From positions 310,001 through 374,000 of the forward strand of contig NZ_OZ034984.1 in assembly GCF_964030865.1 (NCBI RefSeq): a stretch of DNA of 64,000 nt, given 5' to 3'. The position numbers and the translations under genes are program-made. Below the pieces are notes generated by a model, which ran no database searches, was not told the origin of the DNA, and saw nothing but the letters and a program-made list of their open reading frames with translations. Shown here in pieces: positions 1 through 64,000 of this stretch (its first letter is position 1; each line of letters opens with the position of its first letter). This stretch comes from Spiroplasma endosymbiont of Dioctria linearis (lineage in GTDB: Bacteria; Bacillota_I; Bacilli_A; Mycoplasmatales; Mycoplasmataceae).

Positions 1-211
1 AAATATAGATTTACAAAAAAATTATAATGAACTCTGTATATATTGAAAACAATTAATATATATTATGCAATATTAAGTTATAAAAAAAATTTTACACTTT
101 ACATTAAACTCTAGATAATTTTACTAATATATTTTATTTATTATAAAATATATTTATATTAAATAAAATATGGGTGTGGGTGGGAATTTGAAAGAAAGGA
201 TAGACAACAGA

Positions 212-1198
212 ATGAAAAAATTATTAAATAGTTTAACTATACTTGGTTTAAGTTTAGCTTCTGTAAGTGAAGTTAGTGCATTTACTGTACAAAAGAATGA
301 TAATTTATTAGAAGTAAATGATAAGTTTATATTAAAATTATCTACTTCAAATTTTGAAGTAGATAATAAAAATGAGCTTTTACCAAATAAAAGTTATGAT
401 AGAAGAAAAGAAATGCAAGAAAGTTTAATTAATTGACAACAATTTAAAAAAGAAAATAATATTACAGATCTAAATATTGAAGAACTAGATGCAAAATTTG
501 GAGCATTAGATAGTTCTGGTAAAAATATTGATAAAACTTTTTACAAAAAACTTCTAATATCAAATAATGTAGAAGTTCAAAAATTGGATTTTCATATCTA
601 TGATAAGATTGATAAACAATATAAAATTGAATTTATTGGAGATTTTAAAATTGATAATATCGAATATAAAAATATATCTCTTTCTGGATATGAAAAAAAT
701 CAATATTTTACTTCTTGACAAATTCTAAGTGATTTCTTTATTATTACTGAGTATCAAATTTTTGATTTACTAAAGTTTCAGGATAATAAAATATTGACTT
801 TAGATTTAGATTTAATTTTAAATGATTCACAAACAATATCTGTAAAAACTTTAAATCAATACAAAGATTATTTTAGCAAAAATCCAAAAGATAAGGATAA
901 AATAATAAAACCATTTTGATCTTTAAAAAATATTAAAACTGGAGAAGAGTATACTATTAATGCATGAGGTTATAAAGATGATGAAAGAACATTTATAGAA
1001 GATAGTCATGAAACATTGATATCAGTTAGCTTAAAAAAAGATAAACCAGGTACTGGAACTAATTATCTTGCATTAACTTGAGTTACATTTTTTCAAAGCC
1101 CTGGAAATTTAAGCGGTAGTAAAATTATTAAAAAATATGAACCTAATACTTTTAAAGGAGAATTTGAAGTTTCTTTAAATGTAACATTAAAAAGGTAA
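212..1198 (+). CDS. Secreted protein with N-terminal signal peptide, unknown function
   Basis: I do not recognise this 328-residue protein. It starts with a short basic, hydrophobic leader (MKKLLNSLTILGLSLASVS) and an Ala-type cleavage motif (VSA-FT) with no lipobox cysteine, so it should be exported and released or anchored by other means. The start chosen is the second in-frame ATG. It puts the signal peptide at the N-terminus and has a Shine-Dalgarno-like AAAGGA 11 nt upstream; the ATG at 170 would add a non-signal extension. Several Trp codons are TGA. The mature part is hydrophilic, rich in Lys, Asp and Asn, with no transmembrane segment. No operon partner is visible, and the next gene starts about 300 bp downstream. 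A surface or extracellular role is inference from the signal only. Confidence 0.7.
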
Positions 1199-1501
1199 AT
1201 TGCTATTTAAGTTGCTTTTATTTAATATATTTTAGTGCATTTTTTAGGGATATATATAATAAAAACAAGAAGTATCTACAGCAATTAGTATATAAACACA
1301 TTGATGTACTAAAAAGTTATGCTTAATTTTGTTATTTACTTTCAAAAAGATATAGTTTAAGCTGAATTTAGTTAATAAAAAATTTAAACTGAGTATATTT
1401 CTTACAATATGCTCTAAAATGAAATTCATTAAAATTTAAAGTTACTAGTTATTTCTTTATATTTATAATATTATTAAATAATAATATTTAGAAAGGCAAA
1501 T
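1199..1501. other. Intergenic stretch, nothing recognised
   Basis: About 300 bases without a supported gene. A 61-codon frame on the minus strand has no ribosome binding site and no family resemblance. A Shine-Dalgarno motif (GAAAGG) at the right edge belongs to the regulator that follows. No clear terminator is seen after the secreted-protein gene. Confidence 0.4.
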
Positions 1502-2224
1502 ATGATTTTTGATAAATTAACTAAAATATCACAAAATAATGATAATAAAAATGATACATTAATTGCAAAGAAATTAATAGAAATGTATATTAATGATAAT
1601 TTTTTATCTATAAAGGAATTTGCTGATACTATTCATGTATCTGAAAGTTTGCTAACTGTATTTTCCAAAAAACTTAACTTAAAGGGTTATAGAGAATTAA
1701 TCTCATTATTAAAATTTGAATTATTAGATCAAATAAATCCAAGTGTAGATTTTTACAAAGAAGATGAAAAGAATAGGCTAAGTATTTTATATCAAATCAA
1801 GGAAAGTGTTTTTGAAATATTTAGTAGTATTAAAGAAAATAAAGTATATATATTGAGTTCTAATCAATTAAAATATTATTCTAATTTGATTGTAGAGTTA
1901 TTTAATTTAAATAATATTAGTACTATTAATATAATTAATGATTATTTATTTTATACATATCTTGAAAAAATAAGACCTGATGACAGCATATTTATTTTTT
2001 TTGCAGGTCAAGGTAATGAAATATTAATCAGAATTTATGAAAAACTTATAAAAATAAATAAAAATGTATTTATATTTTGCTCAAACTCACAAAAATATAA
2101 GCTTAATACCTACAAAAATAGAATTATTTTAGATTTAAAGGAATTTCCAAATAATTATATTTATAGAAATATCTCAATGAGTTATATATTAGCATTTTTT
2201 TATGAAGCTATTAATTTACTTTAA
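1502..2224 (+). CDS. MurR/RpiR-family transcriptional regulator
   Basis: 240-residue regulator. Residues about 36-62 form the RpiR-type helix-turn-helix (SIKEFADTIHVSESLLTVFS, then a KKLNLKGYREL segment). The C-terminal half resembles a reduced SIS sugar-phosphate-binding domain (segments KVYILSSN and DSIFIFFAGQGNE). At 240 residues it is shorter than typical RpiR proteins (about 280), and the SIS motif is weak, so ligand binding is uncertain. It sits directly upstream of a beta-glucoside PTS and a 6-phospho-beta-glucosidase, which it probably controls. A Shine-Dalgarno GAAAGG precedes the ATG. A terminator separates it from the PTS gene. A close organisational parallel lies at 30823-35569. 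Confidence 0.75.
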   Translation: MIFDKLTKISQNNDNKNDTLIAKKLIEMYINDNFLSIKEFADTIHVSESLLTVFSKKLNLKGYRELISLLKFELLDQINPSVDFYKEDEKNRLSILYQIKESVFEIFSSIKENKVYILSSNQLKYYSNLIVELFNLNNISTINIINDYLFYTYLEKIRPDDSIFIFFAGQGNEILIRIYEKLIKINKNVFIFCSNSQKYKLNTYKNRIILDLKEFPNNYIYRNISMSYILAFFYEAINLL

Positions 2225-2243
2225 TTAATTTAATTTAAAAGAA

Positions 2244-2267
2244 AAGAGACTTAAGGGTCTTTTTTTA
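2244..2267 (+). terminator. Rho-independent terminator after the RpiR gene
   Basis: A 7-bp stem AAGAGAC / GTCTTTT with a 6-nt loop is followed by a run of T. It lies between the regulator and the PTS operon, so the two are probably transcribed separately or by partial read-through. Confidence 0.65.
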
Positions 2268-2304
2268 ATTTTATTTTTAGAGATAATACTACTTGGAGGA
2301 TAAT

Positions 2305-4794
2305 ATGGAAAAAATAAAATTTTATGCACCATGTGATGGAAAAATTTTCAAAATTGAAGATTTAAAAGATGGTGTTTTTAGTGAAAAAATGCTTGGAGAT
2401 GGTATTTATATAGAACCAGAATCAAATACGTTTTATTCACCATTTGAAGAAGCAAGTATAAATATGATTTTTAATACAAAGCATGCAATGTTTATACAAT
2501 GTAAAAATGGTCCAAACGTTTTAATTCATATAGGATTAGATACAGTAAATTTAAAAGGAAAACCTTTTAAAATTTTTACAGATATTAATAAGCAAGTTTC
2601 TTTAAAAGATAAACTTGTTGAAGTTAATTTTGATATGATAAAGAAAAATAAACTTTCTCTTGCTACTCCGATAGTTATTGAAGATAATCTTGAAGAGAAT
2701 TGAAAATTTGTTTTAAATGAGAATTTAAAAAGTGTTAAAAAAGGTGACGAGATTGGTTATTTTTATTTAGATAATCAAAAAGATATCTTAAAAAATATAG
2801 ATGCACTGATATCTATAAATAAGTATGATAAAGTAGCAGAAGATATTTATAAATTTGTAGGAACTTCTGCAAATTATTCTAAATTTTATAACTGTATGAC
2901 ACGTTTTAGATTAATTATTAAAAATAAATCAAAAGTTGATTTAGAAAGTATAGAGAAACTAAGTTTAGTAAAAGGGACTCATTGAAATGGTGAAGAACTT
3001 CAAATAATTATTGGTGGAGAGGTGCAAAAAGTATTTACAGCCTTTACTATATTAAATGACAATCTCTTAAAAGAGACAAATTCAGTTAATGTAAAGAGAC
3101 CCTTCAAAGAAAGAGTTATGGCTGCCTTAGCAGGGGTTATGGTTCCTAATTTACCAATTTTTATTGGTGTGGGAATGCTAATGGCTGTTCAAAGTATTTT
3201 AATTCAAGCTGGAGTTTTAGTTAAACCTGGACCATCTGGTTCATTAGAAGAAATTGATCACTTTAGTCAGTATTTTTACATTATTACAGATGTTGCCTTT
3301 AAATTTCTAGGATTATTTGTTGGATACAACACAATTAGATATTTAGGTGGAAATTCTCAAATGGGCTTACTAATTTGTTTAGTAATCGCAAATCCATTTC
3401 TATTTCAAAATGCAACTCCTATTTGGACTTGATTCAAAATAGGAGATGTATCAATAGGGATCAAAGCATATGCAAATACAATATTGCCATGTGTAGCTGC
3501 AATGATTGGATATTATTGATTAGATAAATGAATTAAAACTTGAATGCCATCAATGGTAGATATAATTTTTAGACACACACTTGCTTTTATTGTAATAGTA
3601 AGCGCAACATTCTTTTTTGTAGGACCAACATTAGGTCTTGTTGAATATGGAATTGGCTATGTTGTAAATCAAATTGGATTACTTCCCTTAGGAATTGGGG
3701 TTGCTATCTTTTCATTTGTTTGGCAACCAGCAGTTGTTCTTGGAATTCACATTGCTATTGCAATGCCAATTTCTGTACAAGTTCAACAACAAATTCCACA
3801 ATTATTAAGTCCAGGTTTAATGTATGGTGTTTATGGACAAGTAGGAGCTTTAATTGGTTTAATTATTAGAACCAAAGATGCTAAATTAAGAGCTATGGGA
3901 ATTGCTAATATACCAGCAGGATTAATAGGGGTTTCAGAACCTATATTATATGGAATAAACTTGCCAAAACAAAAACCATTTATGGCCGGAAATATTGGAG
4001 CTGCTATTGGGGGAATGATATCTGGTATTATTGGTGTCAAAATGTATGTTCCAGGAGGTTATGGAATATTTTCAATAACAGGTTATATTCCTGGTGGAGC
4101 TGTCAATGTAGCTATGTTTTCAATGTGTTTACTAATAACTCTTGCTTCAAGTGCTTTAGTAACATTATTGATCTATAAAGAAAGACCTGATGAATTAAAA
4201 GAAATTCAAAAGATAAATAAATTATTAGTTTATGCTTATTGTCAAAGAAATAATCTAACTAAAAAAGAAGCTAATGCTCAATTAGATGTCTTTTTATTAA
4301 GAACAAATAATTTCTTTTCAAAAGAAGAGTTAAAAAACATTAAAGAGTTAGAAAAGGAAATAATCATTTTAAATAAAAAAGAAGCTGTTTATGAAAAATA
4401 TAGTGAGAAGTACGAACTACAAAAAAATAAATATCTTCTAAAGCTAAAACAATTACGTAAAAATGAAAAAATTGAAAAAATAAAAACTCTATATAATACA
4501 TTTGAAAATTTTGAAAAAAACAATAAACAAGAGCAAATGTTAAAAGAAATTAACTTATTTAAAGAAAATGTTAAAGAAAAATCAAAATGATTTAATAGTA
4601 AGCAAGATGAGTTTATGGATTTAGTCTCTCAAAATACTATAAAATTTTCAAATGATTTAGAATTTTCCAGTTTAGTTAAACTGAATAATCAATATTTTAA
4701 TGCAATACATTCTTTAGATATAAATTATGGATTGACTCAAATTAACAATGATTATTTAAGAAAAAAAGATATCAAAATAAAGGTGGTTAATTAA
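2305..4794 (+). CDS. PTS beta-glucoside-type EIIA-EIIB-EIIC permease with C-terminal coiled coil
   Basis: 829-residue membrane transporter that imports and phosphorylates a beta-glucoside. Domain order is EIIA (about 1-160, phospho-acceptor His75 in VLIHIGLDT), EIIB (about 185-260, phosphocysteine Cys197 in NCMTRFRL) and membrane EIIC (about 265-630, with the GVSEPILYGINLPK signature). EIIA at the N-terminus is the reverse of the common BglF order B-C-A. Beyond EIIC comes an unusual, highly charged helical tail of about 200 residues (about 630-829), rich in Lys, Glu and Leu. Its last 40 residues resemble the tail end of the paralogue at 31693. The start follows a good GGAGGA. The gene is followed after 2 nt by the glucosidase, which supports a two-gene catabolic operon. 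The substrate is inferred from that neighbour. Confidence 0.88.
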
Positions 4795-4796
4795 TT

Positions 4797-6203
<1,407 letters not shown>

Positions 6204-6310
6204 TAAAATAGCTATTTTTGCACACTAAAGTATTTATTTTTAAATTTCTTTTAATTTATCTACCTTTATTTGTAAAAATAGTTTATAGTTATTGTAAAGG
6301 AGAACGAAAC

Positions 6311-6547
6311 ATGGGTACAATTGTAAATATTACTATTACTAAAATTGTCGATTTCGGAGCATTTTGTGATGCTGAAATTGATGGTAAAATCTACAAGGGT
6401 CTTATTCATATTTCAGAAATTGCTGACGCTTACGTAACAAACGTAGCTGACTATGTAACAGTAGGTCAACAAATGGATGGATATGTTATTTCAGTTGATG
6501 AAAGCAAAGACCAAGCTAAGTTATCATTAAAAAGAGTATCAAAATAA
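6311..6547 (+). CDS. S1 RNA-binding domain protein
   Basis: 78-residue protein that is essentially one S1 (OB-fold) domain: VVDFGAFCD-type start (KIVDFGAFCDAEIDGK), GLIHISEIAD and the closing strand QAKLSLKRV. Similar single-S1 proteins of Firmicutes (YugI/CvfD, general stress protein 13) bind the ribosome or RNA and act in translation or post-transcriptional control; that role is by family. The start chosen follows AAAGGAGAACG at good spacing; an upstream in-frame start at 6218 would add a hydrophobic stretch unlike the family. It is a monocistronic unit ending in a hairpin terminator. Confidence 0.85.
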   Translation: MGTIVNITITKIVDFGAFCDAEIDGKIYKGLIHISEIADAYVTNVADYVTVGQQMDGYVISVDESKDQAKLSLKRVSK

Positions 6548-6664
6548 TATAATTTAGCTTTTATTTAAATAGGGTTTTGGTTTTAGTAATAATATTACAA
6601 TTGTCTTGCTTTATGTTAAATTTCTAAATAATTTATTAATGATGTCATTTTAATTAATATGGCT

Positions 6665-6694
6665 AAAAAAAACTTCTGCAAAGAAGTTTTTTTT
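6665..6694. terminator. Bidirectional rho-independent terminator
   Basis: A 7-bp stem (AACTTCT / AGAAGTT, GCAA loop) is flanked by an A run on the left and a T run on the right. It can stop both the S1-domain transcript and the convergent alpha/beta-hydrolase transcript. Confidence 0.75.
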
Positions 6695-6737
6695 CTATAT
6701 ATAATCAATTTATAAAAAAAAATTTTATAAAAACCCT

Positions 6738-7733
6738 TTAATTATTTATAAAACCAATAGTTGTATCAATATAATCTTGTAAGTTTTTATGCATTGAACT
6801 TGAATGATTTGCATTTTCATATAACTTAATTTGACTTAATTTGACTTTTTCAAGTAAGTTTTTTAAGGAATATAGAACAACTGAATTATCATATAAAATG
6901 AAATCATCTTTTTTACCATGAATAAATAAAATTTTTAGATCATTTATATTATTATCTTCTTTTAGTAAATTAACATCTTTAATATTCATTTTAGCATATT
7001 TTCTAAAATTACGATTTATTCCTAATGACATTAATCATCAAGGGATTATCATATATTTTTGTAAAAAGAATCTAATTTGTGGAACAGCTTGAGTAAATGG
7101 ACAATCAGCAATTAATCAATCTATTTTATTTTTTTCATAGTATTTTTTTGCAAAAAATATTGCACTAGTAGCACCCATACTTGTGCCAAAAACTCCAATT
7201 TCTTCAACTTCAAATGAGTTTTTTATTCAAGTAATTACTTCATTTAGTACTTTTGCATTTGTAAGTCCAAAATCAGAATACTTACCATAAGTTGAACCAT
7301 GGGCGAAGGCATCAAAGCAAATAATATTATAACCTTTTTCATAGAGATGAAAAACTCCTCTTAAACCCATATACTTATTTCTTTTAAAACCGTGTAGTCC
7401 AATAACTCATTTTTTTGAGTCTTTATTTTTAACAATTAGAGCACTGATTTGCTCACTAGTTGGTCCAATATTAAATTCTCTAATTTGTTCTTTTTTAATA
7501 TTAAAATTATTAATTTTTTTAACTTCTAAATCATAAAGTAAGTGCTCATAGGTGTTAAATTCAACACTTTTGTATTTTCCTTCTCTTGTATACTTAAACA
7601 AGTATGGTACAAAAATAATAGAACATAAAATTGATAAAATTAATACAATAGGAAAAAGAAGGATCATTAATGTAAAATTTAATCAATTATAGTGATATTT
7701 TTTTATTTTTTTTAAACTTTTTTTATAATCCAT
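6738..7733 (-). CDS. Alpha/beta hydrolase, membrane-anchored
   Basis: 331-residue serine hydrolase with one N-terminal transmembrane segment (about residues 20-45, FTLMILLFPIVLILSI), so the catalytic domain is held at the membrane. The oxyanion HG motif is in VIGLHGFKRNK, the nucleophile elbow is GTSMGA, the acid is probably in HGKKDDFI and the catalytic His in ENANHSS, in the usual Ser-Asp-His order. Similar mollicute proteins are annotated as esterases or lipases of unknown substrate. A Shine-Dalgarno AAAAGGAATG precedes the start on the minus strand. It is a single-gene unit convergent with the S1 gene. Confidence 0.82.
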
Positions 7734-8192
7734 TTATATCATTCCTTTTATATTATTTTAAAGAAATTTCTGTAAAAAACTATAAATTTATTATAAAAAA
7801 ATTATACTTATCTATTTTTTTTTATATTTAACAAAATTGTTTTAAATTTGCTCTTACTTATTTCTTTTTTTATTATGAAGATATAAAATCAATTTGCCTT
7901 ACGTAGAATAGGTAGGGTTAAATGACTATTATTTAAACTTCTTGAATTTTATATTTACTTAGATTTGAATTAATATATATTTTTAAAATAAAAAAGAGAT
8001 CACAAATTAAAATTGATATTTTTTAAAAAGACAATATAAATTGCAATCTTATTAAAAAAGAACAAAGAAAGATTATATTTTTAACAAGTATTTTATATAT
8101 CACCTAACTATATATAAAATAAATTTAATTATAAATAAAATAACTAGTCAAATGCTAGTTATTTTATTTATAATTTTATTGAGGTACAATTT
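7734..8192. other. Divergent intergenic region with a 21-bp hairpin
   Basis: About 460 bases between divergent genes with no supported reading frame. It must hold the promoters of both the hydrolase (minus) and the unknown/phosphatase pair (plus). Its only strong structure is the long hairpin listed separately at the right end. Confidence 0.5.
8127..8175 (+). repeat. Perfect 21-bp inverted repeat just upstream of a gene
   Basis: Arms 8127-8147 and 8155-8175 are perfect reverse complements (core AATAACTAG / CTAGTTATT) around a 7-nt loop. The right arm ends 17 nt before the start codon of the next gene, so the transcript leader may fold into it or a dimeric regulator may bind it. A terminator for an unseen upstream transcript is possible, but the right arm lacks a pure T run. 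Confidence 0.6.
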
Positions 8193-8684
8193 ATGGAAAA
8201 AACAGATTTTTTGAAGAAATTAAATATGGAAATGAATAAGGGTAATTGTAGTGAAATAGAGTTTTATGAGCCAAAAGATTTAGATGAATTAAAAGAGATA
8301 TATAAGGTCTCATTTAGAAACAATGATTATAAAGTTATTAATCTATATATAATTTTTGATAATAGGAACTGATTAATAAAAGCAAGTAATCAAAACTCAC
8401 TAAGCTTTTATCTTGATTTAAGCAATAAATCAGAAGAAGAAAGTCAAAAACTATTTGATTTATATTTAAAAAATCCTAGCATTTTAGGTTTAAATGAAAT
8501 TATTCCAAGTATTCAATTGGGTCCAATCTTATTGTTAGAAAGTGTTATTGATGACGAATCACATATTTGTGTAAGAATTATTAAAAATAAAAATATTGAA
8601 GCTCAAAGTGTAACTAATTTTGATTGTTTATTTATAGATTCAGCTTCAGAATTTTTCTCAAAATTCTTACCAGCATGAATTTAA
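8193..8684 (+). CDS. Unknown cytoplasmic protein, partner of a phosphatase gene
   Basis: 163-residue acidic protein that I do not recognise. It has no signal peptide or membrane segment and looks like a compact mixed alpha/beta domain (strands such as KVINLYIIFDNRNWLIKAS and SHICVRIIKNK). A GAGG sits 8 nt before the ATG. The phosphatase gene starts 15 nt downstream, so they are very likely co-transcribed. A role linked to that phosphatase, as substrate or regulator, is inference from position only. Confidence 0.65.
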
Positions 8685-8699
8685 GAAGGGGTAAAAATA

Positions 8700-9146
8700 A
8701 TGAGTAAAAAAATAGTTGAAAATTTATATCTTGGAGATATGAACAGTATTCCAAATGATTCACAATTAATTTTAAGTTGTGCTCAAGAAATTTTTCTTGA
8801 TCAAAATCCAAAAGAGGGAGAAAATAAATTAATCGATCAAAAAAGTAATAGAATTTTTTATAATTTCGAAGATTATTCTTACTTTGAAGATATTGATGAG
8901 TCATTAATTTTGGATGCAATAAAACAAATTGAAGATAATATAGAAAATAAGAAAATTTATATTCACTGTGTTTGAGGAGTTAATAGAAGTGCAAGTATTG
9001 TTTTTATGTACTTAGTAAGAAATAAGATAATAGAAGCTAATTCTTATTTTGATGCTCAAAAGAAATATTGAAAAATTTATCCTAATCATTCACCAAATCC
9101 TGGTTGAAAAAAATTTTTAGAACTCAATTTCCCATATAAATTTTAA
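8700..9146 (+). CDS. Dual-specificity protein phosphatase
   Basis: 148-residue cysteine phosphatase. The P-loop HCVWGVNRSAS (Cys90, Arg96) matches HCxxGxxRS of dual-specificity/tyrosine phosphatases, and an upstream FEDYSYFEDID segment supplies a plausible general acid Asp. It would act in the cytoplasm on phosphotyrosine, phosphoserine or another phospho-substrate. Length fits a minimal DSP domain. The ribosome site is AAGGGG. It follows an unknown gene by 15 nt and ends at a strong terminator. Protein tyrosine phosphatases of this compact form are uncommon in reduced mollicute genomes. Confidence 0.85.
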
Positions 9147-9168
9147 ATTTTTTAAATATTTGAAAATG

Positions 9169-9200
9169 AATCTTTTTACCATAGTAAAAAGATTTTTTAA
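9169..9200 (+). terminator. Rho-independent terminator after the phosphatase gene
   Basis: Perfect 11-bp stem (AATCTTTTTAC / GTAAAAAGATT) with a CATA loop, followed by T-rich sequence. Confidence 0.75.
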
Positions 9201-9331
9201 TTTATAAAAATAATTAATAACTAAAATAAAATTATTTGTTAAGCATAAAATAATAATTAAGGACAAAAAAATAGTTAAAAATTTTGCTAATTTATAGTAA
9301 AAGTAAAAAATTTTTTAGAAAGGTAAAATTT

Positions 9332-10510
9332 ATGTATTTGTCAACAAATATTGGAGAAACCATTGTCAAGGTACTTGGCGATTGAGGATTTTGAGGAGCT
9401 ATTTTGTCAACTTTAGCAGTAATTTTTTTGGGTTATATATTAACTAAAAAAAATATCCTTAATAAGGAATGAGATAAAGTATTTGTAAAAGTTGTTATGC
9501 TAATCGGATTACCTGCGCTTGCCCTGGATGGATTCTTAATAGATATCAAAGTACAAGATCTTATTAATCAACTTGGAGTTTTAATTATTGGTTTTTTATT
9601 TTATTCCATTATGCTATTCACTTCAAGATACTTTTTTTTAAAAACCAATAAAGATATTCAAGATACTTTAGCAATGTGTGTTGCTTTAGCTTCAACAACT
9701 TTCTTTGGTTTACCAATAGTAGGAGCAATTTTTGATAAGGCAGGAACTCTATCAGGAAACTTATTCAATGTACCATATAGAATATTTTTATATAGTTTAG
9801 CACTAATGATTATGAGTCGAAAAAACCTTGCAGTTACGCTTACAAGAGAACAAAAAAAAGAGCTTAAACTAGAACTTGCTAAACTACCTGTTGAGGAAAA
9901 GAAAATAAATAAAAAAGAAAGAAACATTCAAATAAAAAAAAGTTTAAAAACAATTTTTATAAATCCTATTTTAATTGCCACTTTTGTAGGTTTATTTATT
10001 TGAGTTACACAATTAATTCCGGGAATTGATTTATTAAAAAAAGGTGAAGTGAATTATTCTATTTTGAGAATAGATATTTTATTTCCACCAATTAGTAAAA
10101 CATTAAAACTAGTTGCTGGAATTTGCACACCCTTAGCATATTTAGCTATTGGAATGAGTTTAGCTTCAAGTGATATAAAAGCCGCAGCTAAGTCAAAACT
10201 AGTATGGTATTCAACATTTATAAAAGTAATAGTATCACCATTAATTATTTTACTAATGGCGGTTGGTTATGCAGCAATTGGAAAAGCAATTACTGGTAAT
10301 AGTGTTCTTACAGAAGCAAATCTAGGAGCGCTTGTTGTAATGACTGCAGCACCACCAGCTTCTGTGGTTATATCATATGCAATTTCATATGATAAAGAAA
10401 AAATTCTTGCTAGTAACTTATCAGTTTTAGCAACATTAATGTCTGTTATAATGATGCCATTTTGAATTATTATAGTTAAAGTTATTGCAGCAACTAATTT
10501 GTTTAGTTAG
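9332..10510 (+). CDS. AEC (auxin efflux carrier) family permease
   Basis: 392-residue inner-membrane protein with about ten hydrophobic segments and one charged central loop (about 165-200, KKELKLELAKLPVEEKK). The half-repeats typical of AEC transporters are visible: each ends in a Pro-rich, small-residue crossover (VMLIGLPALALDGF and VVMTAAPPASVVIS). In Firmicutes, relatives export or import malate, lactate or other organic acids. The adjacent 2-hydroxyacid dehydrogenase gene, 11 nt downstream, suggests lactate or a related hydroxy/keto acid as substrate; this is inference. The start follows AGAAAGG. Confidence 0.82.
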
Positions 10511-10521
10511 GAGAAAAAAAT

Positions 10522-11520
10522 ATGTCTAAAAAAGTTGTATGTTATGGTGTTAGAGAGTCTGAAAGAGCAATATTTAAAGAAGTTGCTAATAAGTTCACTT
10601 ATGAGCTAATTTTAGAAGAAAAATTATTAACTCACGAGAATATTAAAACAGCAAAGGGAGCATATGCAGTTATTTTAAGAGCAAATTGTATTGCTGATAA
10701 AATAAATTTAGATAAGTTTAAAGAATATGGAATTCAATATGTTCTTACAAGAACAGTTGGATATAATCATATTGATTTAAATTATGCCAAGGAATTAGGT
10801 TTTAGAATGGCAAGAGTTCCATTTTACTCACCAAATGCCGTAAGTGAACTTGCTGTTTCACTGGCTATTGGAATGATGAGAAACATTTTTTATATGCAAA
10901 AGAGAAGTGAAGAAAAAAATTTTATTGTGGACAACTTTATGTATGCAAAAGAAATTAGAAATTCTACAATTGGAATAATAGGAACTGGAAGAATTGGAAT
11001 GGAAACTGCAAAAGCATTTAAAGGTATGGGAGCAAAAATACTAGGTTATGATGTTTTTCCTAATAAGTTAAATGAAGATATTTTAACTTATGTTGATTTT
11101 GAAACTATAGCAAAAGAAAGTGACACAATAATAGTCCATTGTCCCTTAATTGAAGGAGAAAATAATGAATTTATTAATAAGAATTTCTTTAATAAAATGA
11201 AAAACGGTTCTTTCTTTTTGAATATGTCAAGAGGAGAATTAATTAATAATGAGGATTTATTGGAAGCAGTTAAAACAAATAAACTTAAGGGTGTAGCATT
11301 AGATACACTTTCAAATGAATCTCAGATTTTTTTTAAGGATTTTAAAAATTCTAAACTTCCATTTGAAGTATATGAACAATTACTATCTTTTTCGCCAAGA
11401 GTTATAATAACCCCTCATATAGGTAGTTATACAGATGAGGCTATAAAAAACATGATAGAGATCTCATTAGAAAATTTACAAGAGTTTGAATTAAGCAATA
11501 GTTGCAAAAACTCAATTTAA
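10522..11520 (+). CDS. D-2-hydroxyacid dehydrogenase (D-lactate dehydrogenase type)
   Basis: 332-residue NAD-dependent cytoplasmic oxidoreductase that would interconvert pyruvate and D-lactate or a similar pair. The N-terminal substrate domain leads to the Rossmann motif GTGRIGMET (about 150-160). Catalytic Arg237 is in MSRGELINNE and His299 in TPHIGSYTDEA, with an acidic residue in the TLSNES segment between them. The TRTVGYNHIDL element is typical of the D-LDH/VanH subgroup. Length is normal. It is second in an operon with the AEC permease, with a clear GGAG ribosome site in the 11-nt gap. Confidence 0.9.
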   Translation: MSKKVVCYGVRESERAIFKEVANKFTYELILEEKLLTHENIKTAKGAYAVILRANCIADKINLDKFKEYGIQYVLTRTVGYNHIDLNYAKELGFRMARVPFYSPNAVSELAVSLAIGMMRNIFYMQKRSEEKNFIVDNFMYAKEIRNSTIGIIGTGRIGMETAKAFKGMGAKILGYDVFPNKLNEDILTYVDFETIAKESDTIIVHCPLIEGENNEFINKNFFNKMKNGSFFLNMSRGELINNEDLLEAVKTNKLKGVALDTLSNESQIFFKDFKNSKLPFEVYEQLLSFSPRVIITPHIGSYTDEAIKNMIEISLENLQEFELSNSCKNSI

Positions 11521-11553
11521 AGGAATAATAAAAAAACTGAGAAAAGCTTTTTT

Positions 11554-11580
11554 AAGCCGTTATTTAACGGCTTTTTTTAT
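11554..11580 (+). terminator. Rho-independent terminator of the permease/dehydrogenase operon
   Basis: GC-containing stem AAGCCGTT / AACGGCTT with an ATTT loop and a run of seven T. The clearest terminator in the window. Confidence 0.9.
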
Positions 11581-11673
11581 TTTTTATGTCAATAGCTTTG
11601 TACTATTTCCTAAAAATAAGATTTTGCATTTTTATATATTAGCTAATTTGAATATTTTCAAGCATCACAGCTC

Positions 11674-11978
11674 TTATTTTTTTAGGTATTTTCTTATTTT
11701 TTTGTCCTCATATAGTCCCTTAAATGTACTATTTTGTTGAACTTCAACAAGAGGCAGTCATTCAGAATAAGTATTTGTATATAGTACCTTACTCATAGTA
11801 ATTACAAAATAATATCTTCCTTATTTTTGTAGATAACAGGAGTATCTGAGAATGGGGCAGATAATATTTATGCAGTCATTTATTCAGATATTTTATTCAT
11901 TATTAAATTGTTGATCGTATCTATTTTTTTCTTTTTATTTATTTTTAAGTATTTCCTCTGCATTTTAGAAACATCCAT
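11674..11978 (-). pseudogene. Decayed minus-strand gene, unknown family
   Basis: Read on the minus strand with UGA as Trp, this stretch gives a protein-like sequence broken by two TAA stops and one frameshift. Coherent pieces are MDVSKMQRKYLKIN, then LSAPFSDTPVIYKNKEDI, then in a shifted frame FVITMSKVLYTNTYSEW and LPLVEVQQNSTFKGLYEDKK. Codon use and composition are those of genes rather than of spacer. I do not recognise the family. It shows that at least part of the large gap is a dead gene rather than functional spacer. Confidence 0.5.
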
Positions 11979-12238
11979 ATATTATTTTGGGAAATTTCTA
12001 TTAGTTATTCAATAGGAAAATATCATAAGTTATTAACACAATTTTTTTTATTTTTTTTATTTTTTTTATTGCAAAATAAAATAAAAGGAATAAAATAATT
12101 ATGTCAAAAGAAATACTATCAATGGAGATAAAAAAATATTTTGACTTATATCGAATATAATAAAATGGCGTTTTCGATTGATATTTTATATATTGTTTAA
12201 TTATGTAAGTACTTTAACAGGTGATAACTAAATTAAAA

Positions 12239-12267
12239 AAAACCTCTATTTTTAAAATAGAGGTTTA
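12239..12267 (-). terminator. Hairpin oriented as a minus-strand terminator
   Basis: Stem AAACCTCTATTTT / AAAATAGAGGTTT with a very small loop. The A run lies on the left, so a minus-strand transcript would end in a U run here. No intact minus-strand gene lies to its right, which implies a lost gene or an unannotated RNA. Confidence 0.55.
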
Positions 12268-12576
12268 AGTGAAACATTTTAAGTTAATTAAAATTTTCAT
12301 AAAAAAAAGGGAATATATTTATATTATCTTATTTGTCATATTTTAATTGATGTATATATACATTCAAATAAATGACTTAATTAAAAATGATAATAATTAT
12401 ATTTCCCTGCAGTTATTATAAACTTGGGAGGGCCTACAACAACTATAATATTTTTGCTGTTAATAAAAATTAGCAAATTAACAGCTAATATAAATATATC
12501 AAAAAAAATAATATTTACAAACTTTTTTTAAATATAAAAATATTAAAAAATCATAAAAAGTCTTTTATGTTATCCA

Positions 12577-12614
12577 TTTATTATTGATTATTTATTTAAA
12601 TAATCAATAATAAA
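12577..12614. repeat. 17-bp perfect inverted repeat
   Basis: Arms 12577-12593 and 12598-12614 are exact reverse complements (TTATTATTGATTATTT core) with an ATTT loop. No T run follows. Function unknown; it lies about 110 nt upstream of the candidate RNA. Confidence 0.6.
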
Positions 12615-12721
12615 GATTGTAAAGTGTTTTAAATACTTACAAATATTAAAATATAATTTAACAAAAGAATTATTTAAAAAGTACTGATTTTATTAAATAA
12701 TAAAATCTCCAAGCTTTCTTG

Positions 12722-12905
12722 TTTGTTTTAATTTAAATTGAAACAAAAGGGTGTAAGGGTGGGATCAGGAAGCTACAAGTTAATGCTACTTGTAAAAAAT
12801 GCTTTGAAAAAAGCAAATAAGTACCTAGAACAATTCAAGTTGTTAAATTTAAAATTATTTTACCCTTAAATAGTTTTAGTTCAGATTTAGGTCTGGACTT
12901 TTTTT
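12722..12905 (+). ncRNA. Candidate structured non-coding RNA with terminator
   Basis: About 184 nt with several independent helices. There is a leading 11-bp hairpin (arms 12722-12732 and 12737-12747). A closing helix pairs TAAGGGT (12754-12760) with ACCCTTA (12862-12868). Inside it lie three hairpins: TACAAGT/ACTTGTA, TGCTTT-GAAA-AAAGCA with a GNRA tetraloop, and AACAA/TTGTT. It ends in a rho-independent terminator (GTTCAGA / TCTGGAC plus seven T). The single-stranded junction has the G-rich GGGATCAGGAAGCT, which looks conserved-like. I could not match it to RNase P RNA, tmRNA, SRP RNA or a riboswitch class I know. It could be a free RNA or a cis-regulator of the membrane-protein gene that starts 130 nt downstream. 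Confidence 0.5.
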
Positions 12906-13035
12906 ATTGCCTTTTTTTCATAATAAGATAAAAGAAATTAAAATTAAATATTATTAGCTCCATTTTGAGCTATTTAAAAGTGAAAATTTAAAATTATACT
13001 TGTTATAATATAAATAAAAAAAAGGGGTTAAAACT

Positions 13036-13572
13036 ATGACAAGTAAAAATATAGCAATTATTTTTATAGTTTTAATGTGATTATTAATGGTATTTTTAAC
13101 AGGAATCTTGGCATTAATTTTTAAAGATAAATATAAAAATTTTAAAAGTGAAAATTTTAAAAAAAAGCAAGAATTAGATGAATTAAGACAAAAATTTGAA
13201 CTCAAAGAAGTAGCCATTAAGTTTAAATTACCAAAGAATGAGAAATGCTATTATTATGCAAATAATTTACAGTTTCATAAAATTAAGTTAAAAAATAAAA
13301 AAGCAAAAGAGAACTATAGTAAAGAGTTAAAGGAATCAAATATTAGCTCTTCAATTTATATAACAAATGAGAGAATAATGATTGAATTAAAAAGGCAGTA
13401 TTTTGAATATAATTTGCTAGATGTAATATTTTGTAATTATTTACTAATCTATGTTAAAAAAAACTGAAATAAATTTATTGAATTAGAAGTGGATGATGAT
13501 AGATATATTTTCTTATTAGAGGATTTTAATTTATTGCTTACAATTAATGAATTAACAAAAGGAGATAAATAA
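13036..13572 (+). CDS. Small membrane-anchored protein, unknown function
   Basis: 178-residue protein with one N-terminal transmembrane helix (about 5-28, IAIIFIVLMWLLMVFLTG), then a basic coiled-coil-like stretch (about 30-60) and a mixed soluble domain containing SSSIYITNERIMIEL. That last segment resembles the beta-hairpin of membrane-associated PH-like (bPH) domains, but I am not sure. An AAGGGG ribosome site precedes the ATG. The next gene begins 2 nt after the stop and encodes another membrane protein with a similar domain at its C-terminus, so the two probably work together. Confidence 0.65.
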
Positions 13573-13574
13573 TT

Positions 13575-14123
13575 ATGATTTACTCAAATGTTTGAAGCGG
13601 GAGTGTTATAAGTGGCTATATTTTTTCCATACTTACTTCAATTACCTTAGTAGTTTTTTTTGCTTTCTATTTTAATAGAATTAGAAAAATGAGCTCTCTA
13701 TGATCAGAAAGTAGATATTTTAATAAAAAGTTATCAATTTTTTTTATATATTATTTTTTTATAGGCTTTATATCAATGTTTATTTTATTAACAGGTTTCT
13801 TTATTATAAATTTAATCTTTAAAGATATGAAATATCTAGGTTTTGCTTTCACAATTTGTTACTTAATTTATACTCTTCAAATACTTATCTATATACTAAT
13901 ATTAAATAATAAACAAAACTCTATAGTAGCATTTGAACATGACAATCAGTTATTTTTATTCAATGAAATTATTAGTTTACAAAGCATTATTGAAATAAAA
14001 TATAACCTTAAAAGAACGCTAATATTCATTACTTATAAGGACGAAAATGATTTTGAAGATATTATTAAATTAAATTATAGTTTAGAATTATATGATTTTT
14101 TAATAAAAATAAAATATAAATAA
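13575..14123 (+). CDS. Small integral membrane protein, unknown function
   Basis: 182-residue protein with four hydrophobic segments (about 15-35, 53-78, 80-95 and 100-118) and a C-terminal soluble part with alternating strands (QNSIVAFEHDNQLFLFNE, TLIFITYKDEND). The soluble part parallels that of the preceding gene, which suggests a membrane complex. It starts 2 nt after the upstream stop codon, with a GGAG inside that gene. Function is not recognised. Confidence 0.62.
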
Positions 14124-14185
14124 ATCATATTTAGTCAATAAAATGTTTTATAATATTAAATATAATTAAGATAAGGGGTAAAAGT

Positions 14186-14542
14186 ATGCTAAAAAAAATC
14201 TTAAGTAATGAAGAAAAGAAAATATTTTCAGAAAAATCAAAAAAAGCAATGAAAAGCAAAAATTATCAAAAATATATGGAATTTGAGATTGCTTATTTAG
14301 AGTCATTAAAAGAAAATAAAGGTAAAAGTAAATTACGTAATAAATATCTAAATGAGCAAAATAAGTTTTTAGAAGAAACAATTGAAACTCAAGAAGATTT
14401 AGTAGGGAAACTTAGATTGTTATACGAATCAGAAATGTCAAATAAAAGTGATACTAACTTACAAGCACGAGATGAAATGTTTGAAGAAACAGAAGACTTT
14501 GAAAAAATGTTAAAAGAAATTGATAAAATTTTATCTTTATAA
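14186..14542 (+). CDS. Coiled-coil protein, unknown function
   Basis: 118-residue, highly charged, almost entirely helical protein (Lys, Glu and Leu-rich) with heptad-like spacing, no membrane segment and no recognised domain. The ribosome site AAGGGG is at good spacing. It lies 24 nt upstream of engB and is likely co-transcribed with it. Confidence 0.6.
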   Translation: MLKKILSNEEKKIFSEKSKKAMKSKNYQKYMEFEIAYLESLKENKGKSKLRNKYLNEQNKFLEETIETQEDLVGKLRLLYESEMSNKSDTNLQARDEMFEETEDFEKMLKEIDKILSL

Positions 14543-14566
14543 TTGAAAAGTGGAGAACATAACATT

Positions 14567-15157
14567 ATGATAAAGCAAGCAAAATTTATTACATCAGCTG
14601 CAAATAAGAGTGGTTGATTACAAGATAATATCAAGGAAGTGTGCTTTATTGGTAGAAGTAATGTTGGTAAATCAACTTTTATAAATGCACTTACAAATCA
14701 AAACAAACTAGCTAAAACTTCATCAACACCTGGTAAAACAAGATTGTTAAATTTCTTTGATATCAATAATGGGGAATTTAGAATTGTGGATGCTCCAGGT
14801 TATGGTTATGCTAGAGTAAATCGTGATCAAAAATTAGCTTTTGGTAAAATGATGGATGAATATTTAACTAATAGAGAAGAGTTAAAATTTATTTGTCAAT
14901 TAGTTGATTTACGTCATAAACCAACCATTGATGATATTGAAATGTATAATTTTTTTAAACATCATGAGATAAAGGTATTTATAGTTGCTACTAAAAGAGA
15001 TAAATGTAAAAAAAATGATATTGTAAAAAACGAAAAAATAGTGAAGCAAACTTTGAACTTAGCTACAGAAGATAAATTTTTAGCAATATCTTCAACTGAA
15101 AAAAATAACCTAGATAAGGTTTATGAAATTTTTATGGAAATGTTTGAAATGAATTAG
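14567..15157 (+). CDS. engB: Ribosome-biogenesis GTPase YihA/YsxC (EngB)
   Basis: 196-residue GTPase needed for assembly of the large ribosomal subunit. The G motifs are in order: P-loop GRSNVGKST (29-37), switch region STPGKTR, DAPGYGYA (G3), TKRDK (G4) and a terminal AISS-type G5. Length is normal for the single-domain EngB family. The start at ATG 14567 supplies the family N-terminal segment KQAKFITSAAN and has a TGGAG 8 nt upstream; a later GTG at 14639 would cut into the first beta strand. It is the only clearly housekeeping gene of this block. Confidence 0.95.
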
Positions 15158-15565
15158 ATAAGAATTAAATATTAACTTAATTAATATTTAATAATGAAAT
15201 GAAAAATTTAAAAAAACTAACAAGACAAAAACAAAAATTAAGTGAAATCAATTTGTAGAACAGACAAATCTATGAACCAAAAAGATTTTTATTTAATATT
15301 TGTTATTAACTTTAATAAAAATCAGCATTTTAGAAGTTGCATATATAAAGAGTTTAAAATTTTTAATAGTACAAATAAATCTTAAAAAATGGATGTAAAC
15401 CAAATGAGATGATCCAAAATTTTAAAAAATAATGTTACTTAACCTCCCCAATACCTTATTTACATAGCAATTATATTTATTTCAAAAAAGCCTTTGCTTT
15501 TTTTTTTTTTTTTTAAGTAATATAACAATATCTTAAATTTATTTAAGAAAAAAAGGGTAAAACAT
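15158..15565. other. Intergenic region before the lipoprotein gene
   Basis: About 400 bases with no supported gene. A perfect 11-bp hairpin (15164-15174 / 15182-15192) just after engB may end that transcript, although no T run follows it. At the right, AAAAAGC / GCTTTTT forms a second hairpin that runs directly into the T17 tract upstream of the lipoprotein. Confidence 0.5.
15498..15526 (+). promoter_or_regulatory. T17 tract next to a -10-like box, lipoprotein promoter region
   Basis: Seventeen consecutive T (15498-15514) lie a few bases before TATAAC, a plausible -10 hexamer, 40-50 nt upstream of the lipoprotein start. In Mycoplasma hyorhinis vlp genes, slippage of a homopolymer in the -35/-10 spacer switches lipoprotein expression. 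The layout here would permit the same mechanism; that is inference. Confidence 0.4.
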
Positions 15566-17329
15566 ATGAAAAAATTATTAGGTATTTTAAGTGCATTGGG
15601 ACTTGTTGCAACATCAAGTTTAGGTGTTGTAGCATGTGGAACTAATGAAAATGTTGTTGATCAATCTCTTGATGAAGTTATTAAAGAATTTCAAAAAGAA
15701 ATTAATGATATAGTTAATAATCATATTTCAGAGAATAATAAAAATTTCTTTATTGTAGATTCTGATAACAATAGAAAAATGAAATTTTTTACAAAACAGA
15801 AATTTGAAAGTTATATGGGTGAACTAAAACTAAATAAGGCAGATGATTCTATTAGAAATGATATTATTGAAGATTTTAATAATATGTTTAAGGTAGATGA
15901 ATTAAAGGAAAAAATAAATAATTTACAAAAACTTGAAAAGTACTCTATCATATTAAACAACATCGGATCAGTTTTTAAGGATATAACTTTAAGTTCGAAT
16001 GATAAAATTTACTTAGAGAGTAGAGAACCTTCAACTTCTAAAGGAGTTTGATTTGGTATAACTAAATTTGAATTTTCAATATCAGTTAATTTTAAAAATA
16101 AAAGTAGTCAATTAGAGGAGTATAAAATTAGTGATGTATCTCGTACAATTTCATTGACTGATAATGAAAAAGTAGGTGGAGACATTCAAGAATTTTATAA
16201 TGAAATTGGTCAAACTTTTATAAAAAGTGAAATTAGTAGAATTAGTTCTAATAAGCTTATATTAAAAGATAAAACCTACTTAGAAAATGTTGATAATGAG
16301 ATATTAACTTTATTAAATAATGACTCATTTTCAAGAGAATTTATTCAGCTAGTTCAAAAAGAATTTGAAATTAATGTTTCAATTTCCTCTAAAGACTCTT
16401 TTGAGAACTTAAAAACAGATATTTCTTATAGAGAAAATGCAATAGATTTAGATGATAAATCTATTGATAAAATTACTGAATATTATAATTTATTTTTTAG
16501 AGAATCTGGCAGTCTTTCAAAAATAATTGATGAGACATATGAAGTTTCAAATAAATATATTAATGAAAAAATTATGAATTCATTAAATAATTTAGAGGCA
16601 AAGTTAGGTGAACAAGATGAGATGCAACAATTCATTAATGCTACTTTAAAATATTTAAATGTAAATTTAACTAAATTAAAATATGAAGTTGAAGAAAATA
16701 GTTATGTAGATATTCCTGATTTAAACTTAAATTTTGGACTTTTTAAGGATTCTAAAGATAAAGACAGAGTCTCATTAGATAAAGATATAATAAAAAATGT
16801 AAATCTTGCAAAGGAGGAGTTTTCAAGGACATATCAAACTAAATTGGATGATAAGTATCTTATTAAAGAGTTTCCAGAGGCTATTATTTCGTTTAAAGAT
16901 AAATCACAAATAATACGTAGATGAATATACGATGATTATCCTCCAACAATGCAATTTAAAAAAGGTACGAATAATATAAATGATTATACAAATTTAAATT
17001 ACAGTCATCTAATAGACTATAAAAATCAATTTCTTAATAGATCAAAGCAAAAAAATTTTAAATTTGATGTTTCATGAGAAGTTCCAAATGGATATGATTC
17101 AGAAATTGCGAACGATAGAATTGCTAGGGATATGGGTGGAAAAAACATTTATCAAAAACATTTAGCGATACGTACGAAAAGTGAAGAGGGATTTACTTTA
17201 ACTTGAAAAACTACAAAATTTAATTTAGTACTTGGATTGGATTATTTAAATTTCAATTTTAAATATTTTTTAGAATCAATTAGTAGTAAAACTTTTAGTA
17301 CAATTCTTTTATTTACTCATAATGATTAA
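15566..17329 (+). CDS. Lipoprotein of the lipoprotein/permease/ATPase cassette, copy 1
   Basis: 587-residue surface lipoprotein. The signal peptide ends in a lipobox (SSLGVVAC) with acylated Cys24, so it is anchored to the outer face of the membrane. The mature part is long, charged and helical with no membrane segments. It is clearly related to the lipoprotein at 62346: shared blocks are NKNFF, SVFK-I-LSSNDKI, VVGGDIQE/VAGDIQE and FVxIPDLxLNF near residue 390. The start has AAAAGGG upstream. It lies about 580 bp upstream of the permease gene, with a second copy of the same three gene types at 59-64 kb. It may be the substrate-binding or client component of that transporter. Function unknown. 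Confidence 0.8.
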
Positions 17330-17437
17330 TATTGAAAATAAATACTTGCTTATAAAAATTTAATAATATAGAGTATTCTATTATTTTTATTTTAGTCTTA
17401 TAAGTTTAAATATAAGAGAGAAAATAAATTTTACATG

Positions 17438-17480
17438 ACATTATCATAAAATTATTTTCTCAATAATTTTATGATAATGT
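17438..17480. repeat. Perfect 19-bp inverted repeat
   Basis: Arms 17438-17456 and 17462-17480 are exact reverse complements around a TTCTC loop. The right arm is at the same time part of the decayed permease fragment (ATTTTATGATAATGT), so the repeat may have arisen from an inverted duplication of gene debris rather than as a designed terminator. Confidence 0.6.
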
Positions 17481-17545
17481 GTTTAATTTCCATTAGTTTA
17501 TTACAACTTACATAACTAGCTTTAATAATAAACTTCTGATATCAA
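17463..17545 (+). pseudogene. Degenerate fragment of the cassette permease gene
   Basis: Bases 17466-17500 match the permease coding sequence about 17980-18020 closely (ATTTTATGATAATGT, then TTTAAT..C.ATTAGTTTA) and translate as FMIMCLISISL against FMIMYLISISL in the intact gene. Resemblance fades toward 17545 (CTTTAATAATA, TTCTGA). This looks like the remnant of a third, mostly deleted copy of the permease. Confidence 0.55.
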
Positions 17546-17819
17546 ATATAAACTTTAAAAAATAATTAAGCAACCAATTAATATAAAAAATATATCAAGT
17601 AATTTAGGAACTAAATTCTGAATATTATTAAGATGAAGGAGGCGATAAATACTTAATAAAAGAGAACTGCGGTATTGCTTAAATTTGATAATTTAATTAA
17701 GAAATTAATTAAGATATCAAAAATAATATTTTATGCTTTAGTTTTTCTTTATTAAACCATTAGGTTTTGTATTTAACAAATAAAAATTTGGGTAAAATAT
17801 ATTTTAAAATTAAATATTA

Positions 17820-17862
17820 TAAAATATTTTATGTCAAATTTTTTAAGACATAAAATATTTTA
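17820..17862. repeat. 16-bp perfect inverted repeat in the permease leader
   Basis: Arms AAAATATTTTATGTC and GACATAAAATATTTT (plus one outer pair) flank an 11-nt loop, about 45 nt upstream of the permease start. Copy 2 keeps only one arm (ATAAAATATTTTAA before 59025). It could be an operator, a leader hairpin or a terminator for upstream transcription. Confidence 0.5.
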
Positions 17863-17905
17863 ATTAATTTTGAATTTTTAAAATCTAAATTAGAGAGGAC
17901 GAAAA

Positions 17906-19762
17906 ATGAAAGATATTAAAAACAGCATTAATTTTTTTACAATATTTAAATTTCAACTTAAAAGCATTTTCAGGGAAAAGACTTTTATGATAATGTATTT
18001 AATCTCTATTAGTTTATCAACACTTTTAGGTTTAATAATGATGATATTTAAAATTTCTGAAATGAAAGTAATAATATTTAATTATTATGTTTTAATACAT
18101 ACATGTGCTATTGTTATTTTAATTTCTATGAGATTATTAAATTACTTTTTTTATATCAAAAAAACAGATAAAACAATTAATATTATTTCAACACAACATT
18201 TAAAAAGAACAAAGTTATTTATTGTAACTAATATTGTTATTTGATTTTATTGTTTTATATTGTTTACTTTTAATTATTTGATTATAATAATTACAAATTT
18301 TGGTAATGGAGTTGTTTTTAAAATATCAACAATCTATACATTATATTTATTTTTAATTATCATATTATTATCTAATTTCATATTATTTTTATTGTCTGTA
18401 CTTTCTCCCCAAGCAACAATAATTATAGTAACCTTAATAATGTCATTTAGTTTTATTTCATCGTTACCTTATCAGTTTTTAAAAACATCAGAAAAATCAA
18501 AAAATCTAACTTTTTCAGTAGAAGCAGGAAATGTACTTTTAAAATTGGATAGTATTTATGATGCTTTTGATTTAGTTTCTTATGTTAATAAATCTCAGAT
18601 TGCTTACCCCAATTTAAGTAAGTATATTACTGATAATTTTTTGAAACAACAGTACAGAATAAGTACTATAAGTACAGAAGAAAATATAAATAATAGAAAA
18701 AACCTTTGAAATGATTTAGGTATCATTAGTGATAAACCTGTAAAAATTCGTTTTGATGCAAAAATATCTTCAGTTCCTTTTGATTCTGAAATATCAGATT
18801 GAAAGTTTGATGATGAAATAAGATTGGAGACTTATTTAAAGTATAAATTTATTAGTACAAAACAGTTAGAAGATATTATTGAAAAATCAGATCCTAATCT
18901 CATTGATGAGAAAGGATATAATAAATTTAAAATTCTAAGTGAATTGTTAGAGTTTAATAATTTTATTAATTCTTATACAAATAGTTTTCAAGAAAAATTT
19001 TACTATTTATTTGATGACTATATTCAACTTGAAGCATGTGATAAAAGCAACATTGGAGAGTGTTGAAGCTCAATTGATGAACAAGGAAATACAAAAAATG
19101 AAAAAAATGGTTATATTGAGTTAATTAAAAGTATTGATAGAAGAAATGAAACAAAACCTACAAAAAGAGGATTTAAAATGTCTTATTTAAAGGAAATCTA
19201 TCAGAATCATTTTATGAATGTAAATGGTTTAAAAATACAGCACTCCTATGGTGAAAACATTATTGAATCAGATATGGATCAAAATTATAACTCTACTCAA
19301 AATTTTTATTCCTCTATTTATAATCCCTTGATGTTTACTACTAGAATATTAGAAGATTATTTTATAAATTATAGCTCAAATTATGTTATAGCTACAAATT
19401 ATAAAATCAATGAGTCCAGTAAAGAATGAACTGATTATCTTAGTTCTAGAAAAGTTTATAATACATTATTTTATTTTAATTTTTTGTCAAATGTATTTGT
19501 AAATTATACATATTATTCAGGATTAAGTTATAAAGATATCTGATTTGATCCAAATTTAAAGTCTAATATTTTATTAGACTCACAAAAAAATTTGCTATTA
19601 CCTTATAAAACTTATGATTTAAAAGTTAAAAATGGTTTAATTGAACCAAATTCTTATGATAGTGGTATTAAAACCTATTGATATTTATTACTTCAAATAG
19701 CTATTAGTTTATTTCTATATCTTATAGCTTTTTATAAATTTAATTCCTCAGATTTACAATAG
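17906..19762 (+). CDS. ABC-type permease with large extracytoplasmic domain, copy 1
   Basis: 618-residue membrane protein. Five or six hydrophobic helices fill residues about 25-195. They are followed by about 390 hydrophilic residues with conserved blocks (SIYDAFDLVSYVNKSQIAYP, YLKEIYQNHFMN, SIYNPLMFTTRILEDYF), and a single C-terminal helix (about 592-611) closes the protein. This topology puts a large domain outside the cell between the membrane helices. It matches no ABC permease family I can name with confidence, but the next gene is an ABC ATPase overlapping in TAGTG fashion, so the pair forms a transporter. The paralogue at 59025 has the same length and nearly the same sequence. The Cys-containing segment ACDKSNIGEC is kept in both copies and could form an external disulfide. 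Confidence 0.78.
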
Positions 19763-19785
19763 TGAAAGAAAAGAGTGAAAATAAT

Positions 19786-20715
19786 ATGGAAAAATTAATT
19801 GTTTTTGATAATTTTTTAAAAAAATTTAAATCTAATAAAATTGGACCAATAAGTTTTCAGATAGAAAAGGGAAAAATATGTGGTCTTTTAGGAAGTAGTG
19901 GTAGTGGAAAGACTGTTATTTTAAATTCCTTATTGGGTATTATTAAAAAATATAGGGGAACTATATTAATTGATAAAATAAAAAGAAAATCATGGAAATA
20001 TCATAAATCAAATAGAAAAATAGGTTATTATACTCAAATGGATTTCGCTTTACATGACATATCAGCATATAATTTTTTGAAAGATAGCTGTATGATAATG
20101 GGAGTTAAAAAGAAAAAAATAAAGGAAAAGGTTAAATATTGAATGCAATATTTTGATGTTTGAGAGCATCGAAATAAAAAGATTAAAGATTTTTCATGGG
20201 GAATGAAAAATAGAATAAATCTAATACTTTGTTTTATTAAAGATCCTGAAATAATAATTATGGATGAACCAGGAGCAAATTTGGATTCTTATTGAAGAAA
20301 TAAAGTAAAAAATTTATTGATTGAATTTTAAAAAGAAGGAAAAACAATTATAATTACTGTTCATAATATTGATGAAATTTCAGATATTATAGATGAATAT
20401 ATTATTTTGGAAAGTGGTAAAAAAATTTTTGAAGGTTCAAAAGAGCAGTTGAATATATACCCGAAGTATAAAATATATATTAAAGATTTATTTGATGTTC
20501 AAGAATTTAGAAATTATTTGTTACAAGAAAATATAATTTCTTTTAAATATGATCAAAATGAAAATTCTTTAGTAATTGCTGCTCAAACATATCGTCAAAT
20601 TAATTATTTATTTTTATATTTAATTAAAAAGAATCTACCCTTGATAAATTTAGTAAAGTTACCTATAAACATGGAGTCTATTCATAAAGCACTTGAGAGT
20701 CGCAAGAGCAATTAA
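19786..20715 (+). pseudogene. ABC transporter ATPase, copy 1, interrupted by an in-frame TAA
   Basis: The intact homologue (60905-61834, 309 residues) shows this copy to be the same gene with a nonsense codon at 20329-20331: the paralogue has AAA (Lys) at that position and both genes stay in register afterwards. Before the stop are Walker A GSSGSGKT (36-43), a degenerate signature FSWGM in place of LSGGQ (136-140) and Walker B with Asp160-Glu161 in IIMDEPG. After the stop, in the same frame, are the H-loop (ITVHNIDE) and the C-terminal domain. A 181-residue product without the H-loop His would not hydrolyse ATP normally. It could be non-functional, or re-initiated at 20407. The start taken is ATG 19786; GTG 19762 overlapping the permease stop is the alternative. 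Confidence 0.8.
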
Positions 20716-20815
20716 ATAAGGAAGTTCGAAATTCATAATTTATATTATTCTTAATTTTATATATACTATAATCGACATTAAAATTAAAATAAGCATAAAA
20801 AGGTAACCTAAGTTT

Positions 20816-20843
20816 ACCAGTAGTTTTACTACTGGTTTTTTTA
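20816..20843 (+). terminator. Rho-independent terminator
   Basis: Stem ACCAGTAGT / ACTACTGGT with a TTT loop and seven T. It sits between the ATPase pseudogene and the IS3-type orfA remnant. It may end the cassette transcript, or protect the remnant element from outside transcription. Confidence 0.8.
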
Positions 20844-20856
20844 ATGAAAGAAAAAA

Positions 20857-20993
20857 ATGAAAAAAACAAAATACAGTAAAGAATTAAAAGTAGAGGTTAC
20901 AAAAAAGTTTAACCAAGGTCATACACCAAAAAAATTAGTAGAAGAATACAATTTAAATTCTGGAGTACAATTAGTTTATTTATGAAATGTAGA
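20857..20993 (+). pseudogene. IS3-type transposase orfA fragment
   Basis: 46 codons that read like the N-terminal helix-turn-helix protein of IS3/IS150 elements: MKKTKYSKELKVEVTKKF, then HTPKKLVEEYNL and VYLWN. The frame is then cut by the left end of the insertion sequence. No continuation is found beyond the right end at 22429, so the rest of the IS3 element is lost. Confidence 0.6.
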
Positions 20994-22429
20994 TAATAAG
21001 CGATTATGTCCCAAAATACAAGATTTATCTAATAAATATATCTTGTATTTTTTCTTTTTCTATCAAAAAAATATCAGTTAGTTGCTTTTCAAGGAGAGTC
21101 AATTTTGGGCACTTTAGTAGTTTCAAATTCTTCATTAGATAGTGTTTTAGCATTTCCATGTAAGCGTTCATCTTCAACTTGAATGAGATTGTAAATATCA
21201 TTTCCAATTAGTGCATAATATTTTTTATTTATAGTTTCCATAACCATTACTTTTAACTTTGGTTTAAAGTAAATTGGAGTAAAGCCTTTACAAATAAATC
21301 ACTTAGTTTTTTTAAAACTAATACTATGACCATTATCAATAATTCTTTCACTTCGATAAGAGAAAACAATATATTCATCTTGATCAAATTTTCTAGTTAC
21401 TGATTCTAATTGGTCTAAAGGTATTGAAAAATCTTGGTTGTATTCCTGAATAAGATGGGGTAAATAATTATTTAACTGCTCAATATTTTTTAAATCTAAG
21501 AGTCTAATTATTTGAGGTCATCTTCTTTGCAGTGTTCCAAAAGTTCTTTCGACTAATGCTTTTTCTTGGGGGATTGATGTTGTTTTTGTATTTACTCCTA
21601 AAGAGTGAAAAATAAATTGTAATTGTGTATTTGAAACACTATCACCAAAATGGTCACGATTATTTTTACTACTAAAAACATTGTGATTATCACTAACATT
21701 TAGTTTTGGTAAACCATAATGTTTAAAGGCTTTTTTATAGATATTATAATAACTTTCAGTAGTTTCTTGTTCGCTGAAATAGCCTGCCAAAATTCTTTTA
21801 CTAGCTTTATCAATTACAATATGTAAATGACATTTTAAGTTTTTAATTCACTGATGATTTGAAGCATCAGTTTCGTAGATTTCTCCAAACTTTACAATTT
21901 TCTTTTGCGTAGGATGGGGTTTGCTTGTTATAATTGATTTTGAAAGATAATCTCTTGTTAAATTTTCTTGGTTTGTGGCCTTTAAATTTTTACGAATATC
22001 TTTTTTTGTTTTTCTGTTAAGAGTATCAATTAAAATATTTTCTTCTATTAAAATGTGTCTAATTGCGGAGTAACTTATTTTCTTTTTTCAAGTTAGTTCT
22101 CAATAATGTTTAATACTAAAGTCATAATATTTCGTTTGAAATAATTGTTGAATTTTATTTATAGGTATTTTATTGGTATTTTTATGAATAAAAGCTTTTG
22201 CTCCAATTTCTTGATATTCTTTAAGTTTTCTTCTTGTGTGTCTAACACTATAACCTAATTTATAGACTGTATTTTTAATAGACTCTTTTCTTAAAGATAA
22301 TTGTTTAATTAATCTTAGTTGTTCTTGTTTCATGGTATTTAATAGTAGTCCTTTCATAAAACCTCCATTTATTGATTATAAAGTAGGACAAAGTCGCTTG
22401 TTAATATGTAGGGACATAATCGCTTATTA
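20994..22429. mobile_element. Insertion sequence, ISNCY/IS1202-like, with 19-bp terminal inverted repeats
   Basis: A 1436-bp element bounded by perfect 19-bp inverted repeats TAATAAGCGATTATGTCCC (20994-21012) and its complement (22411-22429). It carries one transposase gene on the minus strand. A second, imperfect copy of the terminal motif (TAGGACAAAGTCGCTTG, 22384-22400) lies just inside the right end. Target-site duplications are not evident in the flanks. It landed in the orfA of an older IS3-type element. Family is assigned from the transposase and is moderately sure. Confidence 0.8.
21029..22357 (-). CDS. Transposase of the insertion sequence
   Basis: 442-residue DDE transposase. The N-terminus has a helix-turn-helix (LRKESIKNTVYKLGYSVRHT). 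The catalytic core follows: first Asp in YETDASNHQW (about 165-170), second Asp223 in VSDNHN and Glu270 in EKALVERTFG. A C-terminal basic domain ends in RKRKNTRYIY. SDNHN replaces the commoner DNG, which argues for the ISNCY/IS1202 group rather than IS3 or IS30. The reading frame is intact under code 4, so the element may still be active. A strong GGAGG precedes the start, and a 9-bp hairpin (21016-21024 / 21040-21048) lies at its 3' end. Confidence 0.85.
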
Positions 22430-22553
22430 CTCATATTCTTATTCATATTTTTTTAAGTTCAAAGTCAATTTATTTTAAAACAGTATTATAATTAAAATTA
22501 TTAGAGTCTTAGTGCACAACAATCTAATTTAATAATAGGCTTTAGGAGAGAAT

Positions 22554-23555
22554 ATGAAAAATAAAATAGAAGGCGTAATTTATGGTATGGCTATTGGGGA
22601 TGCCATGGGGATGCCTGCTGAGTTATGAGGAAGAAATAAAGTTAGAAAATTCTTTAAAGGCTATATTAGTGAATTTTTAGAAGGACCTCAAGAAAATGAT
22701 ATTGCAAAAAATTATAAAAAAGGTCAGTTTACCGATGATACTGCACAAGCATTAGTCATTTTAGATTCATTATTTGAAAATAATTTTATTCCAGATAAAA
22801 AAATAATTGCAAAGAACTTATTAATTTGAGCAGAACAAAATAATGCTTTTGAACAAAATATTTTAGGTCCAACTTCAAAAGAAGCTTTAAAAATGATTAA
22901 AAATAATTTAGACCCAATTGAAATAACAAAAAAAGCATTAAGTAATGGATCAGCAATGAGGATAGCACCAATTGGATTATTATTTAAAAAAAATCAACAT
23001 CAACAATTAGTAGATTATGTTTTTAAAGTTTCACAAGTTACTCATACAAGTGATATTACTATCTCAGGAGCTTCAATAATTGCTATGTGTGTTAATTCAG
23101 CACTTTACAAAAAAAACTTTGAAGAGATATTAGAGGATTTATATATCGTTGATAAATTAGCTTTGCAAGTAGGAAGTGAAACATATAGTCCTTCAATGAC
23201 TAAAAGAATAAAATTAGCAATTGAAATTGCAGATCGTTTTAAAGGTAAAGATATTGAATTTATTGATGAGCTATATGATGTTATTGGAGCAGGGGTAAAT
23301 ATTAGTGAATCAGTTCCTACAGCAATTGCAATTGCATATTATGCTAAAAATGTAAACAAAGCTGCATTTCTTGCAGCAAATTTAGCAGGAGATACAGATA
23401 CTATTGGAGCAATGGCTTGCGCAATTTGTGGAGCATATACTGGTATTGAAGAAATTGATAAAAATTTTGTTAAAATAATTAAAGAAAGTAATGAAATAGA
23501 TTTTGATTTTTATATTAAAAAAATTGAAACTTATTTAAAAGAAAAAGGTATTTAA
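22554..23555 (+). CDS. ADP-ribosylglycohydrolase (DraG/ARH family)
   Basis: 333-residue cytoplasmic hydrolase of the dinuclear-Mg ARH fold, which removes ADP-ribose from proteins or splits ADP-ribosyl or ribosyl bonds in small molecules. Both metal motifs are present: GQFTDDTAQ (Asp61, Asp62) near the N-terminus and AGDTDTIGA (Asp280, Asp282) near the C-terminus, with GDAMGMPAEL at the start. The ribosome site is AGGAGAG. It is first of three tightly packed genes, with a PfkB kinase 2 nt downstream and PnuC overlapping that, so it probably belongs to NAD or ADP-ribose salvage rather than nitrogenase-type regulation. Substrate is inference. Confidence 0.9.
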
Positions 23556-23557
23556 CA

Positions 23558-24472
23558 ATGAAAACTTTAATTATTGGTTCTGCAATTGTTGATATAATGA
23601 TGAAAGTTGAAAATTTGCCGCAAAGGTCAGGCGATGTTGTTGCTAAACAAAGAGAAATAAGTGTTGGTGGTTGTGCTTATAATGTGGCAAATACTTTTAA
23701 ATTATTAAATCAAGATTGTTGTTTATTTGTTCCAATTGGGCAAGGAGTTTTTGGATCAATTATTGAAAAGCAACTTATTAAAGATAATTATGAAATACTT
23801 TTAAAAAAAGATTACAAAGACAATGGATATTGCATTGCCTTAATAGAACCAGATGGTGAAAGAACTTTTATAACTTATTCAGGTTTGGAAGATGATTTTG
23901 AAAAAGAGTGATTTAATAATATTAATTTTAATGAATATGAAAATATTTATTTTGAAGGTTACAAAGCATATAGTAGTGGTGGAGAAAAAATAGTTAATCA
24001 ATTAACTAAGTTAAGTAAAAAAAATATTTATTTTTGTCCAGGACCAATGGTAACGTCAATAAATAAAAAACTAATGAAAAAAATTATGAATTTAAATCCA
24101 ATCTTGCATTTAAATGAAAAAGAAATTACTGACTATACAAATATAAAAAATGTAGATGAAGCTATAAAAAGTTTGTATTTACAAAATAGAAATTTAATTT
24201 ATGTTACTTTAGGTTCTAGTGGAGTAATTTGTTATGATGGAAAAACTTTAGTTCGAGTGGATGGATTTAAAGTAAAAAAAGTTATAGATACACTTGGCGC
24301 TGGTGATGCTCATATTGCAACCATTATGTTAAGTTTATCAAATGGTAAAACATTGGAAAACTCTTTAAAGTTAGCAAACCTAGTGGCAAGTAAAATAGTG
24401 GAAGTACATGGAGCTAAAATTGAAGATCAAAAAGTAATTAATTACTTAAGGGAGCAATATGAAAAATACTAG
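23558..24472 (+). CDS. PfkB-family sugar/nucleoside kinase
   Basis: 304-residue kinase of the ribokinase fold. The N-terminal GSAIVDIMMKVENLP and GGCAYNVANTF elements form the sugar-binding side, and DTLGAGDAH supplies the anion hole and catalytic base Asp250. The family phosphorylates ribose, fructose, adenosine or similar compounds with ATP. Between an ADP-ribosylglycohydrolase and the riboside transporter PnuC, likely substrates are ribose or a nucleoside such as nicotinamide riboside; this is inference from context. Its last 14 bases overlap the next gene. Confidence 0.85.
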
Positions 24473-25337
24473 AGATGAAATAGATGAAGCAAATATTAAT
24501 ATTGAAAATCCAATTTCAAAAAAGCAAAATAGCTTTATGAAATTTTTAAAATCTGAATTAACAGGTTGAAATCCATTTGAGATTTTGCTTTTATTCATCT
24601 CCACAACTTTAATTTTAACTTTAGGAATAGTTGCAAAAGATAAAGCAATTGCAATCATTGCAGGTATAACTGGTACAATTGGTGTTATTCTTGGAGCAAA
24701 AGGAAAGATTAGTGCTTTTATTGTAGCAACTATTAACTCTGTTTTATATATTATTATTCTTATTCAAGGTTCATTATTTAGTTCAATAATTCTTCATGCT
24801 GCATTTTATATACCAATGAATATAATTGGTTTTGGTCTTTGGTTTAGAAAAAGAGATAATAAGGGAGATGTTATGTCAAGATTTTTATCATGACCTGCAA
24901 TGATACTTGTTTACTCAACTTTAATTATAGTTTGAGTTACTTATTCCTTATTAATGATTAAGTTTAGTGACGCAAATAGTATATGATTTGATTCATTTAT
25001 TTTAATTGGAACTATAATGGCAATTATTTTAATGATTTTTCGATATGTTGATCAATGAACATTATGATTATTAACAAATTTAGTAAGTCTAATTATGTGA
25101 ACTTTTATTTTAATTAACATTGAAAATAGTTTATTTGAAAAATCTACAGTCATTATTTTTATAATTCAATATGCCTCAAGTTTAATTAATTCTATTTATG
25201 GATTTTGAAATTGAATTAAATTAAACAAAAATAGTAAAAGATATCAAGTAAAAATACTTAATAAAGATGATTATGAAAAATTATCTAAGAGTCAAAAAAT
25301 AATTTATAGTTTTGATAAATTTTTTACAAAAAAATAA
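24459..25337 (+). CDS. pnuC: PnuC-type nicotinamide riboside transporter
   Basis: 292-residue membrane protein with about seven hydrophobic helices. PnuC family marks include WNPFEILLLF at the start, the paired helices around FRYVDQWTLWLLTNLVSLIM, and SLINSIYGFWNWIK near the end, with the N...YG-W pattern of the substrate path. PnuC proteins carry NAD precursors such as nicotinamide riboside down the gradient, trapped by phosphorylation inside. The start overlaps the end of the kinase gene by 14 bases (ribosome site GGGAG), a sign of translational coupling with a kinase that could do the trapping. Confidence 0.85.
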
Positions 25338-25340
25338 AAA

Positions 25341-25362
25341 AACCAACATTGAAATGTTGGTT
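25341..25362. terminator. Convergent terminator hairpin
   Basis: Stem AACCAACATT / AATGTTGGTT. On the minus strand it is followed by a run of U (from the A run to its left), so it best fits the end of the nitroreductase transcript, but it may also slow the PnuC operon transcript from the other side. Confidence 0.75.
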
Positions 25363-25386
25363 AAATAATTATTAAATAATAGACTT

Positions 25387-26034
25387 TTATTTAACTATTT
25401 TATAAGCTTTTTCAGCAGGTCTTCTTGTTTTTGAAAATGAGTGATGAAATTCTTGAGTGGTGTCTACTTTACCAATAAACATTCCAACTAAAACTTTTTC
25501 ATTTTCTAAATTTATTAAATTATGTTTTGCAAGAATTTTTCCCACCATATTTGAATCTAAACCTTCACTTGGACAAACATCAATTTCCATTTCTTGTGCA
25601 GTATTAAGTACAGTTCCTAAAGAAATATATGCTTGTCTTGCAGCTCATTCATTAATAGACATATCTAATGAAGTAAGTACTGCATTAACTCCGCCAATCA
25701 TTGTTTCTCTAATGCCTTCAAAACCATCTGGAATATTTCTTTCAGTTTGTTCTTTAAAATGAACATTTTTTAAATATTCTTCTTTGTAAGCTACTCAAAT
25801 AATAATTGCAGAAGCTTGTGTAACTCCAACTTGGTTTCATCAACCAGCCAATATTTCTTCTCTTATTTCTTTATTTTCAATTAAAAGAACTTTAAAAGGC
25901 TCCATTCCAAAAGAACTTGGTGCTCATCTAATAGATTCTAATAATTCAGTTTTTTGTTCATCAGATAATTTGAACTCCTTTTGGTATCTTTTAGCTGAAA
26001 TACGATTATTTAATAATTGTAAACTTTTTGTCAT
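25387..26034 (-). CDS. Nitroreductase-family NAD(P)H-dependent oxidoreductase
   Basis: 215-residue FMN-binding oxidoreductase. The NNRISAKRYQ start is the R-S/A-x-R-x-F/Y flavin motif of the family. It continues with RWAPSSFGMEPFKVLLI, and QAYISLGTVLNTAQEMEIDVCP matches the dimer and FMN contact helix. Related enzymes reduce quinones, nitro compounds or act as dihydropteridine reductases; substrate unknown. An AAAGGAAAAAG leader precedes the start on the minus strand. It is a single-gene unit ending at a convergent terminator. Confidence 0.85.
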
Positions 26035-26270
26035 TTTTCTTTTTCCTTTCTTTTAAGAAACACTAAAAAATTTAAGTACTCAGAAGTATGGATATTAAAT
26101 TTTTATTTTAGTAATTAAACCATTTATTTCTTAAATATTTTTTTATAAATAAAGTAATATGAATATTTTTGTATTTATATTACTTTATTAGTATAAACCT
26201 AATATAAGTTTATAAATATATATTTTTTAGAAAAAATCAAGTTAAAATAATATTGTAGTGGAGGAATACA

Positions 26271-27134
26271 ATGAGAAAGATAAAAAAAATAGCAGCCACT
26301 GATATGGATGGGACAATCATTTTTGAATTAGATACTATCAGTGAAGCAAATAAGGAACACTTATTAAATTTTCAAAAAAATTCAAATAATAGTTTAACTA
26401 TTGTTACAGGAAGAAACTATTTTTTAACAGATTTTGCTGTAAAAGAATTAAATATTAATCTACCAGTAATCTGTTCCAATGGAGCTTCAGTAATTGATCC
26501 TCAAACACTAGAATATGTTGCAAAAAGGCATTTTAAAAAATCAGAAATTAAAGAATTATTAGAAAAATTTTTAAATACAACTATTGATATTTGTGTTCCC
26601 AATGATTTTAGAACTCATTTTATTCAAAATGAAGAGTGAATTGAGTCATTAATTGAAAATAAGATGAACTTGGATTTTTCACATTTTCCTGATGAAAAAG
26701 TTTTATATAATTATGAAAGTTTAGAGCAATTAATTGAAAGGGGTTTGGATTTAGACGAAAGCTTTCCAGTTTTAGTTGCAAATGTTAAAAATAATAAACA
26801 ATTAGAATATGTTAGAAGTGTTGTAAATAATAATAATGTACTAGCTTTGGAATTTCCAAGAGGAGATAAATGCAGAGTTGAGATTTTTAAAAAGGGTGTA
26901 ACAAAAAGTTGAGGGTTGAATAGATTATTAGAAAAATATAATTTAACAAAAGAAGATATTCATTTATTTGGCGATGAGCACAATGACTTTCCAATGTTTG
27001 AAGATTTTCCTAATTGTTATGCTGTGGGAAACGCAATTGAAGGTATTAAGGCATTATCTAAAGAAGTAATTGATACTGTTCAAAATGCTGGTGTAGGAAA
27101 AAAATTAAATAAGATTATTGAAGAATTTAAATAA
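26271..27134 (+). CDS. HAD-superfamily (Cof-type) phosphatase
   Basis: 287-residue HAD hydrolase of the Cof/YidA class with a C2 cap. Motif I is TDMDGT (nucleophile Asp11, Asp13), motif II TIVTGR, motif III Lys in the KGVTK segment, and motif IV GDEHNDFPMFE. Such enzymes dephosphorylate sugar phosphates, flavin mononucleotide or pyridoxal phosphate with low specificity. It precedes mannose-6-phosphate isomerase by about 35 nt and may share its transcript. The ribosome site is GGAGG. Confidence 0.85.
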
Positions 27135-27168
27135 TAACTATTTTTATAATAATTGAAGAGGTATGAAA

Positions 27169-28080
27169 ATGAAAAACAAAATTATAAAAGTTAAACCATT
27201 CTTTTCTAAAAGAATTTGGGGTGGAGAAAAGTTAAGAGAGTATGGTTTTGAAATCCCAAGCAATGATATTGGTGAAGCTTGATTGATATCGGCTCATGAA
27301 AATGGAATGTCCTTATTAGAAGACAAAACCACTTTTAAATCTTTTTTTGAAAGCAATAGGGATAAATTTGGACTAATTAAAGATCAACAATTTCCATTGT
27401 TAGTAAAAATAATAACAGCTAATGATTATTTATCAGTTCAAGTTCACCCAAATGATGAATATGCCAAAATCCATCATAACTCTTTGGGAAAACCAGAATG
27501 CTGATATATAATGGATTGTCCAAAAGACGCTAAATTAATTTATGGCCATAATGCAACTAACTTAAGCTCATTTGAAAATTTAATGAATAATGGAGAATGA
27601 AAAAAATTATTAAAGGAAGTAGAAGTTCAACAAGGAGATTTTCTTTATGTTGAACCAGGAAAAATTCATGCAATTACTCCTGGAGTTGTAGTTTATGAAT
27701 TACAAAGGTCTAGTGATATAACTTATAGGTTATATGATTATGATCGAGTTGATGAGAGGGGAATAGCAAGAGAATTACACATGAAAGAGAGTCTTGATAA
27801 TCTTTCAATTCCTGATTCAAAAGATATTATTATTAAAAAGCAAAATAATCTTAAGTTTAGTTGTAATTTTTTCTCATTTGAAAAAATCAAAGTTGATATT
27901 GATAAAAATTTTATTTGAACAAAACCAGATAATGTAAAGTGATTTCAATTTACTATTTTAAAAGGAAATTGTAAAATTAACTCTATAAAATTTACAATGG
28001 GGGAATCAGCTATTTGTATTGATAATTTAGAACAATTAGAAATAATTGGAAAATGTGAAATCATTATAACTTGAACGTAG
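27169..28080 (+). CDS. manA: Mannose-6-phosphate isomerase, class I
   Basis: 303-residue zinc enzyme that interconverts mannose-6-phosphate and fructose-6-phosphate. Zinc and active-site motifs are VQVHPND, GKPECWYIM, VEPGKIHAI and YDYDR, all in family order. Two ATGs compete (27163 and 27169). The second is preferred because GAAGAGG then lies 7 nt away rather than 1 nt. The PTS permease downstream belongs to the fructose/mannose class, so this isomerase would feed imported mannose into glycolysis. Confidence 0.9.
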
Positions 28081-28106
28081 ATAACTCTAAAAAGTTTATA
28101 TTTTTA

Positions 28107-28129
28107 TAAAACCTTTTTGGTTTTTTTTT
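28107..28129 (+). terminator. Rho-independent terminator after manA
   Basis: Short stem AAAACC / GGTTTT with a T5 loop and nine T; an upstream ATTTTTATAAA region may extend it. Confidence 0.6.
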
Positions 28130-28146
28130 CTTTTATAAATAAACGA

Positions 28147-28175
28147 TTGACTTTTTATATTAAATGGAAAATAAT
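28147..28175 (+). promoter_or_regulatory. Probable sigma-70-type promoter for the fructose/mannose PTS gene
   Basis: TTGACT (-35, 28147-28152), a 17-nt spacer and AATAAT (-10, 28170-28175) lie just upstream of the preferred start at 28194. An alternative ATG at 28164 falls inside this promoter, which supports the later start. Confidence 0.45.
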
Positions 28176-28193
28176 CTATATGAAAGGAAAAAA

Positions 28194-30689
28194 ATGGAGA
28201 ATATGGAGAACATATATAAAGAAAAAAATATTTTTTTAAATATTGACCTCAATTCAAAAGATGAAGTTTTTAAATATATTTGTTATAAAGCAAATCAATT
28301 AGGTATCTTTGAAGATACAGAAAAACTTTTAAAAGCTTTTTATGAACGAGAGTCACAAGGTACAACAGGTTTTGAAGATGGTTTTGCAATACCTCATGCT
28401 AAAGTCAAAGGTATTACATCAGCTTCAATAATTTGTGTTAGAACATTAAATGGAGTTGAATGGGAGTCTTTAGATGCTGAACCCTCTAATGTTATAATTG
28501 CACTTATTATTCCAGAAAATGCTTCAAAAGAACATTTAGATATTTTAAGTCAAACTGCAAAAAAATTAATGGATGGAAAATTAAGACAGAAATTAAAAGA
28601 TGCAAAAGACGCAAAAGAGTTTGCTAAATTAATTCAAGTTAAATATGCCATTTCAAAAAATAACTTAGAAGATAGCAAAAAAACAGGTAAAAATATTGTA
28701 GCTATTACAGCTTGTGTCGTTGGCGTTGCTCATACTTATATGGCAGAAGATAAATTGCTTTTGGAATTAACAAAAGCAGGACACAATATAAGAGTTGAGA
28801 CACAAGGAAGTAAAGGAGTGGGAACACCCCTAACTGCAAAAGAAATTGAAAATGCTGATGTTGTAATTATTGCAGCAGATACAAAAGTTGATTTAGATCG
28901 CTTCAATGGTAAACTTGTTTATCAAACTCATGTAGCAAGAGCTATTAAAGAACCTTTAAAATTAGTTGATGAAGCTTTACTAAAAGCTACAATTCAAGTT
29001 AATAGTGAATTTAAAACAGAAGGTGGTATTAGTAAAACAAAACAAGGTGTATTACAACATATTTTAGCAGGAATATCATATATGATTCCTGTAATTATAA
29101 TGGGGGGAATTTGTTTAGCATTTTCAATCGGAATTGCTAAAGCAATATGAGGACCTGCAGCAGGAACTGGTGGACCAATTGGTGAAAATGGTGAACCACT
29201 TTATCCTTGAAATCCCTTAGCTGTAATGGATAAAATTGGTGGAGCTGCTTTTGTTCTAATGATTCCAATTTTAGCAGGATTTATTGCTAATTCAATTGCA
29301 GGAAGAGCTGCTTTGGCACCTGCAATGTTAGGAGCATTTATAGGAAATGATGCTTCTAAATTTATGCCATTACCAGGAATGACAGAAGTTTCAACACCAA
29401 CAGGATTTATTGGAGCTATCATTGCTGGATTATTAGTAGGGTATTATGTAAAATGAGTTAATACATGAAAGGTTCATAAATCACTTAAAGCTGTTATGCC
29501 CATATTCTTTATTCCTTTAACAGCAGGGATAGGGATATCAATTCTATTTATTTATATTTTAGGTGGACCAATTGGTTGATTAATGAATCAACTTTCTTCT
29601 GCTATTGAAGCAGGATATAAAAGTGAAAACTTCGGTATTGGATTAGGTATTGGATTAGGTATTTTATTAGGGGCAATGGCATCATTTGATATGGGAGGAC
29701 CAATCAATAAAATTGCCTTTGTAACTTGTTCTGCACTAGTAACTTTAGAAAAACCTATTGCAGAGCCAATGGGAGCAATGGCAGCAGCCATTCCAGTTGC
29801 ACCATTGGCAATGGGATTAAGTACTATTTTATTTAAAAGATTTTTTACAAATGAAGAAAGAGGAATGGGTATCTCAGCTATGATAATGGGTACAATTGGA
29901 ATTTCAGAAGGAGCAATTCCATTTGCCATTAGAGACCCAAAAAGAGCTATTGTGGCAAACGTTCTAGGTGGAATGGTTGCAGGAGCAATAGCAGGAGGAT
30001 TTCAAGTTACAGACCTTGCAGCACATGGGGGACCAATTGTGGCAATATTAGGAGCTGTTCCATATGGATGATTTACAATAATATTCTTTATTGCAATTTT
30101 ATCAGGAGTTGCAGTAACAACTTTAGTTTATGGAACATTATTAATTATAAATAAAGGAACTATAGGTTCTTTAAAAGAACATCATGTTCTAAAATTAGAA
30201 CAAATTATTGAAACTAAAAAAGAAAAACAAGAAGAGATTAAAGATAAAATATTGACTTTAAAAGTATTATTAAAGTCAGCAAAAACTCAGGATGAGTCAA
30301 ATAATATGCAAAAAGAGATTGAGGATTTAAAAAAAGAAAAAGCACAAATTAATCTTGATGCAAAAGAACAAATTAAAGCTGCCAAAAGTGCTTTTGATCA
30401 AGTCAAAGATGGTGAAAAATTATTTATTAAAGAAAATTTAAGTTCAACTAAAGAGTTTATTCAAAAATCAAAAGAGGCTAGAAAAAAATATTTACAAGAA
30501 ATATCTAATAAAAAAAATAATGAGATAGCCAACTTAGAAAAATTTGATAAGAGAAATTATATTGTAAATTATTCAAATCAAGTTGAGAATATTAAAGATG
30601 ATTATCAAAAACAAATTGTTAATTATCAAATTAAATTAAAAGAGAAGTTTATAATTGATTACAATAAAATTCTAAATAGCAAAATATAG
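28194..30689 (+). CDS. PTS fructose/mannose-type EIIA-EIIB-EIIC permease with coiled-coil tail
   Basis: 831-residue transporter. EIIA (about 1-150) has His68 in FAIPHAK. EIIB (about 165-265) has Cys174 in [13 protein letters not shown], where the usual CPTG is CVVG. EIIC (about 285-650) has fructose-family motifs including GPINKIAF and [16 protein letters not shown] charged helical tail of about 175 residues follows. The start used has GAAAGGA upstream. Adjacent manA and the lack of a 1-phosphofructokinase gene point to mannose (entering as mannose-6-phosphate) rather than fructose; this is inference. Confidence 0.88.
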
Positions 30690-30737
30690 TAATAAAAGAG
30701 TGTTTAAATATTTTTATTCAAAATTATTTAGATATTC

Positions 30738-30760
30738 TTTTTTTTTTTTTTTTCTATACT
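30738..30760 (+). promoter_or_regulatory. T16 tract abutting a -10-like box upstream of the RpiR gene
   Basis: Sixteen T (30738-30753), one C, then TATACT, a good -10 hexamer, about 62 nt upstream of the regulator start. The tract occupies the -35/-10 spacer, where slippage would alter promoter strength. It could alternatively be the T run of a weak terminator for the preceding PTS gene (GTGTTTAAATA / TATTTAGATATTC region). Confidence 0.4.
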
Positions 30761-30822
30761 ATTAAAAATATAAATAAAGATTTATTAATAAGATTTCATT
30801 AATTAGTAGGGATAAAAGTTAT

Positions 30823-31608
30823 ATGAGAATTAGAGAAAAACTTAAAAATGTCATAAAAACTAATGATAAAACTTTAGATTATCAAATTGCTAACTTTATA
30901 CTAAAAAGTGCTTATAATAATGTTTTTTTTAAATCAAAGGAAGTTTCTTCTAAACTAAATATATCAAAATCAACTTTAACACTTTTTTCAAAAAAACTTG
31001 GTTATGAAGGATATGGAGAACTTTTACATAAACTAATTGCTGAGATGGAGTTTTATGGATTAACAGAACAAAGTAATAATCAAGAAAATAAATTAAATTT
31101 AATTGATTGAATTGATACATCTAATTTTGTTGATAGTTTAGAAATTCAAAAAAAATTAGATTTTTTTGTAGAAGAAATTCATAATTCAAATAGATTAGCA
31201 ATAATAAATAGTCAAGAAAGTGACTTTAAACTACTTAGTCTTTTTTCACAAATAATTAATTATAATAAACAAACTTTTTATTTTAATAATAGAAAATTTG
31301 AAAGAAGTTTATTAATGAAATTAAATTCAAAAGATACAATTATTTTCTTCATTACAGGACTAGACATTGATGAAATTATTAATTATATTAGTATTGCAAA
31401 AGATAATAATATAAATTTTTTAATTATTACAAGTGAATCACATCTTTCAAAAGTAACAAAATGTCAAGATGATTCAAATAAAATTATTATTATAAAGTCA
31501 TTAACTGGGTTTACTAGAGAAACAAGAATATTAATTAGATTAAGCCAAATTAATATAATACTGACCAACTTAATATTTAAGTTGACTAAACAAGTTCATA
31601 ATAAATAA
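30823..31608 (+). CDS. MurR/RpiR-family transcriptional regulator
   Basis: 261-residue regulator. HTH at about 37-64 (FKSKEVSSKLNISKSTLTLFS, KKLGYEGYGEL) closely resembles that of the gene at 1502. The C-terminal SIS-like half contains SKDTIIFFITGLDIDEIINY and NFLIITSE but lacks clear sugar-phosphate-binding Ser-rich loops. It sits 84 nt upstream of a beta-glucoside PTS operon that duplicates the arrangement at 1.5-6.2 kb. The ribosome site is weak (GGGAT). Confidence 0.75.
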
Positions 31609-31660
31609 ACAAGTTTAATAAATACAATATTTTTCTTTTTTTTCTTAAAATTATTATTAG

Positions 31661-31677
31661 TTAGAAAAAATTTCTAA
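31661..31677. promoter_or_regulatory. Possible RpiR operator: 7-bp inverted repeat
   Basis: TTAGAAA-AAA-TTTCTAA lies 16 nt before the PTS start codon, between the regulator and its likely target. It overlaps or adjoins the leader, so it could be an operator. In a sequence this AT-rich a 7-bp palindrome may also occur by chance. Confidence 0.3.
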
Positions 31678-31692
31678 TAAGAAAGGAATCAT

Positions 31693-34191
31693 ATGGAAAA
31701 GATAAAGATTTATGCTCCAGTTGATGGAGTTGTAAAAGCAATTGAGAATATTTCAGATCCTGTGTTTGCAAGTAAATCATTAGGTGATGGAGTTTATCTT
31801 GAACCTAGCTCAGATATTTTATATTCGCCATTAAAAAATGGAAAGATAGAATTGATTACAGATACGAAACATGCAATATATTTTTCAACAAATAATTATA
31901 ATGTTTTAATGCATATTGGTCTGGAGACAGTTGGACTTTCAGGGAAGCCATTTTCATTATTAAAAAAACAAGGTGAACAAGTTTCTCTTGGTGATGAAAT
32001 TGTTAAAGTGGATTGAAAAACAATTGAAAAAGCTAATCTAGAAAAAGTTACTCCAGTTGTAGTAGATTTAAATTCTGTATCAAAATATAAATTAACAATT
32101 AAAAATGAAGGAAAAAAAGTAAAAAAGGGAGAGTTAATTTATGAGATAGAAATTGATGAAGAGAAAATAATTAAAGATAAAAAAATTCATATTGAGAAAA
32201 GAGAAGGTAAATATAAAACTCTTGCCTTACAATATTTAACTGCAATTGGTGGTAAAAATAATCAAAGTCTTGTTCATAATTGTATGACAAGATTACGTTT
32301 TAAAATTATTAATAAAGATCTTGTTAATGAAAAAGCTTTAAAAGAAATAGAATTAACAAAAGGAATTAATTGAAATGGTGAAGAACTTCAAATAATTATT
32401 GGTGGAGAAGTTTATAAAGTTAAAGATGAATGTCAAAAAATAATAGAAAATAAATCAACAAATGATGAAAAAGTAAGAGCAACTAAGGTTCCAAGAAAAC
32501 AAAAAATTATGGGAGCAATTACAGCTATTGTTTTCCCAACTATTCCAATCTTAATTGGAACAGGAGTAATTAGTGGACTGCAAGCTATTCTTGCAATATC
32601 AGGTGTAATTTCAAATCCGGCTCCTGGTCAATCAGTAATGGAGTTAGATTTATTTAGTGCCTTGATGTTTATTATGTCAAAAGTTGGAATTGAATTGGTT
32701 GGAATCGTATTTTTATGTAGTACTGTGAAATACTTTAATGGAGATCCGTGGCTTGCTATATGGTTAGGTGCTGCATTAACAAGTAGATATTTATTTGGAA
32801 GTGGTTGAACTTTATTTACAGTATTTGGAAATCCAATTGTTATCAAAACCTATGAAGGTACAGTACTACCAATGATATGTGCTGGTTTATTATTAGTATT
32901 TCTAAATAACTGAATTAAAAAATGAATGCCAACTTCAGTTGATATTGTATTTAGACCAGCATTAGTGTTTTTATCAACATTTTTAATAATGCTATTTACA
33001 GTAGGGCCTTTCTTTAGAATTATTGAACAGTTTATTGCAAAGTTTGTAATTCTATTAGGAAAAATTCCATTTGGAGTTGGTATGGCCATATTTGCAATGA
33101 TATGACAACCACTTGTATTAACAGGAACTCACGTTGCTGTAGTTACTGTTATTACATTGCCAATGAATGATGGAGATCCATCAGCAATGTATGCTTGTTT
33201 ACAAATAGCTATTATGGGACAAATTGGAGCTGTTCTAGCTTTAAGTTTTATTACTAAAAATCAAAAAACAAAACAAGCAATCTTTGCTTCATTACCTGGA
33301 GCTATGTTTGGAGTGACTGAACCAATTATTTATGGTATTAATTTACCAAAAATAAAACCATTTATTTTTGGTTGTGTTGGTTCACTAGTTGGTGGTTTTA
33401 TGGCAGGTATATTAGGTGTGGCTCAATATAGAAGAACTGGAACTGGTATTATGTCTTGAATGGGATTAGATATCGGATGAGGAATGGTATTTGGTATTTT
33501 AGCTGGATTTGTTTCATTATTCACAGCTCTAGTTTTAACATTAATGCTATACCAGGATCGTAAATCTGAGTACATCGCTTATAGAGAAAATAATAAACTT
33601 TTATTAAAATCAATTAAATTAAACTTTGATTTTGATGAGGTAAAATTAAAATCTCTAAAAGAGCAACTAGCAAAAGAGACTTTAATTGTTAAAGAATTTA
33701 ATAAAAATTATAAAAACTATGAAAATAACTTAATTGATTTACAAAAGAAACAAATTAAAAAACAGAATATAATTAACAAGTTTGAAATGAAAAAAGAAAA
33801 ACTTTATAATAAAGTCTTGAAGTTGGAAGATAGAGACTTAGAAAAATATAATTATTTTGCAGAGAAATATAATAATTTAAAATTATCTGAGACTTTTAAT
33901 GAACTATTAAAAGAAATTAAAGAACTTGAATTGAAATTAGTTAATTGTGAAAAAGAAGTTAAAGAATTTAATATAAAAAAATATAAAGACATTTCAGATT
34001 TTATTGATAATTTAAATATTAATAAAAATCAAATATTAGACGATTATAAAAAAAATTATTTAAATGCTTTTAACTCTATTGATATTGCCTATGAATTAAC
34101 AGAAGTTAATAATATGGAATGAACAAAAAAAGAAATTCTTAATTTGAAAACAAGAGAGGAAATAAAATATGTCAAACAAAATACCAAGTAG
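31693..34191 (+). CDS. PTS beta-glucoside-type EIIA-EIIB-EIIC permease with coiled-coil tail (second copy)
   Basis: 832-residue paralogue of the permease at 2305, with the same domain order. EIIA has His74 in VLMHIGLET, EIIB has Cys197 in NCMTRLRF, and EIIC (about 265-615) has GVTEPIIYGINLPK. The helical tail spans about 620-832. The extreme C-terminus (NAFNSIDIAYELTEVNN) matches the other copy (NAIHSLDINYGLTQINN), so the tail is conserved rather than random. The gene overlaps the glucosidase gene by 23 bases. Imported substrate is a beta-glucoside by context. Confidence 0.88.
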
Positions 34192-35569
34192 TTTTTTATG
34201 AGGTGGGTCAACTAGTGCCTATCAATTTGAGGGAGGTTTTGATCAAGAAGGTAAAGGAAATTCTATTCAAGATACACGAACAAATATTCCACAAGGAACA
34301 ACTGATTTTAAAGTAGCCTCTGATCATTATAATCATTGAAAAGAAGACGTGGCCTTAATGGCTGAAATGGGATTTAAGTCATATAGATTTTCAATTGCTT
34401 GAACAAGAATATTACCTCAAGGTGATGGGAAAGTTAATAAAGCAGGAATTGAATTTTATAATAATTTAATCAATGAGCTAATTAAAAATAAAATAACTCC
34501 AATAATAACTATGTTTCATTTTGATTTACCACATAGTTTAAATATTGATGGAGGTTGATTAAATAAAAGAACAATTAATGCTTTTGAACAATATGCAAAA
34601 GTATTATTTGAATCATATGGTGATAGAGTAAAACACTGATTAACAATAAATGAACAAAATGTTATGATTTTATTTGGTGAAATTGTTGGAATAAATTTGC
34701 CAAAAGAAGGTAATAAACTTAAAAATATATATCAAGTAAATCATCATATGATGTTAGCACAAGCAAAAGCAATTAATTTATGTCATGAAATTGTTAAAAA
34801 TGGTAAGATTGGTCCAGCTCCAAATATCTCTAGTGTTTATGCAAACTCAAATAAACCCATTGACCAATTTGCAGCACTTAATATGAGAGTTATGAGAAAT
34901 TGATTTTATTTAGATACTTGTGTTTTTGGCAGATATAATTCTTTGGTTATAAATTATTTAAAAGCAAATAACTCAATGTTTGAATGTAGTGATGATGAAA
35001 TGAAGATAATTAAAAAAGCAAAACCAGATTTTATAGCTTTTAATTATTATGCTTCTTCTACTGCCAAAATGACTGAAAGTGATGAAATATTTGATGAATT
35101 ACCCGATCAACAAAAAGTAAAAAGTGTTAAGGGTATGTATGAACAAGTTAAAAATGATAATTTATTAAAAACTCAATTTGGATGAGAAATAGATCCATTG
35201 GGCTTTAGAAATACAATTAGAGAACTTTGAGATCGATATCAATTACCCTTAATAGTTAGTGAAAATGGTATTGGAGGATATGACTCTTTAACAAATGATG
35301 GTAAAGTACATGATGATTATCGAATAGAGTATTATAAAGTTCACTTAAAAGAACTTAAAGCCGCTATACTAGAAGATAAAATTGATATCTTTGGTTATAA
35401 TCCCTGAAGTGCCATTGATTTAGTATCAACTCATGAAGGAGTTAAAAAGAGATATGGATTTGTTTATGTTAACAGAGATGAATTTGATTTAAAAGATTTA
35501 AAGAGATATAGAAAAGATAGTTTTTATTGATATCAAAATTTAATTAAAACCAATGGTGAAGAACTTTAA
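34169..35569 (+). CDS. 6-phospho-beta-glucosidase, GH1 (second copy)
   Basis: 466-residue GH1 hydrolase paralogous to the one at 4797. It has the SSFLWGGSTSAYQFEGG start, acid/base Glu162 in TINEQN, nucleophile Glu365 in VSENGIGG and the phosphate-site KKRYGFVYVN. The start lies inside the 3' end of the PTS gene in another frame (GAGAGGA ribosome site), so the pair is translationally coupled. Presence of two such modules with diverged sequence suggests different beta-glucosides. Confidence 0.92.
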
Positions 35570-35710
35570 TAGAAATTTATTTTAAAACTAATATGAATAG
35601 TCATAATATGACTTTAGTATTAGTTTTTTATTTTTATTATTGGAAATATTTTCATAAATATAAGAATATTATCAAAATTTTTTCCTTTAAAATATCATTG
35701 GAGGTATTAT

Positions 35711-36010
35711 ATGAAAAAAGGTTTATTAGTTTGCAGTGGTGGTATTTCAACTACAATGATTGCAAAAAAATTAAATGAATGTGCTAATGGTTATATTGAA
35801 TTTGAAGCCAAAGGCATAATGACTGATACAAGTTGATTAGACTATTTAGAAGATTACTCAATATTGCTTGTATCACCACAAATCAAGCATATGTATTCAA
35901 AACTTGAAGAAGATGTTGATGGAAAAATCAAAATGATTCAAATTGATGCTCAGTATTTTAATCTTAATTCTATTGCACAATTTTGAGAAAAAAATAAGGA
36001 GAGTATATAA
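35711..36010 (+). CDS. PTS lactose/cellobiose-type EIIB
   Basis: 99-residue cytoplasmic phosphotransfer protein with the phosphocysteine loop LLVCSGGISTTMIAK (Cys8) of the lactose/chitobiose EIIB family. The stop codon overlaps the start of the EIIC gene (TAATG). GGAGG precedes the start. It opens a long operon-like run to 45.5 kb in which EIIA is the last gene. Confidence 0.9.
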
Positions 36011-37404
36011 TGGGCTCAAAAGGTAAAGATTCAAAAGAGGACTCAAAGTTCAAAATTTGAATGAATAATAAATTAATACCATTTTTTGGAAAAATTAGTA
36101 CTCAAAGGCATTTATTAGGTATAAGAAATGGAATAATGGCAGCATTACCATTTATTTTAGTAGGAAGTGTATTTTTAATTATTTCAAGTATTCCAATAGG
36201 GACTGGAGATGGACAATTATTATCTACACTTTTTCCACAGCAATTAAAAGTTGCTTTTGATCTAATTAACAGATTTACTTTTGGTATTATGGCTCTTTAC
36301 ATGGCAATTGGTATAGGTTCTGAACTTGCAAGGTTAAGCAGATTAAGTTCAACTCAAGGTGCTGTAATAGGAGCAATGGGATATATAATGTGAATATTAC
36401 CACTATCTTTGAACGTAACTGTTCTTTCTGAACAAGAAGCAGCTCAATTAGCGGAATTATTAGATAAAACAGGTGTATCTTTTAGTATTTTAAAAGGTGG
36501 ATTATGAATTAATATAAAAGATTTAGGAGGTTCAACTGCTTTTGTTGCAATTGTTTCCTCTACAATTTGTGTAGAGATTTATAGAGTTTGTCTTAAATAT
36601 AGAATAACTATTAGATTACCAAAACAAGTTCCAGATGCTGTAAGTAATTCCTTTTCAGCACTAGTTCCAATTTTCTTTGGAGCTTTGATTATAGGTTTTA
36701 TTAGATACATTGTTGGTTTTGATTTAGCAAATTTTCTTAAAGATGCATTAGCACCAATGGGAAACTTTTTAGTAAGTAATTTATTAGGAGCTTTAATTAT
36801 TATATTTTTAATTGTATTTTTATGATGATTTGGAATTCATGGAGGTTCCCTTGTTCAATCCATTACGAGACCTTTTTGAATAATTGCTTTGGAAGAAAAC
36901 CAAGAAGCATTTAAGAATGGTGAGAAGATTCCTAACTATTTTATAGAACCATTCTTTCAATGATTTGCCCAGGTAGGTGGAGCGGGAAATACTTTAGGTC
37001 TTGTTATTGTTGGTTCAATAATGTCTAAATCTGCTACACTAAAATCTATGTCAAGGACAAGTCTTGTACCAGGAATATTTAATATTAACGAACCAATATT
37101 ATTTGGTTTACCAATATTATTAAATCCATTTATGTGGGTTCCATTTGTATTGGGACCAGTTGTATCAGCTACAATCGGATATTTATTACAAATTACATTT
37201 GGTATTCATTGAGTGACAATGGCTCCTTGAACAATGCCAGGACCATTGGGAGCATTTTTTGCAAGTGGTAATCAATGGCAATCTTCAATAGCTGCATTGA
37301 TTGTATTAGCATCATCAATTCTAATTTGATTTCCATTTACACTAGCATATGATAGATTTTTATTAAAAAAGGAAAAATTAGATAGTGAGTCAGGAGTTTT
37401 ATAG
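36010..37404 (+). CDS. PTS lactose/cellobiose-type EIIC permease
   Basis: 464-residue membrane component with about ten hydrophobic helices. Family marks are the N-terminal PFFGKISTQRHLLGIRNGIMAALPFILVGS region (cited in parts), WWFGIHGG, and FNINEPILFGLPILLNP near residue 360. It is separate from EIIA and EIIB and has no coiled-coil tail, unlike the beta-glucoside and sucrose permeases in this window. Start overlaps the EIIB stop by one base. Substrate is probably not plain cellobiose, given the catabolic enzymes that follow. Confidence 0.9.
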
Positions 37405-37683
37405 GTGAATACATTTACTTTATTAATAATTTTCACTTTATTAAGTTTTACTAATTGATTAGCTTCTGTTTTTACTTATAAAAAATGTGAAGGGAAATTA
37501 AAGGGTAGAAATTTATTTATTGGAATTATAGGATTTGTATTATTTATTGGTATAAGCTGATTAGTGGCATTATTTCTTCCCATGATAGTATTAATTATTT
37601 TTATAAGTTTCTATTTGCCATGATGATTAAATTATATGTATTATTTATTAAAGCAAAATAAAGTTAAGGAAAGGATTTTTTAA
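37405..37683 (+). CDS. Small membrane protein in the PTS island
   Basis: 92-residue protein starting with GTG immediately after the EIIC stop (TAGGTG). It has three hydrophobic stretches (about 4-22, 38-60 and 62-80) and a short basic tail. Not recognised. Its tight placement suggests an accessory subunit of the transport system. Start codon choice depends on the coupling with EIIC. Confidence 0.55.
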
Positions 37684-37686
37684 ATT

Positions 37687-38118
37687 ATGAAAAAAATAAA
37701 TGAAGATTCAATAATCAAAAAAAAGAAGGATTTAAAGAAATATTGTAATAATTGGGTTGTTGTTTTAGCAGTTCTTACAATTATTTTATACGTAATATAT
37801 TTTACAATTCTTTGAGAAGAGTGAGGTGGTACTAAAAATTTATTTGGAAATAACAATTCAACCATGCTATTATTTGGCTTAAGTTTTTTAGTAATAGCAT
37901 CTTTTATTTATGGATCTAACAGAAAAAAATTTAGTGCTATAAAATGAATTATTTATTTCATATTATTTTTTATGGCGGGACTTTTATTGAATAGTATTAT
38001 CGGATTTGTAATATGATCATTCCTACTTCTTTTTACTGGACTGGAAATTATTTTTAATATTGATAAATTTAAAGAATTAAAAAAGGATAAAAAAAATGAG
38101 ACTAGAACAAATCAATAA
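37687..38118 (+). CDS. Membrane protein in the PTS island, unknown function
   Basis: 143-residue protein with about four transmembrane helices (about 23-43, 59-75, 85-100 and 103-122) between basic, hydrophilic ends. Not recognised. It starts 3 nt after the preceding small membrane protein and overlaps the next gene by 23 bases, so it is part of the same operon. AAGGA lies upstream of the start. Confidence 0.6.
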
Positions 38119-38602
38119 ATTTGAAAGTGTTTTATTTAAAAACAATATCTCTGAAATAAATAGAGTTTTTTCATCGGAGGTTTTCTTTAAAATTGACTTA
38201 ACTAATTGTGAATTCTGAGAAGAGTTTTTAGAATATTTATTTTTAAATTTAAAAACAAAAAACTTTAAAAAAGAAAAACTAAAAAGGGGAATTAATTTAA
38301 ATATTGCTGATACAAAAGATAATATAAAAAATTATATAATTACTGAGTATAAGGAAGGTGAATGTTTAGAAATTGCTAATATAAATTCTAATCAAACTGT
38401 TCTAACAAAAATATTTATTAGAGCAAAAAATAACAATGGAAGATACCCTACAAATATTTGATATCTAGAGTCGCAAAGAACACTAAATGAAATAAGTAAA
38501 AAAGAACATAAAAAATTGCAAAGTACTTTCAATGCGAAAATAATTAATAAAGTTATTCTTTTAAAAGATTATTTATTAAATAAGGTAAGAGATATTAAGT
38601 AA
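38096..38602 (+). CDS. Unknown cytoplasmic protein, possibly DUF3284-like
   Basis: 168-residue soluble protein without signal or membrane segments. Size, fold-like pattern of strands, and location in a cellobiose-type PTS cluster recall the DUF3284 proteins of Firmicutes PTS loci, but I see no decisive motif and give that as a possibility only. It overlaps the upstream gene by 23 bases, and its stop codon overlaps the next start (TAATG). Confidence 0.6.
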
Positions 38603-39708
38603 TGTTAAAAATTTTAAATATAAAAGATATTAATAACAACTTAATAGATATATATATATTAAAGGGATTAATCTTTTTAAAAAAACCTCTAAGATTTAAA
38701 GAGAATCAATTTAGAGAAATAAATTTAGATAAAGATACATATGTTAGTTATGGTTGAATTGATAGTCATGTTCATTGTGATAATGAAAATAAATTATATG
38801 GTTCTATTATCGATGAAATTGGATATAAAAAAGGAGTAACAACAGTAATAGATGCAGGAAGCGTTGGAATTAATGGGATTGAAAGAATGTGAGGAATTAA
38901 TAAAAAAAATATTACAAATTTAAAAATACTACTTAATATTTCTCAAAAGGGAATTTATAGACAATCAGAGTTATCAGATTTAAGGGATATTAAAATTGAT
39001 TATAATAAAAGGTATGAGAATTTTATTGTAGGTTACAAAGCTAGAATGAGTAATTCTGTTACACTAAATACTGGTATAGATTCTTTATCAATTTTTTCTA
39101 ATATCAGAAAAAATAAAAATATAAAAAAACCCTTAATGATTCATATAGGTAATGAACCTCCAAGTTTTTTTGAAATAGTAAAATTAATAAAAAAGGGAGA
39201 TATAATTACACATATTTTTAATTATAAGAATAATTCAATTTTTAATAAAGATTTTACATTAACAAATAATTTAAAGAATGCAATAAGAAAAAAAATATTA
39301 TTTGATGTTGGACATGGAAATGAAAGTTTTATATTTGATTGTGCTAAAGGAGCTTTTGAAAATAATTTTATTCCTGACATTATAAGTACAGATATTTATG
39401 AAACAAATATTAAAAATAATAAAGTCAAATCTCTTGCTGTAACAATGAATAAATTTAAAAAAATCGGTATGAAATGAAGTGACATCATTGAAAGAGTTAC
39501 AAAAAAACCATATGGTTATTTCAAAATTAAAAAAATGGGAGAAATAAAAAATAAAAACATTGCAAATTTAACATTTTTTAAAATTACAAAAAATAAAGAG
39601 TTAGAGATTGACTCAAGGGAAAATATTTTAAAAATAGAAGAGCAAATAACTCCTGTTGCAGTTATTGTAAAAGGTAAATTTTATGAGGTGAATAATAATG
39701 ATAAATAA
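38602..39708 (+). CDS. Amidohydrolase/deacetylase-family metallohydrolase (EF_0837-like)
   Basis: 368-residue metal-dependent hydrolase. Family ligands are all visible in order: His-x-His in GWIDSHVHCD, the carboxylated-Lys motif GYKARMS, His in LMIHIGNEP, His in THIFNYK, DVGHGNESF, and the catalytic Asp in ISTDIY. Enzymes of this group sit beside DgaE/DgaF-type genes in Enterococcus and Enterobacteria and are thought to deacylate or deaminate an amino-sugar derivative. It overlaps the DgaE-like gene by 11 bases. Precise substrate unknown. Confidence 0.85.
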
Positions 39709-40753
39709 ATTTAGAAAAGTAATTAATGCTGATGGAAGAATGACTATTTTGGGAGTCTCAAAATTTAATTCAGAAGTGGCTCAAGCTATGGAATATGCAG
39801 GAAATAATTTTTTTATTATGTCAGAATTTAAAAATTACATTAATGATGAAATAAAAAAAATAATTAAAACTGAAAATGTTTGTGTTGTTAATTCTGCTTC
39901 TGCTGGTATAACATTAGCAGCAAGCGCAGCAATATATAAAAATAAAATTTATGATGTTAATAAAATTATTCCTGTAAAGAAAGAGATAATTTTAGCTAAG
40001 GGTCATAATATTGATTTTGGTGCTCCAATTGAGTCCTTATTAAATTTAGTTAATACAAAAGTGATTGAGGCAGGATATGCAAATAAATGTAATGTTGAAG
40101 ATTATCAATATTATATAAGTGAGAATACAGTTGCAGTACTTTATATAGTATCCCATCATTGTGTTCAAAAAAATATGGCTTCATTAGATGAAGTTATTGA
40201 ATTATGTAAAAAAAATACTGTTCCACTAATTGTTGATTGTGCTGCTGAAGAAGATATTTTAAAATATTCAAAAAAAGATATAGATGTTGTTATTTTTTCG
40301 GGATCTAAAGCAATTGAAGGTCCAACTTCTGGTTTTGTTTTTGGAAAAAATAAAGAACTCATTGAAAATATTAAAAGACATCAAGAGATTATTGGCAGAA
40401 CAATGAAAATAGGGAAAGAAAATATTTTCGGATTATTGAAGGCTTTAAAAAAATATAAAATTAATAAAAATATTGATTTTGAATCATATTTTAAAATATT
40501 TAATTTAAATAAAAATATAAAATGTAAAAAAAATATCGATACAAGAGGTATTCAAAGAATACGCTTTGAGATAGTCAATAATAAAGTTAGTGCAATACAG
40601 CTGTCAAAATATTTAAAAAGTTGTGATGTAGCTATTTATCTTAGAGACTATTTTGCCAATCAAGGTTATTTGGATATTGACATTAGAAATATAAATCTTA
40701 AAGAAGCAAATATTATTAATGATTCCATTTCATTATTTTTAGAGGGGAAATAA
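39698..40753 (+). CDS. DgaE-like PLP-dependent ammonia-lyase
   Basis: 351-residue SelA-like fold, pyridoxal-phosphate enzyme. Schiff-base Lys204 lies in FSGSKAIEGPTSGF, typical of DgaE (D-glucosaminate-6-phosphate ammonia-lyase) rather than selenocysteine synthase, and the C-terminal selenocysteine-tRNA domain is absent. DgaE converts 2-amino-2-deoxy-gluconate-6-phosphate to 2-keto-3-deoxy-gluconate-6-phosphate. The next gene encodes the aldolase for that product, which strengthens the call. Confidence 0.85.
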   Translation: MINKFRKVINADGRMTILGVSKFNSEVAQAMEYAGNNFFIMSEFKNYINDEIKKIIKTENVCVVNSASAGITLAASAAIYKNKIYDVNKIIPVKKEIILAKGHNIDFGAPIESLLNLVNTKVIEAGYANKCNVEDYQYYISENTVAVLYIVSHHCVQKNMASLDEVIELCKKNTVPLIVDCAAEEDILKYSKKDIDVVIFSGSKAIEGPTSGFVFGKNKELIENIKRHQEIIGRTMKIGKENIFGLLKALKKYKINKNIDFESYFKIFNLNKNIKCKKNIDTRGIQRIRFEIVNNKVSAIQLSKYLKSCDVAIYLRDYFANQGYLDIDIRNINLKEANIINDSISLFLEGK

Positions 40754-40755
40754 AT

Positions 40756-41508
40756 ATGAATAATAAAAAAATAAAGTTTTATAAAAATAGAGTATGCTTG
40801 AATGTCTTAGCAAAAGATATAAACAATGCAAAAGAAATTATTGATGCTACGGATGGAAATGTAGTTGTTGGTATTTTATCAAAAAATTTTAAAGATGATG
40901 AATCCGCTTATAGTGAGATGATAAAATGAAAAAAAGAAACAAATAATAAGATAAGTATTGGTTTAGGATCTGGAAATCCAAAGCAATCCTACATGGTAGC
41001 AAGATTAACCAAGAAAATAAATCCTGCACATACTAATCAGGTTTTTACTGGTGTGGGTCTGTCAATTAATAATTTTGAAAATAATAATACCTTTATAAAT
41101 TGTCTTGTTTCTCCAACTGGTAGACCTGGATATGTAAAAATAAATACTGGACCATTAAGTTCATCAGTTCATAATGAGGATGCCATTGTTGAAATTAATA
41201 CTGCAATACAAATTATAAAAGATATGGGGGGAGACTCAATAAAGTTTTTTCCAATGAATGGTCTTTCAACTATTCAAGAGTATAAAATTGTTGCTGATGC
41301 TTGTGGAAAAAATAATTTTTGTTTAGAACCTACAGGAGGAATTGATTTAAATAATTTTGAAGAGATACTAAAGATTGCAATTAATGCTGGAGTTAAATTA
41401 GTTATTCCTCATGTTTATAATTCTATTATTGATAAAAATAGCGGAGAGACTAACATAAAAAAGGTAAAAGAATTATATAAAATAATTAGAGGTCAAATAT
41501 ATGATTAA
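40756..41508 (+). CDS. DgaF-like KDGP aldolase
   Basis: 250-residue class I aldolase predicted to split 2-keto-3-deoxy-gluconate-6-phosphate to pyruvate and glyceraldehyde-3-phosphate. The Schiff-base Lys163 is in DSIKFFPMNG; CLVSPTGRPGYVKINTGPLS and EPTGGIDLNN are further family marks. It follows the ammonia-lyase by 2 nt and overlaps the glycosidase gene by 8 bases. The products enter glycolysis directly, so the whole branch yields pyruvate. Confidence 0.88.
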
Positions 41509-42613
41509 ATTAAAAAATAAATTAGGCATTTCTATTTATCCAGAGTTACTTAAGTTTGAAGAAATAGTTTCATATTTGGAACTTGCAAGTAAATATTCAT
41601 TTGACTTATTATTTATAAATTTTATTGGAGTTATTGAAAAAAAAGATCAAAGTCTTTTAAAAAAATATAAAGAAACTATAATAGAAGCAAAAAAAAGAAA
41701 TTATACTGTAACTATTGATGTTAATAAATCTACATTTGATACAGCTAATATTAATTATAAAAATCCAGACTTAAAATATTTTTATGAGCTAGGAATCAAT
41801 TGTTTACGCTTGGATGATCAATTTAATGGTTTTTTTGAAGCAAATTTAACTTATAATCCTTATAATATTAAAATTGAGCTAAATCCTTCAACATTTAATG
41901 CACAAATTGAGAATATTATAAGTTATGGTGCCAATAAGCAGAACTTACAAGCGCTTCATAACTTTTATCCTCAAAAGTATTCTGGATTGGATTATGAGTT
42001 ATTTAAAAAATATAATTTAAAAATAAAATCTATGGGTATTAACATTGGAGCCTTTGTTACAATAACAGATCATAAAAGCTACGGACCTTGGGATGTTAGT
42101 GAAAATCTACCAACTCTTGAGATGCATAGATTTTTAGAAATTGGAATGCAAGTTAATCATTTATTATCAAATGATTATGCTAGTTATATTTATATCTCTA
42201 CACAATGTGCAAATATAAATGACTTTGAATCAATACTGAGGCACTTTGATTTTAAAAAACATTTTAAAATTAACTTAATAAATGGTGTTACTGAGCAAGA
42301 AAAAAGAATATTAGCTTTTAATAATCATTTTATTAGAGGTGATTTATCTCAAAATATTTTAAGAAGTACTATTACAAGAGTAGAATTTAAGGATATGGAT
42401 ATAAAACCAAGAAAATTCAAGGGTGATATAATACCTATAGGATCTATAGTTATTCCAAATAATTCCTACAATAGATATAAAGGTGAATTGCAAATTGTTA
42501 AACAAGAAATAAAAAATGATGGTTTAAGAAATGTAGTAGGTTCCCTACAAGATAAATATTTATTTTTAATTAATGAAATTCATCCTTGAAATTATTTCAA
42601 ATTAATTTTTTAA
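41501..42613 (+). CDS. MupG/DUF871-family 6-phospho-glycosidase
   Basis: 370-residue TIM-barrel protein with a C-terminal beta domain, as in MupG (6-phospho-N-acetylmuramidase) and other DUF871 proteins. The N-terminal NKLGISIYPE and the RLDDQFNG and LNPST elements are family marks; the C-terminal domain holds RGDLSQNILRST and GDIIPIGSIVIPNN. MupG cleaves intracellular MurNAc-6-phosphate-GlcNAc. Here the enzyme probably cleaves the phospho-disaccharide delivered by the PTS. Overlaps both neighbours (8 bases and 1 base). Confidence 0.82.
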
Positions 42614-43821
42614 TGCTAAAGGTTTTTATTGATCTAGGAACCACCAATTTAAAAATAGAAACGTATAATCATAAAAAATTAATTGAGAAGCTTACATTTT
42701 TAAATAGACATATATATTTTGATAATGATAATTACTTTTATGCAGATAAACTGTTTGAATTTTTAAAAAAATATTTTATATCTTTAAATAATAAGTACGC
42801 TCAAAATATATTTATTATATTTTCTTCTGCTATGCATACATTAATATTTTTAGATGAGAATTATAATCAAATAGATAAAGGTCGTTCCTTTTTAGAAAAA
42901 GTAGACTTTAAACTAAATGAAGAGAAAAAAATTTTTTATAGAAAAATTAATAAATTAGTAAATTCAGAATTTTTACCCATATATAAAATCAATAAATTTA
43001 GTGAGATTAATTATAATTCAATAACAACTTTAAAAAGTTATATTCTATATAAATTTACTTGTGAGAAAGTAATTGAAATATCAGATGCTGTTGGGTTAGG
43101 ATTGATTGATTCTAAAAATCGAGTTTTTAGTAAGGAAATAATTAGTAGCATAAACTTAAAAGAAGAACTATTACCACAATTAATTCTCGAAAGAAAAATA
43201 TTTGAATGCAGTCTCAAAAAATTTATATTAAAAATAGATTTGGGTATTTCTGATGGAGCCTCAGCTGCCATTGGATCTGCTTTTAATAAAAATAGTATTT
43301 CATTATCAATAGGAACGACTCTTGGAATAAGATACATTACATCAAAATTTGTAGATACTATATGAGACTTTGATTATTGCTTTCCAATATATAATGATAA
43401 ATGAATTTATGGTATTTCTTCATCAAATGGTGCAAACAATATTGAATTAATTATTTCAAAAATGAATTTAACTTTAGATGATTTGAACAATATTGATTTT
43501 TCAAATGCAAAATTAATTAATAAAAAAATATTTTTCTATAAAGAGAGATTTAATCAAAGTCTTTTAGAAATTAATGAGACTAATTTTAATATTGATTTAT
43601 TATATACATATATTATTCAAATGATTAATAGAGTAAAAAAATATAAAGATATAATTGATTCAAATAAAAAAAATAAATCTCAAATTATTGCAACAGGTGG
43701 TTTATTTAGTAATATTCATATTGCAGCTTTATTTAAAAAAGAGTTTAAAAATGATATAATAATTTCAAAAGATAATAATTTATCAATAACTGGATTAAAA
43801 GAAATCATCCAAAGATGATAA
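42613..43821 (+). CDS. FGGY-family carbohydrate kinase
   Basis: 402-residue sugar kinase. The first phosphate loop is VFIDLGTTNLKIE; the second ATP motif is around SISLSIGTTLGIRY; GVSDGASAAIG (as LGISDGASAAIG) and QIIATGGLFSN complete the FGGY core. At about 400 residues it is shorter than typical FGGY kinases (about 500). It would phosphorylate the non-PTS-phosphorylated half released by the glycosidase, for example a sugar acid like gluconate. The start overlaps the stop of the glycosidase gene. Confidence 0.8.
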
Positions 43822-43832
43822 GGGATAAAATT

Positions 43833-44660
43833 ATGTCAAATGTAATAACAAAATTAAAAAAAATAAGAGTAAATAATGAATCTGATGCAAATATTGCAAA
43901 TTATGTTATTGAGAATATTGAGATTATGGATAATATTGATATTAGGGATTTAGCAAAAAAAATAAATCATTCTACAAGTAGTGTAACTAGATTTATCAAA
44001 AGATTAGGTTATAGCTCATTTAACGAATTTAAATATGAAGTAAAAAACTATATAAATAGCATTTTAATAGATAGTAAGTATAAAAATATTGATAATGAAA
44101 AATTAAGCATGATAATAAAAAAAGAAATTGCTTACATTAATGAAATTCTTGAACATAATATTTTAATATGAACTAGAGATAAAAACATTGATGAAATAAT
44201 TGAAAAAATAATGATCTCAAAACAAATATTTATTTTTGCCTTGGGTGGAACTTATAGTGTTGGTTATGATTTTTGTCTAAAATTACAAAGATTAGGATTT
44301 AATTCAAGCGTTTCAAATGACTCTGTGATTCAAGAAACTCTTATAAGTGCTAATTCGGGAAAGCCTGGGTGCTTATTTATAATTTTCTCACTTTCTGGTG
44401 AAACAAAACAGCTGATCTATGTTGCTGAAAAGATAAATAAAAGAAAAATGTTTTTAATTTCTTTTACAGGAATTGAGAACAATACAATTAAAAAGTTATC
44501 AAATTTAAATTTATCTATTTTTAATAATGATAACCACTTTAAATCACTTATTAAAGGAAATAGAATATCTTTTATATTTCTTATTGATATTTTAATTCAA
44601 TTAATTATAAATCAAAACAGTGAGAAAAATTATAAATCAGTTTTAGTTACTACAAAATAG
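43833..44660 (+). CDS. MurR/RpiR-family transcriptional regulator with SIS domain
   Basis: 275-residue regulator, the most complete of the three RpiR proteins here. HTH at about 36-64 (DIRDLAKKINHSTSSVTRFI, KRLGYSSFNEF) and a recognisable SIS domain (about 125-245) with FALGGTYSVGYDF, FIIFSLSGETKQL and FLISFTG. It lies inside the operon it presumably controls. The start at 43833 is preferred over 43815 because AAGGGA then has 8-nt spacing. MurR-type ligands are amino-sugar phosphates, in line with the enzymes around it. Confidence 0.85.
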
Positions 44661-44673
44661 TTAGGGAAGGTTT

Positions 44674-45220
44674 ATGAAAAAAATAAATGAAAGAGAAGTT
44701 AGTCAGAAAAATTACTTAAATGGAAAGCCATGGCGTTGATGAATTAAACTTATTCTAATTATTTTATCAATATTACTTTTTATTATTTTGATTTGGGGAT
44801 TTGCCTTTAAAGGCTTTTTATATATTGAATATAAAAATAAAACAATAAAATATTATAATCAAATTGTAATACAAGAAAACAATGAAGAGGTTTGTAAGGA
44901 ATTAGATAATGCGTCTGAAAAATTTATATCTAGATGTAAAGAATTTAGAGAAAAAAGAAATGTCTATTATGATTATCAAAAAGGTAATGATGTTATATTT
45001 AAATATATATAAAATTGAATCTTTAGCATCTAGTAACTATATTATTTTTTCAGTTACAAATACTTACTTTAATGATATTAGAAATAAAGAAAATGAAAAT
45101 AATGAAGATTTATTAATGAACTCTACTTTTTTTGTTTATAAAAAAGAAAATAAAAAATGATATCTTGAAGATTTATTATTTCAATATAAGGATATAGAAA
45201 AATTAGGAGAATACAAATAA
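44674..45220 (+). pseudogene. Membrane-anchored protein with a single-base frameshift
   Basis: The first frame gives 112 residues with one transmembrane helix (about 24-50, WIKLILIILSILLF) and then a coiled-coil-like external part, stopping at 45012. A +1 frame continues the protein smoothly without its own ribosome site: LNIYKIESLASSNYIIFSVT to KWYLEDLLFQYKDIEKLGEY, stopping at 45220, 1 nt before EIIA. The break falls in an AT-repeat stretch (TTTAAATATATATAAAA, about 44998-45014). Either the gene is newly frameshifted, or the sequence has an indel error, or two short proteins are made. Function unknown; it lies within the PTS island. Confidence 0.6.
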
Positions 45221-45221
45221 A

Positions 45222-45527
45222 ATGAATGAAGAAATTATAAATGTTAGCATGGAATTAATAGCAACATCAGGAACTGCAAAATCATTGGCTTTATCAGCAA
45301 TTAATATAGCTAAAAATGGTGATAAAGAAGGGGCAATAAAATTGATTTCAGAAGCTAAAATAGAATTAAATAAGGTTCATAATATTCATGGTGATTTAAT
45401 TTCAAAAGAAGCAAGTGGTAAAAAGTTAGATATTTCATTACTTTTTATACATTCCCAAGATCACTTAACAAGTGCTATTATTATTATGGATTTAGCTGAA
45501 CATTTAGTTAATTTATACACCAAGTAA
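45222..45527 (+). CDS. PTS lactose/cellobiose-type EIIA
   Basis: 101-residue helical phosphotransfer protein with phospho-acceptor His77 in LLFIHSQDHL, matching the lactose/cellobiose EIIA trimer family. It completes the EIIB and EIIC pair at the start of the island 9 kb upstream, an unusual spread. It starts 1 nt after the frameshifted membrane-protein gene, with TTAGGAG as ribosome site. Confidence 0.9.
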   Translation: MNEEIINVSMELIATSGTAKSLALSAINIAKNGDKEGAIKLISEAKIELNKVHNIHGDLISKEASGKKLDISLLFIHSQDHLTSAIIIMDLAEHLVNLYTK

Positions 45528-45606
45528 AATATTAGTTTATCTTTTTCTTTATACTTCTTTCAAGAGGAGTATCAGTAATTGTATTTTTATTTGCAAAAGT
45601 AAAACT

Positions 45607-45852
45607 TTTGGAATTATTTTTTGCGGAACAGGAGTTGGAATATCATTAGCTGCAAATAAAATAGAAGGAGTAAGAGCAGTTGTTTGTAGTGAACCTTACA
45701 GTGCAAAACTTTCAAAGGAGCATAATAATACAAATATTTTATCCCTTGGCTCAAGAGTTGTAGGATTGGAACTTGCAAAAATGATAATTAGTGAATGAAT
45801 TAATGCCACTTTTGAAGGTGGTAGACATCAAAAAAGATTAGATATGTATTAG
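45607..45852 (+). pseudogene. 5'-truncated rpiB (ribose-5-phosphate isomerase B) remnant
   Basis: 81 codons match the C-terminal half of RpiB/LacAB: FGIIFCGTGVGISLAANKIE, VRAVVCSEPYSAKLSKEHNN, ILSLGSRVVG and FEGGRHQKRLDMY. The catalytic Cys (FCGTG) is present but the N-terminal 60-70 residues with the GxDHAG motif are missing. The sequence in frame upstream is unrelated, with no start codon or ribosome site. It is a dead fragment left just beyond the EIIA gene. Confidence 0.85.
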
Positions 45853-45880
45853 TAAAGTATAATTATTACAAATTTTAATA

Positions 45881-45909
45881 AAAAAAGTACTTTTTAAAGT
45901 ACTTTTTTT
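45881..45909 (+). terminator. Rho-independent terminator
   Basis: Stem AAAAAAGTACTT / AAGTACTTTTTT with a T run, ending the PTS island and rpiB remnant. The flanking A and T runs would also allow action on the minus strand. Confidence 0.7.
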
Positions 45910-46002
45910 ATTAATAAGCCTTGAAATCTAAGTTTTTAAGCATTACTTTATTTTTTTTAATATAAAAGTATGTTATAGTAAGTATTTATAAGGAGAATTC
46001 AA

Positions 46003-46704
46003 ATGAAAACACTAATAGAGATAAATAATATTTCAAAAGCCTTTGGTAAAAAAGTAATTTTTAAAGATTTTAATTTAGAAATAAAAGAAGGTCAAAAAGT
46101 AGCTTTAATGGGTGCCAATGGATGTGGTAAGACAACCTTAGTTGAAATGATTGCTCAATTCTCAAAACCAGATTCAGGTGAGATTAAAATTTACTTAGAA
46201 GATAATATTAAACAAGAAATTGGGATTCAATTACAAGAAGGTAATTGACCCACAGGAATTACAGCACATAACATGTTAGATTTTTATAAAGCAGTATATC
46301 CAAAATTAACAAAAGAGTGAGAAGAAAAAATTAAAAAAGTTTTTGAAATTGATGAGTTTATTGACAGACCTCTTAAAAAATTAAGTGGAGGGCAAAGACA
46401 AAGATTTAATGCAATGATTTCAATTATGAATAATCCAAAAATTATAATATTAGATGAATTAACAACAGGATTAGATATGGAGTTACAATTTAAAATAATT
46501 GATTTTTTTTCAAAAAACACGAAAGAATTTAATCAAACTTTATTATTGGTTTCACATCATCCAGAAGAAGTTGAAGAAATGTGTGATCGTTTAATTATTA
46601 TAAAAGAAAGTAAAGTTTTTTATGATGATTCAATAATTAATACAATTAAAAAACACAAATCAGTTAGAGCATTAATGGATAAGTTTTTTAAAGGAGAAAT
46701 TTAA
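46003..46704 (+). CDS. ABC transporter ATP-binding protein
   Basis: 233-residue ATPase with all motifs: Walker A GANGCGKT (37-44), signature LSGGQRQRF (about 126-134), Walker B IIILDELT and an H-loop VSHHPEE. It pairs with the ABC-2 type permease that starts 1 nt after it, forming a small exporter of the drug, lipid or peptide export class. The ribosome site is AAGGAG. Substrate unknown. Confidence 0.9.
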
Positions 46705-46705
46705 A

Positions 46706-47590
46706 ATGAATAAATTAAAAAAACAAAAGGATTTAAATATTAAAAAACAAATTAGTATTTTTAATAATTTGTCTCTGTTACTTTCTAAGTCTTTCATTAA
46801 AGAACCAAAATCAATAATTTTTATGATTGTAGTTCCAATTTTCTTTAACATTATGTTTTTCTTTATAATGGGAGAAAAATCTGGACAAGGTCATTCAATT
46901 CTATTTGCTTATACATTATTGCCATGTCTTACAATTTTAACTCTACTAGCACCAGCTGTAGTAGAATGGAAAAACTCTGTTTTCTTAAAAAGAATTGATA
47001 TAACAGGAATAAGAAAGGGTATGTTTATAGGAGCACTTTGATTTGTATATTTAATAGCTGGAATAATAGCATTTATATTAATGATGATCTTTAATTTAAT
47101 ATTTTCTGAAATTTATAGTTTGGCTTTAAATGACAACCAACCAACTTTTGCAAAATTATTGGGAGATGTTCATTGAGGTTATTTAATATTATCTATGATT
47201 TTAATTACTTTAACTTCAATTGCTTTAGCTACAATGTTTGGTGGATTATTTAGTTCTGTGGGTTCAATGCAAGGAATGATTATGATGGTTTACTTTTTTA
47301 GTATATTTTTATCAGGAATAATGTTACCCCCAGAGACTTTTGAATCTAGTAAAGGAATGATTATATTTACATATTTTATTCCTCATAAATATGCAGTCTT
47401 TATATTCTTATATGCCACAAGAGGATGAAATGGGGATGGATGAGATAGTGAGTTTAATTGACATCAAAAACTTGGAGATGGATCAAGAGATTTTACAGCT
47501 ACATGACAACCAGTACTTGGAGCAATATTAATACTGATAACAATTTTTATAATTACTACTTTGACTTTTAAATGAACAGCAAAAAAATAA
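46706..47590 (+). CDS. ABC-2 type transporter permease
   Basis: 294-residue membrane protein with six helices in the ABC-2 pattern. The GxxLPP-like motif SGIMLPPETFES precedes the fifth helix, as in multidrug and polysaccharide exporters. A hydrophilic external loop (about 240-265, WNGDGWDSEFNWHQK) lies before the last helix. Coupled with the ATPase gene just upstream (1-nt gap; GGAG ribosome site). Confidence 0.85.
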
Positions 47591-47658
47591 AAATGAACAT
47601 ATTAAATAATTTTGATAACTAAATTTAGTTATCTTTTTTTTATTTATATGTTCATTTT
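47590..47658. terminator. Nested convergent terminator
   Basis: An inner 10-bp palindrome (GATAACTAAA / TTTAGTTATC, 47614-47633) with a T run is enclosed by a second perfect 13-bp pair AAAATGAACATAT / ATATGTTCATTTT (47590-47602 and 47646-47658). It separates the convergent exporter and dehydrogenase genes and can serve both. Confidence 0.75.
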
Positions 47659-47666
47659 GAAAAGCC

Positions 47667-48503
47667 TTATTTTACATGTAAATTTGTAGCTTCTTTTTTT
47701 AATTTTTTCATATCTTTTTTTAATTTTGTAATTTTATCTTCTGCTTTTTTATAAGCATCTCGACCTGTAAAAATATGAAGAGGTGGTTTTGAATCTTTAT
47801 TAGTTAAATTAATAATAAATTCACAATATTTTTCTGGATCTCCATCTTGTTGTTTATTAAATTTGGCAATTCCATCAAAATAAGCATCTCTTGCTATTTT
47901 ATAGTCTTCAATTTTACTTTCTCCACTTACCATTGAAGTTGCTTCTAAAAAGTTTGTTCTAAAACCTCCAGGTTTTATACAACTTACACTGATATTTAAA
48001 TTTTCAAGTTCATGGCATAAAGCTTCTGTTCAACCATCAGTTGCAAATTTAACAGCTGCATATGTAGAGATGTATGGATCTCCTACATAACCTCAAACTG
48101 AAGAGGTTGTAAAGATATGTCCAGATTTTTGTTTTCTCATATATGGTAATGCTGCTCTAGTCGCATTCAAAGTTCCAAAAAAATTAATTTCAAAACACTT
48201 TCTAATTTCTTCATCAGTTGTTTCTTCAAATGTCCATAATTGACCATATCCCGCGTTATTTAGTAAAATATCAATTGAACCAAACTTATCAAAACATTGT
48301 TTCATTGCTTTATCTAGTTCCTTTTGTTTTGATAAATCAACTTTTACAGCTAATAAATTATCATTTTTACCAATTTCTTTAACTATTTTTTCTGGACTTC
48401 TACTTGTTGCTAAAACACAATGTCCTTTTTCTAACAATTTTTTAACAAATATTAGGCCAAAACCTTGACTTGCCCCTGTTATAAATCACACTTTGTTTTT
48501 CAT
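47667..48503 (-). CDS. Short-chain dehydrogenase/reductase (SDR)
   Basis: 278-residue classical SDR oxidoreductase. Cofactor motif TGASQGFG at the N-terminus, LLNNAGYG (NNAG), the catalytic Ser in TTSSVWG and YAAVK supplying catalytic Tyr and Lys, then PGGFRTNF. The absence of an acidic residue at the end of strand 2 (ATSRSPEK) favours NADP. A lysine-rich C-terminal extension (KKAEDKITKLKKDMKKLKK) is odd for the family. GGGAGAAA precedes the start on the minus strand. Substrate unknown. Confidence 0.88.
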
Positions 48504-48588
48504 AAATTAATTTCTCCCTTAATTATTTTATTATACAACTTAAATAGGGATAATTAACTTAAAACTAAATATATACTTTTATTAATGC

Positions 48589-48618
48589 GTGTTAATTATA
48601 ATAGGAAATAATTAACAC
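48589..48618 (-). promoter_or_regulatory. Operator-like 11-bp palindrome over the SDR promoter
   Basis: Perfect arms GTGTTAATTAT / ATAATTAACAC with an 8-nt centre. On the minus strand the sequence TATAAT, a consensus -10, lies inside this palindrome, about 90 nt upstream of the SDR start. This is the geometry of a dimeric repressor site. A T15 tract (minus strand) lies just upstream of the would-be -35. Confidence 0.5.
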
Positions 48619-48972
48619 CCTCTAATAATAAAAAAAAAAAAAAAGCAAAGCAAAATATTAATGTTAAAAATATTTTACTAATTGTAAAACTTTTTCTAAA
48701 ACATTTTTAAGTGGAGTATTTATTTTTAACTTATAAAAGTGTATAGATTTTTTCCTTTTTTTTTGAAACAATCATATTGAAGGAGATTTAATCTTCTTCG
48801 CAAATGTTTTTCTCATATTACTAATACTATTAAATAAATAAACAACAAATAGGATATTTCTTTGTTCTTAATTCCTATTTTATAATTATTTATAAATTTA
48901 CTATTTACTTATATAACTACTCATAGTTTTCCAAATAAATTTTTAGTAGTATTAGTCTTAAAAAATATTTCC

Positions 48973-49012
48973 AATAACCAATGTTATGTCCTTAATATTG
49001 GTTATTTTTTTT
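48973..49012 (+). terminator. Orphan rho-independent terminator
   Basis: Stem AATAACCAAT / ATTGGTTATT with a 14-nt loop and eight T. No plus-strand gene precedes it for over 1 kb, so it may end a small RNA or be left from a lost gene. Confidence 0.6.
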
Positions 49013-49131
49013 GTTTTTTTACAGTTTATATAATAATTCTTTTAAATAATAGAAACTTATGATTATAGGTATATAAATTTTTAGCAAAAAACTAAATAAT
49101 GAAAGTGTAAAGGGATTTAAAGGTGTTAAAT

Positions 49132-50814
49132 ATGTCTAAAAATATATTTTATGACAATGCAGTTTTAATGGTGGATTTACTTGGCGGTAAAGAAAATATT
49201 AAAGAAATCCAACATTGTGCAACAAGATTAAGATTTGTATTAAAAAATGATGATAAATTTGACTTAGAAAAAGTGAAAAAACATCCTTTATTTAAAGGTT
49301 ATAAAAAACAAGAAAATCAGCATCAAATTATTATTGGTGCAGGAGTTGTTGATAAACTTTATAAACAAATAGAAATCGTAATTGATACTAAAAATCTTGA
49401 TGGAGATTTAAAAATTGAAAACAAACAACCATTTTGAAGAAAAGATGTTTCTGTAAAATCTAACTTGTTTATGATTTCAAAAACTGGAATGAATTCATTT
49501 GCGTCAATTTTTGTACCATTAGTTCCTGTTTTTATTGCTGGGGGAATGTCTTTAGCACTTAAATCCTTAATTGGTTCATTTGCTCCATCTTCAGGTTTTA
49601 CAAAATTACTTGATGTAATTGGGGGAGCAATTTTAGGATCAATTCCCGCATTTGTTGGTTATACTGCTGCAAAAAAATGAGGAGGTAATCCTTATTTGGG
49701 AATGGCGATGGGGCTTGTATTAATTTCTCCAGGTTTATTAAATAGTTATTCAACAAGTACTCCAGTTTTATTAGGATTTGACTTAAATACTTCTGCAAGT
49801 GCCATAGAAAATGCTAGACAACTTGCTTTTAGTGAATATTTGTTGAATAATAATTTACCTATTATTGGTCCAGAAGATCAAGGTTATTTAGAAGCACTAA
49901 ATAGAACAGTAGGTGTTTATTACTATATTTTTGGTGATGGTGCAGGTGGATTTTTCAAAATTAAATTAATAGGTTATCAAGCTCAAATAGTGCCTGTTTT
50001 ATTAGTTTTAGCTCTTTCTGTAAATTTAGAGCGACTTTTAAAAAAAATTACTCCTAATGTAATTGCTATATTAATAATTCCATTAGGAACAATTCTAATT
50101 TCGTCATGATTGGCTTTTTGAGTAATAGGACCATTAGGACAAATCATTGGAAAAGGAATATCAATTGGTTTAGCAGGGATTTTCAAATATACAAATTGAA
50201 GTTTTATTGGATTTGGGGGAATGATATTTGCTTTCTTTTATCCGTTCCTTGTTATTACAGGTTTACATCAAGGTTTTTTACCAATTGAAACTCAGCTATT
50301 GGTTGACAGTCAATTAAAGTATGGACACTCATTTTCATTTATAACTCCAGTTGCTTGTGTATCAAATATTGCACAGGGAACTGCAGCATTAATGTTAATT
50401 TTCTTTGTAAAAAAAGATAAAGAACAGATTACAAAAGCAAGTTCAAGTGCAATTGGTGGTTATACAGGTATAACTGAACCTGCAATGTTTGGAATCAACT
50501 TGCAAATAAAACCTTTATTTATTGCAGCTGCAATTGGAAGTGGTATTGCTGGTTGATGATTAGGAATGACACATACAGTTGCAAATTCCTTGGGAAGTGC
50601 AAGTTGAATTGGTCTTGTTCAATTTGATTGAACAACAAGACATACGATTAATTACTTTAATCAGGAAGGTATTAATTCCGTATTACAATCAGTGCCTATG
50701 GGTGCACATATCTCAATTGCTATGTTAATTTCAGGTTTATCAACTGCTGGAATTAGTACTGGGTTATTGAAAACCAAATGGGGGAAAAAGTCTCTTGAAA
50801 ACTACTTAAAGTAG
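49132..50814 (+). CDS. PTS glucose-superfamily EIIB-EIIC permease, trehalose-type
   Basis: 560-residue transporter. The EIIB domain (about 1-90) has phosphocysteine Cys29 in IQHCATRLRF. The EIIC domain (about 115-540) has GLHQGFLPIETQL and GITEPAMFGINL. There is no EIIA domain and no coiled-coil tail. Sequence and the neighbouring GntR regulator with a UTRA-like domain (TreR type) favour trehalose, but no trehalose-6-phosphate hydrolase is in the window, so maltose or another glucoside is possible. The start used is ATG 49132 with AAAGG upstream; GTG at 49123 is an alternative. Confidence 0.82.
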
Positions 50815-50820
50815 TATAAT

Positions 50821-50840
50821 AAGTGTAATAAAGGGACACT
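50821..50840. promoter_or_regulatory. Possible GntR operator
   Basis: AGTGT-AATAAAGGG-ACACT, a short interrupted palindrome, lies just before the GntR start codon. A similar half (AAAGTGTAAAGGG, from about 49102) lies in the leader of the upstream PTS gene. It could be an autoregulatory site, though the central AAGGG doubles as ribosome site. Confidence 0.3.
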
Positions 50841-50843
50841 ATT

Positions 50844-51542
50844 ATGGATAAAAAATGAGAAGTTATCTTCGACTACTTAATGTATTTGATTAGAGAAAAC
50901 AAGGTTCTTAGAGGTGAGGTTTTACCTAGTCAAAATATGTTGAAAACAAAATTTGGATATTCAGAACAACCAATAAGAATAGCTTTTAATAAATTAATAG
51001 AATTAAAAATTGTTAAGTCAGTTAATGGAAAAGGTTTTGTTGTTCAAGATAAAATTTCAAATAATTTATTATTTAGTTTTAGAGAATTATTTCCTGGTTC
51101 AAATAACAAATATTATGATTTAGTTGAAATTGTTTGTAATAAAGAATTAGCCAAAGTTACTGGATTTCAAGAAAATAAAAAATTATGACATTTTAAATGC
51201 TTGAGAAAGACAAATATAAATGAAGTTATTTTGTATCAAGAAAGTTATATCTTAAAAGATAAGTTTAAAAGTGTAACAATTGAAAAATTAAATGAAAGTG
51301 GATTAATGTTTTTAATTGAAAAACAGTCTAATTCAATTATAAGTCACTCTTCAAAACAAATTTCTTTTGTTAAGGAAAGTGAAAATGAAGAATTATTAAA
51401 AAATTTTAAAGATAGAGACTCATTTAACTTTATTCTTGATTTAGGTAAAGTTTATGATATTTTTGGTGAGATATTGGAATTTAGAAAAAGCTGATATGAT
51501 CCAAAGCATTTTAAATGAAACTTTATTGAATGAAGAAAATAA
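50844..51542 (+). CDS. GntR-family regulator (UTRA/TreR-like)
   Basis: 232-residue regulator. The N-terminal winged helix has the GntR pattern (GEVLPSQNMLKTKFGYSEQPIRIAFNKL region, quoted in part as LPSQNMLKTKFGYSE) and the C-terminal part has the UTRA layout (LLFSFRELFPG, YQESYILKDKF). It lies between a trehalose-type and a sucrose-type PTS gene, 29 nt and 35 nt from them, so it may control both. An AAGTGT..ACACT palindrome overlaps its leader. Confidence 0.85.
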
Positions 51543-51577
51543 ATTAATAATAAAATAAGTGGAAGGAATATGTATCA

Positions 51578-53434
51578 ATGAAAAAAGTTAATTATTCACA
51601 AGAAGCACAAAATTTTATAAAAGCAGTAGGTGGTAAAACAAATATTGAATCTTATTTACATTGTGTAACAAGATTACGTTTTAATGTAATTGACAAAGAA
51701 AAAGTGGATGTTGAACAAATTAAATTATCACCAATTGCAAAAGGAATAAATTGAACGCAAAATCAATTACAAATTATTTTAGGAACAGGAGTTGTGGAAG
51801 CAACTTATAGTGAAGTTCAAAAAATATTGGAAGCTAATATTTCTCAACAAGGTGATGAAAATTCATCATCAGATATTTCATATGAAGAATTTAAAATTAA
51901 AGCAAAAACAAATAAGGAAGCATTAAGAAATAGTGGGGGAAAATTTGCATGATTGCAAATGAGCATGAAAACATTGGGAGATATATTCTTGCCAATTATT
52001 CCAGCTATTGTAGCTGCTGGTCTAGCAATGGGTTTTGCTGCTTTAATAAAAAATTTAATTCCTTATAATTCATCATCAGATTCATTGCTTTGAATAATTG
52101 TTGATATTGTAACTAAAACTGCTTTTAGTTCATTAGCAGTATTAGTTTGTTGATCAACTGTTAAAAGATTTGGTGGAAATCCTGTATTAGGTATTATTAT
52201 TGGTTTAATGTTAATTAGTCCTCTATTACCCGACAAGGGATTAATTGCAGCCTATAATGCTCAAAGTAATTTCTTAGATGGTGGAGGAACAAAAGATGAA
52301 TGAATTAATGCAGGTTTAAAATGATTAGATGAACCAGTTCTTCCAATAATGGTTTGAATAATTCCAATTACAGGATATCAAGGATCAGTTTTACCTGCTT
52401 TAGTAGTAGGTATTGGTGTTGCTTATCTAGAAAAGTTTATTAAAACTTGAATGCCTAAGTCTGTCAATATTATTTTTACACCATTCTTAACAATTTTAAT
52501 TGCACTATTAGCAGCATTATTTATACTAGGACCAATTTTATTATTAGTAGAAAATGGGGTACTAATTGGAACAAAAGCAATTTTGGGAGTACCATTTGGT
52601 TTTGGTACAGCAATAGTTGCAGGATTATTACAAGTAATTGTTATAACAGGATGTCATCAAGTTTTACAAGGATTAGAAATGCAATTAGTAATTGATGGAA
52701 GTATTCCTCAAGGAGCAAATGCCGAAATAATGGGTTCAATATTCAACGCTATTTGAACTGCTTCAATTATTTCACAAGGTGGAGCTGCAATGGCAGTTGC
52801 TCTTAAAACTAAATCTAAACAAGAAAAAAACTTAGGAATGTCTTCAGCAGTTTCAACAATGTTTGGAATAACAGAACCTGCTATATTTGGAGTTAACTTA
52901 CCTAAAATAAAACCATTTATTTATGCATCAATAGGTGGTTTTGTTGGAGGATTCTTTGCAGGATTATTAAATGTAACTTGTCCTGGAATGGGTGTTACTG
53001 TAATTCCAGGTCTATTACTATATTCAGGAGATTGAGTAAAATTAATTTTAATAATTTTAATAAACATTATTTCATTTGGTTCTGCTTTTCTATTAACATT
53101 ATTCTTTTATTGAGAATCAGGAAGAAAGATTTCTGAAAAACAAATTAATAAGCAAGCTGAAAAAATAGTAAATGCACAAATAATCATTAAAAATATTCAA
53201 GATAATAAAGAAGTAGAAAACTATAATGCTTTAATTACTAATGCAGAAAAAAAATTAACTAAATTACAAAATAAAGAAAAAAAATTAGTAGAAGATAAAT
53301 TAAAATATGAAAAATATGTTGAAGAAGTAAAATTAATAAGGCAAAATGAAAAAGAAGAAAATGAGAAAAATAAAAGTGATAAAATTAAACTTAAAGAAGA
53401 AAAAAAGAAATTAAAAAATAAAAATGGGGATTAA
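51578..53434 (+). CDS. PTS sucrose-type EIIB-EIIC permease with coiled-coil tail
   Basis: 618-residue transporter. EIIB (about 1-90) has Cys29 in YLHCVTRLRF; EIIC (about 125-510) has TGCHQVLQGLEMQL and GITEPAIFGVNLPK, typical of sucrose/beta-glucoside permeases. A lysine- and glutamate-rich helical tail (about 515-618) follows the last membrane helix. The start (second of two nearby ATGs) is the one in frame, with GGAAGGA upstream. Sucrose-6-phosphate hydrolase and fructokinase follow within 2 nt each, which fixes sucrose as the likely substrate. Confidence 0.88.
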
Positions 53435-53436
53435 AA

Positions 53437-54888
53437 ATGAAATGAGAAAAATATAGTTTAATTAATGAAAGTCATTTAAATTTATTTAAAAAATATCATA
53501 ATAAAAAACAAAAAAATTGATACAACAATCAATTTCACTTAGCAGGTTATTGTGGATCAACAAATGATCCAAATGGATTAGTATATCATAAAGGACAATA
53601 TTATATTTTTATGCAAAATTGTCCTTTTAGTATTCAACATTATAATAAGTCTTGAGCGCTATATACAACAAAAGATTTTATTAATTATGTTTATGAGGGT
53701 TTAACTTTAATTCCTTCAACTGATTATGATAAAAATGGAGTTTTTTCAGGTAGTGCAAGAGTCAATAAAAATGGAGAAATTGAAATATATTACACAGGTA
53801 ATGTTAAGTTTAATGATTTAGAAAGAACAAGTTATACTTTAAAGGCTTTAATTGATTTAAAAGAAAAAAATGTAACTAAAGAATTATTATTTGAGTGTGA
53901 TTTAAAAAAATATACTGGTCACTTTAGAGACCCAGTTGTTTTTGAAAATAATAATAAATTATTTATGCTGAATGGTGCTCAAACTTTAGATGAAAAGGGA
54001 GTACTAAATGTATATGAATTTATTGATGAATCTTGACAATGAACTAAGGACATAATAGTTGATGAAAAGGATGAACAAAATTCTTATATGGTTGAATGTC
54101 CAAACTTTTTTAAAATAGAAAATAAAGATTATATTATGGCTTGTTTAGAGCAAAATGCCTCTTTAAAAGATGGAAGTCACTTTGTTAAATATAGAGAAGT
54201 TAAATTTGATAGCAAAGCAAATTTTAAATTTAAATCAGGCTTTAATAAAATTGATTTAGGTTTTGATTTTTATGCACCACAAATATTTTCAAATACTGAT
54301 GATAGAATTATTATGTTGGGTTGATTAGGAAACTCAAAATCTAATCCATTTCCCAAAGAACTAAAAACTTGAAGTAATCATTTAACTGTACCAAGACAAT
54401 TAACTTTAAAAAATAATATGATTACTCAATTGCCAATTAAAGAATTAGAAAAATTGAGATTAAATAAAATTTCTTTAAAAGATAATAGTTTTTATTATGA
54501 GAATGGTTTAGTAGAATTTATGGCAAATAAAATTTTAAATAAGGATTTTGAAATTTTAATTAAAAATAAAAATAAAAATATAGTTCTTAAAAATGAAAAT
54601 AATAATTTTTCAATAGATAGAAGTCTAATGGATTATAATGATGAATTAAATTTACCTTCAAAATTAAATTTTGATAACTTAAAAATTAATACTATCAGAA
54701 TTTTAATTGACAGAAGTTGTTTAGAAATATTCATTAATGAAGGGGAACAAGCTATTTCTTTAAGATTTTTTATTAAAAAGCATAATCAAATAATAACAAA
54801 CTTAAAAGAAGTGAATGTAATACAACTTGATTCAAATAAATATGTTTGAAATAATATAATTTTTAAAAATGAATTAAAGGAAAAATAA
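53437..54888 (+). CDS. scrB: Sucrose-6-phosphate hydrolase, GH32
   Basis: 483-residue cytoplasmic invertase-type enzyme that splits sucrose-6-phosphate to glucose-6-phosphate and fructose. All three acidic motifs are present: nucleophile Asp44 in TNDPNG, transition-state Asp165 in HFRDPVV and acid/base Glu220 in VECPNF. A C-terminal beta-sandwich (about 340-483) contains DRSCLEIFINEGE. Length is normal. The second gene of the sucrose operon, 2 nt after the permease. Confidence 0.92.
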
Positions 54889-54890
54889 AT

Positions 54891-55808
54891 ATGAAAAAAA
54901 TAATTTCAATAGGTGAAGTTTTAATGGATGTCTATTCTCAAGGAAAAAATGTTCAAAGTGAAGTAGGTGGAGCAAGTTTTAATGTTGCATGTTCAATTGC
55001 AGCTTTAAAAAATAATGAAAGTTACTTTATGGGAAGTTTAGGAAATGATGAGTATAAAAAAGAAATAGAACTATTAATAAAAAAATTTGATATTAAAAAA
55101 GATTTTATCCAAAATTCAAAATTACCAACAACAATTGCGAAAGTTACACTAGATGAAAATAGAGAAAGATTTTTTGAATTTATTAGAAATAGCGATGCTG
55201 ATTTTTCTTTATCTAAATTTGATGAAAAGAAATTAAAAGAAATTGATTTTATTCATTTTGGTAGTGCTACTGCTTTTTTATCAGGAGATTTAAATAAATC
55301 TTATTGAGATTTATTTAAATTTGCTAATGAAAATAAAATTAGTTTCTGCTTCGATCCAAACTTTAGAGATAAACTTTGAGTTACTAAAGAAGAGACTGCT
55401 ACTTTTAAAAGTCTGTGTAGTAAATTTTTGGAGAAAGCAAATTTGATAAAGCTAAGTGATGAGGAATTATTTTTATTAACTCAAATTAATAATGAAACTG
55501 AAGCATTAAAAAGTTTAATGAATAAGAATCCAAAAAGTTTAATTTGTATAACAAGAGGTAGCAAAGATACAATGTGTGGTTGAAAAAATGAAATTATTTT
55601 TGTAAGCACTATACAATCTGATATTGTAGAAGATACAACAGGAGCAGGCGATGCCTTTATATCTTGTTTAATAAATGATTACGTTACAGAAGAAATATGT
55701 AGTGATTCATCAAAGGAAAAAATTATTGAGATAGTTTCTAAAGCTAATGCATTTGCAAATAAGGCAGTTAGATATATTGGAGCTTTGGCTTTTCTAGAAA
55801 AGTTATAA
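54891..55808 (+). CDS. scrK: Fructokinase (PfkB family)
   Basis: 305-residue ribokinase-fold kinase. GEVLMDVYS and GGASFNVACSIAALK at the N-terminus, and DTTGAGDAFIS with catalytic Asp254. In third position behind sucrose PTS and sucrose-6-phosphate hydrolase, it should phosphorylate the released fructose to fructose-6-phosphate. It starts 2 nt after the hydrolase stop codon, with AAAGGA as ribosome site. Confidence 0.88.
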
Positions 55809-55851
55809 GAATAATTTTTACTAAAGACAGTAATTAAAAGGAAAATTTAAA

Positions 55852-56337
55852 ATGATAAATATAATTTTAAGTTCAAGATTAATTTTAAGAAAAGTTAATT
55901 TAGAAGATGCTTCTGATATGTTTGAATATGCATCAAATACAGAAAATATAAAATATGTAGAGTTTGAAAAACATAAGTCAATTGAAGATACAAAGATGAA
56001 TATAAAAAATTATTTTCTAAAAAACTCTGAAAATAAATTTGCAATAGTTTTAAAAGAAAATAATAAAATGATTGGCACAATAGAGTTTAGAATTAATGGT
56101 AATGAAGCAAATTTTGGATGAATTATTAATAAAGATTATTGATCAAAAGGTTTTTGTACAGAAGCTGCTAAGGAGTTAATAAAAATTTATAATGAAAAAT
56201 ATAATATTAGTTTATTTTCAGCTTTAGTTATGCCAAATAATTTTGCTTCAAAAAGGGTTCTTGAAAAACTTGGATTTAAGTATGAGAAAAATTTAATTAA
56301 AAAATTTAATTATGAAAAGTATATTTTAAAGTTCTAA
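55852..56337 (+). CDS. GNAT-family N-acetyltransferase (RimJ/RimL type)
   Basis: 161-residue acetyltransferase. SRLILRKVNLEDASDMF is the RimJ/RimL-type start, KMIGTIEFRI the central strand, DYWSKGFCTEAAKELIKI the acetyl-CoA P-loop region and NFASKRVLEKLGF the closing motif. It may modify a ribosomal protein or a small molecule. It lies 43 nt after fructokinase (AAAAGGA upstream), perhaps as a read-through gene, with no functional link evident. Confidence 0.85.
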
Positions 56338-56359
56338 AAATTATAATTTAGTTATTTTA

Positions 56360-57214
56360 TTAGATATCTTTTACACATCTAAAACCCATATTTCCAGCAG
56401 TTGATCTTGGTGCAGTTCCATTTCTAGAATATACTTTATATCTTTTACAAAAAGCATCATGACATAAATATGAACCACCCCTTATGGCATACTCTTTATT
56501 TTCATTAATCTCTAAATTAGATATTTCATCAGTTTTCTTTTTTTGAAAATATTCTAAGGAAACATTTTTTGCATTTATACATCATTCTCAAATATTTCCT
56601 AACATTTGATAAACTCCATAACCATTTGGTTCAAAGCTTTTTGCTGGAGCTAAATCTAAGAAACCATCTTCTAAGGTATTTCCAAAGGGAAAGTCTCCAT
56701 TTCAAATATTTAAATTATATTTATTATTTTGCTTTAATTCATTTCCTCAACTAAATTTATTTTGTATTAAACCACCTCTAGCTGCATATTCTCATTCCGC
56801 TTCGGTGGGCAATCTTTTCCCAGATCATTTGCAATATTCAATAGCGTCATATAATGAGACATGAACAACGGGGTAGTTCATTTTATTTATAATATTTGAT
56901 TTAGGACCTTGAGGGTGCTTTCAATTTGCACCAGGAACATCAAATCAAATACCCATTAAATCTGCTTTTTGATATTTAACTCTTTCTTCATCAGTTAAGA
57001 GAGCTGCAAATACAAATGAATTACCAAATTTTTCTGCTTCAGTTATATAGTTAGTTTCATTAATAAAATTTTGAAATTCTTCATTTGTGACAGAAGTTTC
57101 ATCGATATAAAAGCCATTAATATCTATAAGAGTAGGAGGACCTTCTTTATCATAAATAAAACCATCCTCAGAGTCACTTCCCATTAAAAACTTACCATTT
57201 TTTATTAAAATCAT
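56360..57214 (-). CDS. Formylglycine-generating-enzyme (SUMF1/FGE) family protein
   Basis: 284-residue protein of the FGE-sulfatase fold. Family marks from the start are GKFLMGSDSEDG, DETSVTNEEFQNF, VVHVSLYDAIEYCKW, RLPTEAEWEYAARGG and a C-terminal RGGSYLCHDAFCKRYK. The two copper-coordinating, catalytic cysteines of true FGE are present as Cys251 and Cys256, so it may really oxidise a cysteine to formylglycine in a target protein rather than being one of the many inactive homologues. No sulfatase gene lies in the window. GGAGGAA precedes its start. Confidence 0.85.
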
Positions 57215-57293
57215 AATTCCTCCATTACAATAATTATAGAATTTTTTCCAAAAAATGCAATTATTATTGTAAAATTTATTTGGAGATATAAAA

Positions 57294-58127
57294 ATGGGAA
57301 CTACATTACTATGATTATCTATTATTGTTTTATTGATCTCAATATTGGGATCAATTTCAGGAGTTGGAGGAGGGGTACTTTATGTTCCCTTATTTCTAGT
57401 ATTCTTGAATGATGAAATGAATGAGATAAAATATATATCTACATTTTTAGTATTTTTAGGTTCCTTTATGAACGTTGCAATTGAAATAGTAAAAAAAAGA
57501 CTTAACTATAAAATTTTATTAGTAGGAGTCGTCTTTTCAACGATTTCTATTTTAATTGGAAATATAATATCTAAAAGTATTAATTCAGATGCTGTAATTA
57601 AAATTATTGTAGCAATAACATTAATTATTGTAACTTTTATGTTAATTTATTCTGAATATTTCTTAAAAGTAAAAGATAGTAGTCAAAAGCAATATAAGCT
57701 TAATAAGAACTTTTACATAATAAATAATGAGGGTGATAAAATTAACATTATTTTATTATCTCTAATTTCATTTATTGGTGGAATTATAACATCTTTAACT
57801 GGAATGGGTGGGGGACCTATAATAATGCCTCTACTTATAATTATTTTTTCTTTAAAAATTAGTTCTGCAGCACCAATTTCACATACTTTAATCATGGTCT
57901 CATCTTTTATCTCTTTAATCTTGAATCCAATATCTATGGGTTATAATCCATGAGCTGTTAAAGAGATTTGAGTCAAAAATTTAGTTTTTGCTATACCAGT
58001 CATACTTGGTTTTATTGCAGCTATATATTTAAAAAAAGTTATTAAAAAAGAAATTTATATTAAGTGACTGTTAATTGTTGTAATTTGGATATCTATCATA
58101 AAAATAATTTTAGATTTAATTAAATAA
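57294..58127 (+). CDS. TSUP (TauE/SafE) family membrane exporter
   Basis: 277-residue protein with about eight transmembrane helices in two repeats. Each repeat carries the glycine-rich signature: GSISGVGGGVLYVPL in the first and TSLTGMGGGPIIMPL in the second, with the PISHT-type helix start after the second. The TauE/SafE family moves sulfite, sulfoacetate or other organosulfur anions. It is divergent from the FGE-like gene, an intriguing sulfur-related pairing but perhaps chance. TTTGGAGA precedes the start. Confidence 0.87.
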
Positions 58128-59024
58128 AAAATATTTACATTTAATGCATTTTATTTATGAGATTTAAAATATAATAATAAATTTTTGTATGAAACTTATT
58201 AAAATTACAAATAAATTATAAAAATATTGCAAAAAAGGGAGGAAAAAGTAGTTAATTTAAAGAAATAATTAAGGTAGTCAAGTGAGTTAATACTACTTTC
58301 AAAATCAGAATATGAAATTTTGGAAAAGCCTATTCTTTCTTGTACAACTTAAAAGATCATCAATGTAAGAAAAATTATCAAGAAGAATTTAGCTCAGATA
58401 ACAAATCAAAATTTAATTATGTCAATTTTATGTAAAATTATAGATAATAATTATATTTTATGCATTTTCTCTCATTAATGTTTCTTACAATTTTACTACT
58501 TGTTTTTTATTAATTTTTATCTTATAATTATACAAGATTATTAGAATTAATAATCGATAAAAATGAAACTAAAAATATTTTAGTAATTCTTAATTAATTT
58601 AAGTTCATCTACAATACAAATTTAATTATTGTTGTAGGGTTAATAATAAACTTATTAATCAATAATTTTATTAAATTATTAACGAATTTAAAAAAAAAAG
58701 AAAAGAAAAGTCTTTAGTAAATTTTAGAAATAGCAATAATTAATTAGAGGGATTTAAAATTGCTTATATATCTTGTACATTTGATTAACATATACTTAAA
58801 AAGTAGCAGGGGATATTAAATAATTTTATAATGAGATTTTAAAAGTTTTATAAAACAGAAGAAGAATTGAATTATTAAATAATAAATGGATATTATTACA
58901 ATTAGATTTTCATTATTTATTTAATTTATAACTTATTTAACTATTATATTTTGTATTTATTAATAGAAATTTTGGATATAAAATATTTTAAATTTAAAAA
59001 TTTGAATTAGAAGGCGGGAAAATT
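58128..59024. other. Large intergenic region holding gene debris
   Basis: About 900 bases without an intact gene between the TSUP exporter and cassette copy 2. The middle carries broken protein-like frames, listed separately. The last 80 bases resemble the leader of the copy-1 permease (ATAAAATATTTTAA, then GAATTAGAAGGCG), so the cassette duplication included its leader. Confidence 0.5.
58250..58714 (+). pseudogene. Degenerate membrane-protein gene(s)
   Basis: Broken frames read like coding sequence: LILLSKSEYEILEKPILSC, and later TRLLELIIDKNETKNILVIL followed, after one TAA, by NLIIVVGLIINLLINNFIKLL and a lysine-rich end. The pieces look like soluble and hydrophobic parts of a transporter permease. 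Family not assignable. Interrupted by several stops even under code 4. Confidence 0.35.
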
Positions 59025-60881
59025 ATGAAAGATATTAAAGCTAATATTAGTTTTTTTACAATATTTAAATTCCAGCTTAAGAGCATTTTCAGGGAAAAGA
59101 CTTTTATGATAATGTATTTAATATCAATTAGTCTATCAACTTTATTAGGTTTAGTAATAATGATATTTAAAACTTCTGATATGAAAGTTATAATATTTAA
59201 TTATTATGTACTAATACATACGTGTGCAATTGTGATTTTAATATCGATGAGATTATTAAATTATTTTTTTTATATTAAAAAAACAGATAAAACTATTAAT
59301 ATTATTTCAACTCAGCATTTAAAAAGATCAAAACTTTTTATTGTAACCAATATAGTTATTTGATTTTATTGTTTTATATTGTTTACAATTAATTATTTAA
59401 TTATAACAATTACAAATTTTGGCAATGGAGTTGTCTTTAAAATATCAACAGTTTACACATTATATTTATTCTTAATTATCATATTATTATCTAATTTTAT
59501 ATTGTTTTTATTGGCTGTGCTTTCTCCCCAAGCAACAGTAATTATAGTTACTTTAATAATGTCCTTTAGTTTTATATCAGCGTTACCTTATCAATTTTTA
59601 AAAACATCAGAAAAATCAAAAAACATTAATTTTTCAGGAGAAACAGGAAATGTAATTTTAAGAGTCGATAGTATTTATGATGCTTTTGATTTAGTTTCTT
59701 ATGTTAATAAATCTCAGATTGCTTACCCCAATTTAAGTAAGTATATTATTGATAATTTTTTGAATCAACAGTATAGAATAAGTACTATAAGTACAGAAGA
59801 AAATATAAATAATAGAAAAAACCTTTGAAATGATTTAGGTATCATTAGTGATAAACCTGTAAAAATTCGTTTTGATGCAAAAATATCTTCAGTTCCTTTT
59901 GATTCTGAAATATCAGATTGAAAATTTGATGATCAAATAAGATTGGAAACGTATTTAAAGTATAAATTTATTAGTACAAAGCAGTTAAAAGATATTATTG
60001 ATAAATCAGATCCTAATCTCATTGATGAGAACGGATATAATAAATTTAAAATTCTAAGTGAATTGTTAGAGTTTAATGATTTTATTAATTCTTATACAAA
60101 TAGTTTTCAAGAAAAATTTTATTATTTGTTTGATGATTATATTCAACTTGAAACATGTGATAAAAACAACATTGGAGAGTGTTGAAATTCAATTGATGAA
60201 CAAGGAAATACAAAAATTGAAAAAAATGGTTATATTGAATTAATTAAAAGTATGGATGGAAGAAATGAAACTAAGCCTACAAAAAGAGGATTTAAAATGT
60301 CTTATTTAAAGGAAATCTATCAGAATCATTTTATGAATCTAAATGGTTTAAAAATACAACACTCCTATGGTGAAAACATTATTGAAACGGATATGGATGA
60401 TAATTATAACTCTGAACAAAATTTGTATAATTCTATTTATAATCCATTGATGTTTACTACTAGAATATTAGAAGATTATTTTATAAATTATAGTTCAAAT
60501 TATGTTATAGCTACAAATTATAAAATTAATGAGTCAAGTAAAGAATGAATTGATTATCTTAATTCTAGAAAAGTTTATAATACATTATTCCATTTTAATT
60601 TTTTATCAAATGTATTTGTAAATTATACCTATTACGCAGGAATGAGTGATAATGATATCTGATTTGATTCAGATCTAAAGTCTAATATTTTATTAGACTC
60701 ACAAAAAAATTTTCTATTACCTTATAAAACTTATGATTTAATTATCAAAAATGGTTTAATTGATCCAAATTCTTATGATAGTGGTATGAAAACATATTTT
60801 TATTTATTAATTCAAATAGTTATTAGTTTATTTTTATACCTTATAGCTTTTTACAAATTTAATTCCTCAGATTTACAATAG
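59025..60881 (+). CDS. ABC-type permease with large extracytoplasmic domain, copy 2
   Basis: 618 residues, the same length and nearly the same sequence as the permease at 17906, with scattered substitutions (for example KANISFFTI against KNSINFFTI, DDNYNSEQNLYN against DQNYNSTQNFYS). N-terminal five or six helices (about 25-195), an external region of about 390 residues and one terminal helix are retained. Differences are more frequent in the external part. The stop codon overlaps a GTG by one base (TAGTG), just before the intact ATPase gene. Ribosome site AGAAGGCGGG. Confidence 0.8.
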
Positions 60882-60904
60882 TGAAAGAGAAGAGTGAAAA
60901 TAAT

Positions 60905-61834
60905 ATGGAAAAATTAATTGTTTTTGATAACTTTTTAAAAAAATTTAAATCTAATAAAATTGGACCAATAAGTTTTCAAATAGAAAAGGGAAAAATATGT
61001 GGTCTTTTAGGTACTAGCGGTAGTGGAAAAACTGTTATTTTGAATTCATTATTGGGTATTATTAAAAAATATAAAGGAAGTATATTAATTGATAAACTAA
61101 AAAGAAAATCAAGGAAATATCATAAATCAAATAGAAGAATTGGATATTACACTCAAATGGATTTTGCTTTACATGATATATCAGCATATAATTTCTTGAA
61201 AGATAGCTGTATGATAATGGGAGTTAAAAAGAAAAAAATAAAGGAAAAAGTTAAATATTGAATGCAGTATTTTGATGTTTGAGAACATAGAAATAAAAAA
61301 CTTAAAGATTACTCATGAGGAATGAAAAATCGAATGAATCTAATAATTTGTTTTATCAAAGATCCTGAAATAATTATTATGGATGAACCTGGAGCAAATT
61401 TGGACTCATATTGAAGAAATAAGGTAAAAAATTTATTGATTGAATTTAAAAAGCAAGGTAGAACAGTTATAATTACAGTTCATAATATCGATGAAATTTC
61501 AGATATTATAGATGAATACATAATTTTGGAAAATGGTAAAAAAATTTTTGAAGGCACAAAAGAGCAGTTAAATATATATCCAAAATATAAAATTTATATT
61601 AAGGATAACTTTAATGTTCAAGAATTTAGAAAGTATTTATTACAAGAAAATATAGTTTCTTTTAAATATGATCAGAATGAAAACTCGTTAGTAATTGCTG
61701 CTCAAACATATCGTCAAATTAACTACTTATTTTTATATTTAATTAAAAAAAATTTACCATTAAAAAATCTAGTAAAGTTACCTATAAATATGGAGTCAAT
61801 TCATAAAGCACTTGAAAATCGCAAGAACAATTAA
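60905..61834 (+). CDS. ABC transporter ATPase, copy 2 (intact)
   Basis: 309-residue ATPase and the reference for the broken copy at 19786. Walker A is GTSGSGKT, the signature is YSWGM rather than LSGGQ, Walker B and D-loop are IIIMDEPGANLDSYW, and the H-loop is ITVHNIDE. The C-terminal 90 residues (LNIYPKYKIYIKD to the end) form an extra domain kept in both copies. The Trp of the signature is TGA here and TGG in copy 1. ATG 60905 is the preferred start; GTG 60881, overlapping the permease stop, is possible. It forms a transporter with the permease just upstream. Confidence 0.88.
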
Positions 61835-62345
61835 ATATAACTAGTTAACTATGATTTTTTTTGTAAAACAATTACTCAGTAAAATTACTTTTTACTTTGT
61901 TATTATTAAAGTAATTGTAGTAATCTAGATTCTAATTTAGGTTGAAAACTTATTTTAATAACCTCTTTTCTTAAAGCAATTTTCTTAAAGCAATTTTCTT
62001 AATTAATTATTATTTTTATTTTATTTAATGATATCTCGTATAAAGCTTTCATTTATTTATTACAAAAAAATTCAAAATTTTTGTTAATTTAGAAGGGTAT
62101 AATTGTTTATTATTTATAGTCTAAATTAGATACTTCAAAAAAATAACTATTTTAATTAAAGATTTTGAGTTGTTCTTAAAATATTAATTATTAGTAATTA
62201 TTTTAAATATAATATTGTAAATGCATATTTTTATAATATTATATTTTGTTATAAAGTAGAACTGTAAAAAAAAAAAAAAAATAGCAAAAAAATTCAATTT
62301 AAGACTTAAAAAAATTGTTTATGTTATTTTTTATAAGGAGGAAAA
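61835..62345. other. Intergenic region with short tandem repeat and A16 tract
   Basis: About 510 bases without a supported gene. It contains a 14-bp tandem repeat (TTTCTTAAAGCAAT, two full copies at 61967-61994 and a partial third) and sixteen A (62266-62281) about 65 nt before the lipoprotein start. TATAATATTATA and TATGTT sequences on either side of the A tract are possible -10 boxes. The ribosome site ATAAGGAGG is strong. Confidence 0.5.
62266..62281 (+). repeat. A16 homopolymer upstream of the lipoprotein gene
   Basis: Sixteen consecutive A in the leader or promoter region of lipoprotein copy 2, mirroring the T17 tract before lipoprotein copy 1. Such tracts slip during replication and can switch expression. 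Confidence 0.5.
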
Positions 62346-64000
62346 ATGAAAAAAATTTTAAGTTTATTAGCTACAGTAGGTTTAGTGGCTACGTCAAGTT
62401 TAAGCGTTATTTCATGTGGAAAAAAAAGCTTACCTGAATTAGATGTTGAAAACTTGATTAAAGAGTTCAAAGAAGAGGTAAATAAAATCATAAGAGATCA
62501 TGCTGCTGAATATAACAAGAACTTTTTTTTGCTAGATTCAGAAAAAAATAGTAACTTACTATTTTTGACAAAAGAGAAAATTTTAAATTTTCTTAATGGT
62601 GAAGAAATAAAAAATAGTAATGATTTAATTAGAAAAGATTTGGAAAAAGATTTTAATACACTTTTTAAAACTAATATTATTAAAAGTAAAATTAATAATT
62701 TAAAAAATAAGGAGAAGTATCAATTAATTTTAGGAAATGTTGACTCAGTTTTTAAAGGAATTGAATTAAGTTCAAATGATAAAATATTTATATCTTCTAA
62801 AAACTCTTCTACAACAGAAGAAAAAATTTGATTTGGAACAACCAAGTTTGATTATTCAATATTAATAAATTTTAGTAATAAAATTGGTCAAATCGAAGAA
62901 TATAAAGTTACAAACATGAATACAATTATTTCTATTACTGATAGCGAAGTAGTAGCAGGAGATATTCAAGAAATGTATACAAAGATTGATAATACTTTTT
63001 TAAAAAATGAAATAAGTAAAATATATTCAAATAATTTACTTTTACTTGAGAAAGATTATTTGCATTTAAATTTAAATAGTGAATTTCAATCTTATTTAAA
63101 TGGTCAAAATTATAGAAAGGAATTTACTAACTTTATTTCTAAAGAGTTTAGAATTAATCTAAAATTAGATGGAAATAATTTTAATGATTTTAATCAAACA
63201 ATGGCATATAGAAATGATTATTCAATAAAACAAAATCATATTGAAATGCAGAATTTTCTAAAAAATAAGGATACTCAAATCTCAAACTTAATAAAAGCAA
63301 CAGAAAATGAAGTAGAAAAAATAGCTGATACTGATATAAAAAATAATTTGGATTTAATTTCACCTTCATTATATAATGACGAAGAATTAAAAAGTATAAT
63401 TAAATCTAGTTTAAGAATGTATAAAATGAAATTAGGAAGTATTTTTTATAAAATTGATGAACAAAATTTTGTAGAAATTCCTGATTTATATTTGAATTTT
63501 TGATACACAAAAAATAAAGAAATCACTTCAAGAAATGATTTTGAAAAAGATATAATTAATAATATAATTTTTACAACTGAAAAATATATTGAAGTATTTG
63601 AAGTATCTACTTCTTCAAAAAAAGGATGACTTTTTGATTTTAAGAGTGCTAGAATCATAGATTTATGATTCGAAAATGGACTAGAAGCAAAAACCGAAAA
63701 TATGAGTGAATATTCAAGTTTTTTAAAACCTGAATTATTAGATTTAAGAAATAAATTTCTTAAGGAGTCAAAGCAATCAATATATGAACTAGATATAACT
63801 TCTACTAGTACACCAACTAATGATGTTTTTAGAGCACGTAATTCAAACATCTGAGGAAAAAAAAATACAAGGGTGGAACTTGGAGTATTTGTGCCTATGT
63901 TTACAATTATAAATTGTGATATTACTTTAAAGTTTGATTATTTGCAAATTTTATCTGAAACAATTACTTTCGAATGACTCTCTTCAGCATACTTAGTACT
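62346..64000 (+). CDS. Lipoprotein of the cassette, copy 2 (runs off the window)
   Basis: At least 551 codons, open to the window end. The signal peptide MKKILSLLATVGLVATSSLS leads to a lipobox (LSVISC) with acylated Cys24, so the product is a surface lipoprotein. It aligns along its length with the lipoprotein at 15566 (NKNFF, VDSVFKGIELSSNDKIF, VAGDIQEMY, FVEIPDLYLNFW) but is far more diverged than the adjoining permeases and ATPases are. This fits a surface-exposed, fast-evolving component. Order relative to the transporter differs from copy 1 within the window, but a further permease could lie beyond 64000. Confidence 0.85.

What the first reader, a model, noticed from the sequence alone, without database searches (positions are those of the whole stretch)
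15566..20715. Duplicated lipoprotein/permease/ATPase cassette of unknown function
Two sets of the same three gene types occur 40 kb apart (15.6-20.7 kb and 59.0-64.0 kb). The permease has an unusual build: five or six N-terminal helices, about 390 external residues and one terminal helix. The ATPase has a signature loop FSWGM/YSWGM instead of LSGGQ and an extra C-terminal domain. Permease and ATPase are nearly identical between copies while the lipoproteins are strongly diverged, as expected if a constant transporter serves a variable surface protein. I know of no described family with this composition. Possible roles are lipoprotein processing or export, surface variation, or peptide handling.
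Basis: partly seen in the sequence, partly recalled or inferred. Interest (0 to 1): 0.78.

Follow-up and report, generated by a model that had tools for sequence, protein, structure and literature searches.

The report
ABC-2 pump paired with hypervariable lipoprotein
This Spiroplasma-like bacterium carries about 14 copies of a three-gene unit in which a membrane pump of a known export class, fitted with an unusually large outer domain, is paired with a fast-changing surface lipoprotein, which suggests an energised surface device aimed at host or rival molecules.

Summary
The window's two cassettes belong to about 14 permease/ATPase pairs in a 1.23 Mb, code-4 genome, and to a family in 42 of 60 genomes of its taxonomic family. 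The transporter is not classless. The predicted structure is a six-helix ABC-2 exporter fold (NosY Z 19.9), with a ~390-residue ectodomain inserted between TM5 and TM6. The SWGM signature fits the S-x-G-M form of ABC-2 ATPases. Most intact permeases (69 of 84) have a member of one lipoprotein superfamily within three genes, and none was found full-length in five genomes lacking the permease. Lipoprotein and permease distances track each other within genomes (r 0.955; 0 of 2000 shuffles reach it). Lipoproteins evolve much faster (omega mostly 0.5-0.8 against about 0.1), form tandem mosaic arrays and carry a hypervariable segment near residues 485-590. Copy 1's ATPase is broken by a stop. My leading reading is an outward-acting pump whose dedicated, diversifying lipoprotein meets membrane-active host or competitor molecules, by analogy with LanI/LanFEG and PmtCD. 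The substrate is inferred, not shown. It is a new variant of a known kind.

The parts
15566..17329 (+). Lipoprotein of copy 1 (LP1, 587 aa), lipobox ...VATSSLGVVAC
   Evidence: NCBIfam LP_plasma signal; member of the lipoprotein superfamily
16919..17254 (+). Approximate hypervariable segment of LP1 (residues ~452-563), mapped by alignment to paralogues
   Evidence: borders approximate
17906..19762 (+). ABC-2 permease of copy 1 (618 aa)
18464..19675 (+). Extracellular part of permease 1 (residues ~187-590) between TM5 and TM6
   Evidence: AF2 secondary structure of the 91% identical copy 2; hydropathy
19762..20715 (+). ATPase of copy 1, interrupted. The GTG at 19762 overlaps the permease stop; the ATG at 19786 is the likelier start by comparison with paralogues
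20191..20205 (+). Signature motif FSWGM of ATPase 1
20329..20331 (+). In-frame TAA at codon 190 of ATPase 1 (invariant Lys in the paralogues); the H-loop histidine and C-terminal domain lie behind it
59025..60881 (+). ABC-2 permease of copy 2 (618 aa), the protein modelled
59583..60794 (+). Extracellular part of permease 2 (residues ~187-590)
60881..61834 (+). Intact ATPase of copy 2 (317 aa) with YSWGM signature and ~75-residue C-terminal domain
61310..61324 (+). Signature motif YSWGM of ATPase 2
62346..64000 (+). Lipoprotein downstream of copy 2 (LP2, 557 aa). It runs 19 bases past the window (genome 372346-374019)
63663..63929 (+). Approximate hypervariable segment of LP2 (residues ~440-528)
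   Evidence: borders approximate

Best explanation
Each cassette encodes an ABC-2 exporter-type transporter, presumably two permeases and two ATPases, with a ~390-residue extracellular domain inserted in the TM5-TM6 loop. It also encodes a dedicated membrane-anchored lipoprotein that most likely works on that ectodomain. The class, the pairing and the lipoprotein diversification are shown here. The next steps are inferred. The lipoprotein's variable C-terminal region binds membrane-active molecules made by the host or competitors, such as antimicrobial peptides, bacteriocins or lipids. The pump then uses ATP to expel them from the membrane, much as LanI plus LanFEG or PmtCD do. Duplication of whole cassettes and recombination among lipoprotein genes would supply a repertoire of specificities. 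In some relatives a single ATPase appears to serve several permeases.
For: AF2 model (pLDDT 89.7, pTM 0.84) with the ABC-2 fold: NosY Z 19.9 over 261 residues, ABCA1 17.9, ABCG2 17.6. The permease profile finds PmtD at E 1.5e-5, aligned over TM1-5. Some members hit Pfam ABC2_membrane_2/4. The ATPase is nearest drrA, lantibiotic-protection and ABCA-type ATPases. 69 of 84 intact permeases have a superfamily lipoprotein within three genes and 65 have the ATPase. Full-length lipoproteins were not found in five permease-less genomes. Within genomes, permease and lipoprotein distances correlate at r 0.955 (0 of 2000 shuffles), and at r 0.79 after removal of recent duplicates. Lipoprotein omega is 0.50-0.83 in three recent duplicate pairs, against 0.09-0.16 for permease and 0-0.08 for ATPase. 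Lipoprotein arrays show a hypervariable segment and mosaicism.
Against: No substrate or expression data. No complex could be predicted, so docking of lipoprotein on ectodomain is inferred. In two between-species orthologue pairs lipoprotein omega is only 0.16 and 0.38, so diversification is not uniform. 15 intact permeases have no superfamily lipoprotein within three genes, some perhaps missed by the detector. Several close relatives lack the system, so it is not essential to the group. An ABC-2 fold does not prove transport: NosDFY, the best fold match, is understood to drive extracellular maturation of a partner rather than export a peptide (general knowledge).
Confidence: 0.4

Rival explanations
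1. Mechanotransmission. ATP hydrolysis moves the ectodomain, which drives work by the lipoprotein outside the cell (adhesion, capture, unfolding or processing of host proteins), without a transported substrate, as in NosDFY or FtsEX and in spirit like MIB-MIP with its F1-like ATPase.
For: Best fold match is NosY. A large conserved ectodomain (0.42 mean column majority against 0.49 for membrane and cytosolic parts). Dedicated lipoprotein partner. Some relatives fuse the ATPase to a long coiled coil or encode a cytosolic protein next to it. MIB-MIP is followed by an F1-likeX0 ATPase thought to act in immunoglobulin cleavage (PMC10581049).
Against: In the lipoproteins only the lipobox Cys is invariant, so no catalytic site is visible. 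No Pfam enzyme domain.
Confidence: 0.27
2. Exporter of a peptide or toxin made by the cell, with the lipoprotein as immunity or release factor.
For: ABC-2 exporters such as PmtCD export peptides; PmtD is the best sequence match.
Against: No small ORF shared beyond close relatives was found around 84 cassettes. No biosynthetic neighbours seen in the gene tables.
Confidence: 0.13
3. Lipoprotein export, processing or surface switching by the transporter.
For: Constant transporter, variable partner; tandem lipoprotein arrays beside a transporter.
Against: Lipoproteins have ordinary Sec/lipobox signals and there is no outer membrane. The permease has the ABC-2 fold, whereas lipoprotein extractors (LolCDE) have the FtsX-type fold (general knowledge). 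Lone lipoprotein arrays sit away from any permease.
Confidence: 0.1
4. Nutrient importer with the lipoprotein as substrate-binding protein.
For: The usual role of lipoproteins next to ABC genes in Gram-positive-type cells (general knowledge).
Against: Permease has the ABC-2 exporter fold. No substrate-binding-protein fold among the lipoprotein matches, best Z 6.7, although the tool notes that absence from its list is inconclusive.
Confidence: 0.05

Closest known systems
PmtCD (phenol-soluble modulin exporter, ABC-2)
   Same: Best sequence relative of the permease (E 1.5e-5 over TM1-5); one permease plus one ATPase.
   Different: PmtD is ~250 aa and lacks the 390-residue TM5-TM6 insertion; I know of no dedicated hypervariable lipoprotein partner for it.
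NosDFY(L)
   Same: NosY is the best fold match (Z 19.9 over 261 residues); an ABC-2 transporter working with extracellular partners.
   Different: NosY has no large inserted ectodomain; partners are NosD and the copper chaperone NosL, not a hypervariable lipoprotein family.
LanFEG + LanI (lantibiotic immunity)
   Same: Six-helix permeases plus a lipoprotein that binds the peptide (PMC5786555); the ATPase scores high against the lantibiotic-protection model.
   Different: Two different permeases (LanE, LanG), a different lipoprotein, no large ectodomain.
BceAB-type resistance transporters
   Same: Large extracellular domain in the permease, peptide resistance.
   Different: Ten TM helices with a 200-250 aa domain between TM7 and TM8 (PMC5786555); here six TM and a 390-residue domain between TM5 and TM6.
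Mycoplasma variable surface lipoproteins (Vsp, Vlp, VlhA and the like)
   Same: Multigene, recombining, lipobox-anchored surface proteins.
   Different: To my knowledge none comes with its own ABC-2 transporter; switching mechanism not looked for here.
MIB-MIP with F1-like X0 ATPase
   Same: Mollicute surface machinery coupled to an ATPase complex (PMC10581049).
   Different: Different ATPase class and different surface proteins.

Membership tests
ABC-2 type transporters | Six-TM ABC-2 permease fold | tested here: met
   AF2 pLDDT 89.7; NosY Z 19.9, 261 residues, model range 8-616
ABC-2 type transporters | Sequence match to ABC-2 family models | tested here: inconclusive
   Window permeases hit no Pfam model; PF12679 hits 3 and PF12730 hits 2 of 72 members; profile finds PmtD at 1.5e-5
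ABC-2 type transporters | Linked ABC ATPase of the drrA/CcmA/ABCA kind | tested here: met
   PF00005 4e-25; drrA 3e-37; ABCA3 2e-38; adjacent in 65 of 84 loci
LanFEG/LanI immunity | Two different permease subunits E and G | tested here: not met
   One permease gene per cassette
LanFEG/LanI immunity | Lantibiotic biosynthesis genes in the cluster | not tested
   No scan for Lan genes was made
BceAB / type VII (FtsX, MacB, LolCDE) | FtsX-type permease; ten TM with a domain between TM7 and TM8 in BceB | tested here: not met
   Six TM helices with the ectodomain between TM5 and TM6, ABC-2 fold
Substrate-binding-protein importers | Lipoprotein with the two-lobed binding-protein fold | tested here: inconclusive
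   No such match listed, best Z 6.7
MIB-MIP | Ig-binding protein plus serine protease | tested here: inconclusive
   No such Pfam family in 58 lipoproteins
Mycoplasma variable surface lipoproteins | Lipobox-anchored multigene family with mosaic variation | tested here: met
   LP_plasma signal, invariant Cys, 18 intact full-length copies in the genome, mosaic array
Mycoplasma variable surface lipoproteins | Reversible on/off switching | not tested
   No search for invertible promoters or slippery repeats was made

The most novel reading that the evidence does not exclude
A recognition system in which a hypervariable, recombining lipoprotein family is energised by a dedicated ABC-2 machine through a new ectodomain, each lipoprotein lineage matched to its own permease lineage, possibly doing extracellular work rather than transport.
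Probability: 0.3. Interest if true: 0.8.

Novelty: new variant of a known kind. Interest (0 to 1): 0.6.

Why it matters
Wall-less insect and plant associates spend much of their coding space on surface lipoproteins of unknown use. Here one large lipoprotein superfamily is tied to a specific energised machine, which makes its role testable. It also adds an ABC-2 variant with a ~390-residue domain in the TM5-TM6 loop, a place where the ABC-2 structures matched here carry much shorter loops. Neither the permease nor the lipoprotein is covered by a Pfam or NCBIfam family beyond the signal peptide, and I found no description in the papers held.

Tried and rejected
Homology between lipoprotein and permease ectodomain: profile alignment, whole and by segment, found none. 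Internal repeats in the lipoprotein: no sequence support. Known fold for the lipoprotein: Foldseek E no better than 0.13 in PDB, best VIA Z 6.7 over 83 residues; the one viral hit at E 9e-5 has TM 0.10, so it is not meaningful. Conserved peptide gene in the cassettes: none beyond close relatives. Scan of genome contigs with the permease: no confirmed hit although relatives exist, probably because TGA is read as stop in the confirmation step. The weak hits in other families of the order proved to be fuller ATPase-permease loci, without the lipoprotein in one family and with a weak lipoprotein match in another.
Full report
What was checked. The window is positions 310001-374000 of a 1,230,581-base, single-contig genome that reads TGA as tryptophan. 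A genome search with the copy-2 permease finds 14 permeases, and its ATPase partner finds 14 ATPases of 58-98% identity that pair with them one to one. The usual order is lipoprotein, permease, ATPase, often with only about 2-22 bases between lipoprotein and permease. Copy 2 departs from this: its lipoprotein is downstream. Copy 1's ATPase has a TAA at codon 190, where other copies have an invariant lysine, so it is probably inactive unless another copy's ATPase stands in.

Distribution. A profile of the 14 permeases finds members in 42 of 60 genomes of the same taxonomic family, in 7 of 12 genera, with up to about 14 copies per genome. Beyond that family only weak matches appear in 298 genomes of the order. 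Those were read in detail for a few genomes: one group has ATPase and permease next to ezrA without this lipoprotein, another has lipoprotein, permease and ATPase, partly broken by insertion sequences. In at least four genomes with 2 to 7 permeases there is only one ATPase of this type, away from the permeases examined. This suggests a shared ATPase, which is an inference.

What the transporter is. The permease model has mean pLDDT 89.7 and pTM 0.84. An amphipathic helix is followed by TM1-TM5, a short helix, the ectodomain (about residues 187-590) and TM6. Structural comparison places the membrane part with ABC-2 transporters: NosY Z 19.9 over 261 residues at 3.5 A, a mycobacterial efflux pump 18.0, ABCA1 17.9, ABCG2 17.6. 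The sequence profile independently finds PmtD at E 1.5e-5 over TM1-5, and some members hit Pfam ABC2_membrane_2 and _4. The ATPase is of the drrA, lantibiotic-protection and ABCA kind. Its SWGM keeps the S and G of the signature and resembles SGGM in ABCA3 and SSGM in another ABC ATPase of this genome. GldA aligns across the ATPase nearly to its end (residues 19-306 of 317), so a C-terminal extension is not unique either.

The lipoprotein. 93 of 113 lipoprotein-like proteins near these loci fall in one similarity cluster. Of 84 intact permease loci, 69 have a member within three genes on the same strand and 65 have the ATPase. In a search of 13 genomes, all seven with a detected permease had full-length lipoproteins, while five without one (G039, G041, G012, G005, G027) gave only signal-peptide matches. 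The thirteenth, G010, has the ATPase and a lipoprotein, but the match lies in an implausibly long open frame that suggests masked sequence, so I set it aside. Lipoproteins often outnumber permeases and form arrays, for example three in a row at 289750-296106 in this genome and seven in G029. The predicted lipoprotein fold is confident (pLDDT 85.3, pTM 0.82) but matched nothing solved. No homology to the ectodomain was found.

Pairing. Across 64 permease-lipoprotein pairs, distances between permeases and between their neighbouring lipoproteins were compared within each genome. The correlation is 0.955 over 129 pairs and none of 2000 within-genome shuffles reached it. Keeping only permeases at least 35% different leaves r 0.79, still above every shuffle, the highest of which was 0.786. 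Pairs are not independent, since cassettes duplicate as units, so this shows that lipoprotein and permease travel and stay together, and fits but does not prove physical contact.

Variation. In three recent duplicate pairs of this genome omega is 0.50-0.83 for the lipoprotein, 0.09-0.16 for the permease and 0-0.08 for the ATPase, at broadly similar dS. Two between-species orthologue pairs give lower lipoprotein values (0.16, 0.38). Variation concentrates near residues 485-590, where identity falls to about 66-80% between copies that are much more alike on either side in several comparisons. Windowed omega reaches 1.7 and 2.5 in two pairs there but is below 1 in others, so positive selection is suggested, not established. 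In the lone array, copy 292 matches copy 294 at its 5' part and copy 289 at its 3' part at 98-100%, a mosaic that indicates recombination.

Interpretation. The lipoproteins have their own secretion signal, and these cells have no outer membrane, so the transporter is unlikely to be needed for their export. An ABC-2 fold argues against nutrient import. A conserved pump, a dedicated partner and a hypervariable outward part fit a device facing changing host or competitor molecules. LanI with LanFEG is the best described analogue: the lipoprotein binds the peptide and the transporter expels it (PMC5786555). The alternative that the machine does mechanical work on the lipoprotein is not excluded, and the best fold match (NosY) leans that way. 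Which is right needs the experiments listed.

Limits. Predictions are of single chains; no complex, expression or phenotype data were available. Lipoprotein detection by profile may miss diverged members. Literature was searched only in an open-access library and no description was found.

Noticed in passing
L128:6105-6773, L115:6719-7519, L114:9485-10360, L109:2238-2654: A small cytosolic protein (45-residue N-terminal domain, then a Q/N/P-rich tail) is encoded next to the shared or linked ATPase in several relatives (12 of 60 genomes match the domain); it is absent from this genome.
   Followed up: partly
L088:8252-10774: In one genus (g7) the ATPase carries a ~600-residue coiled-coil extension, and the operon holds three lipoproteins.
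   Followed up: partly
window 61835-62345: A 32-residue fragment resembling a lipoprotein (E 0.002) lies between ATPase 2 and LP2, possibly a remnant.
   Followed up: no
window 21029-22357: Transposase of the ISNCY_2 type just downstream of copy 1, on the minus strand; several cassettes lie beside insertion-sequence genes or fragments.
   Followed up: no
L082, L083, L084, L062:7966-9721: Several cassettes in G045, and one in G042, are broken by stops and frameshifts, so the family is being lost in some lineages.
   Followed up: no
L012:12389-13751: A decayed lipoprotein stands before the cassette at genome 243233, and another lipoprotein follows its ATPase.
   Followed up: no

Follow-up and report, generated by a model that had tools for sequence, protein, structure and literature searches.

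A candidate Spiroplasma operon for an aldonic-acid-ended amino-sugar disaccharide, most likely chitobionate

The Spiroplasma endosymbiont of Dioctria linearis carries an island of 14 abutting genes, all on the + strand, at positions 35711–45527 of the window, the whole stretch of 64,000 nucleotides analysed here. On balance, the island is probably a single operon serving an aldonic-acid-ended, N-acylated amino-sugar disaccharide. The substrate is most likely chitobionate (GlcNAc-β-1,4-N-acetylglucosaminate), a C1-oxidised chitin fragment, and oxidised chitin of the kind that insect cuticle yields is the most likely origin of the imported disaccharide. The genes were read with TGA as Trp (genetic code 4); most of them are disrupted under table 11. 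Identities were assigned by Pfam and NCBIfam profile matches of the window proteins. Both the positions and the identities of the genes named in the initial annotation were upheld, but four small conserved genes (mem1, mem2, u168 and mem3) had been overlooked.

The transporter is a phosphotransferase system (PTS) of the lactose/cellobiose family. EIIB (35711–36010; PF02302, 7e-08; TIGR00853, 2.5e-12) contains Cys8 (LLVCSGG), the phosphorylation site by inspection; EIIC (36010–37404) matches PF02378 (2e-53) and, above its cut-off, TIGR00410. EIIA (45222–45527; PF02255, 4e-29), of the lactose/cellobiose/chitobiose family, contains IHSQDH by inspection and matches TIGR00823 (1e-27) and the diacetylchitobiose IIA model PRK10454 (6e-19), both below their cut-offs. 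EIIC is followed by the small membrane protein mem1 (37405–37683), the predicted membrane protein mem2 (37687–38118) and the soluble protein u168 (38096–38602), the last two being island-specific. Mem1 has no clear sequence match beyond the three known islands among the fetched loci; 19 named Firmicutes loci likewise encode, between their EIIC and phospho-glycosidase genes, a small unlabelled protein comparable in size. Mem2, u168 and mem3 were not found in the fetched Firmicutes loci, and u168 has no homologue elsewhere among the fetched loci. The latter protein has no credible Pfam match, and so no Pfam support as a DUF3284 protein; its structure model (pLDDT 47) is not interpretable.

The enzymes comprise an EF_0837-type amidohydrolase, a proposed sugar-acid N-deacylase (38602–39708; TIGR03583, 2e-104; 2ICS, E = 9e-70), a DgaE-family ammonia-lyase (39698–40753; TIGR01437, 4e-104; 7LC0/7LCE, E = 3e-55), a DgaF-type KDPG aldolase (40756–41508; NF047796, 1e-107, over cut-off; 3LM7, E = 3e-82) and a predicted 6-phospho-β-glycosidase of the GH170 family, MupG/ChbE-type (41501–42613; PF19200 and PF05913; 1X7F, E = 1e-73). 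In the GH170 protein, MupG_N (5e-73) and MupG_C (9e-33) both exceed the gathering score. An FGGY kinase, proposed to act on a sugar acid (42613–43821; FGGY_N, 6e-10), has its most likely start codon, an ATG at 42613, in overlap with the MupG stop. It is followed by an RpiR/MurR-type regulator with a SIS domain (43815–44660; PF01418, PF01380), for which AlsR and MurR are the best NCBIfam models, both below their cut-offs, and by the membrane-anchored protein mem3 (44674–45220). A promoter scan was uninformative (95 sites against 92 expected).

The catalytic residues pointed out earlier (metal ligands, Lys204, Lys163) were found in place. Alignment with 7LCE pairs its H162, H163, K213, R301, R332 and R346 with H153, H154, K204, R287, R316 and R330 of the window DgaE; K163 of DgaF is invariant in its alignment, and the amidohydrolase keeps its metal-ligand motifs (HVH, Lys of GYKARMS, His of MIHIG, His of THIFN and Asp of STDIY).

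In the pathway predicted from this gene content, EIIA, EIIB and EIIC would carry the disaccharide into the cell and place a phosphate on its non-reducing sugar. The GH170 enzyme would cut the phospho-disaccharide into GlcNAc-6-phosphate, destined for the chromosomal NagA, and free N-acetylglucosaminate; NagA is present in all three island genomes. The FGGY kinase may then phosphorylate the free acid at C6, and the amidohydrolase may remove the acyl group, the order of these two steps being a prediction. DgaE would release ammonia to give KDPG, which DgaF would split into pyruvate and glyceraldehyde-3-phosphate. The RpiR protein presumably responds to a pathway intermediate.

All 14 genes occur in unchanged order in two more genomes of the genus (loci L007 and L009), so the arrangement is not due to chance. 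Every island gene tested, mem3 being left out, is under purifying selection (dN/dS 0.02–0.41; 0.23 for mem2). EIIB (0.02) and EIIC (0.03) are constrained several times more strongly than the island enzymes; the transporter may therefore serve a second sugar as well. A decaying island with a pathway that no longer functions is very improbable. Such decay might be read from a frameshift near 45005, which splits mem3 into two fragments matching the intact genes of both relatives (184 aa), and from an RpiB remnant just downstream; however, no enzyme or PTS gene is broken, the genes tested are constrained, and the remnant is part of the neighbouring operon.

The strongest independent support for the disaccharide outline is comparative. 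In a survey of 80 named bacterial DgaF loci, GH170 of the MupG type accompanies amidohydrolase, DgaE and DgaF in 25, nearly always with an adjoining lactose/cellobiose EIIC. (For the contig search an alignment query was used; a single-sequence DgaF query matched nothing.) Of the 25 GH170-positive loci, 24 have a sugar kinase close to DgaF, against 3 of the 55 GH170-negative loci and none of the 46 with DUF431x as sole transporter, as expected if cleavage of a disaccharide leaves one half unphosphorylated. This co-occurrence supports the previously proposed sequence of PTS uptake, GH170 cleavage, a kinase acting on the half released, removal of the acyl group, ammonia release and aldol cleavage. 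Its supposed novelty did not survive: the linkage of DgaE and DgaF to a cellobiose-type PTS and MupG is common in Firmicutes. Three loci with DgaE, DgaF and four unlabelled genes sized as mannose-type PTS subunits have no amidohydrolase, and its absence from these classical-looking dga loci fits an N-deacylase role.

The survey also shows what is special about the island, namely its FGGY kinase in place of PfkB, its RpiR regulator, the additional small genes and its occurrence in a mollicute. The Firmicutes clusters (EIIC–GH170–amidohydrolase–DgaE–DgaF–PfkB) have five core functions in common with it, but carry a PfkB kinase (24 of 25 GH170-linked loci) and, in the loci examined, a GntR-type regulator; their EIIA and EIIB genes often lie elsewhere. 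No description of these clusters was found in the open-access literature searched. In the GH170 tree, the island protein groups with Firmicutes enzymes, apart from other Spiroplasmataceae GH170 proteins, and the orphan structure 1X7F falls among Bacillus-type cluster members. The island core groups, with support of 100, with one Spiroplasmataceae locus that has a DUF4310–4312 transporter (L008); PF14272 (SFCGS) is absent from the window genome, which thus has no DUF431x system.

The kinase bears on the order of steps. The PfkB kinases of the relatives match KDG kinase models, which allows a different order: the kinase might act, like KdgK in the marine oxidative chitin pathway, on KDG after deamination, with the amidohydrolase and DgaE handling unphosphorylated acids. 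In Pseudoalteromonas, the sequence is indeed deacetylase, deaminase and KdgK (PMC9537276). For the island, this order is unlikely. Its kinase is gluconokinase-like: gluconate kinase 3GBT/3LL3 is the sole PDB relative by profile (E = 1e-19), and with an FGGY_N domain and a closest relative of solved structure whose substrate is an aldonic acid, it is a putative sugar-acid kinase. Its structure model (pLDDT 42) is too poor for a fold search. Furthermore, published docking reportedly puts Arg301, Arg332 and Arg346 of DgaE near the phosphate, and these residues are identical in 78 of 78 sequences, across every transporter type, which suggests a phosphorylated DgaE substrate throughout. Owing to this invariance, the arginines were rejected as a marker of phosphorylated versus free substrates between cluster types.

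Of the disaccharide, the genes specify only one half, the N-acyl 2-amino aldonate; the GH170 family holds several clades with differing gene neighbours, and a GH1-type phospho-glycosidase replaces GH170 in locus L074. The pathway logic may thus be right for another 2-acylamino-aldonic acid glycoside, with a different non-reducing sugar or acyl group, although this is rather unlikely. C1-oxidised chitin is the best-known source of such compounds, and chitin-oxidising lytic polysaccharide monooxygenases (LPMOs) are frequently found in both Gram-positive bacteria and arthropods. An AA10 LPMO was found in 39 of 54 Enterococcaceae genomes with the GH170-linked cluster, against 5 of 51 without it (OR 24); with stratification by listing block, as a stand-in for subclades, the OR was 28 (P = 0.001). 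The link is clear in Enterococcaceae only; in the remaining named Firmicutes genomes, LPMO is present in roughly 2 of 9 that have the cluster and 3 of 8 that lack it. Diacetylchitobiose PTS models match both EIIA and EIIC, below cut-off. In Lacticaseibacillus paracasei, a GH170 enzyme and a cellobiose-class PTS (ChbABC–ChbE), as in the island, are required for diacetylchitobiose use, but that system has no sugar-acid enzymes and carries, between EIIC and GH170, the DUF3284 protein ChbD (PMC12791066). Insect AA15 LPMO generates chito-oligosaccharides of the aldonic-acid type (PMC9156745). In the window genome, the GH18 lipoproteins weakly resemble endo-β-N-acetylglucosaminases too, and so need not be chitinases.

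Peptidoglycan, hyaluronan and heparin, suggested as sources in the initial annotation, fit less well than oxidised chitin, since the window genome lacks MurQ, the PTS is of lactose/cellobiose type and the island holds neither a lyase nor a uronate gene. MupG, which works with MurP and MurQ in Staphylococcus aureus, is the founding member of GH170 (PMC6262408), the island regulator is of RpiR/MurR type, and some Enterococcus GH170 paralogues adjoin, by inspection, genes resembling anhydro-MurNAc and GlcNAc kinases. Nevertheless, recycling or scavenging of peptidoglycan MurNAc-GlcNAc is highly improbable here: of the three island genomes searched, MurQ etherase is absent from the window genome (G000) and G029 and present in G034, the island has no MurP-type PTS, the acid-specific DgaE and DgaF would be idle and the bacterium is wall-less. 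The muramic-acid reading was rejected chiefly for want of MurQ.

Other known systems share parts of the proposal. The Salmonella DgaABCDEF D-glucosaminate pathway has DgaE/DgaF chemistry and catalytic residues that appear the same, but employs the mannose-type DgaABCD PTS, with no GH170, kinase or deacylase described. Loci of the EF_0837/AHA_391x type have the amidohydrolase–DgaE–DgaF core, but with a DUF4310–4312 transporter and neither GH170 nor kinase. The Pseudoalteromonas ong pathway likewise includes deacetylation, deamination, a kinase towards KDPG and an RpiR-type regulator; it differs in its periplasmic GH20, SSS symporter, D-aminoacylase-like OngB, another deaminase and the lack of a PTS (PMC9537276). 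OngB has a subtype V Cys/His/His site, in contrast to the HxH, Lys, His, His and Asp motifs of the EF_0837 group. In the open-access literature searched, a route for oxidised chitin ends was found described in marine Gammaproteobacteria only.

We tentatively propose, as a possibility well short of probable, that Firmicutes possess a widespread, undescribed PTS route for oxidised chitin, and that a mollicute version of it, equipped with a kinase of its own, enables a wall-less arthropod associate to feed on chitin fragments oxidised by host AA15 LPMO. The island enzymes are small, with solved relatives or clear assays, and the proposal is directly testable. If true, the pathway would be the Gram-positive counterpart of the marine gammaproteobacterial route, EF_0837-type amidohydrolases would gain an assigned function, as would one GH170 clade that includes 1X7F, and the symbiont would be predicted to use a by-product of host moulting.

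The gene run at 35711–45527 is real: with TGA read as tryptophan, its genes lie unbroken on the same strand, separated by a few bases or overlapping. Library searches bore out all the families named in the initial annotation and added four island genes to its list (mem1, mem2, u168 and mem3). A frameshift near 45005, either decay or a sequencing error, splits mem3 (44674–45220) in the window genome; the gene is intact in two relatives. The catalytic residues are also retained: H153, H154, K204, R287, R316 and R330 of DgaE align with H162, H163, K213, R301, R332 and R346 of the solved DgaE-family structure 7LCE, whose active-site roles have been described (PMC9529869). In the amidohydrolase, the metal-ligand motifs typical of the 2ICS family are conserved, as is Lys163 in the aldolase (DgaF). 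Substrate phosphate was docked near the DgaE arginines (PMC9529869); since these residues are invariant in 78 of 78 sequences compared, phosphorylation ahead of deamination appears to be favoured.

Comparative evidence gives good support to the outline pathway predicted earlier, from PTS uptake of a disaccharide to aldol cleavage. Less of it is new than first proposed: the linkage of DgaE/DgaF to a cellobiose-type PTS and MupG had been considered new, but a scan with a DgaF alignment yielded 80 named loci, 25 of which have a GH170 (MupG/ChbE-type) gene near DgaF, 23 of these also alongside a gene labelled lactose/cellobiose EIIC. A literature search found no published description of the GH170–Dga linkage. 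The kinase is the most informative component: of the 25 GH170 loci, 24 have a PfkB KDG-kinase-like gene close to DgaF, against 3/55 others and none of the 46 DUF431x-only loci. This distribution fits the disaccharide logic: one half of a PTS disaccharide carries no phosphate after a phospho-glycosidase has cut it, while a transporter delivering a phosphorylated monomer makes a kinase unnecessary. In the island, the PfkB kinase is swapped for the unrelated FGGY family. The FGGY protein is divergent, and gluconate kinase (3GBT/3LL3) is the one solved structure that its profile hits, at E = 1e-19; an aldonic-acid kinase, which the pathway would need after the glycosidase step, is its putative role. 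At three loci (L059, L061 and L081), DgaE and DgaF adjoin a 940-aa gene and four unlabelled genes of ~135, 165, 250 and 280 aa; judging by size alone, these look like a mannose-type PTS and its regulator. The amidohydrolase is missing there, as expected if it strips an N-acyl group. A Streptococcaceae MAG locus (L074) combines EIIC, amidohydrolase, DgaE and DgaF with a GH1 enzyme in the usual GH170 place.

Genetic code 4, genome size and mollicute lipoprotein signals are the grounds for placing the window genome in the Spiroplasma group. KDGP aldolase is present in 6 of the 60 genomes of the family. Three of them, from one genus (the window genome, G029 and G034), share the same set of 14 island genes; in the other three, an amidohydrolase–DgaE–DgaF core adjoins genes with the size and order of the DUF4310–4312 transporter, labelled by homology among loci. 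The island core clusters with one such DUF431x-type locus, L008, in a concatenated tree (support 100), and the island GH170 clusters with Firmicutes GH170, apart from that of most Spiroplasmataceae (0.94); from these placements, the operon appears to be an assembly of parts with different histories. dN/dS is far below 1 for all island genes tested, a set that includes mem1, mem2 and u168 but not mem3. Constraint is strongest on EIIB and EIIC, leaving room for a second transporter role. The EIIB/EIIC segment (35711–37404) is 97% identical to G029, and the downstream island genes 69–85%, with similar dS; the degree of constraint on the transporter is unusual.

Next to the island, what is left of a ribose-5-phosphate isomerase B gene, its C-terminal half, lies at 45622–45852 (Pfam LacAB_rpiB). 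The corresponding place in a relative (L007:684–4658) has intact RpiB, a ribulose-phosphate 3-epimerase-family gene, a PTS EIICB gene and a regulator, so this operon was probably lost from the window genome. GH170 occurs in 45/60 Spiroplasmataceae genomes. GH170, PTS components and a gene for a ROK kinase occur together at a locus in the window genome (L138:8222–14676) and in G034 (L140:2929–9146); in contrast to the island, cleavage there would release an ordinary sugar. A third GH170 of G029 (L141:3545–10467) is accompanied by a BadF-type kinase, an alpha-L-fucosidase and all components of a lactose/cellobiose PTS, and may target fucosylated N-glycan cores. The window genome, with five GH18 places in all, carries three GH18 lipoproteins side by side (L139:12515–16681), weakly similar to endo-beta-N-acetylglucosaminases; they are putative chitinases or N-glycan enzymes.

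GH170 has been characterised via MupG, with MurNAc-6P-GlcNAc (PMC6262408), and genetic evidence shows that diacetylchitobiose use depends on ChbE (GH170) together with a cellobiose-class PTS (PMC12791066). Genome searches did not find MurQ in the window genome or G029; NagA was found in all three island genomes. The other half of the disaccharide, the one left unphosphorylated, would have to be an N-acylated 2-amino aldonate. The best-known such compound is GlcNAc1A, which forms the chain end when chitin LPMOs oxidise C1; marine bacteria have an established pathway for it that differs from this one (PMC9537276, PMC12017989). Among 105 Enterococcaceae genomes, AA10 LPMO is present in 39 of 54 with the GH170–DgaF linkage versus 5 of 51 without (OR 24, Fisher P 4e-11), an association mostly between subclades. 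Stratification by listing block gives OR 28 with P = 0.001; no association was seen among the few named genomes beyond Enterococcaceae. The most likely substrate, with moderate confidence, is chitobionate (GlcNAc-beta-1,4-N-acetylglucosaminate). As insect AA15 LPMO produces aldonic-acid chito-oligosaccharides (PMC9156745), we suggest that an arthropod-associated mollicute could do without an LPMO of its own.
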